41,795 bases of DNA from a virus: positions 1 to 41,795 of IMG/VR virus record IMGVR_UViG_3300043395_002334. One strand, written 5' to 3'. Below the pieces are notes generated by a model. It was not told where the DNA came from. It did not search any database and worked only from the letters and a program-made list of their open reading frames with translations. Numbering within the stretch: position 1 is the first letter of the stretch; each line of letters opens with the position of its first letter. Of the stretch, positions 1 to 41,795 are shown piece by piece. The position numbers and the translations under genes are program-made.

Positions 1-107
1 CCAACTATCTGATGTTTACAATCGGTAAACTGAAAGTCCTTGTACCAAATACATGTTTTATGAATCTCAAGTATGTTATATATTTTCCCCTCGGTTCTGG
101 TTTTCAT
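1..107 (-). CDS. Partial duplicate: 5' end of the zinc-ribbon gene completed at 41458-41763
   Basis: The ATG is at 107-105 on the minus strand and the coding sequence runs off the left edge. It is the same gene as 41458-41763, seen twice because of the terminal repeat. It overlaps the stop of the 104-430 gene by ATGA, the usual sign of translational coupling in this genome. It should be counted once. Confidence 0.9.
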   Translation of the reverse strand, partial: MKTRTEGKIYNILEIHKTCIWYKDFQFTDCKHQIV

Positions 108-126
108 AATATGTATGACTCATCAG
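1..126. repeat. Left copy of 126-bp direct terminal repeat
   Basis: Bases 1-126 are identical to 41657-41782. Position 127 is T here and A at the right end, so the match stops cleanly. Reading through the join restores a gene overlap (stop of the 104-430 gene with the start of the next gene), so the map is circular with a unit of 41,656 bp. The repeat may be an assembler overlap or real terminal redundancy; the sequence alone cannot separate these. Confidence 0.95.
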
Positions 127-430
127 TCTCTGATTTGTAATATGTTTGAGTTTCTTCATTAAAAACCCACATTCCTTTTCGTTTTGCCTTCTTTTCTCGG
201 GCTGCCTTTACCTCTTGATTTGCTTGTAATTCTGGGTGTAGCTCCTGTGCTTTTCTTCGAGCCCTTGTAATCCCTTCTGCTGACATCGCTTTGTCAAGAA
301 AGCTCTCTCGGGTAATAACATCCCCAGCGACTCCTTGATGCTGCCAGACTCTCCACAATAACTTCCTGTCGCTACTTCGAAGCTCTGGTTGAGCTTTGAG
401 TAGCTTTAGAACTAGATCGTATGTTTTCAT
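104..430 (-). CDS. Hypothetical basic phage protein, 108 aa
   Basis: This is a small soluble protein with a very basic middle (TRARRKAQELHPELQA, then AAREKKAKRKG at about residues 75-85) and an acidic, aromatic tail. Its general form (leucine-rich N-terminus, a short R-D-x-L segment, then a TRARRK-like motif) resembles a small protein found in the early regions of many tailed phages. No function is established and no catalytic motif is visible. No clear Shine-Dalgarno precedes the ATG. It follows the 448-702 gene after 17 bp. Its stop overlaps the next start (ATGA) across the circular join, so it sits in the RlpA-led operon. It could be a nucleic-acid-binding accessory factor because of its charge, but that is only inference. 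Confidence 0.75.
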   Translation of the reverse strand: MKTYDLVLKLLKAQPELRSSDRKLLWRVWQHQGVAGDVITRESFLDKAMSAEGITRARRKAQELHPELQANQEVKAAREKKAKRKGMWVFNEETQTYYKSETDESYIL

Positions 431-447
431 ATAGTGTCTTATGGAAT

Positions 448-702
448 TTATAATGAATCTATATCTTCTCCTTTTGTTTCCTCCACGTTTGGCATGTGGT
501 TTATAGAATCTTTCTCCTCTAAGTTTTCCAGTAACAAATCAAGCCATTCATCCAAACCAATCTCTTCTATGCATCTGGAAACAGCCAGCTTCCATTTCTC
601 TTTACTTATCATCGCTACTCCTCCTTTTATCCTCCACCCTGGTACTTCTGCTAAACAATAGATTGGATGAGCGAACATTTTTTTCATATCTTCTCTGTTC
701 AT
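448..702 (-). CDS. Hypothetical acidic protein, 84 aa
   Basis: The start is the ATG at 702. An in-frame GTG at 711 lies inside the ribosome binding site GGGGGTGA, and the ATG sits 5 nt after that site, so 702 is preferred. The protein has an N-terminal MNREDMKKMF segment, a middle with SKEKWKLAVSRCIEEIG, and a strongly acidic end (LDLLLENLEEKD and EETKGEDIDSL). No membrane segment or metal motif is visible and I do not recognise a family. It lies 14 bp after the RlpA-like gene and 17 bp before the 108-aa gene, in one operon. The very strong ribosome binding site suggests high expression. Confidence 0.75.
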   Translation of the reverse strand: MNREDMKKMFAHPIYCLAEVPGWRIKGGVAMISKEKWKLAVSRCIEEIGLDEWLDLLLENLEEKDSINHMPNVEETKGEDIDSL

Positions 703-716
703 ATACTTCACCCCCC

Positions 717-1292
717 CTATAATTCTTCAATTAAAACTAGTGACTGGTCTGTCTTTGTCTCGAGAGTATTTGCGACAGCGGGGACCAAATCGGCGATTCT
801 ATTCAACCGATTGAAGCCACCCGTATCTGTCACAGTCGCCACCATTGATTTGCCATTGGACAGGTTGGTTATCCGAACTTGGGTATTCATTGGGAGCCAA
901 TTAAATGCGATAGTTGCCCTGTTGTCGTCAAGAGTCTCACCATTTGCCATTGTGAGATTTGCCGAACAACCCAGACATCCTGCTTTCGAGTAATGAGATA
1001 CAAAACCTTTCCATGATTTCTTTTCTCCTTCAACTCTCGTCTTGTTTGCCAATTCTACTTTTGGATTTGGTTTTATAGTCGGCGTTGGTGTAATCTCAGC
1101 CGCATATACTGGTTGTACACACATCGTCTGACGACACATGTTGATCATAGGGACGTTTTCACTTCTGCTAATGAACCATATGCCAAAGATAATTCCAAAT
1201 ACAATTCCTAGAATAAGAGCAATGATCGCTCGATCCATATCGTCGTTGTGATAATGCTCGATCGTTATTGGTAGGGAGCTTGTTGTTTTCAT
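717..1292 (-). CDS. Membrane-anchored RlpA-like double-psi beta-barrel protein
   Basis: RlpA-family proteins are septal or cell-wall factors; some cleave peptidoglycan strands lacking stem peptides. This 191-aa protein has a transmembrane helix at about residues 22-41, a TPTPTIKPNPK linker at about 69-78, and a double-psi barrel from about 96 to 190 with TMANGETLDD, LPMNTQVRITNLSNGKS and VTDTGGFNRLNRIADLV. The conserved glutamate (E119) and aspartate (D156) of the RlpA active site are present. The usual histidine position (A-A-H before L-P) reads A-F, so F130 replaces it. It may be a binding rather than a lytic protein, or may act differently. The start at 1292 lies 8 nt after a -10 box, so the mRNA would be nearly leaderless; an internal ATG at 1238 is the alternative. 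It is first in the operon that crosses the circular join. Confidence 0.85.
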   Translation of the reverse strand: MKTTSSLPITIEHYHNDDMDRAIIALILGIVFGIIFGIWFISRSENVPMINMCRQTMCVQPVYAAEITPTPTIKPNPKVELANKTRVEGEKKSWKGFVSHYSKAGCLGCSANLTMANGETLDDNRATIAFNWLPMNTQVRITNLSNGKSMVATVTDTGGFNRLNRIADLVPAVANTLETKTDQSLVLIEEL

Positions 1293-1300
1293 ATGACATC

Positions 1301-1330
1301 ATTGTATTATCTATGTGATATGGATGTCAA
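1301..1330 (-). promoter_or_regulatory. Sigma70-type promoter for the RlpA-led operon
   Basis: On the minus strand there is a perfect -35 TTGACA (1330-1325), an 18-nt spacer and a -10 TACAAT (1306-1301). The ATG of the RlpA-like gene starts only 8 nt after the -10 box, so transcription should begin at or next to the start codon. No Shine-Dalgarno is present. Confidence 0.7.
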
Positions 1331-1753
1331 CAAGTAGATTTATATAGGATAGTTTTCGTGCGTAGATTCGTGAATTATAGATCGTTTTCCTGATGTCGGA
1401 AAAATGGTCAAAAAAAATCGGCGGCGGTCGGAATTTCAAACAAACTCAAAGCTATTGCATTTTCCTTTAATTGATTACTTAGTTTTACCGAAGTCTATCT
1501 AGTAAGACTAAATATATATTTCGGGACGTTAATAGCCCCAGACTTCGTAATATATAGGCAATTATTTCCGATGCACAGAAATATCTACCTTTTTACGGTA
1601 TGGGTACTTTCCGAAAATATGTTTCGTACGTAAACACATTTCATTTTCGGTTCGCAATCTCCATTTCCATAGCTTGGAGACAAGCAGTACCAGTTCACGT
1701 CTAATTATTTTACGACGCTCTCGTTGATTACTTCCACGTCGTCAGCGATGAGC
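1331..1753. other. Long intergenic region, possible control region or origin
   Basis: This is the longest stretch without a convincing gene. It is AT-rich and contains short inverted repeats, including an 8-bp pair at 1489-1496 and 1540-1547 that could close a cloverleaf-like fold, and several TTTCCGA/TCGGAAA-type words. A lysine- and arginine-rich open stretch of about 62 codons exists on the minus strand around 1565-1735, but it lacks a credible start codon and ribosome binding site. It could be a gene remnant. I see no iterons or DnaA-box array clear enough to call an origin. Confidence 0.4.
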
Positions 1754-1829
1754 TGAATAGAGTAGACGGGTCAACGCTGGCGGCCACCCGATCTAGTAGG
1801 TCACACTCCATTTCCGTCTACTCTATTCA
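1754..1829 (-). terminator. 16-bp perfect stem-loop anchored on a stop codon, candidate terminator or processing site
   Basis: The arms TGAATAGAGTAGACGG and its exact complement lie at 1814-1829 and 1754-1769, with a 44-nt loop. The first three bases of the 5' arm are the TGA stop of the 65-aa zinc-ribbon gene. No U-run follows, so it is not a classical intrinsic terminator. It could be an RNase III site, a 3'-end stabiliser or a factor-dependent terminator. Confidence 0.5.
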
Positions 1830-2024
1830 ATTCACCGAAATCACACGACCCTCTTGCTGTATATGGGTACGAGTAATGATCAACTTATAAAAAGATAGCT
1901 TTCCGTTTTTAAGAATGAAGTAGTTGCAGGATTCGCAGAAGTAGCCGATATCACGAAATTTAGAAGCGTTTATGGTCGCTGTAACCAAGTGGTATTTGCA
2001 TTGTGGGCATTTTGGTTGCTTCAT
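1827..2024 (-). CDS. Small zinc-ribbon protein, 65 aa
   Basis: Two cysteine pairs, CPQC at residues 6-9 and CESC at about 30-33, form a typical four-cysteine zinc ribbon in the first half. The second half (FILKNGKLSFYKLIITRTHI) looks like a beta-rich tail. The function is unknown; such proteins often bind nucleic acid or a protein partner. No Shine-Dalgarno precedes the ATG. The gene begins only 9 nt after a U7 tract that closes a highly structured leader (2034-2160), which has its own promoter. Expression is therefore probably controlled by transcription attenuation. Its TGA stop forms the foot of a 16-bp stem-loop. It forms a small unit of its own between the lysis genes and the RlpA operon. 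Confidence 0.75.
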   Translation of the reverse strand: MKQPKCPQCKYHLVTATINASKFRDIGYFCESCNYFILKNGKLSFYKLIITRTHIQQEGRVISVN

Positions 2025-2033
2025 TTTGGGTAT

Positions 2034-2160
2034 AAAAAAATCCGCTTAGCGTAACTGACAAGCTGCAATAAAGCGGCCTTTGGCAAGGTATTAAACTTGC
2101 CAGTTGCACTAAACGGACTTAGTACCACTTTATTACTAGCATCCCCCTTGCCATGGGAAT
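2034..2160 (-). ncRNA. Structured leader RNA with P1 terminator stem: attenuator, riboswitch-like element or small RNA
   Basis: Read on the minus strand from a start near 2160, the RNA has a 5' hairpin, then a 17-bp closing stem (2117-2101 with 2057-2041; one C-A mismatch and two G-U pairs). Inside it are GGCAAG/CTTGCC with an 8-nt loop and a weaker second arm, giving a three-way junction. Seven U residues (2040-2034) follow directly, so the closing stem doubles as an intrinsic terminator. An alternative hairpin, GTACTAA (2125-2119) with TTTAGTGC (2113-2106), would consume the 5' arm of the closing stem and act as antiterminator. The C-A mismatches on the plus strand become G-U pairs on the minus strand, which supports minus as the RNA strand. 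Confidence 0.65.
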
Positions 2161-2168
2161 TTAATGTA

Positions 2169-2198
2169 AATATACACCCTCTCTAAATTATTTGTCAA
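2169..2198 (-). promoter_or_regulatory. Strong sigma70-type promoter for the structured leader
   Basis: There is a perfect -35 TTGACA (2198-2193), an 18-nt spacer and a -10 TATATT (2174-2169) on the minus strand. The start is expected near 2160-2163. It gives either a discrete RNA of about 128 nt ending at the U-tract at 2034, or read-through into the zinc-ribbon gene at 2024. Confidence 0.75.
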
Positions 2199-2239
2199 GG
2201 GGATTTTATTTGCAATCCTTCAGACCAATTGCTAAAGTA

Positions 2240-2307
2240 AATACTAGGCAGATCGGTTCACTCGGATTAGGAGGGGGCTTGTCTGCCTTTTTTATCTGCC
2301 TAGTATT
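2240..2307 (-). terminator. 14-bp perfect stem-loop at a stop codon, probable end of the late operon
   Basis: AATACTAGGCAGAT (2307-2294 on the minus strand) pairs exactly with 2253-2240, with a 40-nt loop. The arm begins within the TGA stop of the 81-aa gene. The RNA after the stem is U-rich (UUUACUUU). The loop contains a second copy of AGGCAGA, so two mutually exclusive stems can form with the same 3' arm. On the plus strand the short alternative stem is followed by T6. Confidence 0.55.
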
Positions 2308-2552
2308 CATCCTGACAAATTCATGATCTCGATTACTCCCCAATATGAAAGAAGTCGCATGTGATACTCCACCATGTCTGGCGGTAGTGTATCAGCCTCT
2401 GCAATGACCCTCAGACTCGTCGTCAGCTGTTCGGCGATAATAGGATCCAGTAAGTCCTCCAGATGCCCTTGTAGGGGCTCTGGCTTTGAAGGATCATAGT
2501 CATTTTCATCACCGAGATCCCTGTCTGTATAGAAGTCCGATTCTCTTTCCAT
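2307..2552 (-). CDS. Hypothetical acidic protein downstream of holin, 81 aa
   Basis: The N-terminal half is very acidic (MERESDFYTDRDLGDENDYD), followed by an amphipathic region (LEDLLDPIIAEQLTTSLRVI, then MVEYHMRLLSYWGVIEIM). No signal peptide, membrane helix or cysteine motif is visible. I do not recognise a family. It starts 1 bp after the holin stop, so it is translationally linked to the lysis genes and may be a soluble lysis regulator. That is inference from position only. Its stop codon lies at the foot of a 14-bp perfect stem-loop, which probably ends the long late transcript. Confidence 0.7.
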   Translation of the reverse strand: MERESDFYTDRDLGDENDYDPSKPEPLQGHLEDLLDPIIAEQLTTSLRVIAEADTLPPDMVEYHMRLLSYWGVIEIMNLSG

Positions 2553-2553
2553 C

Positions 2554-2793
2554 TTATTTGATTTGTTTTTTAACTTCAGTCACAGTCATCTTTCCAGTTT
2601 CGTAAAGACCACTTGCTGAAAGACCAATCATAATGAGCGATATAATATTCCTCTCTCCTGTTGAAAATCCAATCAAGGCTCCAATAACAAGAGCGACGAC
2701 AGCCATGAACTTTGAAGGCATTAGCTCTAAGTTTTTAACCATCTGCACAAGAGCTGTAGTGAGTGGTACTAAATAAATTCCGCTATTTTCCAT
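2554..2793 (-). CDS. Holin
   Basis: Holins form membrane lesions that release endolysin and set lysis timing. This 79-aa protein has the usual size, two hydrophobic segments (about residues 27-45, SKFMAVVALVIGALIGF; and about 50-66, IISLIMIGLSASGLY) and a short charged C-terminus (KMTVTEVKKQIK). The layout resembles small two- or three-helix holins of Gram-positive phages. A ribosome binding site (AAAGGATGTGA) precedes the ATG. It lies in a cluster of small membrane proteins downstream of the M23 endopeptidase, the normal place for a holin. An antiholin role cannot be excluded because another two-helix miniprotein lies just upstream (2826-2954). Confidence 0.75.
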   Translation of the reverse strand: MENSGIYLVPLTTALVQMVKNLELMPSKFMAVVALVIGALIGFSTGERNIISLIMIGLSASGLYETGKMTVTEVKKQIK

Positions 2794-2825
2794 ATGTGTT
2801 CACATCCTTTCTAAAAAATATGTAA

Positions 2826-2954
2826 TTATCTCCCCATCAAGAGAGCAAGCATCCCAGCACACATGAACCAAGCTGCCAAAGACAGTGGTCCGACCATTAT
2901 TGGTGGCAGTGCTATATATAGCGTTACACCACCCCACAAGAGTACTGATGACAT
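2826..2954 (-). CDS. Two-helix membrane miniprotein, 42 aa (possible antiholin)
   Basis: The ATG is at 2954 with a strong ribosome binding site (AAAGGGGGTGA) 6 nt upstream, and TAA is at 2828-2826. Nearly the whole product is hydrophobic: a first helix SSVLLWGGVTLYIALPPIM and a second LAAWFMCAGMLALLM, with a proline-glycine turn between and an arginine at the end. It starts 1 bp after the preceding gene stop and precedes the holin by 32 bp. The size, two-helix hairpin and position fit a second holin or an antiholin. It is shorter than most annotation cut-offs but the ribosome binding site is one of the best in the genome. Confidence 0.75.
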   Translation of the reverse strand: MSSVLLWGGVTLYIALPPIMVGPLSLAAWFMCAGMLALLMGR

Positions 2955-2955
2955 A

Positions 2956-3282
2956 TTATTTCACCCCCTTTTTATATTTTTGATGATAAATCATATATAA
3001 AACAAAGTTGACGTTGAGGAAAGCAAATGCCTGAATGATAGCGACTTTTCCCGTCGCATTGATACTTGTACAACCTGTCACATTACAAAAATTCATGTGT
3101 ATGAGGGCGAGTCCAATAGAGAAGTAGCAGATGATTGCCCAGAGGATGAGCAGTCGAAGATTGAAGAGTCCATCTTTAATTCGTGATTCCCTCCATACTC
3201 TTGGTATGACAAGAAATACCATGATCAGCTCGGCAACAATGCGTATGCCAAGTGCAATTAGTTGTGTATCATTGAAGTTCAT
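2956..3282 (-). CDS. Three-helix membrane protein of lysis region
   Basis: I chose the ATG at 3282 (product about 108 aa). An upstream in-frame TTG at 3309 would add nine residues but lies deeper inside the preceding gene, and an AGGA lies 12 nt before the ATG. Hydrophobic segments are visible at about residues 6-25 (LIALGIRIVAELIMVFLVI), 40-60 (LRLLILWAIICYFSIGLALI) and 78-98 (VAIIQAFAFLNVNFVLYMIY). Two cysteines (CNVTGC) lie in the loop before the third helix. I do not recognise a family. It overlaps the preceding small gene by 14 bp and is followed after 1 bp by the 42-aa membrane miniprotein. It may be a holin accessory or membrane anchor. Confidence 0.7.
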   Translation of the reverse strand: MNFNDTQLIALGIRIVAELIMVFLVIPRVWRESRIKDGLFNLRLLILWAIICYFSIGLALIHMNFCNVTGCTSINATGKVAIIQAFAFLNVNFVLYMIYHQKYKKGVK

Positions 3283-3466
3283 AGTGTCGAAGTCCTGTTG
3301 CGTTTGCAATGTCTAACGTGACCCCCTCCTGCATTATTATTTTCTGTAGTTTCTTATTTTTCCGTACTATTGACATCGTCTTATTATCAAGATCCTTCTT
3401 TATCTCTCTTACCTCGGCATTTTTGTCACTTACGCCAAGCAGTTTGAATAATATTTGTTTTAACAT
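3269..3466 (-). CDS. Hypothetical basic coiled-coil protein, 65 aa
   Basis: This is a charged helical protein: MLKQILFKLLGV could be a short amphipathic or membrane-associated helix, followed by a lysine- and glutamate-rich helix (NAEVREIKKDLDNKTMSIVRKNKKLQK). No known motif is recognised. It lies 4 bp after the 77-aa membrane and coiled-coil gene and overlaps the next gene slightly, so it belongs to the lysis operon. It could be a partner of the neighbouring coiled-coil protein. Confidence in the function is nil; confidence that it is a gene comes from the tight packing. Confidence 0.6.
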   Translation of the reverse strand: MLKQILFKLLGVSDKNAEVREIKKDLDNKTMSIVRKNKKLQKIIMQEGVTLDIANATGLRHYELQ

Positions 3467-3470
3467 GATG

Positions 3471-3704
3471 TCATTGGCGACCGTTGGACACTATTCCCTG
3501 GAGGCCAGAAAGAGTTGTATCTACAGTCTGCTTTATTGACTCTAATAATTTTAATGTTGAGTCTCGATGCTCTTTCACATCGTTGAGTCTTTTTTCGTAC
3601 CCTTCGATAATGAGTCGTATAAACCATACATTACCACATATGGAGATAGCAAGGAGCAGGGCAATTACACCTTGTTCTCCTAGCTTTGTAATCAAAGATT
3701 CCAT
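3471..3704 (-). CDS. Single-pass membrane protein with coiled coil, 77 aa
   Basis: An N-terminal helix (about residues 12-32, GVIALLLAISICGNVWFIRLI) is followed by a charged coiled-coil segment (EGYEKRLNDVKEHRDSTLKLL, about residues 34-57) and a short polar end. This arrangement recalls inner-membrane spanin subunits and XhlA-like lysis accessories, but no diagnostic motif is present, so only a lysis-accessory role is suggested. It follows a 45-aa basic gene and precedes the 65-aa gene by 4 bp. The cluster lies directly downstream of the M23 endopeptidase. Confidence 0.65.
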   Translation of the reverse strand: MESLITKLGEQGVIALLLAISICGNVWFIRLIIEGYEKRLNDVKEHRDSTLKLLESIKQTVDTTLSGLQGIVSNGRQ

Positions 3705-3726
3705 ATCCGTATAGTATGTATAGTTT

Positions 3727-3864
3727 TTAACTTTTATCTCCTTTTTTCTTCTTTAGCAAAGCCTTACGATTTCTGCTAAAATGCTCCACTTGAGATTCCA
3801 GAGCCTTCAGCAAAGCGAAAAACTGTCTAATTTTCAATAATATTTTATCTTCAAGAGTGTTCAT
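3727..3864 (-). CDS. Basic miniprotein, 45 aa
   Basis: The ATG is at 3864 and TAA at 3729-3727. The product is helical and ends in a strongly basic tail (RNRKALLKKKKGDKS). The first half (LEDKILLKIRQFFALLKALE) is amphipathic. No clear Shine-Dalgarno is present. It fills the gap between the endopeptidase gene and the 77-aa membrane protein, in the same direction. The coding call rests on the uninterrupted frame, the position and normal spacing, so it is moderately supported. Its role is unknown. Confidence 0.55.
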   Translation of the reverse strand: MNTLEDKILLKIRQFFALLKALESQVEHFSRNRKALLKKKKGDKS

Positions 3865-3918
3865 ATTCGATGCTTTGTGGTCAATGAGTATTATGGGCTG
3901 GCGTTGACCAGACCTCTT

Positions 3919-4728
3919 TCATGCTGTTTTCACAAAGTCGAGTATTTTCTGTCTCAATGATTCTGCGCTTCCTGATACCTGTATTTTTTCAAACAATTGC
4001 TCGACCGTCACGACATTGCTGTCACCAGATATCCCTGCTTTGTTGCATAGCTGATCCCACTTTCCAGCTCGTCCTCGATTTGATACGAGGTCGTTGTGAA
4101 GGGTTTTAATAAGTGAAACGAACTGTCCATCGAGGTAATGGTTTGAATCATTGTCAGAAATATATCCTGCATCTTTGAGCGCATTGAGTACCTGATCAAA
4201 CTGGGTTGCTTTCTTTATATTATTGTCCATAGGTGGTTGCGGACCATCGGGCGTTGCCTTTACCTCATCAATATATTCTTGAGGGTTGACCGCTCCGAAG
4301 TATCCATTGTTGTAATTTATAACAGTATGACTACCGTCAGCATTTACTGTAATTCTTTTGACGGTCCAATGCAAGTGAGCCGCCGTCGAATTGCCTGTAT
4401 TATCAGAGATTGCCATCTTCTCGCCTTGATTTCTTGTCTGGAAATTATCTATTGAATCGCAGTGTCCAAACGTGTGTTTCCATGTACTTTTGGAGGTCTT
4501 TGTAATGACTTCGAAGAATATCCCGTAGCCTTTTGGATCGCTACCTTTTCTGTAGAAAAAGACAGGTTGTGTTGCGAGGATAGGGCGTTTGCCCGTTGGA
4601 GTATCAGAATATTTTGTTTTAATGTCCCAGCCATTGTGACCCTTGAGGCCAAACTGAGCATAGTTCTGGGGGTTTACCCCGAAGGCTTGCGTCAGTATAA
4701 ATGGATCTATTGGCAATACTACTTTCAT
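3919..4728 (-). CDS. M23-family metallopeptidase, probable endolysin
   Basis: M23 (LytM-type) zinc peptidases cut peptide cross-links in peptidoglycan. This 269-aa protein carries the zinc motif HNGWD (H31 and D35), a central FGHC histidine (H89) and the HLHW motif (H118 and H120), all in the family order, so it should be active. The catalytic domain fills about residues 15-155. After a proline-rich linker (about 165) comes a helical C-terminal region of about 100 residues that may bind the cell wall. There is no signal peptide, so export would need the holin. The start follows an extended -10 box by 6 nt. It begins the lysis cluster downstream of the tail genes. A virion-associated role is less likely because of its place beside the holin. 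Confidence 0.85.
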   Translation of the reverse strand: MKVVLPIDPFILTQAFGVNPQNYAQFGLKGHNGWDIKTKYSDTPTGKRPILATQPVFFYRKGSDPKGYGIFFEVITKTSKSTWKHTFGHCDSIDNFQTRNQGEKMAISDNTGNSTAAHLHWTVKRITVNADGSHTVINYNNGYFGAVNPQEYIDEVKATPDGPQPPMDNNIKKATQFDQVLNALKDAGYISDNDSNHYLDGQFVSLIKTLHNDLVSNRGRAGKWDQLCNKAGISGDSNVVTVEQLFEKIQVSGSAESLRQKILDFVKTA

Positions 4729-4734
4729 ACGAAA

Positions 4735-4743
4735 AGTATATCA
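4735..4743 (-). promoter_or_regulatory. Extended -10 promoter element giving a leaderless endolysin mRNA
   Basis: On the minus strand TG-A-TATACT (4743-4735) is followed by 6 nt and the ATG of the M23 gene. No good -35 box is present, as allowed for extended -10 promoters. The same TATAAT-like, 6-nt, ATG spacing occurs at several other genes in this genome. Confidence 0.45.
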
Positions 4744-4745
4744 GA

Positions 4746-5888
4746 TTATAAAATTTGATTCGCCGATGCACAAAAGTCAAACCCTCCCGCAGAACTCGAA
4801 TACGAGCCAGTTGCGACAGATCCTGTAATAGAGCATGCTTCTACACGGATTCTACCTATAGACCCATCACCTCCGTTTCGAGCAAAGGTATTTCCCGTGC
4901 CGCCTGCACACTCAACTTTGTTTGTCCCGATATTTGCTGTTATTGCCTTGATGAATATACTTCCACCCGCACCACCACCTCCAGATCCACCCGCACCATT
5001 TGTGGCACCGCCACTTTGGGCGCTTCCATTTGCTCCGTTTGATCGAACTATGGTCGCTCCTGATAGATCTACCGACTTTGCAAATATGAGTAAGAATCCA
5101 CCACCAGCCCCTCCTTCTCCCCCGCTGTTCCATCCATCCGAGCTATTGTTCTGATTTCCACCCGCACCACCACCTCCACCAAATACTGCTGTTGTGAGAT
5201 CTGCTGATCCCACACTTCCGCTACCCCCAAGTCCTTTGTCGACTCCAGCCTCTCCACCATCTTCTCCCGCAGAGCCAGCGTTTACGTGTCCTCCTCCTCC
5301 TCCTCCAGCGGCATCAGTTCCATTTCCGACTTTTTGATCTCCTCCTCCACCACCATTACCGTTTGCAGAGTTTGAAGATGCAGGAGCTGCCGTGGTACCA
5401 TCTCCTTGACCTGCTATGGCATTGAGTCCTCCTAGTTCCGAATTCCCGCCAGAGAATCCCAAACCGCTTACATCAATTGTTCCAGTCACCACAAGATCGC
5501 CGTTTATGAGTATTGGAAGTATGCCGCCTGTGTTCTGGTCGTTAGCAGTTCCAGTAAGTGTCCCAGAGATGGTCCCGCCAGTATATTCTTTTACTTCTAT
5601 GACTTGCGCCTGTGACGCTCCAGAGTCTGTATATGTGTAGGCAAGATTATTTGTCAGTGTCAAAGTAGCCCCGCCACCATCGCTTGCAACTTGATTCAGC
5701 TCCCATTGTCCGACACCAGTACCACGGGTTTGATATATGAGTACGATATCGCCAGCCGTAAAGGTGCCAGATTTACTCAGTGTGGTCGATCCAGACGTAC
5801 CACTACAGCTTGACACTGTGCCACCATAGGTTCCACTGGAAGGTACTGCCCCATCTGCGCCCGATCCCCATCCAAGAAACTGTGCCAT
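4746..5888 (-). CDS. Glycine-rich tail-fibre or adhesin protein, 380 aa
   Basis: The N-terminal 160 residues look like beta-rich structural sequence. From about residue 165 the protein is dominated by glycine runs (NGNGGGGGDQK, AAGGGGGGHV, VFGGGGGAGGN, GGEGGAGGG, AGGSGGGGAGG) alternating with hydrophobic strands such as FLLIFAKSVDLSG and SIFIKAIT. Glycine-rich segments of this kind occur in phage receptor-binding adhesins and in bacterial surface proteins where they can form polyglycine-type sandwiches. It lies at the end of the tail module just before the lysis gene, the usual place for receptor-binding proteins. The repeated glycine codons make this locus prone to recombination. Assignment as a receptor-binding protein is inference. 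Confidence 0.7.
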   Translation of the reverse strand: MAQFLGWGSGADGAVPSSGTYGGTVSSCSGTSGSTTLSKSGTFTAGDIVLIYQTRGTGVGQWELNQVASDGGGATLTLTNNLAYTYTDSGASQAQVIEVKEYTGGTISGTLTGTANDQNTGGILPILINGDLVVTGTIDVSGLGFSGGNSELGGLNAIAGQGDGTTAAPASSNSANGNGGGGGDQKVGNGTDAAGGGGGGHVNAGSAGEDGGEAGVDKGLGGSGSVGSADLTTAVFGGGGGAGGNQNNSSDGWNSGGEGGAGGGFLLIFAKSVDLSGATIVRSNGANGSAQSGGATNGAGGSGGGGAGGSIFIKAITANIGTNKVECAGGTGNTFARNGGDGSIGRIRVEACSITGSVATGSYSSSAGGFDFCASANQIL

Positions 5889-5890
5889 AA

Positions 5891-6301
5891 TTAAAGTACT
5901 TCAGTGGCATATACAAGCACTCTTAGTGTCGCAGGGCTTGCAGAGACTGCCGTAATGTCTATAACGAGCTCGTCACCATCGGTAAGAGATGTATTTGTAA
6001 AGCCTGATGTTTCGTTTGCATAAGAAGTAGTTGCAGAAATCGAAGCTTTCACTGTGTCAGAATTCCTTTTTACAGTGATCGTCGCAGAAGTTCCAGAAAC
6101 GATCTTGTGTTTTATTTTCGTAATAGTCATGGAGGAGCCAGAGACGGGGACCGTCACAGTTGCCTGGGTATTTGCGACAACTAGAGTTCCCTTGATTTCG
6201 AAATAGAATCGCACGTAGCGAGTAATCGCATCGGTCCGAAGATCATTGTATTGTGTAGCAGTTGCGTTTGTTCCTGCTGTGACCGCACTTGATGTTGCCA
6301 T
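5891..6301 (-). CDS. Small beta-rich tail or fibre protein, 136 aa
   Basis: The product is threonine-, serine- and alanine-rich with alternating strands (TVTVPVSGSSMTITKIKHKI, ATITVKRNSD, GDELVIDITAV, ATLRVLVYATEVL). No catalytic motif or membrane segment is visible. The N-terminus ATQYNDLRTDAITRYVRFYF resembles the start of many small tail-fibre-associated proteins. It lies 2 bp before the glycine-rich fibre gene and 22 bp after the baseplate-type gene. It could be a fibre accessory or a head-fibre-like protein. The family is not recognised with certainty. Confidence 0.65.
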   Translation of the reverse strand: MATSSAVTAGTNATATQYNDLRTDAITRYVRFYFEIKGTLVVANTQATVTVPVSGSSMTITKIKHKIVSGTSATITVKRNSDTVKASISATTSYANETSGFTNTSLTDGDELVIDITAVSASPATLRVLVYATEVL

Positions 6302-6323
6302 ATATTTATTCTACTACTTTTAA

Positions 6324-6800
6324 TCAGCCAATTGTCACACTCCATTGAATTGTCAGCGTATCTCCTGTTGTTTTAGTTCTATTTATTGCAGCTCGACAAA
6401 ACAAGGTCCCAGATCCTGGAATCGCTGACGCATCGTCTCCAAATAACCCTGCTTCTCGCAGAGTTCCGTTTGCTTCAGTTGTCGTAAAGAACGTCGAGAA
6501 TGTTGCAACATTTGCTGCTACTTCTCGAACCGATATTGTTTTTCTGAATGTTTCTGCAACTAGATCGGTATCGGTCAGATCTGGCGCTTGTGTGCTTGTG
6601 CCGACAGCACAATACGTAATGATTCCTTGATTGTTTGAGGTGGTTCCACGAAGAGCATCTGCAAGGGACGCTTTACCAGCTGTGACAAACATATTGTCAG
6701 TCAGTTGCTCATGTTTTATTTTGCCAGTCTTAGCATCTCGTAAAATAACAAGCACTTTCCCTGTTGGAATTATTCTGTCGTTTTGTATTGAGTCTTTCAT
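6324..6800 (-). CDS. Baseplate or tail-tip associated protein, 158 aa
   Basis: I use the ATG at 6800, one base after the stop of the hub gene; GGGG lies 6 nt before it. A longer frame would start at 6890 inside the hub gene. Residues about 35-65 hold TDNMFVTAGKASLADALRG, then the pattern AVGTSTQAPDLTDTDLVAETFRK and a strand-rich end (EAGLFGDDAS, GTLFCRAAINRTKTTGDTLT). The VGTGT...P...DT.L..E pattern is common in baseplate or tail-fibre-connected phage proteins. It sits between hub and fibre genes, which supports a tail-tip role. Confidence 0.7.
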   Translation of the reverse strand: MKDSIQNDRIIPTGKVLVILRDAKTGKIKHEQLTDNMFVTAGKASLADALRGTTSNNQGIITYCAVGTSTQAPDLTDTDLVAETFRKTISVREVAANVATFSTFFTTTEANGTLREAGLFGDDASAIPGSGTLFCRAAINRTKTTGDTLTIQWSVTIG

Positions 6801-6801
6801 A

Positions 6802-9696
6802 TTATCCCCATTGAAATAAATTCCATCGAGCACGTGTAATTGGCGTAGCCTGCAAGCTATCTGTGCACCATGTGGCATATGCCCCTGCACTGTCTATTGT
6901 AAGTGAATCTGTCAAGCTGTCTGAAAGAAGACTATCACTTACTGCAAGAAGCTCATCGATAACTTCGTTATCATCTAGTTCGATGAGATTTCTATTTGCC
7001 TCCAATAATTCTATCAGAAATCTGATGATTCCCATAGTCTTAGACGAGGCTATGGAAACTTCGTACTCATAATTGCCAGCCCCAAAGGACCGAGCAACCA
7101 CTTTCTGAATAATATAGTCGTCATTGATTCCATAGTCTGAGAGGTTGATATTGATATATTGCCCAGAGAAAAACCCCGTTGTGTATGTCTTGAAGCTACC
7201 CTCAACAATGGAGTCTGCATAATCTGTCAGTTCGGCTGACGCTCTGTCACGTGCTGCTGTAGTTGTTGCAATCGTTTTATCAAATATTGCAAACTCTTTT
7301 ACGCCATTGGTAATAATAGAGGCTGTATCTTCAACAGCAACTAGAATTGGTACGTCATATTGATACTCAACCCGAAGCGTGTCAGTTGTTGCTAGTACCG
7401 TGGCTCCGCTATCCTGTTCAACATATTTCTCTTGGAAGTTGAGATAGTAGTCATACCCAGAAGTATTGATATTCTTGATTCCAAGAGTCTTAGTGACACC
7501 ATTTACCTTGACGGTTACTTCGTGCGGTTTATCTGGTAGCACAAACTTTCGGACAGCTCCATCTCCCTTCGTTTCATAGAACGTCGCATCTGAGAGCTTT
7601 GTGCCGCCCCGAACATATACTCGGTTCTTCAGCTGTGAAGCATCCTTTGATATATTCATATCAAAATAATTTGCGCTTGATGAAGTTATATTAAATGGAC
7701 TTGCTGTCTGAGTAAGTGGGAAATAGTGAATGTCTTTGCTGTAATCGATATACCAGTTTCTACCTGTAAGATCTGCTATCTTTCTCAAGCACTGCGATGG
7801 CTGAATATAATTAAATTGAATCTGATCTATTGTTACCCCCTCAACCACGTTAGTTGTGGTAATGCCAAATCCTGGACAATAGGTATTAACAATATCTGCA
7901 ATTATCTCGGCATCCGTCTGATCTTGATATGTTTTATGAACAAGATTGCGATCAAGCAACCTCACATAGTCAACACAATTTACTGATGCAACAACCGTTC
8001 CATCACGCAGCCTACTAGACATGCTAATATTCACAACATATCCAGCAAATAGCCTTGTTCCAGATGATAGAGTTATGATAATCTCATCATCCGTCGAGGG
8101 AAATCCGTTTCCTGATAGATCTAGCAATTGAAACGAACAGGTATTCTGTTTATCGTTGATCATGTCCTCGATAATAAGCGTATTTATCAAGATATCGCCA
8201 GTCCTGTCAACGCCATCTATTGTTACTGAATAGGTGCTTGCTGAGGTTGTAAAAGTTTGCCAACTACTATACGAGGTCCCACTTGAATTAGTAGCAAACG
8301 CTCTGTAATAGTAGGTAGTTGCTGGGGTAAGGTCTGTAATAGAAAGAGAGAATGTCCCTGTGGTAAAAGATCCATCCTCGTAAACTTCTTTGTCTGGGTA
8401 ATCAACAGTATTGTATTGGAACCCCCGTCTAGTAATTGTCGACGTGCCCGCTGCTGTAATTTCTCCGTTTCCAGTAACATAAGTTTGCGAGATTCCGCTT
8501 GCCACCGAGATACTGAGCTCTGGGACACTTGATGGACCATATGCAACCAACATCCAGATAGTCGATATGCTTGTTCCGTTATTTGCATCCGCTGACTTTC
8601 TAAACCCTATCTGCGCAGTGTCAAGCAAAGCTTTGGTCCATGGAGTACTTGAGGCCCCAGGTAGACCATACAATGATAGCGGATAGGTCTTTGGGTTCGA
8701 GTTCGCATTTGTTACATAACTTGTTGAATTTGGCTGAATAGCAGAGGATTCTTCAACGGTCCCACCCGATTCTGATTTGACACGCACAACAAAAGAGTCA
8801 TTATCTGTTGATGCGGCACTACCTTTATACCGAACCCCGACGTGTACTACTTTTATTGTACTTGTGCTTGTTATGCCAGCTGGGGTGTTATCAATATTGT
8901 AGTCGTCAAGCTCGCCAACCGCATCTGTTCCAGAATCTATCGTAAGAGCTGAGGTTGCATCATCTGGAGTAACTTCATCAACCGCCTGATAGTTATTTGC
9001 CGATTCTGGGTCTATCTCATTTGCATCTCCCGCAGCATTTGGCCCAAGTCTAATTATGTGCTCTTCTCCCACCCATGAATTCTCATACGAGCCAGAATCA
9101 TCATTTAATGCAATATCATCAAAATATAATGTATATTCGTCATTGCCCGAGTCCGTCTTGCCCAACACAATCTGTTGCAGGCCAGCTGCAAGATTGATTG
9201 TTGCAGAAGCAAAAGATGTCCCGTCGATCCTACCTTCTACTGCCGTTGTGGAGAGAGTCGTGCAGGCCAGCTTTATTTCAATTCTGTACCATGTATTAAG
9301 AGAAAGAGCTGATGAATCCGATCCTATCTGAGCAGTGTCCTCTGTGTTCCATAACTCCAAAGTGAGATCTGCATTGAGCTTTAAGGTAATTTTGTCAGTT
9401 ACATTATCGCTCCTCAATACTGCGATATTTATCGTGTCACCTGGGGTTTCTGCTATATAAAGATCAAATTTTAGATAGTAGTCATCTGCTGTTGCGGTAC
9501 TTTTAACAACATACCGAACATTTGATCTTGGATGCACTGCACTTACATACTTAGATTCAAATGAATATGTCCCGCTTTTTACGGGAGAAGTTACTATATT
9601 AGCCGATTGTCCAGATGTGCCTTCTGAAAGATCAGATATTTCAACGCCAGCTGTCAAGCTGTTGAGCTCAAACCCAGAAGACAATAAACGTGCCAT
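6802..9696 (-). CDS. Large fused tail-tip protein: lectin-like and FN3-like domains plus baseplate hub
   Basis: The 964-aa product appears modular. Residues about 1-205 look like a LamG or concanavalin-like jelly roll (SYENSWVGEE closes it). Residues 210-395 form another beta domain. Residues 395-487 are an FN3-like domain with ITRRGFQYNTVDYP and TPATTYYYRAFATNSSGTSY. Residues about 488-860 match the hub or late-control D-like fold (VTIDGVDRTGDILINTL, CSFQLLD, FAGYVV, CVDYVRLLDRNLV, LRKIADLTGRNWYIDY). The helical C-terminus is serine-, leucine- and aspartate-rich. It follows the tape-measure gene by 1 bp, the normal place of distal tail and hub proteins. Combining carbohydrate-binding modules and the hub in one chain suggests that it both caps the tail and binds the host surface. 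Confidence 0.8.
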   Translation of the reverse strand: MARLLSSGFELNSLTAGVEISDLSEGTSGQSANIVTSPVKSGTYSFESKYVSAVHPRSNVRYVVKSTATADDYYLKFDLYIAETPGDTINIAVLRSDNVTDKITLKLNADLTLELWNTEDTAQIGSDSSALSLNTWYRIEIKLACTTLSTTAVEGRIDGTSFASATINLAAGLQQIVLGKTDSGNDEYTLYFDDIALNDDSGSYENSWVGEEHIIRLGPNAAGDANEIDPESANNYQAVDEVTPDDATSALTIDSGTDAVGELDDYNIDNTPAGITSTSTIKVVHVGVRYKGSAASTDNDSFVVRVKSESGGTVEESSAIQPNSTSYVTNANSNPKTYPLSLYGLPGASSTPWTKALLDTAQIGFRKSADANNGTSISTIWMLVAYGPSSVPELSISVASGISQTYVTGNGEITAAGTSTITRRGFQYNTVDYPDKEVYEDGSFTTGTFSLSITDLTPATTYYYRAFATNSSGTSYSSWQTFTTSASTYSVTIDGVDRTGDILINTLIIEDMINDKQNTCSFQLLDLSGNGFPSTDDEIIITLSSGTRLFAGYVVNISMSSRLRDGTVVASVNCVDYVRLLDRNLVHKTYQDQTDAEIIADIVNTYCPGFGITTTNVVEGVTIDQIQFNYIQPSQCLRKIADLTGRNWYIDYSKDIHYFPLTQTASPFNITSSSANYFDMNISKDASQLKNRVYVRGGTKLSDATFYETKGDGAVRKFVLPDKPHEVTVKVNGVTKTLGIKNINTSGYDYYLNFQEKYVEQDSGATVLATTDTLRVEYQYDVPILVAVEDTASIITNGVKEFAIFDKTIATTTAARDRASAELTDYADSIVEGSFKTYTTGFFSGQYININLSDYGINDDYIIQKVVARSFGAGNYEYEVSIASSKTMGIIRFLIELLEANRNLIELDDNEVIDELLAVSDSLLSDSLTDSLTIDSAGAYATWCTDSLQATPITRARWNLFQWG

Positions 9697-9697
9697 G

Positions 9698-11413
9698 TTA
9701 GAATCTCAATTGCATTTGTAACTTTTTCACGATGTTATCGCCGATCTTCTCGCCCAATCTCTGTGCAGCAAATTCGTCGCTGATAATAGCATCATTAAGG
9801 TTCACCACGAGGTTTGCAATACTCCCGCCAGTCATGCTCGAAGACACTCCAACAGCTGCTCCATGGGCTGGATTTACTATGCCCACGTCGAGATCTTCCA
9901 TTGCTCTGTTGACCAAGTGCACTCCACGATTAACAATATCAAGAACCGAAGGCGAGTGCCGCTTTGTGAAATCAAGGGCATCTTTGATCTTATTCATGAT
10001 ATCCTGAATCCTATTCCATGCGTCCAAGAATGGTGAAAGCAGGGCCGCAAGGATCTTTACTCCTACATTTTTCAGTACCCCAACAAACGAATTCCATTGC
10101 TCAGACAGGAAATCTAGGAGATCTCTTCCTGTCTCTTTGATCTTGTCCCAATTCTTTATGATCAAATACCCTATCGCAATAAGCGCAGCAATTGCTGCTA
10201 TCACCAAGAAAATAGGTGACGTGAGGACCGCTAGAGCAGCATTAAGAAGCCACGTTGCGGCAGTTACTGCAATAGTAGCCGTTGTCTGCGCAATGGTTAC
10301 TGCGGTATGAAGAATGAAAGCTGCTGTTGCAAGCCCCAGCTGAATAGTCTTCATAATCAACATCGCAATGACATTCCATCCCTCGATCCCAAATGCAATA
10401 ACAGCGGTAGTTGCATTTGTAACAGCCATTACAGTATTTATGGCCATTTGTGTGGCGACTGCTATCAGCGCTGGGATGAAGAATACTGTAAGTGCTGTTA
10501 CAACACCTCCCACCACACCCCTATGCTTTTCCATAAATTCAGATACTTTTGTGACCGCATCTGTCATTGCCTGGATACCCGCAATTACGGCAGGTGCCGC
10601 AGCGGTTGCAAATTCAATAAGCGCCCCAGTAGCATTTTTTACTGCATCAAAAAGGCCAGATTGCATAACAATGTTGATCCCTATCTGTTGCAGTGTATCT
10701 TCTAGGTTGCTCTTGAGTCCCTGTAGAGATGATGACTGACGGATATTTGCTTCATGATACTTCCCACCTTCCCCAGCAGCCTTAGCAAGCGCATCTGAGA
10801 TCATGTCATATGTAATATCCATTTCTTTGAGCTTTTCTATGGGTAGCTTGGTGCTGTCTGCAAGTAGTTGATATACGTTGATTCCGTTGAAGGCAAACTG
10901 TTTCATATCCATCTCCGTTGCTTTTCCAACATTTTTGATTTGCTGAAGGTTTACGACTATACGATCAAGCTCCACTGCACCTTTACCATTTGCTGAAATC
11001 GCATCCCCAAGATTTAATATGTCTTGTTCTGCTTTGCTGGCCTCGACACCTGCGGAAATAAGAAGTTGATTGGCAGTGATAAGACCAGAGACATTAAATG
11101 GAGTTTTTAGAGCATCTTTACGGATTGTTGCAATATGTTTCTCAGCCTTTTCTTGATCTCCCAAAAGCGTGGTGAGAGCAATCATTTGCTGTTCATATTC
11201 AGCCGCATCATCAATAGCTTTCTTTCCCAAGAAAGCTGCCATCCCAACACCTGCTGTGGTTGCGGCAACAGCCAGAAGTTGCATGGTGTTTGCCACAGAG
11301 CTGATCTTACTACCAAAAAGTTCGGCATCTTTACGAGCAGCATCTAATCCGTTTTTTAATCCAGATATATCTGCGGTGATATGTGCTACAACAGAACCAA
11401 CATCAAATGCCAT
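9698..11413 (-). CDS. Tape-measure protein
   Basis: Tape-measure proteins set tail length and help DNA cross the host envelope. This 571-aa protein starts with the typical ADISGLKNGLDAARKDAELF segment, has the tape-measure core LTTLLGDQEKAEKHIATIRK and MDMKQFAFNGINVYQLLAD (about residues 80-190), and contains long hydrophobic stretches at about 300-430 (VVGGVVTALTVFFIPALIAV; FLVIAAIAALIAIGYLII). At about 1.5 angstrom per residue the length predicts a tail near 85 nm, a fairly short siphovirus tail. It lies between the tail chaperone genes and the hub gene, as expected. Confidence 0.9.
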   Translation of the reverse strand: MAFDVGSVVAHITADISGLKNGLDAARKDAELFGSKISSVANTMQLLAVAATTAGVGMAAFLGKKAIDDAAEYEQQMIALTTLLGDQEKAEKHIATIRKDALKTPFNVSGLITANQLLISAGVEASKAEQDILNLGDAISANGKGAVELDRIVVNLQQIKNVGKATEMDMKQFAFNGINVYQLLADSTKLPIEKLKEMDITYDMISDALAKAAGEGGKYHEANIRQSSSLQGLKSNLEDTLQQIGINIVMQSGLFDAVKNATGALIEFATAAAPAVIAGIQAMTDAVTKVSEFMEKHRGVVGGVVTALTVFFIPALIAVATQMAINTVMAVTNATTAVIAFGIEGWNVIAMLIMKTIQLGLATAAFILHTAVTIAQTTATIAVTAATWLLNAALAVLTSPIFLVIAAIAALIAIGYLIIKNWDKIKETGRDLLDFLSEQWNSFVGVLKNVGVKILAALLSPFLDAWNRIQDIMNKIKDALDFTKRHSPSVLDIVNRGVHLVNRAMEDLDVGIVNPAHGAAVGVSSSMTGGSIANLVVNLNDAIISDEFAAQRLGEKIGDNIVKKLQMQLRF

Positions 11414-11416
11414 ATA

Positions 11417-12096
11417 TTAAGATTTTACTATAAACTTTGGGTTATTACTCAAGGCATCTTTCAGCCGATTGAATCCATGAATATCAAAGTCCTCGGATTT
11501 ATCCTCTCTCGAATTGATCTGTAGGGACTTCCACAGCGGTTTTTGATCGCCCTGTTTCAAATGTGGATTGGTGGAAATAGCCAAGAGCATAAGGTAATTA
11601 TCATATCTTCTCTCTTTTATTCTCGCAAAAATAATACCCAATTCTTCGGGATATATCTCTTCCAAAATGACCCTTTTGGCCCATCCGTACTCGTGTGCTA
11701 GTGTGTCGATTATTGACCAGAGGACTGTGTCAAGGTTTGTTTCGCCGCTGTTTCTGGACGGGCCAGAACTTTTTTTATGCTCGAAAATACATCCTTGAAG
11801 TTGTTGACCTCAAATACTGCCTCAACAATCTTTATACACTCATCAAGCCCAAGCTCCTCGATCTCTTCTCGCTTCAATTCAGTAGCAATGGTCATGATAT
11901 CGATAAACTCGGGAAGGCTCTCTGCGATGACGAGAGGAATCCTTGATAGGACATCTTCGTTAGAAAGTCCATCAAGGCCAGATATCTGCTTCGGTAATGT
12001 TTCCAGAGCCTTTAGAAGCTCTACGTATCTACCAATAGGAAGTTTTTTTATTTCGATCTTTCGATCGTCTAGTTGTACTGTTATTGCTTTTCTCAT
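11417..12096 (-). CDS. Tail assembly chaperone GT, made by -1 frameshift
   Basis: The upstream chaperone frame contains the in-frame heptamer A-AAA-AAA (plus-strand T7 at 11770-11776). Slipping back one base at this site moves the ribosome into a second frame that runs to 11417. The second frame has no good start of its own, but upstream of its first ATG it keeps protein-like sequence such as ETNLDTVLWSIIDTLAHEYG and WAKRVILEEIYPEELG, which fits the C-terminal part of a tail chaperone. The fused product would be about 226 aa. This G and GT arrangement is conserved in siphoviruses such as lambda. The second part alone is therefore not a separate gene. Confidence 0.8.
11710..12096 (-). CDS. Tail assembly chaperone G (zero-frame product)
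   Basis: This protein binds the tape-measure protein during tail assembly and is absent from the virion. The ATG at 12096 begins MRKAITVQLDDRKIEIKKLP, a typical chaperone start; an in-frame ATG at 12135 would add MANVVIVPAFQII. Neither has a clear ribosome binding site. The body (GRYVELLKALETLP, IPLVIAESLPEFIDIMTIAT, ELGLDECIKIVEAVFEVNNF) is helical. The slippery heptamer lies near codon 109, about 20 codons before the stop, so part of the ribosomes make the longer GT product. It lies between the major tail protein and tape-measure genes. Confidence 0.85.
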   Translation of the reverse strand: MRKAITVQLDDRKIEIKKLPIGRYVELLKALETLPKQISGLDGLSNEDVLSRIPLVIAESLPEFIDIMTIATELKREEIEELGLDECIKIVEAVFEVNNFKDVFSSIKKVLARPETAAKQTLTQSSGQ

Positions 12097-12146
12097 GATA
12101 ATTTGAAAGGCGGGTACTATGACCACGTTTGCCATCAAATTAGGGT

Positions 12147-12656
12147 TTATGTTGTTGAGTCACCTATGAGTCCAAGGTAATTACCGTCAGACTTGGTTTC
12201 GTCGAGCAATGCTTCGAACGTTACCTCAATAACTTTCTCCTCGTCGTTCTTGTGTGGAAGCACGACTGTGCTGGAAACGTATGCTTTGTGGAAGACAATA
12301 TCGTGTCGTCTTGTTCCCTCTGCTTGAGGATGAAGGACGAGTTGATATGAGTCAGCTTTAGCAGACTGTCCAGCGGAGGCCCCAATTGTAATTCGGCTGT
12401 TAGCTGCACCAGCAAATGTTGCTTGTGGAATTGAGTTCCTCAAGTTGGCTATGGTGTATTCTGCAAGAGGTACTTTTGCTGTCAGTTTTTCACCAATCAG
12501 CTTTTTCTCTACTACAGTTTCACCGTACTTATCAACCGATACATCTTTGTATACTGGTTCATAAGACACCTCAACCCCTCCTTTAGTATGACCAAGGTCA
12601 GTACTATTGAAGGTCACTGTACATACTCCAACCTGTACGTTGGTTATATCCGCCAT
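12147..12656 (-). CDS. Major tail protein (tail tube)
   Basis: Major tail proteins stack as rings to form the tail tube. This 169-aa protein has the typical beta-rich layout: ADITNVQVGVCTVTFNSTDL at the start, a central KYGETVVEKKLIGEKLTAKV hairpin loop, PLAEYTIANLRNSIPQATF, and a strand-rich end (YQLVLHPQA, RRHDIVFHKAYV, EKVIEVTFEALLD). A near-perfect ribosome binding site (AAAGGAGGTGAG) precedes the ATG, fitting a very abundant protein. It follows the Com-like zinc-ribbon gene and precedes the chaperones. Confidence 0.85.
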   Translation of the reverse strand: MADITNVQVGVCTVTFNSTDLGHTKGGVEVSYEPVYKDVSVDKYGETVVEKKLIGEKLTAKVPLAEYTIANLRNSIPQATFAGAANSRITIGASAGQSAKADSYQLVLHPQAEGTRRHDIVFHKAYVSSTVVLPHKNDEEKVIEVTFEALLDETKSDGNYLGLIGDSTT

Positions 12657-12658
12657 GA

Positions 12659-12892
12659 TTATTTCTCACCTCCTTTCGATGGGAATTGTTTTTGCAATTC
12701 TTTTATGAAGGTCTTTCCTACATCTCTATATCTCATATTAAAAATACTTATAAATTCACAATTCGGACACTTGAAAATAAAAAGGCCGACTTTTATATTT
12801 TCATACCCTATTAGCTTTCTGCATATGTCATTTTTGCATCGCAGCTCTTTTACTGCATAGCCGTCGATTATGATTTGTAGATCATTTCCCAT
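12659..12892 (-). CDS. Com-like zinc-ribbon protein, 77 aa
   Basis: The cysteines CKNDIC (about residues 19-24) and CPNC (about 42-45) flank KLIGYENIKVGLFIFK, matching the pattern of phage Com-type zinc ribbons, which in Mu activate translation of a downstream gene. The C-terminus (KTFIKELQKQFPSKGGEK) overlaps the ribosome binding site of the major tail protein gene, and the stop lies 2 bp before its start. A role as translational regulator of the tail gene is possible by analogy only. The gene lies inside the head-tail connector cluster, an unusual place for such a protein. Confidence 0.7.
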   Translation of the reverse strand: MGNDLQIIIDGYAVKELRCKNDICRKLIGYENIKVGLFIFKCPNCEFISIFNMRYRDVGKTFIKELQKQFPSKGGEK

Positions 12893-12893
12893 T

Positions 12894-13268
12894 TTAACGT
12901 GTTCTACATTGAAAATTTATTGAAAACTCATCTAATCCTCTCTCATTCCTACCCAGATGACCACCTTCTGAGATAGCATGAATGAAATAGAAATACGTCG
13001 AGCCAATCGTTGATCCCTGTACCTGATGCAGGAGCGATCTGATCGTAGCAAGTTTTGTTTTACCAGCAGAGTAAGTTGCCGCTCGAATAAATACCTGGAA
13101 TGTTGGCTCTTTAGTTGGGATATAGATATCTGGCTTCATGCCACCCGTATCAATGACTGCCACAAGCGCATTTGCAGCATCTGGTACGTACGATTTGAAT
13201 ATGTCGGTCCCCACGGTCCCGACCGAATTTGTTTGCAGATATGTTGCTATGTCGTCGATAAGTGCCAT
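12894..13268 (-). CDS. Tail terminator / minor head-tail protein
   Basis: The 124-aa protein fits the size and position of a tail-terminator protein, which caps the tail tube and joins it to the head. It begins MALIDDIATYLQTNSVGTVG, continues with a beta strand pair (NALVAVIDTGGM, TFQVFIRAATYSAGKTKLAT) and a helix (LATIRSLLHQVQG), and ends with SINFQCRTR. This resembles DUF3168- or minor-capsid-type proteins of this fold. It lies directly after the tail-completion gene and before the Com-like and major tail genes, matching standard gene order. Confidence 0.75.
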   Translation of the reverse strand: MALIDDIATYLQTNSVGTVGTDIFKSYVPDAANALVAVIDTGGMKPDIYIPTKEPTFQVFIRAATYSAGKTKLATIRSLLHQVQGSTIGSTYFYFIHAISEGGHLGRNERGLDEFSINFQCRTR

Positions 13269-13269
13269 A

Positions 13270-13629
13270 TTACTTTAGTCCCCCCGACATTGCGTCTTTG
13301 AAATATTGTATAAAGACGTGCAGGTTATTTTTAATTGGATCTTCTAGATATTTCCCCTTCCTTCCTTTCTGGAATCTATATTCTGGGTGTTCATGCAGTC
13401 GTGCTGCATACACCTTATTGTACCCCACTATCGACTCGTCATCCAAGTCTTCAACATGGCCCGATGCTTGTAGAAGCCCTTTATCGTGTGGGACCTCAAA
13501 AGTTGACAGCCTCAAGATCTCGCTGGCCACATCTCTTATGCCTCTGGTCTTGACTTGTTTCATCACATTGTCCAGTCTCCCGAGGCCCTTCACAAAATCT
13601 GAAATGTCAATCGTTATGTTGCTACCCAT
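13270..13629 (-). CDS. Tail completion protein, HK97 gp10-like
   Basis: This 119-aa protein has the pattern of the gp10 family: an N-terminal DISDFVKGLGRLDNVMKQVK helix, VASEILRLSTFEVPHDKGLL (the usual phrase before the tested beta strands), and YNKVYAARLHEHPEYRFQKG, which matches the conserved Y-A..hE.G-type segment. Family members complete the head-tail joint. It overlaps the stopper gene by 16 bp and is followed after 1 bp by the tail-terminator gene. Confidence 0.8.
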   Translation of the reverse strand: MGSNITIDISDFVKGLGRLDNVMKQVKTRGIRDVASEILRLSTFEVPHDKGLLQASGHVEDLDDESIVGYNKVYAARLHEHPEYRFQKGRKGKYLEDPIKNNLHVFIQYFKDAMSGGLK

Positions 13630-13937
13630 TCTACTAGAGATAGTCTGGTATTATTCGTATTCCCCTGCCCATCGGTGGCCGTATAAACACCAGCAACCTT
13701 ATAATCGTGGCTACTGTAAACTACTTTGTCATTCACATTGACTGTTGGCTCTCCAGCCAAATATACTATTGCAACAAGCTGAATTACTTGGCCCGTTGGA
13801 AGCATAAAAGTTTTTGCGGTCCTTTGAAATCTGCAACTGTATGTCGTGCCAGACCCCACAGTCTCACGACCATAGGCGTTATAACCCGACTTGTTGTATA
13901 TGACTATAGATTGATTGAGTAATCCTTTTAGACTCAT
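13614..13937 (-). CDS. Head-tail stopper (head closure) protein
   Basis: The 107-aa beta-rich protein begins MSLKGLLNQSIVIYNKSGYN, then has the GRETVGSGTTYSCRFQRTAK hairpin and VNVNDKVVYSSHDYKVAGVY, a pattern shared by small head closure proteins of the SPP1 gp16 or HK97 gp7/8 kind. Such proteins plug the connector after packaging. It overlaps the connector gene by 4 bp (ATGA) and the next gene by 16 bp, so the four connector genes are translationally coupled. Confidence 0.75.
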   Translation of the reverse strand: MSLKGLLNQSIVIYNKSGYNAYGRETVGSGTTYSCRFQRTAKTFMLPTGQVIQLVAIVYLAGEPTVNVNDKVVYSSHDYKVAGVYTATDGQGNTNNTRLSLVEWVAT

Positions 13938-14614
13938 GAGATTATTCGCCCCAGTCTGTTTTTAATGCCCCGTAACAATAGTTTCGCCTTTGGGGCAATG
14001 AGACGATCTACTGTTCCCGAACCTTCAGCGTTTGTATATGAGTAATCACCAATGCTTTCAGAAGATTTGCTTGAATCATCCGTCGAAAAGAAAGAAGACC
14101 CCATTTGGATTATGTATTCTACTTGAGCGGCGGTCGCCCGCTTGACAGCCTCTGGGATCGATTTATAGTGCTTGGCAGGTGTTTCGTTGCCGTTGTACCA
14201 CGTATCGCTAAACCGTGGGAATTTTCCTACCTGAAATATCTTGTAAACACTTGTAGAAGTTGGGGCTGTTGTGACAGTCTCCATCGTGACCGTCCCCGTA
14301 CTCGTGTTTGCAGTGATGCGGACCCGTTGACCCGCTCCAGTACCACCTATAAATTCAACCATGCATCCTGCGAGATAATCTGTTTCAAAGTTATTCTGAT
14401 GAGCTGAGTCAAGTACAAAAGATGTTGTTGTACCAGACTGCGCTTTGCCATTGAATGAGTCTTGTATGAAAGAGTTTTGGGGACCGACGTATGAATCGAT
14501 TATCTCCTCAGCCATTGAGATCTGATCTAGGGCTTCGGTAGTATCAAGAACCGTAATATCGGCAAATTGCTCTAGTTCAGCGATCGTTAGATAATTTCTT
14601 CGACTTGTTGCCAT
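13934..14614 (-). CDS. Head-tail connector (adaptor) protein with inserted beta domain
   Basis: Connector adaptors bind the portal ring. This 226-aa protein starts with the usual helical RRNYLTIAELEQFADITVLD and QISMAEEIIDSYVG and ends with AVKRATAAQVEYIIQMG and LIAPKAKLLLRGIKNRLGRI, the hallmark helices of the gp6 or gp15 adaptor fold. Between about residues 55 and 130 is a beta domain (GAGQRVRITANTSTGTVTME) not present in minimal adaptors. It has a clean ribosome binding site (GGGAGG, 9 nt before ATG). It follows the 14-residue-repeat protein gene, not the coat protein as is usual. Confidence 0.8.
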   Translation of the reverse strand: MATSRRNYLTIAELEQFADITVLDTTEALDQISMAEEIIDSYVGPQNSFIQDSFNGKAQSGTTTSFVLDSAHQNNFETDYLAGCMVEFIGGTGAGQRVRITANTSTGTVTMETVTTAPTSTSVYKIFQVGKFPRFSDTWYNGNETPAKHYKSIPEAVKRATAAQVEYIIQMGSSFFSTDDSSKSSESIGDYSYTNAEGSGTVDRLIAPKAKLLLRGIKNRLGRIIS

Positions 14615-14617
14615 ATA

Positions 14618-15868
14618 TTATTCCTCCCAACTGGTATTCAATTTAGTATACCAATCTGTAGCGTTGTTTGTACTATATTGCGTATTATTTTTTGTTTTCC
14701 AAGTGGAGTTCAAAATGGTACTAAATACGGTATTCAATTTAGTATACCACACCCCTTGCTTTGTAATTCTAGCCGTACCCGTAATGGTCCGCTGGGCTGT
14801 TGCAGTAATGCGAGATGTCCCCTGTATTGTCCTTGTCGTGATAAGTGTGATGCGAGCCTTACCGTCGATAGTCTGAGTAACACTGACTGTTATTCTCGCC
14901 TTTCCAGTTATTGTTTGCGATGTTATTAAAGCAATTCTAGCCAGTCCTTGAATGGTTTGTGCTACAACCTGAGTTATGCGAGCAACACCCGTTATTGTTT
15001 GACTTGCACTCTTTTCGATTCTTGACTTACCCGTTATTGTCTGTAGTACCGACGTAGTCACCCGTGCAAGTCCTTGGATTGTCTGAGCAACTGTCTGTGT
15101 GATGCGGGCCTTACCAGTGATGGTTTGCAGCACAGTTGTGGTGATACGAGCCGTACCTGAGATGGTCTGAGTAACAGATTTCTCAATACGTGAGACACCC
15201 GCAATGGTTCGGGCTGTGCTTACAGTAATTCTGGCCAAACCCTGAATTGTTTGTGATACAGACTTTTCAATTCTCGCTTTTCCATCGACTGTCCGAGTTG
15301 CAGTCGCTGTGATACGCGCAAGTCCCTGGATGGTTCTGGTGGTTGTTGCAGTAATACGAGCAACGCCAGCAATCGTCTGTGACACAATTTGGGTTATGCG
15401 GGCCTTTCCGTCGATAGTGCTTGCGACAGTTTGTGTGATGCGAGAGAGCCCTTGGATGGTCCTACTCGTTGTGGCTGTAATCCTCGCCTTTCCGTCGATA
15501 GTCTGGAGCGTTGTAACAATGATTGTGGCCACACCGTTAATAGTCTGTGTTGCGGCCTTTAGAATATCACCTTTACCCGTAATTGTCTGGGTTGTTGTAT
15601 TGAGAATATCTGCTTTCCCAGTTATTGTCTGGGTTGTTGTGGCAGTAACTCTTGAAGTCCCCTGAATAGTTCTGGTAGTGCTGACTGTTATCCTAGAGAG
15701 TCCTTGAATGGTTTGTGCAACCGTTTGTGTAATACGGGCCGTACCCGTAATAGTCCGAGTTGCAGTCGCTGTGATGCGGGCCAAACCAGTGATAACCTGC
15801 TGTACCAGAAAATGCTTCGTGAGGCGAAGCAGCGGTTTGAATGGTTGCGATCGTCCAAGTCGTGCCAT
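14618..15868 (-). CDS. Fibrous protein of twenty-four 14-residue tandem repeats
   Basis: This 416-aa protein has a basic 27-residue head (MARLGRSQPFKPLLRLTKHF), then 24 full repeats of 14 residues with consensus G[LKTV]ARITxTxxQTIxG-type phase, and a 53-residue tail in which WYTKLNT occurs twice around STWKTKNNTQYS. Every repeat is alternately hydrophobic and threonine-rich, so it should build a regular beta fibre or solenoid. It is probably a virion fibre because it lies between accessory structural genes and the connector gene. No catalytic motif is present. I know of repeats of this general look in uncultured bacterial genomes but cannot name a family. The DNA repeats are diverged, so the copy number is old, though slippage could still change it. 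Confidence 0.75.
   Translation of the reverse strand: MARLGRSQPFKPLLRLTKHFLVQQVITGLARITATATRTITGTARITQTVAQTIQGLSRITVSTTRTIQGTSRVTATTTQTITGKADILNTTTQTITGKGDILKAATQTINGVATIIVTTLQTIDGKARITATTSRTIQGLSRITQTVASTIDGKARITQIVSQTIAGVARITATTTRTIQGLARITATATRTVDGKARIEKSVSQTIQGLARITVSTARTIAGVSRIEKSVTQTISGTARITTTVLQTITGKARITQTVAQTIQGLARVTTSVLQTITGKSRIEKSASQTITGVARITQVVAQTIQGLARIALITSQTITGKARITVSVTQTIDGKARITLITTRTIQGTSRITATAQRTITGTARITKQGVWYTKLNTVFSTILNSTWKTKNNTQYSTNNATDWYTKLNTSWEE
14780..15787 (-). repeat. Array of 24 tandem 42-bp units within a coding gene
   Basis: The array spans exactly 24 x 42 bp = 1008 bp and encodes the repeats of the fibre gene in phase. Units differ mostly at the residue pairs after the R-I-T core; the phrases CARITQTVAQTIQG-like and GKARI-like recur non-adjacently, which suggests duplications of multi-unit blocks. 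The plus strand shows long open frames here only because of the repeat periodicity. Confidence 0.9.
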
Positions 15869-15875
15869 ATATTAT

Positions 15876-17657
15876 TTAATAGAATGAAGCTCTTTTAACT
15901 GCTTGCAATATTTTCCGACCTGCGGAAAGCAATGCGGCAACCACAGTAAAACTACGAGCGGTCGCCCAAGACCCATATGCATTTCCACCTGTTGGATCTA
16001 TGCCTCTAGCTCTCCAATAGTAAGTAGTCCCAACAGAAAGGGCTGATTGAACCGTATATTGAATCTGATCTCCAGAGTCAAATGGGTGGGTGTCCGCACC
16101 ATCCGTAATATCTGTAAACCCAGCATCGCTTGTAGAGACTTTGTCAATAAGAGGTGTTTGAGTAGCCTTTAATTCTATTGCTCTCATTCCCATGTCATCG
16201 TTTATCCCTATCGTTACATCCATAGTCACAGATGTAGATGCGCTTGAAGTGACTGAGTTTTGATAGGTTGCGTTAGAAGTAGAGAATCCTCCCACGCTTG
16301 CCACCTCTGCAGCTTCCGTTTCTCCCGACCCTGGAGACATTGCATTAGATCCCGTTTGACCTGTACCCGCAATAACACGAGAATTAGCACGGGTTGTCGT
16401 AACTGTTGCTGAGACTGACGTTGAATTGTTACATGTGCCCGTCTGGTGATCTCCTATTGGTGAAACAGGATCGCAACCTTTCCAGGCCTGTATTGTCCCA
16501 GACCACTGAGGAAATCCACCCCCCGTAAATGTAGCCGTAAACGTTACCGCAGACAGAGCGGTTGGTGCAAGGGCCCAATAATGGTATACCTCCCCCGCAA
16601 TGTTTGGCTTCGTTATCTCTGTCCCCAACTTTGTCCACGTAAGAGATCCATCGAACGTCACTCCACTTGGAGTTGCGTTTGAGAAATCGAGCGTGCAAAT
16701 AAGTACTTCATTTGCTTCTGCTGTAGTAAGGGCTCCGAAGGCACCTGAATTTGTTCCATTTCCATTTGCTGTGACCACGGTGTCAAAAGTTGGTCCAGAG
16801 CCAATTTGAGAGTCGAAGCCGCTGGATGTATCAATCTGTACGTTGTATTCAATAGCATCTGCGTTTCCGTCTGTGCCCGTAAATAATAGATCTGGGGTGG
16901 TATCACTTGTACTTCCTGCGTCAGCTGGAGAATCGAGTGTAACAGATGGTGCAAGCTCTGGTATGAGGGCGAAGCCTACAGCACCCCACCCCATAGACGT
17001 GATCGTAAGAGTGCCACCATTGACTGTCCCAGCGCTAGCCATAGCAGCCGTGTTCAGATTGAGACCAGCATCCGTTCCAGTGGAAGTTCCATATGAAGCA
17101 ACAGTTGCCCAGTCTCCCCCAGTCTCCCCTGTAAATGATCCATTGAAACCTGTCAGATCATCGTCAAATCCAAGAAAGTTTAGGGCGAGCCTGTCAGCAC
17201 CAAGCGTAGTAACACCAACGTCAGATACCGTTGTCCCCGTGCCAGCAGCGCTTGGAGTTGACCCAGCAGTTGAGTTCTCTATGACGGTTGATAGAGTAGT
17301 CCCCTTAGCGACACCTGTAAATTCGTAAACCCTAATGTAGATATCATCGGTTCCAGCATTGGATCCAGTAATGACCATCGCTGATGTATTAAGAGCCCGT
17401 CCAATCCATAAGTGTTGGGATGCTGAGACAGCATTACCAATATCGAACTCTCCAATATACGTGAGCGTATTATCTGTTCCATTAAGGGCCTCTGCGTTAG
17501 TTACAGAGTCGATAGCTGCATTACTAGCCGATGTGCCATCTTGTACAACTTGCACGATGTACACATTGCCCGCAGCAGCAGGTGCCGCAGCGGTATGAGA
17601 CCACGCTCCACCAGCATCTGTGGTACCCGTACTAGCATTGACATATGTTACTGCCAT
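15876..17657 (-). CDS. Accessory virion surface protein with a split Ig-like domain, 593 aa
   Basis: Residues about 1-235 form a beta-rich domain (VYIVQVVQDGTSASNAAID, QHLWIGRALNTSAM, WGAVGFALIPE). Residues 237-283 read as the first half of an Ig/FN3-like domain (SPADAGSTSDTTPDLLFTGT, then EYNVQIDTSSGFDS), and residues 502-572 as its second half (PLIDKVSTSDAGFTD, then TTYYWRARGIDPTGG). Between them about 218 residues resemble the N-terminal domain (VYHYWALAPTALSAVTFTAT, QAWKGCDPVSPI, MRAIELKAT). So one domain is nested inside another. No signal peptide is present, so it is probably a virion component rather than secreted. It follows a terminator and starts the operon containing the fibre, connector and tail genes. 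Confidence 0.75.
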   Translation of the reverse strand: MAVTYVNASTGTTDAGGAWSHTAAAPAAAGNVYIVQVVQDGTSASNAAIDSVTNAEALNGTDNTLTYIGEFDIGNAVSASQHLWIGRALNTSAMVITGSNAGTDDIYIRVYEFTGVAKGTTLSTVIENSTAGSTPSAAGTGTTVSDVGVTTLGADRLALNFLGFDDDLTGFNGSFTGETGGDWATVASYGTSTGTDAGLNLNTAAMASAGTVNGGTLTITSMGWGAVGFALIPELAPSVTLDSPADAGSTSDTTPDLLFTGTDGNADAIEYNVQIDTSSGFDSQIGSGPTFDTVVTANGNGTNSGAFGALTTAEANEVLICTLDFSNATPSGVTFDGSLTWTKLGTEITKPNIAGEVYHYWALAPTALSAVTFTATFTGGGFPQWSGTIQAWKGCDPVSPIGDHQTGTCNNSTSVSATVTTTRANSRVIAGTGQTGSNAMSPGSGETEAAEVASVGGFSTSNATYQNSVTSSASTSVTMDVTIGINDDMGMRAIELKATQTPLIDKVSTSDAGFTDITDGADTHPFDSGDQIQYTVQSALSVGTTYYWRARGIDPTGGNAYGSWATARSFTVVAALLSAGRKILQAVKRASFY

Positions 17658-17681
17658 AGTTATTTATTTGTACTTATAACG

Positions 17682-17703
17682 AAAAAACCAGCCACTTGGC
17701 TGG
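17682..17703 (-). terminator. Intrinsic terminator
   Basis: On the minus strand CCAGCC-AAGT-GGCTGG (17703-17688) is a perfect 6-bp hairpin with a tetraloop, followed directly by six T (17687-17682). It lies between the genes at 17763-18269 and 15876-17657 and should end the transcript begun at 19536-19565. Confidence 0.9.
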
Positions 17704-17762
17704 ATAAGAAAATGAAAACACATTGTATTGCGTATATCAAAAGCCTGGTTGTATCCAGTCAA

Positions 17763-18269
17763 TTATACCTCTACCGTAACATAACAGAGAGCATTGACGG
17801 CCGCCCCTGCTGTAACACGAATCTTCGTAAATTGGCCCGCTTTAAGTATTGGCTCTCTCCCAAGCGGGAATTGCTTTACGTACTGATTAGTTGGCGCAAT
17901 AAGTTGAGCATCGAACATTCGAGATGTCGTTGGAGACTGTTCGTTTGTGGATGTGTAACCTGTTGCGGTAGTTCCAACCTCAATCCAGTCCGTTGTTGGG
18001 TCGCCTGCCCCAATAGCCAATCCATCCACTTTGACGATTCCTGCTGCAACATGCGCTGTCACGGTGGCTCCCGCATCCTGTTCAAGGAGCTCTACTTTTA
18101 TTGGTGTAGCGGCTGCCGAACCGTCAAACGAAATTCCCCACTCAACAATTTTCAGATACGCAGTTGCTCCTGGTTTTATTTGAAGAAGGGTCTTTATAGA
18201 AGTTCCCGTGGTAACGGGTACCTGAGCGGCGGTGGTAGGAGATGGACCGTTGTAAATCGTGTATATCAT
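17763..18269 (-). CDS. Putative virion structural protein, 168 aa
   Basis: The protein is beta-rich with no membrane or catalytic motif: MIYTIYNGPSPTTAAQVPVT, ATAYLKIVEWGISFDGSAAA, PIKVELLEQDAG and a C-terminal strand pair (FTKIRVTAGAAVNALCYVTVEV). The pattern EWGISFDGSAA...PIKVELL is common in predicted phage head or tail decoration proteins. A TATAAT box lies exactly 6 nt before the ATG, similar to the promoter of the 183-aa gene, but without a good -35 box. It is the last gene before the terminator at 17682-17703. A decoration role is inferred from context. Confidence 0.65.
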   Translation of the reverse strand: MIYTIYNGPSPTTAAQVPVTTGTSIKTLLQIKPGATAYLKIVEWGISFDGSAAATPIKVELLEQDAGATVTAHVAAGIVKVDGLAIGAGDPTTDWIEVGTTATGYTSTNEQSPTTSRMFDAQLIAPTNQYVKQFPLGREPILKAGQFTKIRVTAGAAVNALCYVTVEV

Positions 18270-18290
18270 AATTCGATTATAGACTATTTA

Positions 18291-18680
18291 TTAGTCAACT
18301 CCTAGTTCAAATTTATAGTTCTTTCCTCGATAGTTTGCCTGCCAACCTATGAAATATCTGATGATTGGCTGCATTCCTTTCTGGCCCCCAGGTCCTATGC
18401 CAAGTCTTTGCTGAACTTGCCTGTAATAGATAAGTTCTAAGTCACAGGGACCAGGTGGCAATTTTGAGTACATCTTCTTACCGTTCACCTCATAGCTCCC
18501 GTCAGTAAGGTCAACAGTGAAGATCATCCCTTTACCAATTAGCGAAAACCTCTTTATGCGCTCTTGTAGAACGTCGTAAAATGCAGACTTAGTTGGAAGG
18601 AGCTTGGAAACATCATCTTGTGTTTGTCGAATAATCCCTCCAGTTGCTGTTTCTGCTACGAATAAAAAGTCTAGCGCCAT
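18291..18680 (-). CDS. Hypothetical protein of accessory virion cluster, 129 aa
   Basis: The 129-aa soluble protein has MALDFLFVAETATGGIIRQT at the start, a helical middle (TKSAFYDVLQERIKRFSLIGKG) and an ending PGPCDLELIYYRQVQQRLGIG with PIIRYFIGWQANYRGKNYKF. I recognise no family. Start and stop contexts are tight with its neighbours (21 bp to the next gene; 38 bp from the preceding one). Its ATG context AATACAATG is shared with the preceding 89-aa gene. Location suggests a minor structural or assembly protein. Confidence 0.65.
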   Translation of the reverse strand: MALDFLFVAETATGGIIRQTQDDVSKLLPTKSAFYDVLQERIKRFSLIGKGMIFTVDLTDGSYEVNGKKMYSKLPPGPCDLELIYYRQVQQRLGIGPGGQKGMQPIIRYFIGWQANYRGKNYKFELGVD

Positions 18681-18718
18681 TGTATTGGTTCCTATGACAT
18701 TGTATTGTCAATTAGTAA

Positions 18719-18988
18719 TCATTCCTCCACGATTTCCTCGATTGGGGCCTCATCGCCGAGTATTTCAGCAAGTTTTTTCTCTTGAGCTTCAACAGTAACC
18801 TGCCCTGTATTCTGCTCTTCATGTTTAGCGAGCAGTTCGTCGACTTCTTCTTTAGACTCGACAGTTGCAGGTAATTTGAAGAAGGATCCATCGTCAAAAG
18901 TAAATACGAATTCACCATTGTTATCTACAGTAACAACTGCCATTTCCATTTGCTGTGTTCGTACATTAAAAGCCTCTTTAGTTTTCAT
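18719..18988 (-). CDS. Hypothetical acidic protein, 89 aa
   Basis: The first half contains two strands (MEMAVVTVDNNGEFVFTFDD; SFFKLPATV). The second half is a very acidic helix-like stretch (ESKEEVDELLAKHEEQNTGQ, EILGDEAPIEEIVEE). The gene overlaps the end of the 183-aa gene by 11 bp, showing translational coupling. No family is recognised. It could be a small scaffold-like or assembly factor of the accessory virion proteins because of its acidity and context. Confidence 0.65.
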   Translation of the reverse strand: MKTKEAFNVRTQQMEMAVVTVDNNGEFVFTFDDGSFFKLPATVESKEEVDELLAKHEEQNTGQVTVEAQEKKLAEILGDEAPIEEIVEE

Positions 18989-19529
18989 TGTATTGTAGGG
19001 TCATGGTAACGGTCGCAGTATCTCCTGCGGCTGCCGAACCAGATGTTTGTAACTGAGTCGTCAAATAGTTTGTGTAGCATGGATTTGATGTCATGCTCGA
19101 TGCTTTTCCAGTTGCTTCTGGGCCAGTGGCTCCGAAGAATACTGCTACTCCTGAACCAATTGCAATAGCTGAGGTTGCATCAACGGTTAGATTCGTATTG
19201 GCGGTTGTTGATGGTGTGGTGTAGAGCAGTCTGTCTCCATCTCCAGTACATGCTGGAGTGCTTTTAAGAGTAAGACCTGTACCAAATGCTGTTGCTGTAT
19301 GAGCCCATAGGCCCGCTGAGATTTGATTATATGTCCCAGAGAAGTGTCCAAATGTCCAAAGTTCGTATGAGTTGTTTCCTGCGGTAATAGGAGCAGATGA
19401 ATAGGCCGTGCCTTCAGTATCTGTATTTTTCCAGTTTACGACGGTAACGCCAGCGGTCCTTGTAGTACCCTTTGTAGGAGATCCTGTCTGTGTTCCCGTA
19501 TCACGGTCGAATGCGAAAGTAGCTGCCAT
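18978..19529 (-). CDS. Putative virion protein under a consensus promoter, 183 aa
   Basis: The protein is threonine-, alanine- and glycine-rich, with a jelly-roll-like strand pattern (TRTAGVTVVNWKNTDTEGTA, NNSYELWTFGHFSG, SGVAVFFGATGPEA, DTATVTMTLQYNEN). Four cysteine-free strands and lack of signal peptide suit a virion protein. It is the first gene of the unit starting at the consensus promoter 19536-19565, with the ATG only 6 nt from the -10 box. High transcription fits an abundant decoration or fibre protein, but no family is recognised. It follows the glycosyltransferase island and could be a target of it; that is inference. Confidence 0.7.
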   Translation of the reverse strand: MAATFAFDRDTGTQTGSPTKGTTRTAGVTVVNWKNTDTEGTAYSSAPITAGNNSYELWTFGHFSGTYNQISAGLWAHTATAFGTGLTLKSTPACTGDGDRLLYTTPSTTANTNLTVDATSAIAIGSGVAVFFGATGPEATGKASSMTSNPCYTNYLTTQLQTSGSAAAGDTATVTMTLQYNEN

Positions 19530-19535
19530 AATTTG

Positions 19536-19565
19536 ATTATATTCTCCTCCTCAACAGGATGTCAA
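19536..19565 (-). promoter_or_regulatory. Perfect consensus sigma70 promoter with leaderless start
   Basis: On the minus strand TTGACA (19565-19560), an 18-nt spacer and TATAAT (19541-19536) form an exact consensus match. The ATG at 19529 begins 6 nt after TATAAT, so transcription should start at or beside the start codon. The GGAGGAG in the spacer lies upstream of the transcript, so it cannot serve as ribosome binding site. Confidence 0.85.
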
Positions 19566-19568
19566 CAC

Positions 19569-20636
19569 CTATTTGAGATTGGAAATGAATGATTTGATTG
19601 CTTCGGCTTCTTTTTCGAAGTCGACATGCTTTCTAAAATTATTGTACACCATTTCACACATGTTTGCATAGCGAGTCGGTTCACTATAGAATTCAACCTT
19701 TTGCACGATTTCGTTGACATTCAGTCCGTCAATATCAAGACAAGTGAGCCCATCAACCATGAGCTTCTCACCGAGTTTGCCTGCATAATATGATTTCTTG
19801 GTAATCATTGGCTTTCCGACCGCCGCAGAGTTGAATACCACATGTCCGTAGCCATCTCCACCTGCTTTTGTATGCCATATGAACTTTGCTTGCTGCATCT
19901 CACTCGCCACCTGCTTTGCTCCATGACATGCACCATCACGACAAGACCCGCCATATGATTTGAACTCCCATTCTGTCATCGCTCGTTCGACATCTTCAAA
20001 TAATTGCCAATCTCCCTTGAAATGATCCTGGGTAGAGAAGCAGTTTACGAAAGAGTAGATTCTATTTTGTGGAACGGCTGTGGTCGGACAGAAAAGATTT
20101 GTGTCAAACTCTTGGTGATAGGAAATAAAATTGATATCTGGTGGAACGTCGTTGATTATTGCCGAGGCCATAACGTTGGGAGCCATACCCGCCTCGATTG
20201 TCCAAGCATTGCCGATTTGATAGATAAGCTTTGGTTTATTAGGGTGCAGCTCACACAATTTCTTAAATGGTTCTATATGGTATGGGAGCGATGCTATCAC
20301 AATGTCAAAATCCATCGCCATGAACCCCTGTAATGTAATTGCCTTGTTTGTTTCCCCACTGTCGATGTCCTGGCAGTGGTAGACGATAGTCGCATCCTTC
20401 GGCTCTAAGTGTTGTTTGATAACTTCATTGAGTTTCGGGCTATTGTCTGGAGTAGCGCCCCCGATTCCAAGGAATTGTTCAACGGTGGCAGGGTGATCGT
20501 ACACCTTCCAAAACCCATTAGTGAACCATTCTTTGCCAATAGGCCGATAGACTTCACCGCCCAATCGTTTTTCAAACAAAAGAATCAGACTTTGAAGCAA
20601 TCCCGCGTGGTGAAAATCTGTAAATATTTTTGTCAT
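19569..20636 (-). CDS. Glycosyltransferase, GT-B fold, 355 aa
   Basis: GT-B enzymes transfer sugars from nucleotide donors. The N-terminal half starts MTKIFTDFHHAGLLQSLILL and includes IVYHCQDIDSGE and FDIVIASLPYHIEPFKKL. The C-terminal half holds WEFKSYGGSCRDGAC, KFIWHTKAGGDGYGHVVFNS and AVGKPMITKKSYYAGKLGEK, where GDGYGHVVFNSAAVGKP fits the donor-binding region of GT-B proteins. The classical E-x7-E pair is not obvious, so donor and family cannot be assigned. It is the last gene of the sugar island and lies downstream of a G-rich repeat pair (20685-20756). Confidence 0.75.
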   Translation of the reverse strand: MTKIFTDFHHAGLLQSLILLFEKRLGGEVYRPIGKEWFTNGFWKVYDHPATVEQFLGIGGATPDNSPKLNEVIKQHLEPKDATIVYHCQDIDSGETNKAITLQGFMAMDFDIVIASLPYHIEPFKKLCELHPNKPKLIYQIGNAWTIEAGMAPNVMASAIINDVPPDINFISYHQEFDTNLFCPTTAVPQNRIYSFVNCFSTQDHFKGDWQLFEDVERAMTEWEFKSYGGSCRDGACHGAKQVASEMQQAKFIWHTKAGGDGYGHVVFNSAAVGKPMITKKSYYAGKLGEKLMVDGLTCLDIDGLNVNEIVQKVEFYSEPTRYANMCEMVYNNFRKHVDFEKEAEAIKSFISNLK

Positions 20637-20821
20637 TTTTGTTTGTAATTTTCTTTCAAATTTCCTCTTATTATTCTACTATATAGACCACTCCCCTACC
20701 CCGCTATGTACCCCCTATTTTCGGGATTTCGTGCCTGAGACCACTCCCCTACCCCGAGAGAGGTGTTATAGAAAGATATAGTTTGATACTATAAGCCCTT
20801 CTTTGCTCCTCTTACGTCCTC
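20637..20821. other. Intergenic spacer of glycosyltransferase island
   Basis: The 185-bp spacer holds two 19-bp direct repeats and five runs of four or more G on the minus strand. I see no open frame. It is upstream of the last glycosyltransferase gene and could contain a regulatory site. Confidence 0.5.
20685..20756. repeat. Two 19-bp direct repeats, G-rich on the minus strand
   Basis: AGACCACTCCCCTACCCCG occurs at 20685-20703 and again at 20738-20756. The minus strand between and within them has five G4-5 runs and could fold as a G-quadruplex. The repeats lie 50 nt upstream of a glycosyltransferase start. Confidence 0.85.
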
Positions 20822-21526
20822 TTACGCACGAATTTCGAGGAAGTTCTTGACCAGGTCAACCCACTCGCTTTGCAGCGGAACAGTCACCCTCAAGCAATCC
20901 TGCAAGTAAGCACGAAACCGCTCTGGTTGGTAGTTTGGAGCCTGATTTTGATATAGTAAGGTCATATTATGAGATAATCCATTGAGGTGAGCGTAGAAAT
21001 CGGTTATTGGGGCTATTTGAAGCCCTAATCTATCTATATCGGCCTGAAATATGCTGAAGTGGTCAGATACATTGGGTACTATGCCAAAGTTCTTAGTTGT
21101 CTTGTTCAGGGCCTCACGCCGTATAAATATACTACATGGATGCATTCTCTCCTGCTGATACGCAGCTATGACATCAAAACCCTCAGCTACCCGACCCTCA
21201 ACAACATCGAAGAATCTTGGATCCGTAACAATAAAATCCTGTTCGGTAAACCAGATCCATTCTGCATTGTATGAATGTAATAGACAGTTGTTGACTATCA
21301 CATCCCTCCAGTCTTTACCAGTTGCAACTGGCATGGGTTCTATAAAATGCACATAGTCGTCATGCATCGCCTCTTTTATGAAGGGCATATAATTGCGACC
21401 CGAATTGGTCTCCATAAATCCAATAATCACCTCATTGAATCGATGGCGATTGTCTCGGATGAATTGTCTCCATAGGGGATAGTCACAATTGCGTGGCCAT
21501 ACCACTATTATGTCTGGTTTCATCAT
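20822..21526 (-). CDS. Glycosyltransferase-like protein, GT-A (family 2) type
   Basis: The 234-aa protein is of the single-domain GT-A kind. Residues about 88-105 read NAEWIWFTEQDFIVTDPRFF, where the acidic TEQDF segment stands where family 2 enzymes bind the metal and nucleotide sugar. The C-terminal part (HLNGLSHNMTLLYQNQAP, then YLQDCLRV) has conserved acceptor-side look but no certain catalytic base. Two ATG codons begin the frame (21526 and 21523). It is 14 bp after the preceding sugar gene and before the G-rich spacer. The substrate is unknown. Confidence 0.75.
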   Translation of the reverse strand: MMKPDIIVVWPRNCDYPLWRQFIRDNRHRFNEVIIGFMETNSGRNYMPFIKEAMHDDYVHFIEPMPVATGKDWRDVIVNNCLLHSYNAEWIWFTEQDFIVTDPRFFDVVEGRVAEGFDVIAAYQQERMHPCSIFIRREALNKTTKNFGIVPNVSDHFSIFQADIDRLGLQIAPITDFYAHLNGLSHNMTLLYQNQAPNYQPERFRAYLQDCLRVTVPLQSEWVDLVKNFLEIRA

Positions 21527-21540
21527 TTTATATAGTATAT

Positions 21541-22605
21541 TTATAACAACCCTATTGATCGGTAGGCCTTCTGTCTTTTCCTTATTTCATTCATCGAGAG
21601 CTCATACTGCGCGATGATTCTTGCTACCGCTTCTTTGTACAAAACGTAAAATTCCCAAATCGGCCTTACCTCTTCTTCAGTTACGCTTTCTATACAAGTA
21701 AGCCACCATTGGACACGTCGTTCGAATTCACGATGCTCCATGTAAGTCGTGCAAATATTTGTTGGGAGAGTCGATGACTCCTTTGGAGGATCTATCTTTC
21801 GACGAGCAAGGCACCTACCCTCTCGATCCATCAAAAGCCCACCTACACCAGATGAAAGGCTACCTATATGGCACCATGGTGCCTTGCCATCAAATAAGTA
21901 CTTTCCTTGTGACCTGTGATCTAGGTCGTCGGGATGCCCATGATATTGCGGTATGCAAAGTATTCTATCTTGTGGAACCATAGCTCTCAATTGCAGTGAT
22001 GTGTTTACAAACGTGTCTCCATAGGCAACCTCATCCGTCACTAAATAATTACCAAGCGCATCAATTGAATCTCCTCGTTTCCATGCTTTTGCTGCAAAGT
22101 TTCGGTCAGTTTTGATAAGTAGTTCTCTTTCACAGAAAAAGAAATTTGGCCAGAAATTGGGACCAGTATCACCTTCGCCTTCGTATGATAATCTCCATAG
22201 CTCTTGAGCTCGCTTGAGTATCTCCATCGCACAGCTTCCTCGCTTTGACCCAACAATGTCATAGTGCCCCGATTCCAGTTGTCGAAAACACCAGTCAACC
22301 TGTCCCTTCTTGAATATGAACCCGTCGTCTTCAACAAGCATTACATATTTGGTATCGATCAGATCAAGACAATGGTCAATCACATCGCCATGCTCCATCT
22401 GCCTGTTGGTGTAGTAGATCTTTGCATTCTGACTTTGTTTCACTCTGTTGTAGATCCAATCAACAACTTCTTTCTCGATAGGGCTATTCATATAGATAAA
22501 AAGGAAATCTACCTCATCACACCACACATTGTCATACAGATCTAGCCAATAGTTGAGCAGGAAAGGATCGCCTGGGTATGGGAGAATTGCAGTTCTGTTA
22601 GCCAT
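21541..22605 (-). CDS. Glycosyltransferase family 2-like protein, 354 aa
   Basis: I choose the ATG at 22605 (MANRTAILPYPGDPFLLNYW), overlapping the methyltransferase stop by 8 bp; a longer frame starts at 22656. The N-terminal domain has WCDEVDFLFIYMNSPIEKEV, the strand KYVMLVEDDGFIFKKGQVD with the DDG metal-binding motif, and DIVGSKRGSC. The sequence continues with PNFFFCERELLIK and YHGHPDDLDHR, typical acceptor-side parts of family 2 enzymes. The C-terminal 90 residues are helical. Substrate cannot be told. Confidence 0.8.
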   Translation of the reverse strand: MANRTAILPYPGDPFLLNYWLDLYDNVWCDEVDFLFIYMNSPIEKEVVDWIYNRVKQSQNAKIYYTNRQMEHGDVIDHCLDLIDTKYVMLVEDDGFIFKKGQVDWCFRQLESGHYDIVGSKRGSCAMEILKRAQELWRLSYEGEGDTGPNFWPNFFFCERELLIKTDRNFAAKAWKRGDSIDALGNYLVTDEVAYGDTFVNTSLQLRAMVPQDRILCIPQYHGHPDDLDHRSQGKYLFDGKAPWCHIGSLSSGVGGLLMDREGRCLARRKIDPPKESSTLPTNICTTYMEHREFERRVQWWLTCIESVTEEEVRPIWEFYVLYKEAVARIIAQYELSMNEIRKRQKAYRSIGLL

Positions 22606-23293
22606 GTTTCTCGTCGTATTCTTGCTTCTGACGACTTGTAAGCCATTTATAATCATCTTCTGACGACTTGTAAAAGCCTGTAAATCCTCTCGGCGTTGAA
22701 AAATGGAATGGTCGAAGTTGGTTGCCTTGTACCATGGTTCTCAGCAGCGCTGGTACTGGACCATATGGCCATGCAAAGCCATGTTCCTCATTTGGTATCT
22801 GATGCATGTGCCTGTGCAGATCATGTATGAACATAAAGCCTGCTTCGTCCAGGAAGTCGTAAAATCGAACTGCCTCGGCGAAGCGGGTCTGTGGCTCAGT
22901 GTCTAAAAACATCATCTGATATTGATGCTCAAGTTGCAGTGAGCCAACGTCTTGCAGGAAACATGCAACGTAATTTTCAAGTCCCATTCTTTTTATTCTC
23001 TCAGTGGCTATTTTATGATTCTCGGGTAGGAATTCATACGTATCCAGATGTCCGTAGCCGTTATCTTTCATGGCAAGACCTATATAGGCCGCACTCACAC
23101 CCCAATGCGTACCAGTCTCAAGCACGCAGTTTGGTTTGGTAATTCTGACCATCGAGTACAGAAATTCCCCGACTTCGCATTCTACCCCCGCATCATTGAA
23201 CGCTTGGTACATAGAGGCGGTATTGCTCCATTCGCCCTCATTGTGAATTTCAAGTGATTTGTCGAGCTCTAAGAGCCGTTGTGTGATGGTCAT
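22598..23293 (-). CDS. Class I SAM-dependent methyltransferase
   Basis: The 231-aa protein has the SAM-binding motif I as CVLETGTHWGVSAAYIGLAM (about residues 57-76), the acidic end of strand beta2 in HLDTYEFLPE, and the later strands MMFLDTEPQTRFAEAV and FMFIHDLHRHMHQI. This matches Methyltransf_24-type O-methyltransferases found in sugar-modification clusters. Methylation of a sugar or a protein is plausible given that it lies among glycosyltransferases. The last 20 residues are encoded in part by a 17-bp direct repeat read in two frames (22625-22673). It overlaps the preceding zinc-ribbon gene by 4 bp. Confidence 0.8.
   Translation of the reverse strand: MTITQRLLELDKSLEIHNEGEWSNTASMYQAFNDAGVECEVGEFLYSMVRITKPNCVLETGTHWGVSAAYIGLAMKDNGYGHLDTYEFLPENHKIATERIKRMGLENYVACFLQDVGSLQLEHQYQMMFLDTEPQTRFAEAVRFYDFLDEAGFMFIHDLHRHMHQIPNEEHGFAWPYGPVPALLRTMVQGNQLRPFHFSTPRGFTGFYKSSEDDYKWLTSRQKQEYDEKHG
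22625..22673. repeat. 17-bp direct repeat inside methyltransferase 3' end
   Basis: CTTCTGACGACTTGTAA occurs at 22625-22641 and 22657-22673, offset by 32 bp. Because 32 is not a multiple of three the two copies are read in different frames (YKSSED and LTSRQK). It probably arose by a small duplication that extended the C-terminus. Confidence 0.8.
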
Positions 23294-23523
23294 GTTTTTG
23301 GTTCTTTGTATTCTTCAAATGGTAATAATTCGCCAGATACTCCCCCGAAGTATTCTGGAGAAGCTACTGACTGAATAACGTTAGCATTACCCGTTTCCTC
23401 ACAGATATCACACGTGCCTTCTGTCCATGAGGGAGGTTGAGTCGGCTCTTTTATCTTGCCGTGTCGAATAGCGCATATATTGCATATGAATTGGATCAAA
23501 CGTCCATTTAGTTGTTTTCCCAT
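23290..23523 (-). CDS. Small zinc-ribbon protein in glycosyltransferase island, 77 aa
   Basis: Four cysteines in two pairs, CNIC (about residues 14-17) and CDIC (about 38-41), define a zinc ribbon; between them lies HGKIKEPTQPPSW. The C-terminus (GGVSGELLPFEEYKEPKT) is acidic and flexible. The gene overlaps the upstream glycosyltransferase by 16 bp and the downstream methyltransferase start by 4 bp, so it is translated with them. Function unknown. Confidence 0.7.
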   Translation of the reverse strand: MGKQLNGRLIQFICNICAIRHGKIKEPTQPPSWTEGTCDICEETGNANVIQSVASPEYFGGVSGELLPFEEYKEPKT

Positions 23524-24518
23524 AATGTTTCGTTTAGGTATTTACGCCATTGTTCTTTAATGACATCCTTACCAAATAGTTCAATCGCTCGTTCTCTCCC
23601 TGCCCGTCCGATTCGCTCTGCGGATTTCTTATCTTTCAGTAAAAATGTAATGGTTTCCCGCAGCTTTGTCAAATCGTCGGACCAGAATCCGTTTACCCCG
23701 TTAGTAATAATCTCTGGGATCTCATACAAATCCCCTGCAATATTGAGACTATTTCCAAGTTTGGGACCAATAGCAACGATAGGAACACCCGTCATCATTG
23801 ACTCAATCAAATTGAGCGTATAGGATGCTGGCTGCGTGCCTGTATAGACGTAGACACGTGCATCTCGCATCTTTTGCTTCATCTGCTCATATGTGAGAAA
23901 GCCCCCGTTTATCTCCCCACTTTCCTCGTTTTTTGGTCCGTACAGTTTTGCATTAAAACCTTCGGCTATCTTCATGAACGCATCATAGTTACAATATTCG
24001 GCCCGATGCTTCATGTCTTGGGCTATGGTAATTACTTCGTTTCCCGCCCCTATCCATTTACCAAACTCGTCAGGATCTTTGTAGAAACGAATTATTTTGT
24101 CACATCCCGCTGTCCGTTCGATATTAGCCTCTTTGGGTGAGTACCGTATGATTTTAAGACCTTCTCGGCGGTATTTTGTCATTCTTTCTTCAATCGCCTT
24201 TGTCGATTGACCAATTGTTCGCCATATGACTTTCTTGTGCTTCATTTTGTCCCAATTCTTTTCAATCCATTCAGGAACGTGCATGATGATAATCACATCG
24301 AACATATCGAAAAACGACTTTGGTATATTGTCCCGATCGGGGACATGCTCAAGAATCTCTTGATCTATCGTATGATTAAGCGGTGGTCTGATTGGATCTA
24401 CTGGCTTTCTTGGTATCAAATAGGAACCAAGCGAGACGTAGTCAATGCCTATCTCCTCAAATAACCGTAATTCGTCATACTCAAGAATCGCATGACAGGA
24501 CATATATAGTACTTTCAT
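23508..24518 (-). CDS. Glycosyltransferase, GT4-like (GT-B fold), 336 aa
   Basis: The N-terminal domain starts MKVLYMSCHAILEYDELRLF with a Rossmann strand. The C-terminal donor-binding domain has the GT4 order: NAKLYGPKNEESGEINGGFL, the strand ARVYVYTGTQPASYTLNLIE, and SMMTGVPIVAIGPKLGNSL, in which NLIESMMTGVP takes the place of the E-x7-E region. The end holds LTKLRETITFLLKDKKSAERIG, typical for the closing helix. It overlaps the gene before it by 4 bp. Confidence 0.85.
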   Translation of the reverse strand: MKVLYMSCHAILEYDELRLFEEIGIDYVSLGSYLIPRKPVDPIRPPLNHTIDQEILEHVPDRDNIPKSFFDMFDVIIIMHVPEWIEKNWDKMKHKKVIWRTIGQSTKAIEERMTKYRREGLKIIRYSPKEANIERTAGCDKIIRFYKDPDEFGKWIGAGNEVITIAQDMKHRAEYCNYDAFMKIAEGFNAKLYGPKNEESGEINGGFLTYEQMKQKMRDARVYVYTGTQPASYTLNLIESMMTGVPIVAIGPKLGNSLNIAGDLYEIPEIITNGVNGFWSDDLTKLRETITFLLKDKKSAERIGRAGRERAIELFGKDVIKEQWRKYLNETLWENN

Positions 24519-25657
24519 AATGTCTCAATTGAATGCAGCTGCTCGTTTATTTCCTCAAGACGCTTTCGCATCTTCTTTCCGACAGCCTCTAAACTAAATA
24601 ACTTTTTAACAATTGCCTGACCGCTTTTGCCCATCGCCTTCATTTTTGTTGGGTTTTTATATGCCGCCCTCATATATTGTCTCAGTTGTTCGATATTTAT
24701 GTCGGCCCACCTTTGATCTGACGTGTACCACTGCGAATTTCTCGTATTTGCTTCAAGAGGGATGAGATTATAGTCAAGTAGCATCGCATCCTTCTTGTTT
24801 CGTAGATATTCATGTATCCCGCCGCAGTTAGTCGATATGATTGGATTTCCGACCAAAAGCGCCTCCATTTGAGGTATCCCCCATCCCTCACCACGATGGG
24901 CACTCACAAAACAGTCAAAGCTTTTGTGGAACCTATATATCTGGTGTCGATCCATGAGCTTCGTGTAGATATAGAGCGGTGCGTAGTGCGAGAGAGCGAG
25001 TCGCTTCTTGATTCGCTTGATATTGGAAAGTATTTCATCATGCTTCTCTGGAGTAAAGTTATCGACATATGTCTTTATCGTAAGCGATACGTCCTCGACC
25101 CCCTCAAACTCTCTCCAGTAGGCTTCTAGCAGTGCTGATGGGTTCTTGCGCTCTGTCCACTCAAACATCGAGTAAAACTTGTAGTTTTTCTTCTTCAGGC
25201 CCGTCTTGTAGGGTTTTATGAGTGAAAGATCGATATCGGTATCTATTGCCTCGGTAATAATATGAATGGGGACCGTTACCCCAGCATTTCTTATTGCCTG
25301 TGCATTAAATTCCGATCCTGTCCATATCTCATCGAGTTCTTGGACATTCTTCGCAAAATCAAGTGGTATTTTGTCTGTTTCCCAGAAAACCCGACCGATA
25401 TGATACTTGTTTGGCTCATAGAACTGGCTATACACGTTTGGTGTCGTATGCATAATCTTTATGCGATAGGCGATATCCTTATTCTCGCATTCAGATATAC
25501 GTTCCCCAAGTTTGCCAAAATCAGCAACCTCAAGACAGTATCGTGGTATTTGTGCTGTCACTTCGATCCCTGCCGAAAGCAGTGAACCAACGTCATGACG
25601 GCTAGCTTCGCCGTATCCCGAATAGTCGTAACATGGTGCGCAATATTTTATTCTCAT
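24515..25657 (-). CDS. Glycosyltransferase, GT4 family, 380 aa
   Basis: The start is the ATG at 25657 (MRIKYCAPCYDYSGYGEASR), where CYDYSGYGEASR matches the glycine-rich loop that begins many GT4 enzymes; it overlaps the HNH gene stop by ATGA. Later features are IGRVFWETDKIPLDFAK, LDEIWTGSEFNAQAIRNAGV, the donor motif FSMFEWTERKNPSALLEAY-like region and the classical E-x7-E in HRGEGWGIPQMEALLVGNPI, followed by TNCGGIHEYL. All family features are present, so the enzyme is probably active. Donor and acceptor unknown. Confidence 0.9.
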   Translation of the reverse strand: MRIKYCAPCYDYSGYGEASRHDVGSLLSAGIEVTAQIPRYCLEVADFGKLGERISECENKDIAYRIKIMHTTPNVYSQFYEPNKYHIGRVFWETDKIPLDFAKNVQELDEIWTGSEFNAQAIRNAGVTVPIHIITEAIDTDIDLSLIKPYKTGLKKKNYKFYSMFEWTERKNPSALLEAYWREFEGVEDVSLTIKTYVDNFTPEKHDEILSNIKRIKKRLALSHYAPLYIYTKLMDRHQIYRFHKSFDCFVSAHRGEGWGIPQMEALLVGNPIISTNCGGIHEYLRNKKDAMLLDYNLIPLEANTRNSQWYTSDQRWADINIEQLRQYMRAAYKNPTKMKAMGKSGQAIVKKLFSLEAVGKKMRKRLEEINEQLHSIETL

Positions 25658-26124
25658 AATTTTGAACCGTATGTTGGTGTTTTTTTGTGACAATCAAAGC
25701 AAAGCAATCGACCATTATCTATATCGAACATTTGTTCAGGATATAGAGACTTCGGCTTTATATGGTCGCAGTGTAATTTTTTATTTGCTCCGCACCGAAC
25801 ACAAACTTTGTCCCTTTTACGTATCGATGCCCGCCATTGTCTTGCCTCCTTGCTCGACCAAATCTTCTTTTTTAATGGTGTATTTCCATTTATCCACGTT
25901 GCGCATTTTATTGAACAGAATCTTTGGTGGGGCCTTGTCAGGTTCCCTCTATTTGTTGTAAATTCCTGCTGGCACCTCTCGCATTTCTTATATGTCCTTC
26001 TTCCCTTATTCCAAGGCTCTGCTCCCCTTGTGAAGCTGCCGCTATTCGGCTTCTTACCCTTTCTACCCAGCCAGTAAGAGTTTCCTTTTGCAAATCTCCC
26101 ACGGACATCTCTGATTATCGTCAT
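25654..26124 (-). CDS. HNH endonuclease (homing-type)
   Basis: HNH nucleases of this kind are free-standing homing endonucleases or their domesticated relatives. I start at the ATG at 26124, 6 nt after a TATAAT box; the ATG at 26130 adds two residues. The N-terminal part (GRKGKKPNSGSFTRGAEPWN) has a NUMOD-like DNA-binding look. A first zinc knuckle uses CERC and CSIKC. The HNH core is CVRCGANKKLHCDHIKPKSL with the D-H pair, then NGRLLCFDCHKK, so the catalytic residues are present. It lies among glycosyltransferase genes, probably as an inserted selfish gene. Confidence 0.85.
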   Translation of the reverse strand: MTIIRDVRGRFAKGNSYWLGRKGKKPNSGSFTRGAEPWNKGRRTYKKCERCQQEFTTNRGNLTRPHQRFCSIKCATWINGNTPLKKKIWSSKEARQWRASIRKRDKVCVRCGANKKLHCDHIKPKSLYPEQMFDIDNGRLLCFDCHKKTPTYGSKL

Positions 26125-26142
26125 AACCATATTATACCATAA
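26125..26142 (-). promoter_or_regulatory. Extended -10 promoter giving a leaderless HNH mRNA
   Basis: TG-G-TATAAT on the minus strand (about 26139-26131) stands 6 nt before the ATG at 26124. There is no clear -35 box. The element could let the endonuclease gene be expressed independently of the neighbouring sugar genes. Confidence 0.4.
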
Positions 26143-26154
26143 CCTGCATAATCA

Positions 26155-26394
26155 TTATGTCTTTGTCAAATTTTTATCTAACTCTTTTAATTCCTCCTTC
26201 GACAGAGGGAGCCAATTTTCTGGCTTACAATCTAGTCTCTTGCCACACACGGCGCAAGACAGCTCTCCAGACCAACGGAATGGAGTAACTCCCATAAATG
26301 CGATGTTTGTACATCCTTCGCAAAAATAACGATATTTGAACCCTTCCTTTGCTGCTTTCTCTACCTCAAATGTATCTTCTTTTTGAATTTTCAT
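26155..26394 (-). CDS. Small zinc-ribbon protein, 79 aa
   Basis: The ATG at 26394 is chosen because the ribosome binding site AAGGAGGTGAG is placed 5 nt before it; the in-frame GTG at 26403 lies inside that site. The product has a metal-binding pattern CEGC (about residues 25-28) and CAVC (about 47-50), flanked by aromatic residues (KYRYFCEGC; GVTPFRWSGELSC) and an acidic end (LSKEELKELDKNL). It follows the first glycosyltransferase of the island by 13 bp. The good ribosome binding site suggests strong translation. Function unknown. Confidence 0.75.
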   Translation of the reverse strand: MKIQKEDTFEVEKAAKEGFKYRYFCEGCTNIAFMGVTPFRWSGELSCAVCGKRLDCKPENWLPLSKEELKELDKNLTKT

Positions 26395-26407
26395 ATGTCT
26401 CACCTCC

Positions 26408-27613
26408 TTATGTAATCTTTTCCAACTTCAAAACATTAAGTAGCGGTCTCTCCTTGATTGGCTCTTTCATCACGCCATTAAGTATGTCTGCTATGCCTTG
26501 AGCGGTCTTGTCGTAGGTCCAATTTCGTGCGTATTCTGCTGCCTTTCTTCCCATCTTGCGGACCTCATCCTGGTGCTCGTAACACCACCTCATCTTTCGA
26601 CGAAGATCCTTGATATCACATATTACCATTTTCCCAACATCCTTTCCTTTGTATCGTGAGTATAGTGCTGGACACTCCTCGCCAACTTTTACCTCATACA
26701 TATATTCGGGGTCAAAATACTCAGATATCCCGTGTGCGTTCGGCACGATTGCAGGCATACCAGTTGCCATAGCCTCAAGAGGAGTCATGCCAAACCCTTC
26801 TCCACGAGAAGGAAAAACAAAACAATCTGATCGGTAGCATATGTCCAAAAGCTCATGCGTCTCGCTTTTCCCTTTGATAATTTCAATGTTTGGGTATTCG
26901 TGCGGATTGATAGGAAGCGGTAAATTAGTGAGTGTAGTCTTGAATATCATCTTTACTGGCTCGTCATGACGGAATTCTTCGACAAATGCTTTGAAAACCT
27001 CAAGGAAGCCTTTTCGGATGTTGAATGCGTTGTAATGGAGAAAGGTGAAGTCTTTTCGTTTTTTCAGCTTGTTTTCTCTCTCCTTGAACTTGAATATGCT
27101 GTCGTCATACCCCAAAGGTACAACATCTGATTTGATTCCCGACTTTGCAAATATCTGTTGACACCACTTTGATGGGACCAATACCTTGTCAGCTGCCTCA
27201 AGATAGTCAATCCAGTCATCTGGTATCTTATCTGACTCAAACATCGTGTAGATTATGCGGTAGGGGGACTCGATCTGAAGAATTGAATAGGGGGCATGAA
27301 ACAGGATCGCAACCTTCTGTTTGTCGTAGTAGTTATTTACTACAAACCCTCGTTTAATAAGCCCATCTTTGATCCCAGCAGCAGCGATTGCATATCCATC
27401 TTTGCCGCCCTGCGAAACAGTTGCAAGATAGATTCCTTTGTCTCCATTCTGCTCTGCCTTCATTTGATTGAACTTCTCGGTACGGAGTTTTATGTGTTCC
27501 ATCTGTTCTGCTTCTGACAGCATGACAAATCCTTGATTGTCTATGAGATCTTGAATCTGTTTAGGATCGTCGACAGGTACTATGCGACCGAAGGGGTTTT
27601 TTAAGTATGCCAT
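26408..27613 (-). CDS. Glycosyltransferase, GT4 family, first gene of sugar island
   Basis: The 401-aa protein has an N-terminal extension of about 45 residues (MAYLKNPFGRIVPVDDPKQI and GFVMLSEAEQMEH) that may bind virion or other phage proteins, followed by a GT-B enzyme. The acceptor domain includes IYTMFESDKIPDDWIDYLEA and LVPSKWCQQIFAKSG. The donor domain has the E-x7-E motif in SRGEGFGMTPLEAMATGMPA and NAHGISEYFD. The closing helix is MRWCYEHQDEVRKMGRKAAE. It starts just after the coat-protein terminator, so it needs its own promoter or read-through. No ribosome binding site is evident. Confidence 0.9.
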   Translation of the reverse strand: MAYLKNPFGRIVPVDDPKQIQDLIDNQGFVMLSEAEQMEHIKLRTEKFNQMKAEQNGDKGIYLATVSQGGKDGYAIAAAGIKDGLIKRGFVVNNYYDKQKVAILFHAPYSILQIESPYRIIYTMFESDKIPDDWIDYLEAADKVLVPSKWCQQIFAKSGIKSDVVPLGYDDSIFKFKERENKLKKRKDFTFLHYNAFNIRKGFLEVFKAFVEEFRHDEPVKMIFKTTLTNLPLPINPHEYPNIEIIKGKSETHELLDICYRSDCFVFPSRGEGFGMTPLEAMATGMPAIVPNAHGISEYFDPEYMYEVKVGEECPALYSRYKGKDVGKMVICDIKDLRRKMRWCYEHQDEVRKMGRKAAEYARNWTYDKTAQGIADILNGVMKEPIKERPLLNVLKLEKIT

Positions 27614-27643
27614 ACATTGGTTCGTTTATTCATGATAGCACAG

Positions 27644-27673
27644 AAAAAGGACCTATGCAATATACATAGGCCC
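27644..27673 (-). terminator. Intrinsic terminator downstream of coat protein gene
   Basis: On the minus strand GGGCCTATG (27673-27665) and CATAGGTCC (27657-27649) make a 9-bp stem (one G-U pair) with a 7-nt loop, followed by five T (27648-27644). It lies 18 bp after the coat protein stop and separates the head genes from the glycosyltransferase island. Confidence 0.9.
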
Positions 27674-27690
27674 ATATTTCTGCTCTGTCG

Positions 27691-28605
27691 TTAGACAGAT
27701 TCAACCTCAACGATTCGTCTTTGATCGAGTACGTTGACTCCATAAAGAACGTCCATTGTAAGTTGGTGCGCACCAAGGTCTGCGTTGTACCAAAAGAGCG
27801 TACGTAGCGAGATTCCAAGGTCTGGGTCGTTGATAACACTGTAGTTACCACCAAAGCCTACTGGTTTAGGAAGTGGACGTGATGCGAGGATCAGACCATT
27901 TCTTGTGTAAGCGATGTTGTGGTAAGCAACAGGAGACCCCGTTGTAGGTATCAACTGCGACTCTCGGATTTCAAGACCATAAGTTTTTATGACCTGTCCA
28001 TCGGTGATAGACTCACCTGTGCCTCGAGCATCGTATCGTGAGTACTTGTCAGTTCCCAAAAGATCGTTAAATATTGTCGGATCGACGTATAGATAACGCT
28101 GTTCCAGTTGTGGAACCTTTTGATCTGTAAAGAACTTACGAATTGCGAGCATAGAAGCATCGATTGTCGTAGCGGATGTCCTATTCCAGGTTATGGTGTT
28201 TTGCATGGAAGCATGAAGTGCCAAGAGATCGGTTTCGATCGCTTCAGCAAGTGCAATAGCTCCATCTTCACCATAACGCATCTGGGTATCCTGGTTTTGA
28301 ACAACGCTAGTCACATCATCAATGGTGAAGGTGACTTCTTTCTGCTTGTTCAAAGTAACCGTGGTATTTGTCCCAGTTGGGTTCTGTTTCGTGTAGTTTA
28401 CTCCAGCAGCCTTATCATTAGCTGACACTGCTCCAGTCTTAGGAATTGAAAGAACGGTACCAACAGTAGCTGTTGTCCAATCAGTATTCTTAGAGACGGT
28501 TCGTGCAACGTTCAGATACGACTTCATTCTTTGCAGAGTTTTCTGCGCAATGATTGTTGGAATGTAAACCGCATTGGTTGTGTTGTTTAAGACATTTTCT
28601 GGCAT
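27691..28605 (-). CDS. Major capsid protein
   Basis: This 304-aa protein has the P22/HK97-type coat layout: an N-terminal arm (TIIAQKTLQRMKSYLNVART), an early KNTDWTTATVGTVLSIPKTG loop, a long spine helix (GAIALAEAIETDLLALHASM), the domain with RYLYVDPTIFNDLLGTDKYS, and a C-terminal beta sheet (NGLILASRPLPKPVGFGGNY, then LRTLFWYNADLGAHQLTMDV). A ribosome binding site AAAGGTGGTGA precedes the ATG. It follows the scaffold gene and ends in a strong terminator. Expression is probably high from the promoter at 29457-29486. Confidence 0.9.
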   Translation of the reverse strand: MPENVLNNTTNAVYIPTIIAQKTLQRMKSYLNVARTVSKNTDWTTATVGTVLSIPKTGAVSANDKAAGVNYTKQNPTGTNTTVTLNKQKEVTFTIDDVTSVVQNQDTQMRYGEDGAIALAEAIETDLLALHASMQNTITWNRTSATTIDASMLAIRKFFTDQKVPQLEQRYLYVDPTIFNDLLGTDKYSRYDARGTGESITDGQVIKTYGLEIRESQLIPTTGSPVAYHNIAYTRNGLILASRPLPKPVGFGGNYSVINDPDLGISLRTLFWYNADLGAHQLTMDVLYGVNVLDQRRIVEVESV

Positions 28606-28707
28606 ATTTTATTCACCACCTTTCAAGCATGCAAAACCAAATAATATGTTTCAGCAATTAAGAGTGAATAATGAAGTCTTTAGGAAGGTATGGAAGAAGC
28701 TTTGGTG

Positions 28708-29400
28708 CTATTGACTCATGTCGTCCTCTACAAGTCCCAATCTAAGAGCTTGGTCTATGTCCGCCTCGTTAGCTTGATAGAATGCTCGGTCTTGTAATTG
28801 TGACAGTTTGAATCTCTTTGCAGACGAAGTTGTGTTCGCCCCTGGGTTTGTCCCCGCACCGACCGTTGGCTGCTGATCTGATCCTACTAGGTAGGGCTTC
28901 GTCTCAAGCAACGTTTTTATTGCCTCTTCAACTCCAGCAACACTGCCATCATCATTGAGAGTAATATTTGCACGATCAATTAGCTTCAATATAGCCTCCG
29001 TGTCAACCGCCCCTGCCTTTAATGCAGCTGTTGAAATCTTGCTGTCAAGAAGCATTCTTTGCTGATTTTGAGTGAGTTCAGATATTTTCTTATCTTTCTC
29101 TTCAAGAAGCTCTTGGAATTTCTTTTCCTCGAGTAACTTGGCCTCTCTTTCCTCAGCCTCTTTCTTCTCGATAGCTTTCAACCTATCTTTGGCTTCGACT
29201 AGACTTTTGAAACGTGGATGTTTCCATACCCGAGGGTCATCAAAGACTTTATCAAAGTCTTCATCGCCTACTGTAGATGGATCAAACGTTCCCTGTCCAC
29301 CAGCAACAGTTTTTTGATCTGGGACAGTCCCAGGCTGGTTTTCAGTATTATTCTGGTTATTTGCATCGGCATCGCCGTTGCTGTTTGTTTTGTCTGGCAT
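28708..29400 (-). CDS. Capsid scaffolding protein
   Basis: The 230-aa protein has the usual signature of phage scaffolds: disordered, asparagine-, glycine- and proline-rich N-terminus, a WKHPRFKSLVEAKDRLKAIE segment, a very charged coiled coil (KKEAEEREAKLLEEKKFQEL; EEKDKKISELTQNQQRMLLD), and a C-terminal helical tail (LRLGLVEDDMSQ). Scaffolds direct assembly of coat protein and then leave. It precedes the coat gene by about 100 bp and follows the MuF-like gene, the normal place. Confidence 0.85.
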   Translation of the reverse strand: MPDKTNSNGDADANNQNNTENQPGTVPDQKTVAGGQGTFDPSTVGDEDFDKVFDDPRVWKHPRFKSLVEAKDRLKAIEKKEAEEREAKLLEEKKFQELLEEKDKKISELTQNQQRMLLDSKISTAALKAGAVDTEAILKLIDRANITLNDDGSVAGVEEAIKTLLETKPYLVGSDQQPTVGAGTNPGANTTSSAKRFKLSQLQDRAFYQANEADIDQALRLGLVEDDMSQ

Positions 29401-29456
29401 ATTCTTTTATTTCGTTTTTTTAAGTGGTAAGTCCACCAAAAGAAAACCTTTGATAC

Positions 29457-29486
29457 ATGTTAGCATTGTAATCTCTTGATTGTCAA
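29457..29486 (-). promoter_or_regulatory. Sigma70-type promoter for scaffold and coat genes
   Basis: A perfect TTGACA (29486-29481) is followed by 18 nt and TAACAT (29462-29457) on the minus strand. It lies in the short gap before the scaffold gene (ATG 29400) and would boost expression of scaffold and coat protein. Confidence 0.55.
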
Positions 29487-29491
29487 GTGTT

Positions 29492-30352
29492 TTATTCTTC
29501 AATGAATTTAGTTTCCTCGTTTGGGTCATATGCCGACGTTTTCCTTGAAAGGGACGGGATCAATACGTTGATAGCATGCTTACAGTTTGGATGAAACAGA
29601 CCACCCGCTTCAGCATCTGCTACTGTGGGATATCCTTTAGTCTCACCTGTTGCTGACAATATCTTTCCCTCCCATTGCCCACACACGTCGGTTGCGCCAT
29701 GGGCTGATACTTGGACCAAATCATAGCCATTCTCGACTATTCTGTTCATTAGCCCTCTGTTTCGAGCTTCCACAGCCTTTGTTCTGAAAAGCATCTCTGA
29801 ATACCTATCTAGTGTCCAGGTTCGACCAGATTTGTCTATCAGAGCATCAAGTCCTTGCTGTTGTATGGTACCCACAATAGTTTTCTTGACTTCTCTTAGC
29901 GATTTTCCTGCCGTGATACCCGTTGCCATATTCTGAGTGATGGCATCTCGTGTTGCTTTGCCCAATAACTGATTTGCAGAACGAGCAACGCCAGTGAGAG
30001 ATTCGCCAAATGCCCTTGAGGTATCGTCAACGAGAGCGAATATTGCCTCTTTATGGACCCTATTGAACCCCTCTCTGATCTTGATAGGAGCACCTACATT
30101 TCTGAGTTGGAGTATTGCTTCATCTGCGCCAGACTCGTAATATGAGGGAATTTCCTCCTTGATAAATTCATGCACGTCGGTACCAAGGTCAGTGAGTATG
30201 TATTCAATCTGTCTAAGAATAGCTCTTCTGTTGGCGACACCAAAATTAGTGGCAGTAGTTATCTCACGCACAATATCCTTATATGAGGCTTTGAAAGTGT
30301 TAGTGATTTTTAGGATATTTGATTCGCTTATTTCTACTTGAGTTGGATACAT
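29492..30352 (-). CDS. MuF-like minor head protein (head morphogenesis)
   Basis: The 286-aa protein is helical at first (ILRQIEYILTDLGTDVHEFI, GFNRVHKEAIFALVDDTSRA, ARSANQLLGKATRDAITQNM), then shows the MuF/SPP1 gp7 features: SLREVKKTIVGTIQQQ, YSEMLFRTKAVEARNRGLMN and the C-terminal CGQWEGKILSATGE with HPNCKHAINVLIPS. The HPNC.H motif marks this minor head protein family. It works with the portal and may enter the cell with DNA. It starts 9 bp after the portal stop. Confidence 0.85.
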   Translation of the reverse strand: MYPTQVEISESNILKITNTFKASYKDIVREITTATNFGVANRRAILRQIEYILTDLGTDVHEFIKEEIPSYYESGADEAILQLRNVGAPIKIREGFNRVHKEAIFALVDDTSRAFGESLTGVARSANQLLGKATRDAITQNMATGITAGKSLREVKKTIVGTIQQQGLDALIDKSGRTWTLDRYSEMLFRTKAVEARNRGLMNRIVENGYDLVQVSAHGATDVCGQWEGKILSATGETKGYPTVADAEAGGLFHPNCKHAINVLIPSLSRKTSAYDPNEETKFIEE

Positions 30353-30361
30353 ACATAGTTA

Positions 30362-31945
30362 TTACTTAGAATTTGCTTTAGATAGATTTTTGGCGAACGT
30401 CTTACTGTCTGAGCCATCGGCATTCATCATATCTCCCGAGCTTGTCTTCATCGTCTTGTTACCCATATTCATGGTTGGCATTTCAATTGTTGGCTTTTCC
30501 TCTTCAATATCAGCAAGCATCTTGTCGGCGGCTTCCTCATCTACCTTGTAGAGTGTCATAATAGCTTCTTTCTTACTTCGTATGCCTGCATCAATTGCCG
30601 TGACTTCATCCTCGAGCGCCTCATGGTTGTCAATTGGCAACCCGTCAGACCACTCGATTTCTGGCATTACAGGATCGCCCTGTAGGGTTTTGCCACCCAC
30701 CTTTAGATTCCATGCTTTTGCAAGAAGCTGTGCCCTGTAGATTATCTCTTTGAGTGCTTTATCGTAATAAAGTTTCTTACGTGCCACCTTTGCAATGGTC
30801 CTCATGAGCTTGAATTTGAGTGCTCGTCCAGAATCAGAGACACCATCCCCGAGACCAAGTACGTCAGGTGACACCTCGCCTACTAGATAGAGGAATTCAA
30901 CAAGTTTTTCAATCTCTTTGAACGCATTTTCAAGCGAAGCATCCCAGACAATATATTCTGGCTTGCCGCCTTCTCCCTCACCCATTTCGACTACTCCAAG
31001 AGCTTTCTTTCGAACATTTCCCTTCTCATCAAGCACTCCAGGTGGAACCATAAGGATAGGGTCGCTGTGCTTGTCTAAGATGTTGTCGACTGATGTCATT
31101 CGGTTGTTTATTGCATAGAAGAGAGATTCGAGGTCATGATAGTCAGATAGACCGAAGTATCTATTGCCAGTTTTCCAGTTTGGGGTATGAATCAACATAG
31201 ATCTGTCAATCTTTGTTTGCTCAACAGCTTTGAGCCCTGGTATACCCAATGTATCGACTGAAACTTCTGCAACGATATCTTGTCCCTTCATTTCATATAC
31301 CTTGTTTTCGATCCTGCCAGGATAATGAATCTCTTTTCGGAGATATTTCACATTATTCTTTTCAAATGTCCATGCAAGCTCCTGTTTCTTTGGCTCTGCT
31401 CTTACATTGAAGTCGTCAAGTTCTGGATAGTATATACATGGGCTCGTGTCCTCAATTATGACTGTTGAGGGTTCTTTTGGACTATTGAAGCGTGGACCAA
31501 CACGCAATTTGAACAAAGCATCTCCATTGTATGAATTGCCCAGAGCAGATTCATAGCATTGAACGTCCATGTTATTTTCTTTCCAGAGCGCATCGATGAA
31601 GTCTTGATCCCCTTCGGGGACCTTGACAGTTACGGGTTCGCTAAATAGCATGTCAGCAACTATTTTAGTTATAAGCCCAGCAAAGTTGACCGCCACATAT
31701 CTGAGTCTCGAATATGTTTTGTTCCAGTGCTCATCATCTATCTTTATATTAAAAGCAGCAAAGTGATTGCCCAAAAACAATCTCTCGTAGTATTCGTATG
31801 ATGTCATGCGATCTGCATCTCCTGGATAGGGGAAGATATTGTATTTTTTAGACAGATCGATGGAAGGCTTTTGATCCCCATTAGCATTTGCAAGGGGGAT
31901 AGTAGGGGCCTGTACAGTGGATAGCTCTTTTGCTTCGTTAGGCAT
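30362..31945 (-). CDS. Portal protein, SPP1 gp6-like
   Basis: Portals form the dodecameric vertex through which DNA is packaged. The 527-aa protein has the usual order: FAAFNIKIDDEHWNKTYSRL, VAVNFAGLITKIVADMLFSE, TVKVPEGDQDFIDALWKENN, then IIEDTSPCIYYPELDDFNV, LIHTPNWKTGNRYFGLSDYH, LFYAINNRMTSVDNILDKHS and the helix GRALKFKLMRTIAKVARKKL. These match SPP1-type portals. The acidic and methionine-rich C-terminus (PTIEMPTMNMGNKTM) is probably flexible. It follows the terminase large subunit gene by 67 bp. Confidence 0.9.
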   Translation of the reverse strand: MPNEAKELSTVQAPTIPLANANGDQKPSIDLSKKYNIFPYPGDADRMTSYEYYERLFLGNHFAAFNIKIDDEHWNKTYSRLRYVAVNFAGLITKIVADMLFSEPVTVKVPEGDQDFIDALWKENNMDVQCYESALGNSYNGDALFKLRVGPRFNSPKEPSTVIIEDTSPCIYYPELDDFNVRAEPKKQELAWTFEKNNVKYLRKEIHYPGRIENKVYEMKGQDIVAEVSVDTLGIPGLKAVEQTKIDRSMLIHTPNWKTGNRYFGLSDYHDLESLFYAINNRMTSVDNILDKHSDPILMVPPGVLDEKGNVRKKALGVVEMGEGEGGKPEYIVWDASLENAFKEIEKLVEFLYLVGEVSPDVLGLGDGVSDSGRALKFKLMRTIAKVARKKLYYDKALKEIIYRAQLLAKAWNLKVGGKTLQGDPVMPEIEWSDGLPIDNHEALEDEVTAIDAGIRSKKEAIMTLYKVDEEAADKMLADIEEEKPTIEMPTMNMGNKTMKTSSGDMMNADGSDSKTFAKNLSKANSK

Positions 31946-31961
31946 GTCAATAAAAGTATAG
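31946..31961 (-). promoter_or_regulatory. Extended -10 box close to the portal start
   Basis: TG-C-TATACT on the minus strand lies 9 nt before the portal ATG. A -35 box is not apparent. The spacing is slightly longer than the 6-nt pattern at other genes, so the call is weak. Confidence 0.3.
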
Positions 31962-32012
31962 CACTAAATATAATAAAGTATCTACTCACTCATTGTACTC
32001 TACATCAATATA

Positions 32013-33617
32013 TTATGAAAAGGGATTCGTTGAAAAGACCCGAACCGTCGGCTTATTATGCTTGCGCATCTGAAGTGCGATAAAAGCAGCAAAGAGCGCA
32101 TCGTCAAATTTACCATCGGCGTGTTCACGTTTACCGTTATCTTTTCTCACAAACGTCTTCATTTCCTTTAATGTAATAGCTGATCTGATCTTTAGATTAT
32201 CCTCTTCGTACATGATGATGTATTCGTCGATCACCACATCTCTGGTCTTTGTGTTGGTATTCCATCCAAGCTTCTTGGTCCTCTTCTGAGTTTTCTCGTC
32301 AATTTTAGTCTCGTAATAGTAGTTTGAATAGATCTTGGAAAAGAAAAGTATTGTGGATAACATATTATTTTCTACCCCTACGAATGCTTCATTGTAGAAA
32401 TATCCCATATCAGCTGTGATTTGAGCTAGATCGTCAGGGCGGGTTTTCCCGTAGTATTGAGCACACTGTGCGAATTCGCCATCGGACCATATGTCAGTTA
32501 CTCCAAAGTCGGCTCCTGCACCATCTGATGGATCTACCCCACCAAGATACTTAGCTTCGGGTTTTGGCATTTCCCAGAATCTCACACCTTGCTGGTGGAG
32601 CGCTTTGACCTTTTCTATCTTATTTGTGAGCGTTTCATCAGAGTACATTGTGGATAACTCCGCAATACATTGCTCGATGGTCAGTGGTGTAGCAGGGACT
32701 TCCTTCTCTAGTTTCAAACTATCAAACACATTTCCCGACCCAGATTGGAATGCCTCAAGTATCGTAAGTGGATATTCTTGCATAAACAGCTGTTCCCCCG
32801 ATAGTCCGACTCCCGATTGTCCTTGTGCAAGCTCTCGAATTTTCCATCGTCTCCATAATAGTTGCCCGTCGGTGACAGAAAGCCCGTACTGGTCTTTTGC
32901 CGTTTTTATAATCTCATCTTCTTTCTCGGTCCTATCTTGAAGTTCTCCAGGCAGCGAATATTCTTTATTGTCTACCCACGGATAGAAGTACGTTTTATAT
33001 TCAACGCCTTGCGGATTTGGATTGCTATGAGCATCCATATAGAAGTCATAGAACTCATTGAATCCATTTGCTGTCGTTTCTTCACTTATTCTCCCATCAA
33101 TTGGGACTGTTTGTTTTGATCCTGCATTAAGTTCTGATCTGTCCTTATTAAATGCCGATTCTGTGATGTGTAGATTGTGTACAGTGCCTCCTCGAAGCTT
33201 GAGTGCTACGTAGATGCCACTATCAAGCGGAACGCCATCATAGCGGGTAGTAAATTGAAGCATTCTCTTGGTATCAGACTTTGTTGTGGGTTTAATGCTT
33301 TCGGGTAAGTATGTATATGCACGCTTTACTATCTCAAATATTCGATCAGCGGCTTCTCTTTCATGGGCAATGATTGCGCTTGTGGTCCCTGGGACCCACA
33401 GCGACTCATCAAGATAGTCAATACAATAGAAGGTAGTGAATCCGAATTGTCTAGCTTTGAGGATCAGGTTGCGCTTGTGGCTCATCCTCTGGACCACGTG
33501 TTTCTTCTGGACCTGGTTCATCTTGAACTGGATCAGCTCCCCCTCCTTGGTCTTGATCTTGTACAAGTGTTCCATCCTCCACAATTTGTTTTGCAACAGC
33601 TCGTCCAAATTCATCAT
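32013..33617 (-). CDS. terL: Terminase large subunit
   Basis: TerL has an ATPase motor and a nuclease domain that package DNA into heads. The 534-aa protein has the Walker A-like motif LKARQFGFTT (about residues 53-62), a Walker B region HNLHITES (about 147-154, catalytic E153), motif III nearby (TTANGFNEFY) and an RNaseH-type nuclease with GGVDPSDGAGADFGVTD, FVGVENNML and GKFDDALFAAFIAL. All acidic residues needed are present. It starts inside the small subunit gene with a 167-bp overlap in another frame; the N-terminus (LQNKLWRMEHLYKIKTKEGE) is typical of the family, so the start is good. Two ATG codons begin it. Confidence 0.95.
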   Translation of the reverse strand: MMNLDELLQNKLWRMEHLYKIKTKEGELIQFKMNQVQKKHVVQRMSHKRNLILKARQFGFTTFYCIDYLDESLWVPGTTSAIIAHEREAADRIFEIVKRAYTYLPESIKPTTKSDTKRMLQFTTRYDGVPLDSGIYVALKLRGGTVHNLHITESAFNKDRSELNAGSKQTVPIDGRISEETTANGFNEFYDFYMDAHSNPNPQGVEYKTYFYPWVDNKEYSLPGELQDRTEKEDEIIKTAKDQYGLSVTDGQLLWRRWKIRELAQGQSGVGLSGEQLFMQEYPLTILEAFQSGSGNVFDSLKLEKEVPATPLTIEQCIAELSTMYSDETLTNKIEKVKALHQQGVRFWEMPKPEAKYLGGVDPSDGAGADFGVTDIWSDGEFAQCAQYYGKTRPDDLAQITADMGYFYNEAFVGVENNMLSTILFFSKIYSNYYYETKIDEKTQKRTKKLGWNTNTKTRDVVIDEYIIMYEEDNLKIRSAITLKEMKTFVRKDNGKREHADGKFDDALFAAFIALQMRKHNKPTVRVFSTNPFS

Positions 33618-34005
33618 AATCAGTTTCTAATTTTTTAAGATCGCTTCTTACAAGAGCTTCTCCATTTGCTCCCGTGATTTCCTGTCGTGGGGCAAACGGA
33701 TCCTTCAACAGTCTTTCCAGTAGCCACCTATCATCACGAATGCGACGGGATTTTTTGAGAGCCCATTGACCCTTTAGTTCCAGCATTGTGGCGGCAAATT
33801 CATCATCTTCTTTTCTCCAGTCAATTATGGTGTCCTCGCTCTTTCCAATACTATCTGCTGCAAGGCCCTGATTGGGGAGCTCTGCATAATATTCAAGAAA
33901 TCTTTTTTTTAGAATTCTTTTGTTTTTGTCGGGAAGGCTCTCCTTTTTTTCGATAGTTGGAGTTTTCCGACTTTTCTTTTTCAGATTCTTTTTTGTCTGG
34001 GTCAT
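33451..34005 (-). CDS. terS: Terminase small subunit
   Basis: TerS recognises the packaging site. The 184-aa protein has a lysine-rich start, then a helix-turn-helix type region (RFLEYYAELPNQGLAADSIG, KSEDTIIDWRKEDDEFAATM) and an oligomerisation helix region (WALKKSRRIRDDRWLLERLL). The last 45 residues are low in complexity (VQDQDQGGGADPVQDEPGPE) and are encoded where TerL also starts. The gene overlaps the previous small gene by 113 bp at its 5' end and TerL by 167 bp at the 3' end. The core HTH assignment is good; the tail may be a by-product of overlap. Confidence 0.8.
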   Translation of the reverse strand: MTQTKKNLKKKSRKTPTIEKKESLPDKNKRILKKRFLEYYAELPNQGLAADSIGKSEDTIIDWRKEDDEFAATMLELKGQWALKKSRRIRDDRWLLERLLKDPFAPRQEITGANGEALVRSDLKKLETDYDEFGRAVAKQIVEDGTLVQDQDQGGGADPVQDEPGPEETRGPEDEPQAQPDPQS

Positions 34006-34165
34006 ATAATTCGACTGAAACTTCTAGGACCTCACCTACTGGCACATCTCGAACCAGATCGGCGATTATATTCTTCTCATACTCACCTACAAAATATTTT
34101 ACTACATATCCTCCATCGATCCCTGGACCCGTGATATGCATCTTGTCGGCGTGGAACGTGATCAT
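33893..34165 (-). CDS. Small protein overlapping terminase small subunit, 90 aa
   Basis: The first 55 residues are a plausible beta-rich domain (MITFHADKMHITGPGIDGGY, VRDVPVGEVLEVSVELYD); the last 35 are a lysine/serine/glutamate-rich tail (KKESEKEKSENSNYRKKGEP) read in the frame next to the small terminase start. The gene overlaps the methionine aminopeptidase stop by ATGA, so it is coupled to it. No family is recognised. The 113-bp overlap with the terminase gene covers the low-complexity tail only. Confidence 0.65.
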   Translation of the reverse strand: MITFHADKMHITGPGIDGGYVVKYFVGEYEKNIIADLVRDVPVGEVLEVSVELYDPDKKESEKEKSENSNYRKKGEPSRQKQKNSKKKIS

Positions 34166-34923
34166 GATTCTTCTGTAAAATGATCGGTCAATATTGTGTA
34201 ACCATCCTTTTCAACTCTCACCATATGCTCATACATCGCACAATTCTTGCCATCCTGCGTTCTGATAGTCCAACCGTTGTCATCCATAAATCCTACTCTA
34301 TCTTTGCCGTGAGTAGCCATCGGCTCGATACATATGATCTGTCCTTCAACTAGATCTGCATATTGGTTGTGCGGCTCGATTGTATTGTAGATATTTGGTG
34401 CCATGTGCATTTCTTTCCCTATCGTGTGGCCGCCAAAGTTTCTGTTGAGTGGGTAGCCATATCGGACGCTTGCCGAATATATAGCTTGCGTTATCTCCAT
34501 TGTAGAAACGCCCGCCTTCACTTGCTCGATTCCTGCATACAATATCTTTTTGGTATACCGCATGAGCCTCTCGTCTTTGTTGGCTACAGTGCCAACAGCA
34601 ACAGTAAAACCAGCATCACCGCAATTTCCTTCGGAGTCACGAACACCAAGATCAAGATTAACAAGATCACCTTCAACAAGAGGTCGTTCATCGGGGATTC
34701 CATGACATACAACATCATTAACTGATATACACGTACTAGCGGGGAAGGCTTCTTTTGCCCACGCAGGCTTGTACCCTTTATTATATGATGTTCCTCCCAG
34801 TTTAACGACCAGAGAAGCCGCCATCTCGTCTATTTCCTTTGCGGTGACCCCTGGATTTGCCATAGCCGCCATTTCTTTCAGTACTTGCGAAACTATCTGG
34901 TACGATTTCAAATGTTTTTTCAT
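34162..34923 (-). CDS. map: Methionine aminopeptidase, type I
   Basis: Type I methionine aminopeptidase removes the N-terminal methionine from new proteins. The start is set at 34923 (MKKHLKSYQIVSQVLKEMAA), giving 253 aa, the usual size; a longer frame to 35046 adds a non-homologous piece overlapping the preceding gene. All five metal ligands and the catalytic histidine are present: H74 (VCHGIP), D91 (NLDLG), D103 (GDAGFT), H166 (GGHTIG), E200 (CIEPMATHG) and E232 (YEHMVRV). It should be active. Bacterial hosts have an essential copy, so a phage copy is notable. It overlaps the zinc-ribbon gene by 122 bp and the next gene by 4 bp. Confidence 0.92.
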   Translation of the reverse strand: MKKHLKSYQIVSQVLKEMAAMANPGVTAKEIDEMAASLVVKLGGTSYNKGYKPAWAKEAFPASTCISVNDVVCHGIPDERPLVEGDLVNLDLGVRDSEGNCGDAGFTVAVGTVANKDERLMRYTKKILYAGIEQVKAGVSTMEITQAIYSASVRYGYPLNRNFGGHTIGKEMHMAPNIYNTIEPHNQYADLVEGQIICIEPMATHGKDRVGFMDDNGWTIRTQDGKNCAMYEHMVRVEKDGYTILTDHFTEES

Positions 34924-35083
34924 TGTTTTGTTGGTTGTAACGCATCTTGCGTTTAATTCTACACTCTCTGCATCGGATAGGAGCATCCCATCCATGTTCT
35001 TTGAAGAATTGCTGGTCCTTGTGTGGAAATTCAAAGTCGTTTCCACAATCCTTACACGTAATTTGTATCGCTGCTATTTCCAT
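34802..35083 (-). CDS. Zinc-ribbon protein with basic glycine/arginine tail, 93 aa
   Basis: The pattern CKDCGNDFEFPHKDQQFFKE with the second pair CRECRIKRK (about residues 38-46) matches the probable zinc-ribbon family with consensus C.DCG..F.F...EQ.FF.E.G. Proteins of this family occur next to nucleic-acid genes. The C-terminus (NGGYGKSRGHRKGNRRDGGF) is basic and disordered and overlaps the start of the methionine aminopeptidase by 122 bp in another frame. It starts 2 bp after the nuclease gene stop. An RNA-binding role is likely but not proven. Confidence 0.75.
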   Translation of the reverse strand: MEIAAIQITCKDCGNDFEFPHKDQQFFKEHGWDAPIRCRECRIKRKMRYNQQNNEKTFEIVPDSFASTERNGGYGKSRGHRKGNRRDGGFSGR

Positions 35084-35085
35084 TG

Positions 35086-35466
35086 CTAAATCGTCACCCC
35101 CTTCGTTAGCTGCTTTATGTCATCGGTGCTGTACGCCACAATAGCATACCCGCCGTGATCTTTAATATCTTGTAAAAACATAGTTTGATAAAACGATGGT
35201 TTATTTGGCTTTATCTTGCACTCAATAGCAATGAATTTGCCATCCTCAGCAATGCCCAGAATATCAGATGACCCTCTGATTCCAGCTCGCCAAATTCGGT
35301 TGCTGGTGACACCTTTCTTTGTAGTATAGCTTGATTTGACAACCCCTGTATTATTTCTCCATACAAAGTGGCCCGAAGTGTTTAGAAGATTGAGACAGGC
35401 GTTGACCAGAGATTGCTCTGTTTGCTTGAGTACTTTTTCGATTGGATCTGTCTTTTTAGGTGACAT
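35086..35466 (-). CDS. VRR-NUC family nuclease
   Basis: VRR-NUC proteins are stand-alone PD-(D/E)XK nucleases, some of which resolve Holliday junctions. This 126-aa protein has the family order: WRNNTGVVKSSYTTKKGVTS, then RGSSDILGIAEDGKFIAIEC, where D (SSDILG) and E-x-K (IECKIK) form the catalytic PD...E-x-K site, and the closing QTMFLQDIKDHGGYAIVAYS helix-strand. It is near the ERF gene, forming a recombination pair. The start is the ATG at 35466, with no ribosome binding site. Confidence 0.9.
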   Translation of the reverse strand: MSPKKTDPIEKVLKQTEQSLVNACLNLLNTSGHFVWRNNTGVVKSSYTTKKGVTSNRIWRAGIRGSSDILGIAEDGKFIAIECKIKPNKPSFYQTMFLQDIKDHGGYAIVAYSTDDIKQLTKGVTI

Positions 35467-35480
35467 GGTGTTTCTGTGTA

Positions 35481-35499
35481 ATGTACGCTAGAGGTACAT
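35481..35499 (-). promoter_or_regulatory. Inverted repeat in leader of nuclease gene
   Basis: ATGTAC and GTACAT (35481-35486, 35494-35499) flank a 7-nt centre. It lies between the -10 box at 35504-35509 and the nuclease ATG, where an operator or mRNA hairpin would act. Confidence 0.4.
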
Positions 35500-35540
35500 A
35501 AAAAGAATACCCCATCACCGACGCAGTGTCAATGGTGGGG
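35500..35540 (-). terminator. Terminator stem overlapping a promoter
   Basis: On the minus strand CCCCACCA (35540-35533) pairs with TGATGGGG (35517-35510) with one mismatch; an inner GAC/GTC pair may extend it; the U-rich TATTCTTTTT follows. This could terminate the ERF transcript. The same stretch contains TTGACA (35532-35527), 17 nt and TATTCT (35509-35504), which is a promoter for the downstream nuclease and terminase genes. Both calls may be true. Confidence 0.55.
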
Positions 35541-35551
35541 CATCTTTGCTA

Positions 35552-36514
35552 CTACTCATTGTCAAGGTCCATTTCTTGGTACTTAGCTTTCAGGTCAATG
35601 ACTTCTTGATGTGTGAGCATCGAGAGCCCCATATCAACCTGCTCTGGTGATATTATCTTATTCTTCATAAGTTTCGTAAGATGCGCTTTTACCCATGCAA
35701 CTTCGAAATTGTCAGCGGCAAGACCCTTGTCTTCTTTTGCCATCTCGGCGATTCCCTTGTCGATCTCTTCGATTTCTGCGTCGGTTAGATTATCGCCTGG
35801 TGGATCAATAGGTGGCTCTTGACTGACATCCTCCACTTTTACCTCTAAGTCTGGCATCTTGCTAAGTCCATCGATTGCTGAACTTGCCTGCTCAAATGAC
35901 ATTTTTGTAAGACTGTCGATTCCAAACTTCCTGTATAGAGCTTCGTTGGTTCGCCCCTTCTTTTTAAGAAGCATCGCAACGAGCTGGATTTGTTTTGGTG
36001 TCGCAACTCCGACTGATTTTGTGGCAGTCGTTGTCTTCGTCTGTTTACTTGCATCGTTTGCATCATCATCCTCGGCTCCCATATTAAGAATTGCAGCAAG
36101 CGCATATCGTCTGGCATAAGTGATCGCACTACCCATTCCTTGAGGAGTATTAGCTGTTGGACTTAGCGACAAGCATGACGTTATGTACTGACCAGACTCA
36201 TGCAATAGCATGGTTGTTATCTCTGGAACGCCCGTCTGTGAGTTGCTCACAAGCTGCGTAATAGATAGCCCATTGTCAGCAAGTGGCTTTTTCGCTGTTT
36301 GAATATACGCATTGATGTCTGCGTACTTGGAATGAAAAAATGTATTTTCAACACCCTTTGTAACAGATTCCATCTGCGATTGAGCTTTGCTGAGAGCTTT
36401 CGCGAGATGTCCTATCTCGGGACTCATCCCGTTTTCTGGGACTTGTAATGAGTAGATCTGTTTCGAGATGGGGATTATTGTGTCCATCTCTGTGCCTGGC
36501 TTTGGCTCGTTCAT
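35552..36514 (-). CDS. erf: ERF-family single-strand annealing protein
   Basis: ERF proteins anneal single-stranded DNA in phage recombination. The 320-aa protein has the family core at residues about 32-150: KALSKAQSQMESVTKGVENT, then FHSKYADINAYIQTAKKPLA and the later MGSAITYARRYALAAILNMG, with EDDDANDAS after it. The C-terminal half (NLTDAEIEEIDKGIAEMAKE; KIISPEQVDMGLSML) is acidic and probably flexible. The gene has its own promoter region with a palindrome (36520-36550). Together with VRR-NUC and the exonuclease it gives the phage recombination ability. Confidence 0.92.
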   Translation of the reverse strand: MNEPKPGTEMDTIIPISKQIYSLQVPENGMSPEIGHLAKALSKAQSQMESVTKGVENTFFHSKYADINAYIQTAKKPLADNGLSITQLVSNSQTGVPEITTMLLHESGQYITSCLSLSPTANTPQGMGSAITYARRYALAAILNMGAEDDDANDASKQTKTTTATKSVGVATPKQIQLVAMLLKKKGRTNEALYRKFGIDSLTKMSFEQASSAIDGLSKMPDLEVKVEDVSQEPPIDPPGDNLTDAEIEEIDKGIAEMAKEDKGLAADNFEVAWVKAHLTKLMKNKIISPEQVDMGLSMLTHQEVIDLKAKYQEMDLDNE

Positions 36515-36519
36515 AAGTT

Positions 36520-36550
36520 TTTATGCACGTCTCCCACGTGCTTATGTCAA
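36520..36550 (-). promoter_or_regulatory. Promoter with palindromic operator for erf
   Basis: TTGACA (36550-36545) is followed by 19 nt and CATAAA (36525-36520). The perfect palindrome GCACGT-GGGAG-ACGTGC (36541-36525) lies in the spacer and is placed well for a repressor. The ATG is only 5 nt from the -10 box. The spacer is one or two nt longer than ideal. Confidence 0.45.
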
Positions 36551-36551
36551 T

Positions 36552-36758
36552 TTATAATGTTTTGACATCAATAGTTTGTGCTTTCTTCAGCATCTTGTAT
36601 ATTGCAGCTCGGGTGTAATTCTTCTTCGTCTTGGGGCTGATATATCGCTTCTGTATCTCAGCCACAGTCATTCCAGCATTGTAATCTGTTGCAATGCGAA
36701 TACAGGTATCAATAGTCTTCTCGGTTCTCTTGGCGTGTCCGTGATAGTTTATTTTCAT
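36552..36758 (-). CDS. Small helix-turn-helix protein, 68 aa
   Basis: The protein has a likely HTH segment at residues about 28-50 (AGMTVAEIQKRYISPKTKKN, YTRAAIYKMLKKAQ), similar to the end of resolvases and small transcription regulators. The N-terminus is basic (MKINYHGHAKRTEKT). It overlaps the 54-aa gene stop by ATGA. It could regulate the promoter with a palindrome just downstream (36520-36550); this is inference. It is the only HTH regulator-like protein apart from the terminase. Confidence 0.7.
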   Translation of the reverse strand: MKINYHGHAKRTEKTIDTCIRIATDYNAGMTVAEIQKRYISPKTKKNYTRAAIYKMLKKAQTIDVKTL

Positions 36759-36919
36759 AGTGCCTTTACTAAATCGCTAATTTGTTTCAGAATGATCTCG
36801 CTGTATGCTCTTATCAACTCTTTCTTGAGCGCTTGGTATTCTTTCTCGGTATTTTCATATCCCCGTGCGAGTTCTATTTCGTGTACAAGTTCAGCGAGTG
36901 TTTTAGTCAGCTTTTTCAT
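36755..36919 (-). CDS. Leaderless coiled-coil miniprotein, 54 aa
   Basis: The ATG at 36919 lies 6 nt after a -10 box, so the mRNA is probably leaderless. The product is a single amphipathic helix (KTLAELVHEIELARGYENTE, EKEYQALKKELIRAYSEIIL) without cysteines. Its stop TGA overlaps the next start (ATGA). It is the first gene of the recombination and packaging operon. Family not recognised. The promoter and tight coupling support a real gene despite the size. Confidence 0.75.
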   Translation of the reverse strand: MKKLTKTLAELVHEIELARGYENTEKEYQALKKELIRAYSEIILKQISDLVKAL

Positions 36920-36925
36920 AAGTTC

Positions 36926-36954
36926 ATTATGTATGAATGTGTCATCATTGTCAA
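36926..36954 (-). promoter_or_regulatory. Sigma70-type promoter with leaderless start
   Basis: TTGACA (36954-36949), 17 nt, CATAAT (36931-36926) on the minus strand, followed by 6 nt and ATG. It starts the operon with the HTH, ERF and nuclease genes. Confidence 0.75.
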
Positions 36955-36977
36955 CTAGTAAATTACTATAGACGAGA

Positions 36978-37005
36978 CAGCCCTAGGTATAGGGTCCCAG
37001 GGCTG
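36978..37005 (-). terminator. Hairpin after surface protein gene, candidate terminator
   Basis: CAGCCCT and AGGGCTG (37005-36999, 36984-36978) form a 7-bp stem with a 14-nt loop 24 bp after the surface protein stop. No U-tract follows, so it may be factor-dependent. Confidence 0.45.
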
Positions 37006-37028
37006 CGTGTCTAGCAGTAAGGTGGAAG

Positions 37029-37910
37029 CTATGGAAGGGGATCGAAACTATGTGAGTACGGACCAGGCATGCATCCGTTCACATAACTGACTTGGAACCA
37101 GTAATGGGTTCCGTTTTTGAGACCGCCTATTTCCTCAGTACCGTCATTTTCGGTATTAAGTAATGCGTATCTCCACTCACCATCTACCTCACTATATCGT
37201 ATGTGGGCTTTGCCATATGATGGGTTTGTCCCCCATCGAATGGTTAGTTTTCCGTCATTTGATACAGGATTTTCTACCCAGATATCATTTACCTTCACAG
37301 GTGTCAGATCTGGACAGGATGGGGTTGAGTTGCCACTAGATTGTTCTGGCTCCGAAGGCGTGCTCTGTGGCACCTCCGTTGGAGTAGGAGTAATTCTAGG
37401 AGTCTCAGTTGGTGTCGGTGTTACCTCTTGCGTAGGTGTTGGAGTGACAGTTGGCTCCTGTGTAGGAGTTGGTGTAACTTCAACAGTCGGGACTGGTGTC
37501 ACAGTCGGTGCAATTGTAGGTGTAGCCGTTGGAGCACTCGTGGGAGTGACCGTAGGCGTTGGACACACAGCTTTAACTTTTACTTGAGCGTTGTTTATAG
37601 TTGTCCCAGGATTTGGGTTCAAGTCATTCACGGGACCGTTTGCATACACATGGAATCCTGAGAAACCATCATTTGCTACATCGAGTGCAACTTCTGTGAT
37701 TTGATATCCAGCTTGTGCAGTTACATCGATTCGCTCATCAGAAAGCTCGTAATTGATTACGACTTTGCTGTCTGCATAATCAATTGATTTTGTGTACGTG
37801 AAGACTTCCTCACAATTTGGTTGATTTGTCGCAAATACTCGTGCTACAAACATGAGTAACGCAGCCGCTACGACTGCTCCTACGACAATTTTTGCTGTTT
37901 TGTTTTTCAT
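37029..37910 (-). CDS. Secreted stalk protein with threonine-proline repeats and FN3-like domain
   Basis: The 293-aa protein has a signal peptide or anchor (residues about 8-27, IVVGAVVAAALLMFVARVFA) with likely cleavage after FA. Residues 30-110 are a small beta domain (YADSKVVINYELSDERIDVT). Residues 113-185 are a TP-rich stalk (TPTVTPTSAPTATPTIAPTV). Residues 200-293 look like an FN3-type domain (GKLTIRWGTNPSYGKAHIRY; NGTHYWFQVSYVNG). This is a cell-surface design rather than a virion one: it would display the terminal domain outside the host cell. Superinfection exclusion or surface modification are possible. A ribosome binding site (AAAGGGGGTGA) precedes the ATG; a 24-bp palindrome sits in the leader. 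Confidence 0.8.
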   Translation of the reverse strand: MKNKTAKIVVGAVVAAALLMFVARVFATNQPNCEEVFTYTKSIDYADSKVVINYELSDERIDVTAQAGYQITEVALDVANDGFSGFHVYANGPVNDLNPNPGTTINNAQVKVKAVCPTPTVTPTSAPTATPTIAPTVTPVPTVEVTPTPTQEPTVTPTPTQEVTPTPTETPRITPTPTEVPQSTPSEPEQSSGNSTPSCPDLTPVKVNDIWVENPVSNDGKLTIRWGTNPSYGKAHIRYSEVDGEWRYALLNTENDGTEEIGGLKNGTHYWFQVSYVNGCMPGPYSHSFDPLP

Positions 37911-37936
37911 ATTTTCACCCCCTTTGGTTCAATTCT

Positions 37937-37960
37937 AATTATGGCATATTCGCCATAATT
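37937..37960. promoter_or_regulatory. 24-bp palindrome, operator-like, before surface protein gene
   Basis: AATTATGGC-gaatat-GCCATAATT (minus strand) is a perfect 9-bp inverted repeat with a 6-bp centre, ending 9 nt upstream of the ribosome binding site region of the stalk protein gene. A regulator dimer or an mRNA hairpin could act here. Confidence 0.6.
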
Positions 37961-37970
37961 AAAAACTGGT

Positions 37971-38029
37971 ATGTGGAGGGGGAGAAAGGAGGCATAAATT
38001 TCTTTATGACAATCCCCTCCACATGTCAA
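37971..38029 (-). promoter_or_regulatory. Inverted repeat with embedded -35 box
   Basis: ATGTGGAGGGG (38024-38014 on the minus strand) pairs with 37981-37971. A nested CATAAA-GAAA-TTTATG hairpin lies inside. TTGACA (38029-38024) partly overlaps the first arm; at 17 nt spacing the -10 would be TAAAGA (38006-38001), a weak match. The loop is rich in CCUCC-like words that could pair with the ribosome binding site of the stalk gene. Confidence 0.4.
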
Positions 38030-38036
38030 TTCTCAA

Positions 38037-38060
38037 CATCATAATGCTCACATTATGATG
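38037..38060. other. Perfect 10-bp hairpin
   Basis: CATCATAATG and CATTATGATG flank a 4-nt loop (38047-38050). No U-run follows on either strand. It may be a processing site between the RNA elements upstream and the stalk gene. Confidence 0.6.
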
Positions 38061-38079
38061 AGGCTGTCCAAAAGCTCTC

Positions 38080-38187
38080 ATCTGTGGGGCCTATACTCCC
38101 AAGCGTTGCGTTCACTTAGGTTTGAGGGACCCCATGAGTTTTCGCAACTCTCTACGAAGTCCCCACCACGCAAGCAGCCCCACAGAT
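38080..38187 (-). ncRNA. 108-nt rod-like structured RNA
   Basis: On the minus strand an 11-bp closing stem (38187-38177 with 38090-38080, GC-rich) encloses a nested series: TTGCGT/ACGCAA (38173-38168, 38111-38106), GGGGAC/GTCCCT (38164-38159, 38130-38125) and GAGTT/AACTC (38150-38146, 38140-38136) with a GCGAA loop. Large internal loops separate them. Chance occurrence of such nesting is low. No known RNA family is recognised. It follows the tRNA-like element after 15 nt, so both could be made from one transcript. Confidence 0.6.
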
Positions 38188-38202
38188 CATAGCTCCTTGT
38201 AT

Positions 38203-38350
38203 GGTGGTAGGCAGGATTCGAACCTACGTCTTGCATTGTTCCTTTACTTTCAAGCTGATAAGACCCTACTTGCAAAGGGGTTGTTCCCAGCCCTGTTTAT
38301 CAAACAGTATTCCAAACAACTCTCATCCTAACCACTAGACGACTACCACC
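38203..38350 (-). tRNA. tRNA-like element with ~74-nt extra insertion in the anticodon region
   Basis: Acceptor 5' arm GTGGTAG (38349-38343) pairs exactly with CTACCAC (38210-38204). An extra G (38350) can pair with C (38203), as G-1:C73 in bacterial tRNA-His. The D arm (GTCT, AGTGGTTA loop, GGAT; 38340-38325) and the T arm (GTAGG, TTCGAAT loop, CCTGC; 38227-38211) are canonical. The 96 nt between D and T arms replace the normal 22 nt and contain a GTTGTT/AACAAC stem around a CTGTTT/AAACAG hairpin. I cannot find a regular anticodon stem-loop. So it is an intron-bearing tRNA, a degenerate tRNA or a tRNA mimic. CCA is not encoded. Confidence 0.6.
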
Positions 38351-38565
38351 GTACCAAGAGCTAATCAAGATTTATTTCTCCATCTTTACTAATTATCCAC
38401 TTTGGCATAACCCAAAGGTCTATAATTTGTTTTTTGTACTTTGTCGGTAAGTCGCTATTTATAATCGCAATCAAAAACTCTTTCGTATGCTTATCAATTT
38501 TTATTCTTTCAAGTTGTTTTATCATAACTGCCTATTCTACTTATAACCGTACCAAGAGCTAATCA
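38348..38565. repeat. 20-bp direct repeat flanking a mini gene
   Basis: ACCGTACCAAGAGCTAATCA occurs at 38348-38367 and 38546-38565. Each copy covers the stop codon region of a small gene on the minus strand. The 13-bp CATAACTGCCTAT (38523, 38764) and the 16-bp TAATGATTTAATCTTC (38779-38794, 39099-39114) are further duplicated intergenic words in the same cluster. Confidence 0.85.
38361..38525 (-). CDS. Basic miniprotein, 54 aa
   Basis: ATG at 38525, TAG at 38363-38361. The protein is helical and lysine-rich (MIKQLERIKIDKHTKEFLIA; LPTKYKKQIIDLWVMPKWII). No cysteines. Family unknown. The ATG context GGCAGTTATGA is duplicated before the next gene upstream, and the stop region lies in a 20-bp repeat. 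It is the last gene of the early operon before the tRNA-like element. Confidence 0.7.
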   Translation of the reverse strand: MIKQLERIKIDKHTKEFLIAIINSDLPTKYKKQIIDLWVMPKWIISKDGEINLD

Positions 38566-38766
38566 TAAACCTTTTTTCATACACTCTTTGCAAACCTTAC
38601 CTAAATACTCGTCATCACCCCTGCTCCAGCCTGTCTTTACAAACTTACTGTAATAATACGGCTTAAAATATTTCGGATTTTTCTTTTGTCTTTTTGGTCC
38701 TGTGTCACCACAAACCGTACACCTGCCTCTAATACTCGGATTCTCGTAATAAATATCCTTTTTCAT
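38563..38766 (-). CDS. Small zinc-ribbon protein, 67 aa
   Basis: The first pair CTVC (about residues 16-19) and the second CKEC (about 60-63) with basic and aromatic residues between (KKNPKYFKPYYYSKFVKTGW) define a zinc ribbon or treble-clef-like fold reminiscent of HNH remnants, though no HNH histidine is visible. Starts MKKDIYYENP, similar to the starts of neighbouring genes. The stop region lies in a 20-bp repeat. Function unknown. Confidence 0.7.
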   Translation of the reverse strand: MKKDIYYENPSIRGRCTVCGDTGPKRQKKNPKYFKPYYYSKFVKTGWSRGDDEYLGKVCKECMKKGL

Positions 38767-38792
38767 AACTGCCTATGGTAATGATTTAATCT

Positions 38793-39089
38793 TCAAATTC
38801 CTAATTCTTTATTTACTCCAATGACATATTCACCAAAATCATCGGAATCCTTCGTATGCTTTTCACCATCAACAATCACAGCAACACACTTATCACCGCT
38901 AAATACTCCTATAAAGAAATCATCGTGTCCAAAGTATTCAAGCCCTTCTGATTCAGCATCTTGTGGGCTCTTGTGCTTCGTATCAGTAAAATTATACGCA
39001 TAACCCCAATCAGAAAGGTTGCCAACAATTTGCGGAGCCACCGCCATATATGTATTATTTTTATCTATTATCTTCTTCACGTCTTTCAT
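38793..39089 (-). CDS. Hypothetical protein, 98 aa
   Basis: The product begins MKDVKKIIDKNNTYMAVAPQ and has a compact mixed structure (DWGYAYNFTDTKHKSPQDAE, YFGHDDFFIGVFSGDKCVAV, GEHTKDSDDFGEYVIGVNKE-like end). One cysteine only; no membrane segment. I do not recognise a family. The first codons AAAGACGTGAAGAAGA are identical to those of the 47-aa gene upstream, showing local duplication. It is part of the cluster of tiny genes. Confidence 0.7.
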   Translation of the reverse strand: MKDVKKIIDKNNTYMAVAPQIVGNLSDWGYAYNFTDTKHKSPQDAESEGLEYFGHDDFFIGVFSGDKCVAVIVDGEKHTKDSDDFGEYVIGVNKELGI

Positions 39090-39105
39090 AGGTTATGATA
39101 ATGAT

Positions 39106-39249
39106 TTAATCTTCGCTTTCAATTTTAACTTTTTTAACTTCTCCGTGTCTTTTACACCATACTATCGCTGTCTGTTCCCCGTCTTCTACTGTAAATCGTA
39201 GAACCTCGTAGTCACATTGTCCTTCGTTCTTCTTCACGTCTTTTTTCAT
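39106..39249 (-). CDS. Miniprotein, 47 aa
   Basis: ATG at 39249 overlaps the stop of the preceding gene (ATGA); TAA at 39108-39106. The product has two strands (DYEVLRFTVEDG; QTAIVWCKRHGEV) and a lysine-rich end. The start MKKDVKK shares 16 bp with the start of the 98-aa gene. Family not recognised. The translational coupling supports that it is real. Confidence 0.7.
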   Translation of the reverse strand: MKKDVKKNEGQCDYEVLRFTVEDGEQTAIVWCKRHGEVKKVKIESED

Positions 39250-39500
39250 GTTCCCGTTTGTTTAGTTCCCTCTGGCTCAAAGTCCATAGGAATCAAATTT
39301 ATATGACCATCACATTCGTATACTTTGCCACAACTACCACATTTAATATGATAAGTGAAGTCACTATCTATGTGCGTCAACTCGCCACATTCACAATTCA
39401 AATCCATGCAAACATCTGTTCCTTTCCATTGTATCCAGCCGTAAGGAGCTTTGTGTTTCTTTTTTAATGATGGGAATAATTCTTCCACGTCTTTTTTCAT
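39246..39500 (-). CDS. Zinc-ribbon protein, 84 aa
   Basis: A four-cysteine ribbon is formed by CEC around residue 35-37 (NCECGELTHID) and CGSC (about 54-57), with strands around (WIQWKGTDVCMDLN; FTYHIKCGSCGKVYECDGHI). The pattern resembles small zinc-ribbon phage proteins of early regions. The start MKKDVEELFPSLKKKHK is similar to its neighbours. It overlaps the next gene by 4 bp. Confidence 0.7.
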   Translation of the reverse strand: MKKDVEELFPSLKKKHKAPYGWIQWKGTDVCMDLNCECGELTHIDSDFTYHIKCGSCGKVYECDGHINLIPMDFEPEGTKQTGT

Positions 39501-39510
39501 GTTGATTTAG

Positions 39511-39720
39511 TTAGTAACCGCTAAACGTATAGTTAGTTGCCTTTGTAACCCCTTTTCTGCGTGCCATATCAATAAACGATTTGTAAAATACTCTTTGTTC
39601 AAACGGTAAATACCTCCTGCCCTCCTTTGAATATTTTTCCCAACAACTCTTACACGCTGGTATTTGTACTATTGTTGTGAAAGCATCTTTTCCACAGATG
39701 CAGGTTGATTCTATTTTCAT
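39511..39720 (-). CDS. Cysteine-rich miniprotein, 69 aa
   Basis: CICGK at residues 7-11 and CKSC (about 24-27) make a metal-binding pair of pairs; the rest is helical and basic (EKYSKEGRRYLPFEQRVFYK, SFIDMARRKGVTKATNY). Starts MKIESTCICGK. A TATAAA box lies 6 nt before the ATG, but no -35 is seen. Function unknown. It follows the 145-aa gene by 21 bp. Confidence 0.7.
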   Translation of the reverse strand: MKIESTCICGKDAFTTIVQIPACKSCWEKYSKEGRRYLPFEQRVFYKSFIDMARRKGVTKATNYTFSGY

Positions 39721-39741
39721 GTTGATTTTATAGTAAACTAG

Positions 39742-40179
39742 TTACTCCTCATAAATCATAGTCTTGTATCTAATCTCCCGACCATACTTATCAGGCGGAA
39801 AGGCTTGTGGAAACTTTGGATAAACCGCCGCCTTCTTAAACACTACCTTTCTTTTAACCGTCTTCATCCTTATAGGAAACCTCTCTTTAAGCCACGCATT
39901 GAAATACTTTTGTTTGAACATCTGGAACCAACCATCAGGATAAGAAAAGCTGACAGTCTTTTCCCTGTTTTCAACATATTCTCCCAATTCTTCTACCATT
40001 AGTCTTAATACATGACCATATTGTTCAACCATATTCTCTTGTGAAAGCTCTAAGGATTGTAGAGCGTGTCCTGAAAAGACGCTTGAAGCATACGACCTTA
40101 TTCGCTCTAAAACGACATCCTTATAGACCGCACTTGTTGTGAATGGCATCTCCCCATCGTTCATTATTTTATTTTTCAT
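39742..40179 (-). CDS. Hypothetical protein, 145 aa
   Basis: The product is mainly helical with DVVLERIRSYASSVFSGHAL, MVEQYGHVLRLMVEELGEYV, a central WFQMFKQKYFNAWLKERFPI and basic C-terminus (KTVKRKVVFKKAAVYPKFPQ). No catalytic motif is obvious. It lies 2 bp after the preceding zinc-cysteine gene, in the early operon. Family unknown. Confidence 0.7.
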   Translation of the reverse strand: MKNKIMNDGEMPFTTSAVYKDVVLERIRSYASSVFSGHALQSLELSQENMVEQYGHVLRLMVEELGEYVENREKTVSFSYPDGWFQMFKQKYFNAWLKERFPIRMKTVKRKVVFKKAAVYPKFPQAFPPDKYGREIRYKTMIYEE

Positions 40180-40181
40180 AC

Positions 40182-40577
40182 CTACTTCTGTTTGTAACTC
40201 TGTAATAATGTGATGATGTCGTAATGTCTCATCAATACGTTCATTTGTCCTGCTATAAAAGCTTGTCGTTTGTCATGTAACTTTTCTACGTCCTCTGGCG
40301 GTTCTATTACCTTTATGTTTTTGAGTAGCTTTTCCACCTCATCAATAAGCTGTTGGCGGTCACGTTTCAACAAGTTTTCTATAAAATCTATTAGTGGTGG
40401 GTGCGTAAACCCTACTTCCGCTAGTTTATCTTTCCACTCATCTTTTTTATGCGTGGTGTTTCTACATTCATGTTCTTCTTTCGGATTACAAATACAACAG
40501 GTAGCCTTACCACCATACTTTTCAAGTATATAGTTACAACAAGAATGTGTCTGTCCTTTGTGTGTGGTGTGTTTCAT
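40182..40577 (-). CDS. Histidine- and cysteine-rich protein, 131 aa
   Basis: The N-terminal 45 residues have many cysteines and histidines (HSCCNYILEKYGGKATCCIC, EEHECRNTTHKK), which suggest one or two zinc sites. The remainder is helical and coiled-coil-like (FIENLLKRDRQQLIDEVEKL, then VEKLHDKRQAFIAGQMNVLM). It overlaps the exonuclease stop by 4 bp. The combination may bind nucleic acid, but no family is recognised. Confidence 0.7.
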   Translation of the reverse strand: MKHTTHKGQTHSCCNYILEKYGGKATCCICNPKEEHECRNTTHKKDEWKDKLAEVGFTHPPLIDFIENLLKRDRQQLIDEVEKLLKNIKVIEPPEDVEKLHDKRQAFIAGQMNVLMRHYDIITLLQSYKQK

Positions 40578-41140
40578 ATATATTTCAAAGAATACCTCAA
40601 TTTTAATAGCAATTCCCTCGTAGCTTCAATGTCAGATTGAGCATCATGAGCGTCGATGCTTATGCCATAGTGAGCACAAACCGTTGATAATTTGTAGTCT
40701 GGTAGTTCTACTGCACCGATCCATTCCATGTAGTGCATAAGTGGTAGCCCATCGATTGCTTTCCAGTTACAGTAGCTCCCAAAATAATCGTCTTTATTCT
40801 TCTTGAAGAAGTTGTACAGGAAATCAAGATCGAATTTGACATTATATCCAGCTGGATAAAACTTGTCTGTCCTGTCAAATTTATCGATATGCTTTCCGAA
40901 AAACTGGATAATCTGTCTATATGCCTGCTCTGGATCTTGCTCAGACATCACCTGTTCTTTTGTCAAGCCCGTCACTTCAAGGGCTCTTGGGTCTATATTC
41001 TCCTCCGAAAACGGCTTCATCCTGATATTGAGCGTGTCTTTCACGACACCGCTTACTTCCATCATTCCTGAGAATTGTATTATGTCATGACGCACTGGGT
41101 CAGTCCCCGTTGTTTCGCAGTCGAAGTATAGTATTTTCAT
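40574..41140 (-). CDS. DnaQ-like 3'-5' exonuclease (DEDDh type)
   Basis: DEDDh enzymes trim 3' ends of DNA or RNA. The 188-aa protein has all three motifs: Exo I FDCETTG (D7 and E9), Exo II AGYNVKFDLDFLYN, and Exo III HDAQSDIEATREL with histidine and aspartate. It is of the size of stand-alone epsilon-like or RNase T-like proteins and has no polymerase partner in this genome. It may process recombination ends or degrade host nucleic acid. It overlaps the cysteine-rich gene by 4 bp and follows the 63-aa gene by 2 bp. Confidence 0.9.
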   Translation of the reverse strand: MKILYFDCETTGTDPVRHDIIQFSGMMEVSGVVKDTLNIRMKPFSEENIDPRALEVTGLTKEQVMSEQDPEQAYRQIIQFFGKHIDKFDRTDKFYPAGYNVKFDLDFLYNFFKKNKDDYFGSYCNWKAIDGLPLMHYMEWIGAVELPDYKLSTVCAHYGISIDAHDAQSDIEATRELLLKLRYSLKYI

Positions 41141-41142
41141 AT

Positions 41143-41334
41143 TTAGAATAATAGGTCGACCAATTTTTGTAATGCCTCTTTTATACTAAGATTTAGCAAT
41201 TTTATTTCTTCTGATATGACCATCTTTTCTTGTTCTCTACTTTCAATTTCACGCATTGGGTTCTCCCAACCACCTTCTGGCTCATACTTTTTTATAATGA
41301 GATCTATTTTTATTTCTCTTGAAAAAATTGCCAT
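41143..41334 (-). CDS. Charged miniprotein, 63 aa
   Basis: The protein has a basic strand (REIKIDLIIKKYEPEGGWEN) and a long charged helix (IESREQEKMVISEEIKLLNL, SIKEALQKLVDLLF) that could form a coiled coil. No cysteines or membrane segment. It lies 2 bp before the exonuclease start and 1 bp after the membrane miniprotein. Family unknown; it may be an exonuclease partner, but only position suggests this. Confidence 0.65.
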   Translation of the reverse strand: MAIFSREIKIDLIIKKYEPEGGWENPMREIESREQEKMVISEEIKLLNLSIKEALQKLVDLLF

Positions 41335-41335
41335 A

Positions 41336-41464
41336 TTATTTATCTGTAAATTTGTAATATAAGTGTGTCATTACCATGATCACGAGCAATAGTGGAAACG
41401 AAACCATAAGTGCTATTGCAATCAATGGAATCCATATGATGTCGAGCTTTTCGTTTTTTAACAT
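41336..41464 (-). CDS. Single-pass membrane miniprotein, 42 aa
   Basis: ATG at 41464 overlaps the preceding stop by 7 bp; TAA at 41338-41336. Residues about 9-33 (IIWIPLIAIALMVSFPLLLV, then IMVM) are a clear membrane helix, followed by a short polar tail (THLYYKFTDK). Not recognised. It is too short for usual annotation cut-offs, but the tight coupling to its neighbours supports it. It may act on the host envelope during early infection. Confidence 0.7.
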   Translation of the reverse strand: MLKNEKLDIIWIPLIAIALMVSFPLLLVIMVMTHLYYKFTDK

Positions 41465-41763
41465 GTTGTTGTGTATGGATTCGGATCATCCCCTATCTCG
41501 TAACTTGGCAAACTGTTGCACTTCTTGCATCCTGCTACCCATATGGCCCATGAAGAGCCGCATTTTGAACATATCCAGCCGCCGACGTTAGAGTGCTTCT
41601 TCTCAAACTGCTTCTTTGTCTCTTTAATGCAATCCTCTAAAAGCCTTGTAAAGTCTCCAACTATCTGATGTTTACAATCGGTAAACTGAAAGTCCTTGTA
41701 CCAAATACATGTTTTATGAATCTCAAGTATGTTATATATTTTCCCCTCGGTTCTGGTTTTCAT
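41458..41763 (-). CDS. Small zinc-ribbon protein, 101 aa
   Basis: The first half is mixed (KIYNILEIHKTCIWYKDFQF, DFTRLLEDCIKETKKQFEKK) and the second half has a ribbon CSKC (about residues 67-70) and CKKC (about 82-85), with AIWVAG between. The ATG at 41763 is also seen at 107 in the left repeat, so the gene overlaps the 108-aa gene stop (ATGA) across the circular join. Function unknown. It is one of about ten zinc-ribbon proteins. Confidence 0.75.
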   Translation of the reverse strand: MKTRTEGKIYNILEIHKTCIWYKDFQFTDCKHQIVGDFTRLLEDCIKETKKQFEKKHSNVGGWICSKCGSSWAIWVAGCKKCNSLPSYEIGDDPNPYTTTC

Positions 41764-41782
41764 AATATGTATGACTCATCAG
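41657..41782. repeat. Right copy of 126-bp direct terminal repeat
   Basis: Identical to bases 1-126. It contains the start of the 101-aa zinc-ribbon gene. The remaining 13 bases of the window do not continue the left-end sequence but fold back on it. Confidence 0.95.
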
Positions 41783-41795
41783 AGACTGATGAGTC
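41773..41795. repeat. Fold-back inverted repeat at the right end
   Basis: GACTCATCAG (41773-41782), AGA, then CTGATGAGTC (41786-41795). The last 13 bases equal the complement of bases 117-129, and the switch occurs at ATCAG/CTGAT, a 5-bp inverted repeat in the genome. This looks like a template switch or assembly-graph turn rather than phage sequence. Confidence 0.85.

What the first reader, a model, noticed from the sequence alone, without database searches (positions are those of the whole stretch)
38203..38350. tRNA-like element whose anticodon arm is replaced by a ~96-nt structured insert
Seen: complete acceptor, D and T arms with a canonical TTCGAAT loop and a possible G-1:C73 pair as in tRNA-His, but no normal anticodon arm; the middle has its own hairpins. 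Known: group I introns in tRNA are usually over 200 nt and archaeal-type introns are flanked by a bulge-helix-bulge. Inference: this could be a novel small intron, a tRNA mimic acting on host tRNA enzymes or tRNA-cleaving defence, or a decaying tRNA.
Basis: partly seen in the sequence, partly recalled or inferred. Interest (0 to 1): 0.8.

Follow-up and report, generated by a model that had tools for sequence, protein, structure and literature searches.

The report
tRNA-like phage RNA lacking anticodon arm
A phage that probably infects ultra-small CPR bacteria carries one tRNA-shaped RNA with its acceptor, D and T arms intact but 97 bases with no readable anticodon where the anticodon arm should be, so it cannot be an ordinary tRNA and may be a tRNA-like scaffold RNA or a damaged relic.

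Summary
Rfam's tRNA model matches above its cut-off (32.4 vs 29 bits). The acceptor (8 pairs including G-1:C73), D and T arms and the invariant elbow bases are present; 97 nt lie between the D and T arms, where about 23 are normal. ARAGORN finds no ordinary tRNA. A small intron is disfavoured: no excision restores a 5-bp anticodon stem with U33 and R37, and the best score over all excisions is no better than for shuffled inserts. The insert as a whole folds no better than chance (z -0.8). Leader and trailer pair and lengthen the acceptor stem (11 of 13). A strongly folded 112-nt RNA (z -4.6) follows directly. The host is probably Patescibacteria. No homologue was found in related phages, IMG/VR pattern scans, phage or plasmid records, or 374 CPR genomes, so selection cannot be tested. 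Three phage tRNAs with enlarged anticodon regions found in other loci keep a 5-bp anticodon stem; this one does not. Best reading: a non-decoding tRNA-like scaffold RNA handled by host tRNA enzymes (0.42). Main rival: a chimeric or decaying tRNA (0.32).

The parts
38203..38350 (-). tRNA-like element as a whole (G-1 at 38350, C73 at 38203)
   Evidence: Rfam RF00005, 32.4 bits over cut-off 29
38343..38350 (-). acceptor 5' strand GGTGGTAG (G-1 to G7)
   Evidence: 8 of 8 Watson-Crick pairs with 38203-38210; pair probabilities 0.98-1.0
38325..38340 (-). D arm GTCT-AGTGGTTA-GGAT, identical except for its last base to CPR tRNA-Glu (GTCT-AGTGGTTA-GGAC)
   Evidence: sequence; pair probabilities 0.89-0.94; CPR tRNA-Glu in L199
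38228..38324 (-). 97-nt segment in place of the anticodon arm and variable loop; no GTG anticodon and no canonical 5-bp anticodon stem
38280..38320 (-). arm X: 7-bp stem, 6x6 internal loop, 6-bp stem; a 7-nt loop UUGAUAA resembling a tRNA-Ile(GAU) anticodon loop can form at its tip
   Evidence: fold; z -3.5 taken alone, post hoc
38241..38278 (-). arm Y: 7-bp stem CCUUUGC/GUAAAGG; its loop holds UUAUCA, complementary to UGAUAA of arm X
   Evidence: fold; the loop-loop complementarity is read from the sequence and untested
38211..38227 (-). T arm GTAGG-TTCGAAT-CCTGC
   Evidence: 5 of 5 pairs (one G-U); probabilities 0.97-0.98
38203..38210 (-). acceptor 3' strand CTACCACC (C73 at 38203); no CCA encoded in register
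   Evidence: sequence
38351..38363 (-). 5' leader TAGCTCTTGGTAC, pairs with the trailer and lengthens the acceptor stem
   Evidence: 11 of 13 pairs; 6 of 425 real tRNAs in held loci reach this with generous offsets; flank shuffles p 0.0016; inverted repeat I2
38190..38202 (-). 3' trailer ATACAAGGAGCTA, partner of the leader
38348..38367 (-). 20-nt repeat TGATTAGCTCTTGGTACGGT overlapping the 5' end of the element; second identical copy at 38546-38565
   Evidence: D1
38076..38187 (-). adjacent structured RNA: 12-bp closing stem, three-way junction; hairpin loop AACGCAA complementary to UUGCGU in the junction
   Evidence: fold -52.7 kcal/mol, z -4.57, 0 of 200 shuffles as good; no Rfam family; no homologue in related phages

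Best explanation
A non-decoding tRNA-like RNA of the phage. Shown by sequence and prediction: an intact acceptor/T/D half of a tRNA, an RNA segment without any canonical anticodon arm in the place of that arm, and flanks that extend the acceptor stem. Inferred: it is transcribed with the neighbouring minus-strand genes. Its elbow and acceptor-T half are recognised by host tRNA-handling factors (RNase P, RNase Z, possibly CCA-adding enzyme, EF-Tu or, through G-1:C73, HisRS). The tRNA body therefore acts as a nuclease-resistant scaffold and processing mark that presents the inserted arms and separates the adjacent 112-nt RNA. It works like the engineered 'tRNA scaffold', in which the anticodon arm is replaced by a payload RNA.
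For: Rfam tRNA match over cut-off. Acceptor, D and T stems fully paired and the invariant elbow bases kept, although the decoding arm is gone. No ordinary tRNA found and no excision restores one. Leader-trailer pairing is unusual for tRNAs, and the fold with flanks is much better than chance (z -3.56). A strongly structured RNA starts 15 nt downstream on the same strand. Replacing the anticodon stem-loop by other RNA while keeping the acceptor stem and the T and D arms gives RNAs recognised by E. coli factors (PMC3753655).
Against: No homologue anywhere, so no covariation and no sign of selection. The insert as a whole is not more structured than chance (z -0.78). The paired leader and trailer could hinder RNase P and RNase Z. 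No CCA is encoded in register. Transcription is not shown.
Confidence: 0.42

Rival explanations
1. A chimeric or decaying phage tRNA: the anticodon arm of an acquired tRNA was lost or replaced by recombination recently, and the rest has not yet drifted. No function.
For: No relatives carry it; accessory tRNAs come and go in phages (general knowledge); the insert as a whole folds no better than chance; the D arm looks like CPR tRNA-Glu while the acceptor end with G-1:C73 looks like tRNA-His, a mixed origin; a 20-nt repeat at its 5' end shows local rearrangement.
Against: All stems and the invariant elbow bases are intact. A simple insertion into an intact tRNA is disfavoured, because no excision restores a canonical anticodon arm. 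The flanks pair and extend the stem.
Confidence: 0.32
2. A real tRNA with a small intron of unknown type, as reported for Lak megaphages, spliced to give a decoding tRNA.
For: Phage tRNAs with enigmatic introns exist (PMC6784885). In the loci held here, L153 451-559 is a tRNA-His(GTG) with a 32-nt insert whose removal gives a canonical anticodon arm. ARAGORN with introns calls tRNA-Phe(AAA) with a 67-nt intron in the window.
Against: No excision gives a 5-bp anticodon stem with U33 and R37 at normal spacing (0 solutions); the best excision score, 112.8, lies inside the range for shuffled inserts, 106.8-118.6. Anticodon AAA with a 5-nt linker is not a plausible bacterial tRNA. No group I or II match. 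No GTG for the His-like acceptor.
Confidence: 0.15
3. A decoy for host tRNA-cleaving defence nucleases or tRNA enzymes; arm X offers a UUGAUAA loop like that of tRNA-Ile(GAU).
For: A 7-nt loop with U33, GAU, A37 and A38 can form at the tip of arm X (sequence; fold); a tRNA-like domain acting as competitive inhibitor of an anticodon nuclease has been proposed for YrlA (PMC7790460).
Against: The loop is far from the elbow and the match is post hoc; no nuclease is known here.
Confidence: 0.07
4. A relative of bacterial Y RNAs (YrlA): basal stem from the 5' and 3' ends plus a tRNA-like domain, tethering an Ro60/Rsr ring protein to an RNase.
For: Same parts list as described for YrlA: end-to-end stem and D, T and acceptor-like arms (PMC8394870).
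Against: The Rfam YrlA model scores 11.6 bits against a cut-off of 69; no TROVE/Ro60 protein in the phage.
Confidence: 0.04

Closest known systems
Engineered tRNA scaffold (RNA payload in place of the anticodon stem-loop; PMC3753655)
   Same: acceptor stem, T and D arms kept; anticodon arm replaced by other RNA
   Different: natural here, in a phage; leader and trailer also paired; function and stability untested
Intron-containing tRNAs of Lak megaphages (PMC6784885)
   Same: phage tRNA enlarged by an enigmatic insert
   Different: there, the tRNA type could be assigned and copies without the insert are known; here no removal restores an anticodon arm, and this phage record is about 42 kb with no other tRNA
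YrlA bacterial Y RNA (Rfam RF02553)
   Same: end-to-end basal stem plus D, T and acceptor-like arms without decoding
   Different: model score 11.6 vs 69; no Ro60 in the phage
tmRNA
   Same: tRNA acceptor and T half without a normal anticodon arm
   Different: no Rfam match; D arm canonical here; far shorter, no sign of the tag frame
Phage tRNAs with enlarged anticodon loops in L186 and L126
   Same: normal acceptor, D and T arms with a 75-77 nt structured middle
   Different: they keep a 5-bp anticodon stem at the normal position; the window element does not

Membership tests
tRNA (RF00005) | tRNA covariance model score over 29 bits | tested here: met
   32.4 bits
tRNA (RF00005) | 5-bp anticodon stem with 7-nt loop, U33 and an anticodon | tested here: not met
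   absent as encoded and after any excision
intron-containing tRNA | excision restores a canonical anticodon arm | tested here: not met
   0 solutions with 5 pairs, U33 and R37; ARAGORN scores as for shuffles
intron-containing tRNA | group I/II core | tested here: not met
   no such Rfam match up to E 5
intron-containing tRNA | spliced product in RNA | not testable with these tools
   no transcript data
tRNA-His | G-1:C73 | tested here: met
   sequence, 38350 and 38203
tRNA-His | GTG anticodon | tested here: not met
   no GTG in the 97-nt middle (sequence)
YrlA Y RNA | RF02553 score over 69 | tested here: not met
   11.6 bits
YrlA Y RNA | Ro60/Rsr partner | tested here: inconclusive
   no TROVE domain in the phage; host not searched
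tmRNA | tmRNA model match | tested here: not met
   no listed match

The most novel reading that the evidence does not exclude
Phages of CPR bacteria encode natural tRNA scaffolds: dedicated non-decoding RNAs that use the acceptor-T-D half of a tRNA to stabilise, process or target an inserted functional RNA, here paired with a second compact structured RNA; a new class of phage non-coding RNA.
Probability: 0.18. Interest if true: 0.75.

Novelty: new variant of a known kind. Interest (0 to 1): 0.42.

Why it matters
If functional, it would show that a phage uses a tRNA body as a natural scaffold or processing signal, a trick otherwise known mainly from engineered RNAs, tmRNA and Y RNAs, and in the poorly known phages of CPR bacteria. 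It also points to a wider, little-studied set of phage tRNA genes with enlarged anticodon regions that ordinary tRNA finders miss or misname.

Tried and rejected
Small intron: all excisions enumerated, none canonical. Homologues: TerL relatives L001-L012 show no tRNA by Rfam or ARAGORN; IMG/VR patterns for the whole element, its 5' half, its middle and the second RNA found none; the looser D-loop/T-loop pattern found 78 loci, mostly neighbouring tRNAs, and 7/7 acceptor pairing occurs only in the window; GTDB contigs for an intact host version, none; 380 genomes of the phylum by pattern gave none and 374 by covariance model gave only ordinary tRNAs; phage and plasmid BLAST gave only weak generic matches or none. 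YrlA and Ro60: not met. Antisense to phage start sites: CAACCCCTTTG in the insert nearly complements the Shine-Dalgarno of the gene at 37910 (10 of 11), but this is not significant (p 0.08; best over all genes p 0.16). Second RNA as a 5S rRNA mimic: suspected by eye, no Rfam support. Erwinia phage matches to L186 turned out to be other tRNA genes.

Full report
What is there. The element lies on the minus strand, the coding strand of the phage, between a short ORF and the 37910-37029 gene. Rfam's tRNA model matches 38349-38203 with 32.4 bits, above its curated cut-off of 29, and is the only Rfam match in the 41,795-base window. Reading the strand gives acceptor GGTGGTAG, TC, D arm GTCT-AGTGGTTA-GGAT, 97 nt, T arm GTAGG-TTCGAAT-CCTGC and acceptor CTACCACC. 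G-1 pairs with C73 as in tRNA-His. The bases that hold a tRNA elbow together (8, 14, 15, 18, 19, 21, 48, 53-58, 60, 61) all fit the consensus. In a 438-nt context the acceptor, D and T pairs have probabilities of at least 0.98, 0.89 and 0.97.

What is not there. ARAGORN finds no tRNA. With introns allowed it calls tRNA-Phe(AAA) with a 67-nt intron and a poor D stem. All possible excisions were enumerated: none leaves one base at 26, a fully paired 5-bp anticodon stem, U33, a purine at 37 and a 4-5 nt variable loop. The best ARAGORN score over all excisions, 112.8, lies within the maxima of 20 shuffled inserts, 106.8-118.6. A plain insertion into an intact tRNA, and a conventional tRNA intron, are therefore both disfavoured. 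An intron with non-canonical geometry is not excluded.

How structured is it? The insert alone folds at -21.6 kcal/mol, z -0.78, so it is not unusual. Arm X alone is (z -3.5), but it was chosen after seeing the fold. The 148-nt element has z -1.83. With 16 nt of flank on each side z is -3.56, because leader TAGCTCTTGGTAC and trailer ATACAAGGAGCTA pair at 11 of 13 positions and lengthen the acceptor stem. Among 425 distinct tRNAs in the loci held, 6 reach 11 or more even with ten offset choices each, and flank shuffles give p 0.0016. Just after the trailer starts a 112-nt RNA with a 12-bp closing stem and z -4.57, not in Rfam, followed by perfect or near-perfect hairpins.

Where it comes from. 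The window is an IMG/VR virus record. Its large terminase has relatives at 57-62% identity in metagenomic phages and, in GTDB contigs, in a Patescibacteria MAG (59%) and a Gottesmanbacteria MAG (52%); two further hits are distant, 26% (Ignavibacteria) and 25% (Patescibacteria). A CPR host is likely, though this rests on MAG binning. The D arm matches a CPR tRNA-Glu except for its last base (L199). The closest related phages have no tRNA in the stretches held, and covariance models of the element and of the second RNA find no relative in them or, for the element, in 374 CPR genomes. The element is an orphan and its conservation cannot be tested.

Comparable cases. Lak megaphages have tRNAs with enigmatic introns (PMC6784885). 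ARAGORN with introns on the 2.0 Mb of loci held gave 13 intron calls among 515; one of these, L197, is the window itself. L153 451-559 is tRNA-His(GTG) with a 32-nt insert whose removal is canonical. L186 11050-11175 and L126 10206-10334 keep a 5-bp anticodon stem at the normal place but carry about 60 nt of structured loop. The window element goes further: even the stem is gone. The engineered tRNA scaffold (PMC3753655) is built the same way, and such chimeras are recognised by E. coli factors. YrlA (PMC8394870) has the same parts list, but its model is not met and its partner protein is not in the phage.

Mechanism. I commit to a non-decoding tRNA-like scaffold RNA handled by host tRNA enzymes (0.42). 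Shown: tRNA-like acceptor, D and T arms, absence of an anticodon arm, pairing flanks, a neighbouring structured RNA. Inferred: transcription, recognition, stability, any payload function. The strongest rival is a recently chimeric or decaying tRNA (0.32), which would account for the lack of relatives and the unremarkable folding of the insert.

Noticed in passing
window 38076-38187 (-): 112-nt RNA with a 12-bp closing stem, three-way junction and a possible pseudoknot (AACGCAA loop with UUGCGU); z -4.57; no Rfam family and no homologue found.
   Followed up: partly
window 37930-38060 (-): Series of near-perfect hairpins between the structured RNAs and the gene at 37910 (inverted repeats I1, I4 and I6); the related phage L004 has a structured non-coding stretch upstream of terL (4789-5172) without detectable similarity.
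   Followed up: partly
window 38348-38367 and 38546-38565: Identical 20-nt repeats flank a 178-nt stretch holding a short ORF; the first overlaps the first three bases of the tRNA-like element.
   Followed up: partly
L153 451-559, L186 11050-11175 (-), L126 10206-10334: Other phage tRNAs with normal outer arms and an enlarged anticodon loop; L153 is a tRNA-His(GTG) with a 32-nt insert, L186 and L126 keep a 5-bp anticodon stem with about 60 nt inside.
   Followed up: partly
L208 355-425, L209 355-425, L210 353-423 (Erwinia phages Hena2, Prophecy, vEam_PM_6): Unannotated tRNA that ARAGORN cannot name (6-nt anticodon loop), conserved in these phages and enclosed by an 8-bp stem CTTCAGAG/CTCTGAAG.
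   Followed up: no
window 34162-35046 (-): Phage-encoded type I methionine aminopeptidase (TIGR00500, 216 bits, cut-off 171), also in relative L002 (44% identity).
   Followed up: no
window 14618-15868 (-): 416-aa protein made mostly of short repeats of the kind 'T.TRTI.G.ARIT'; no PHROG match and no Pfam match over cut-off.
   Followed up: no
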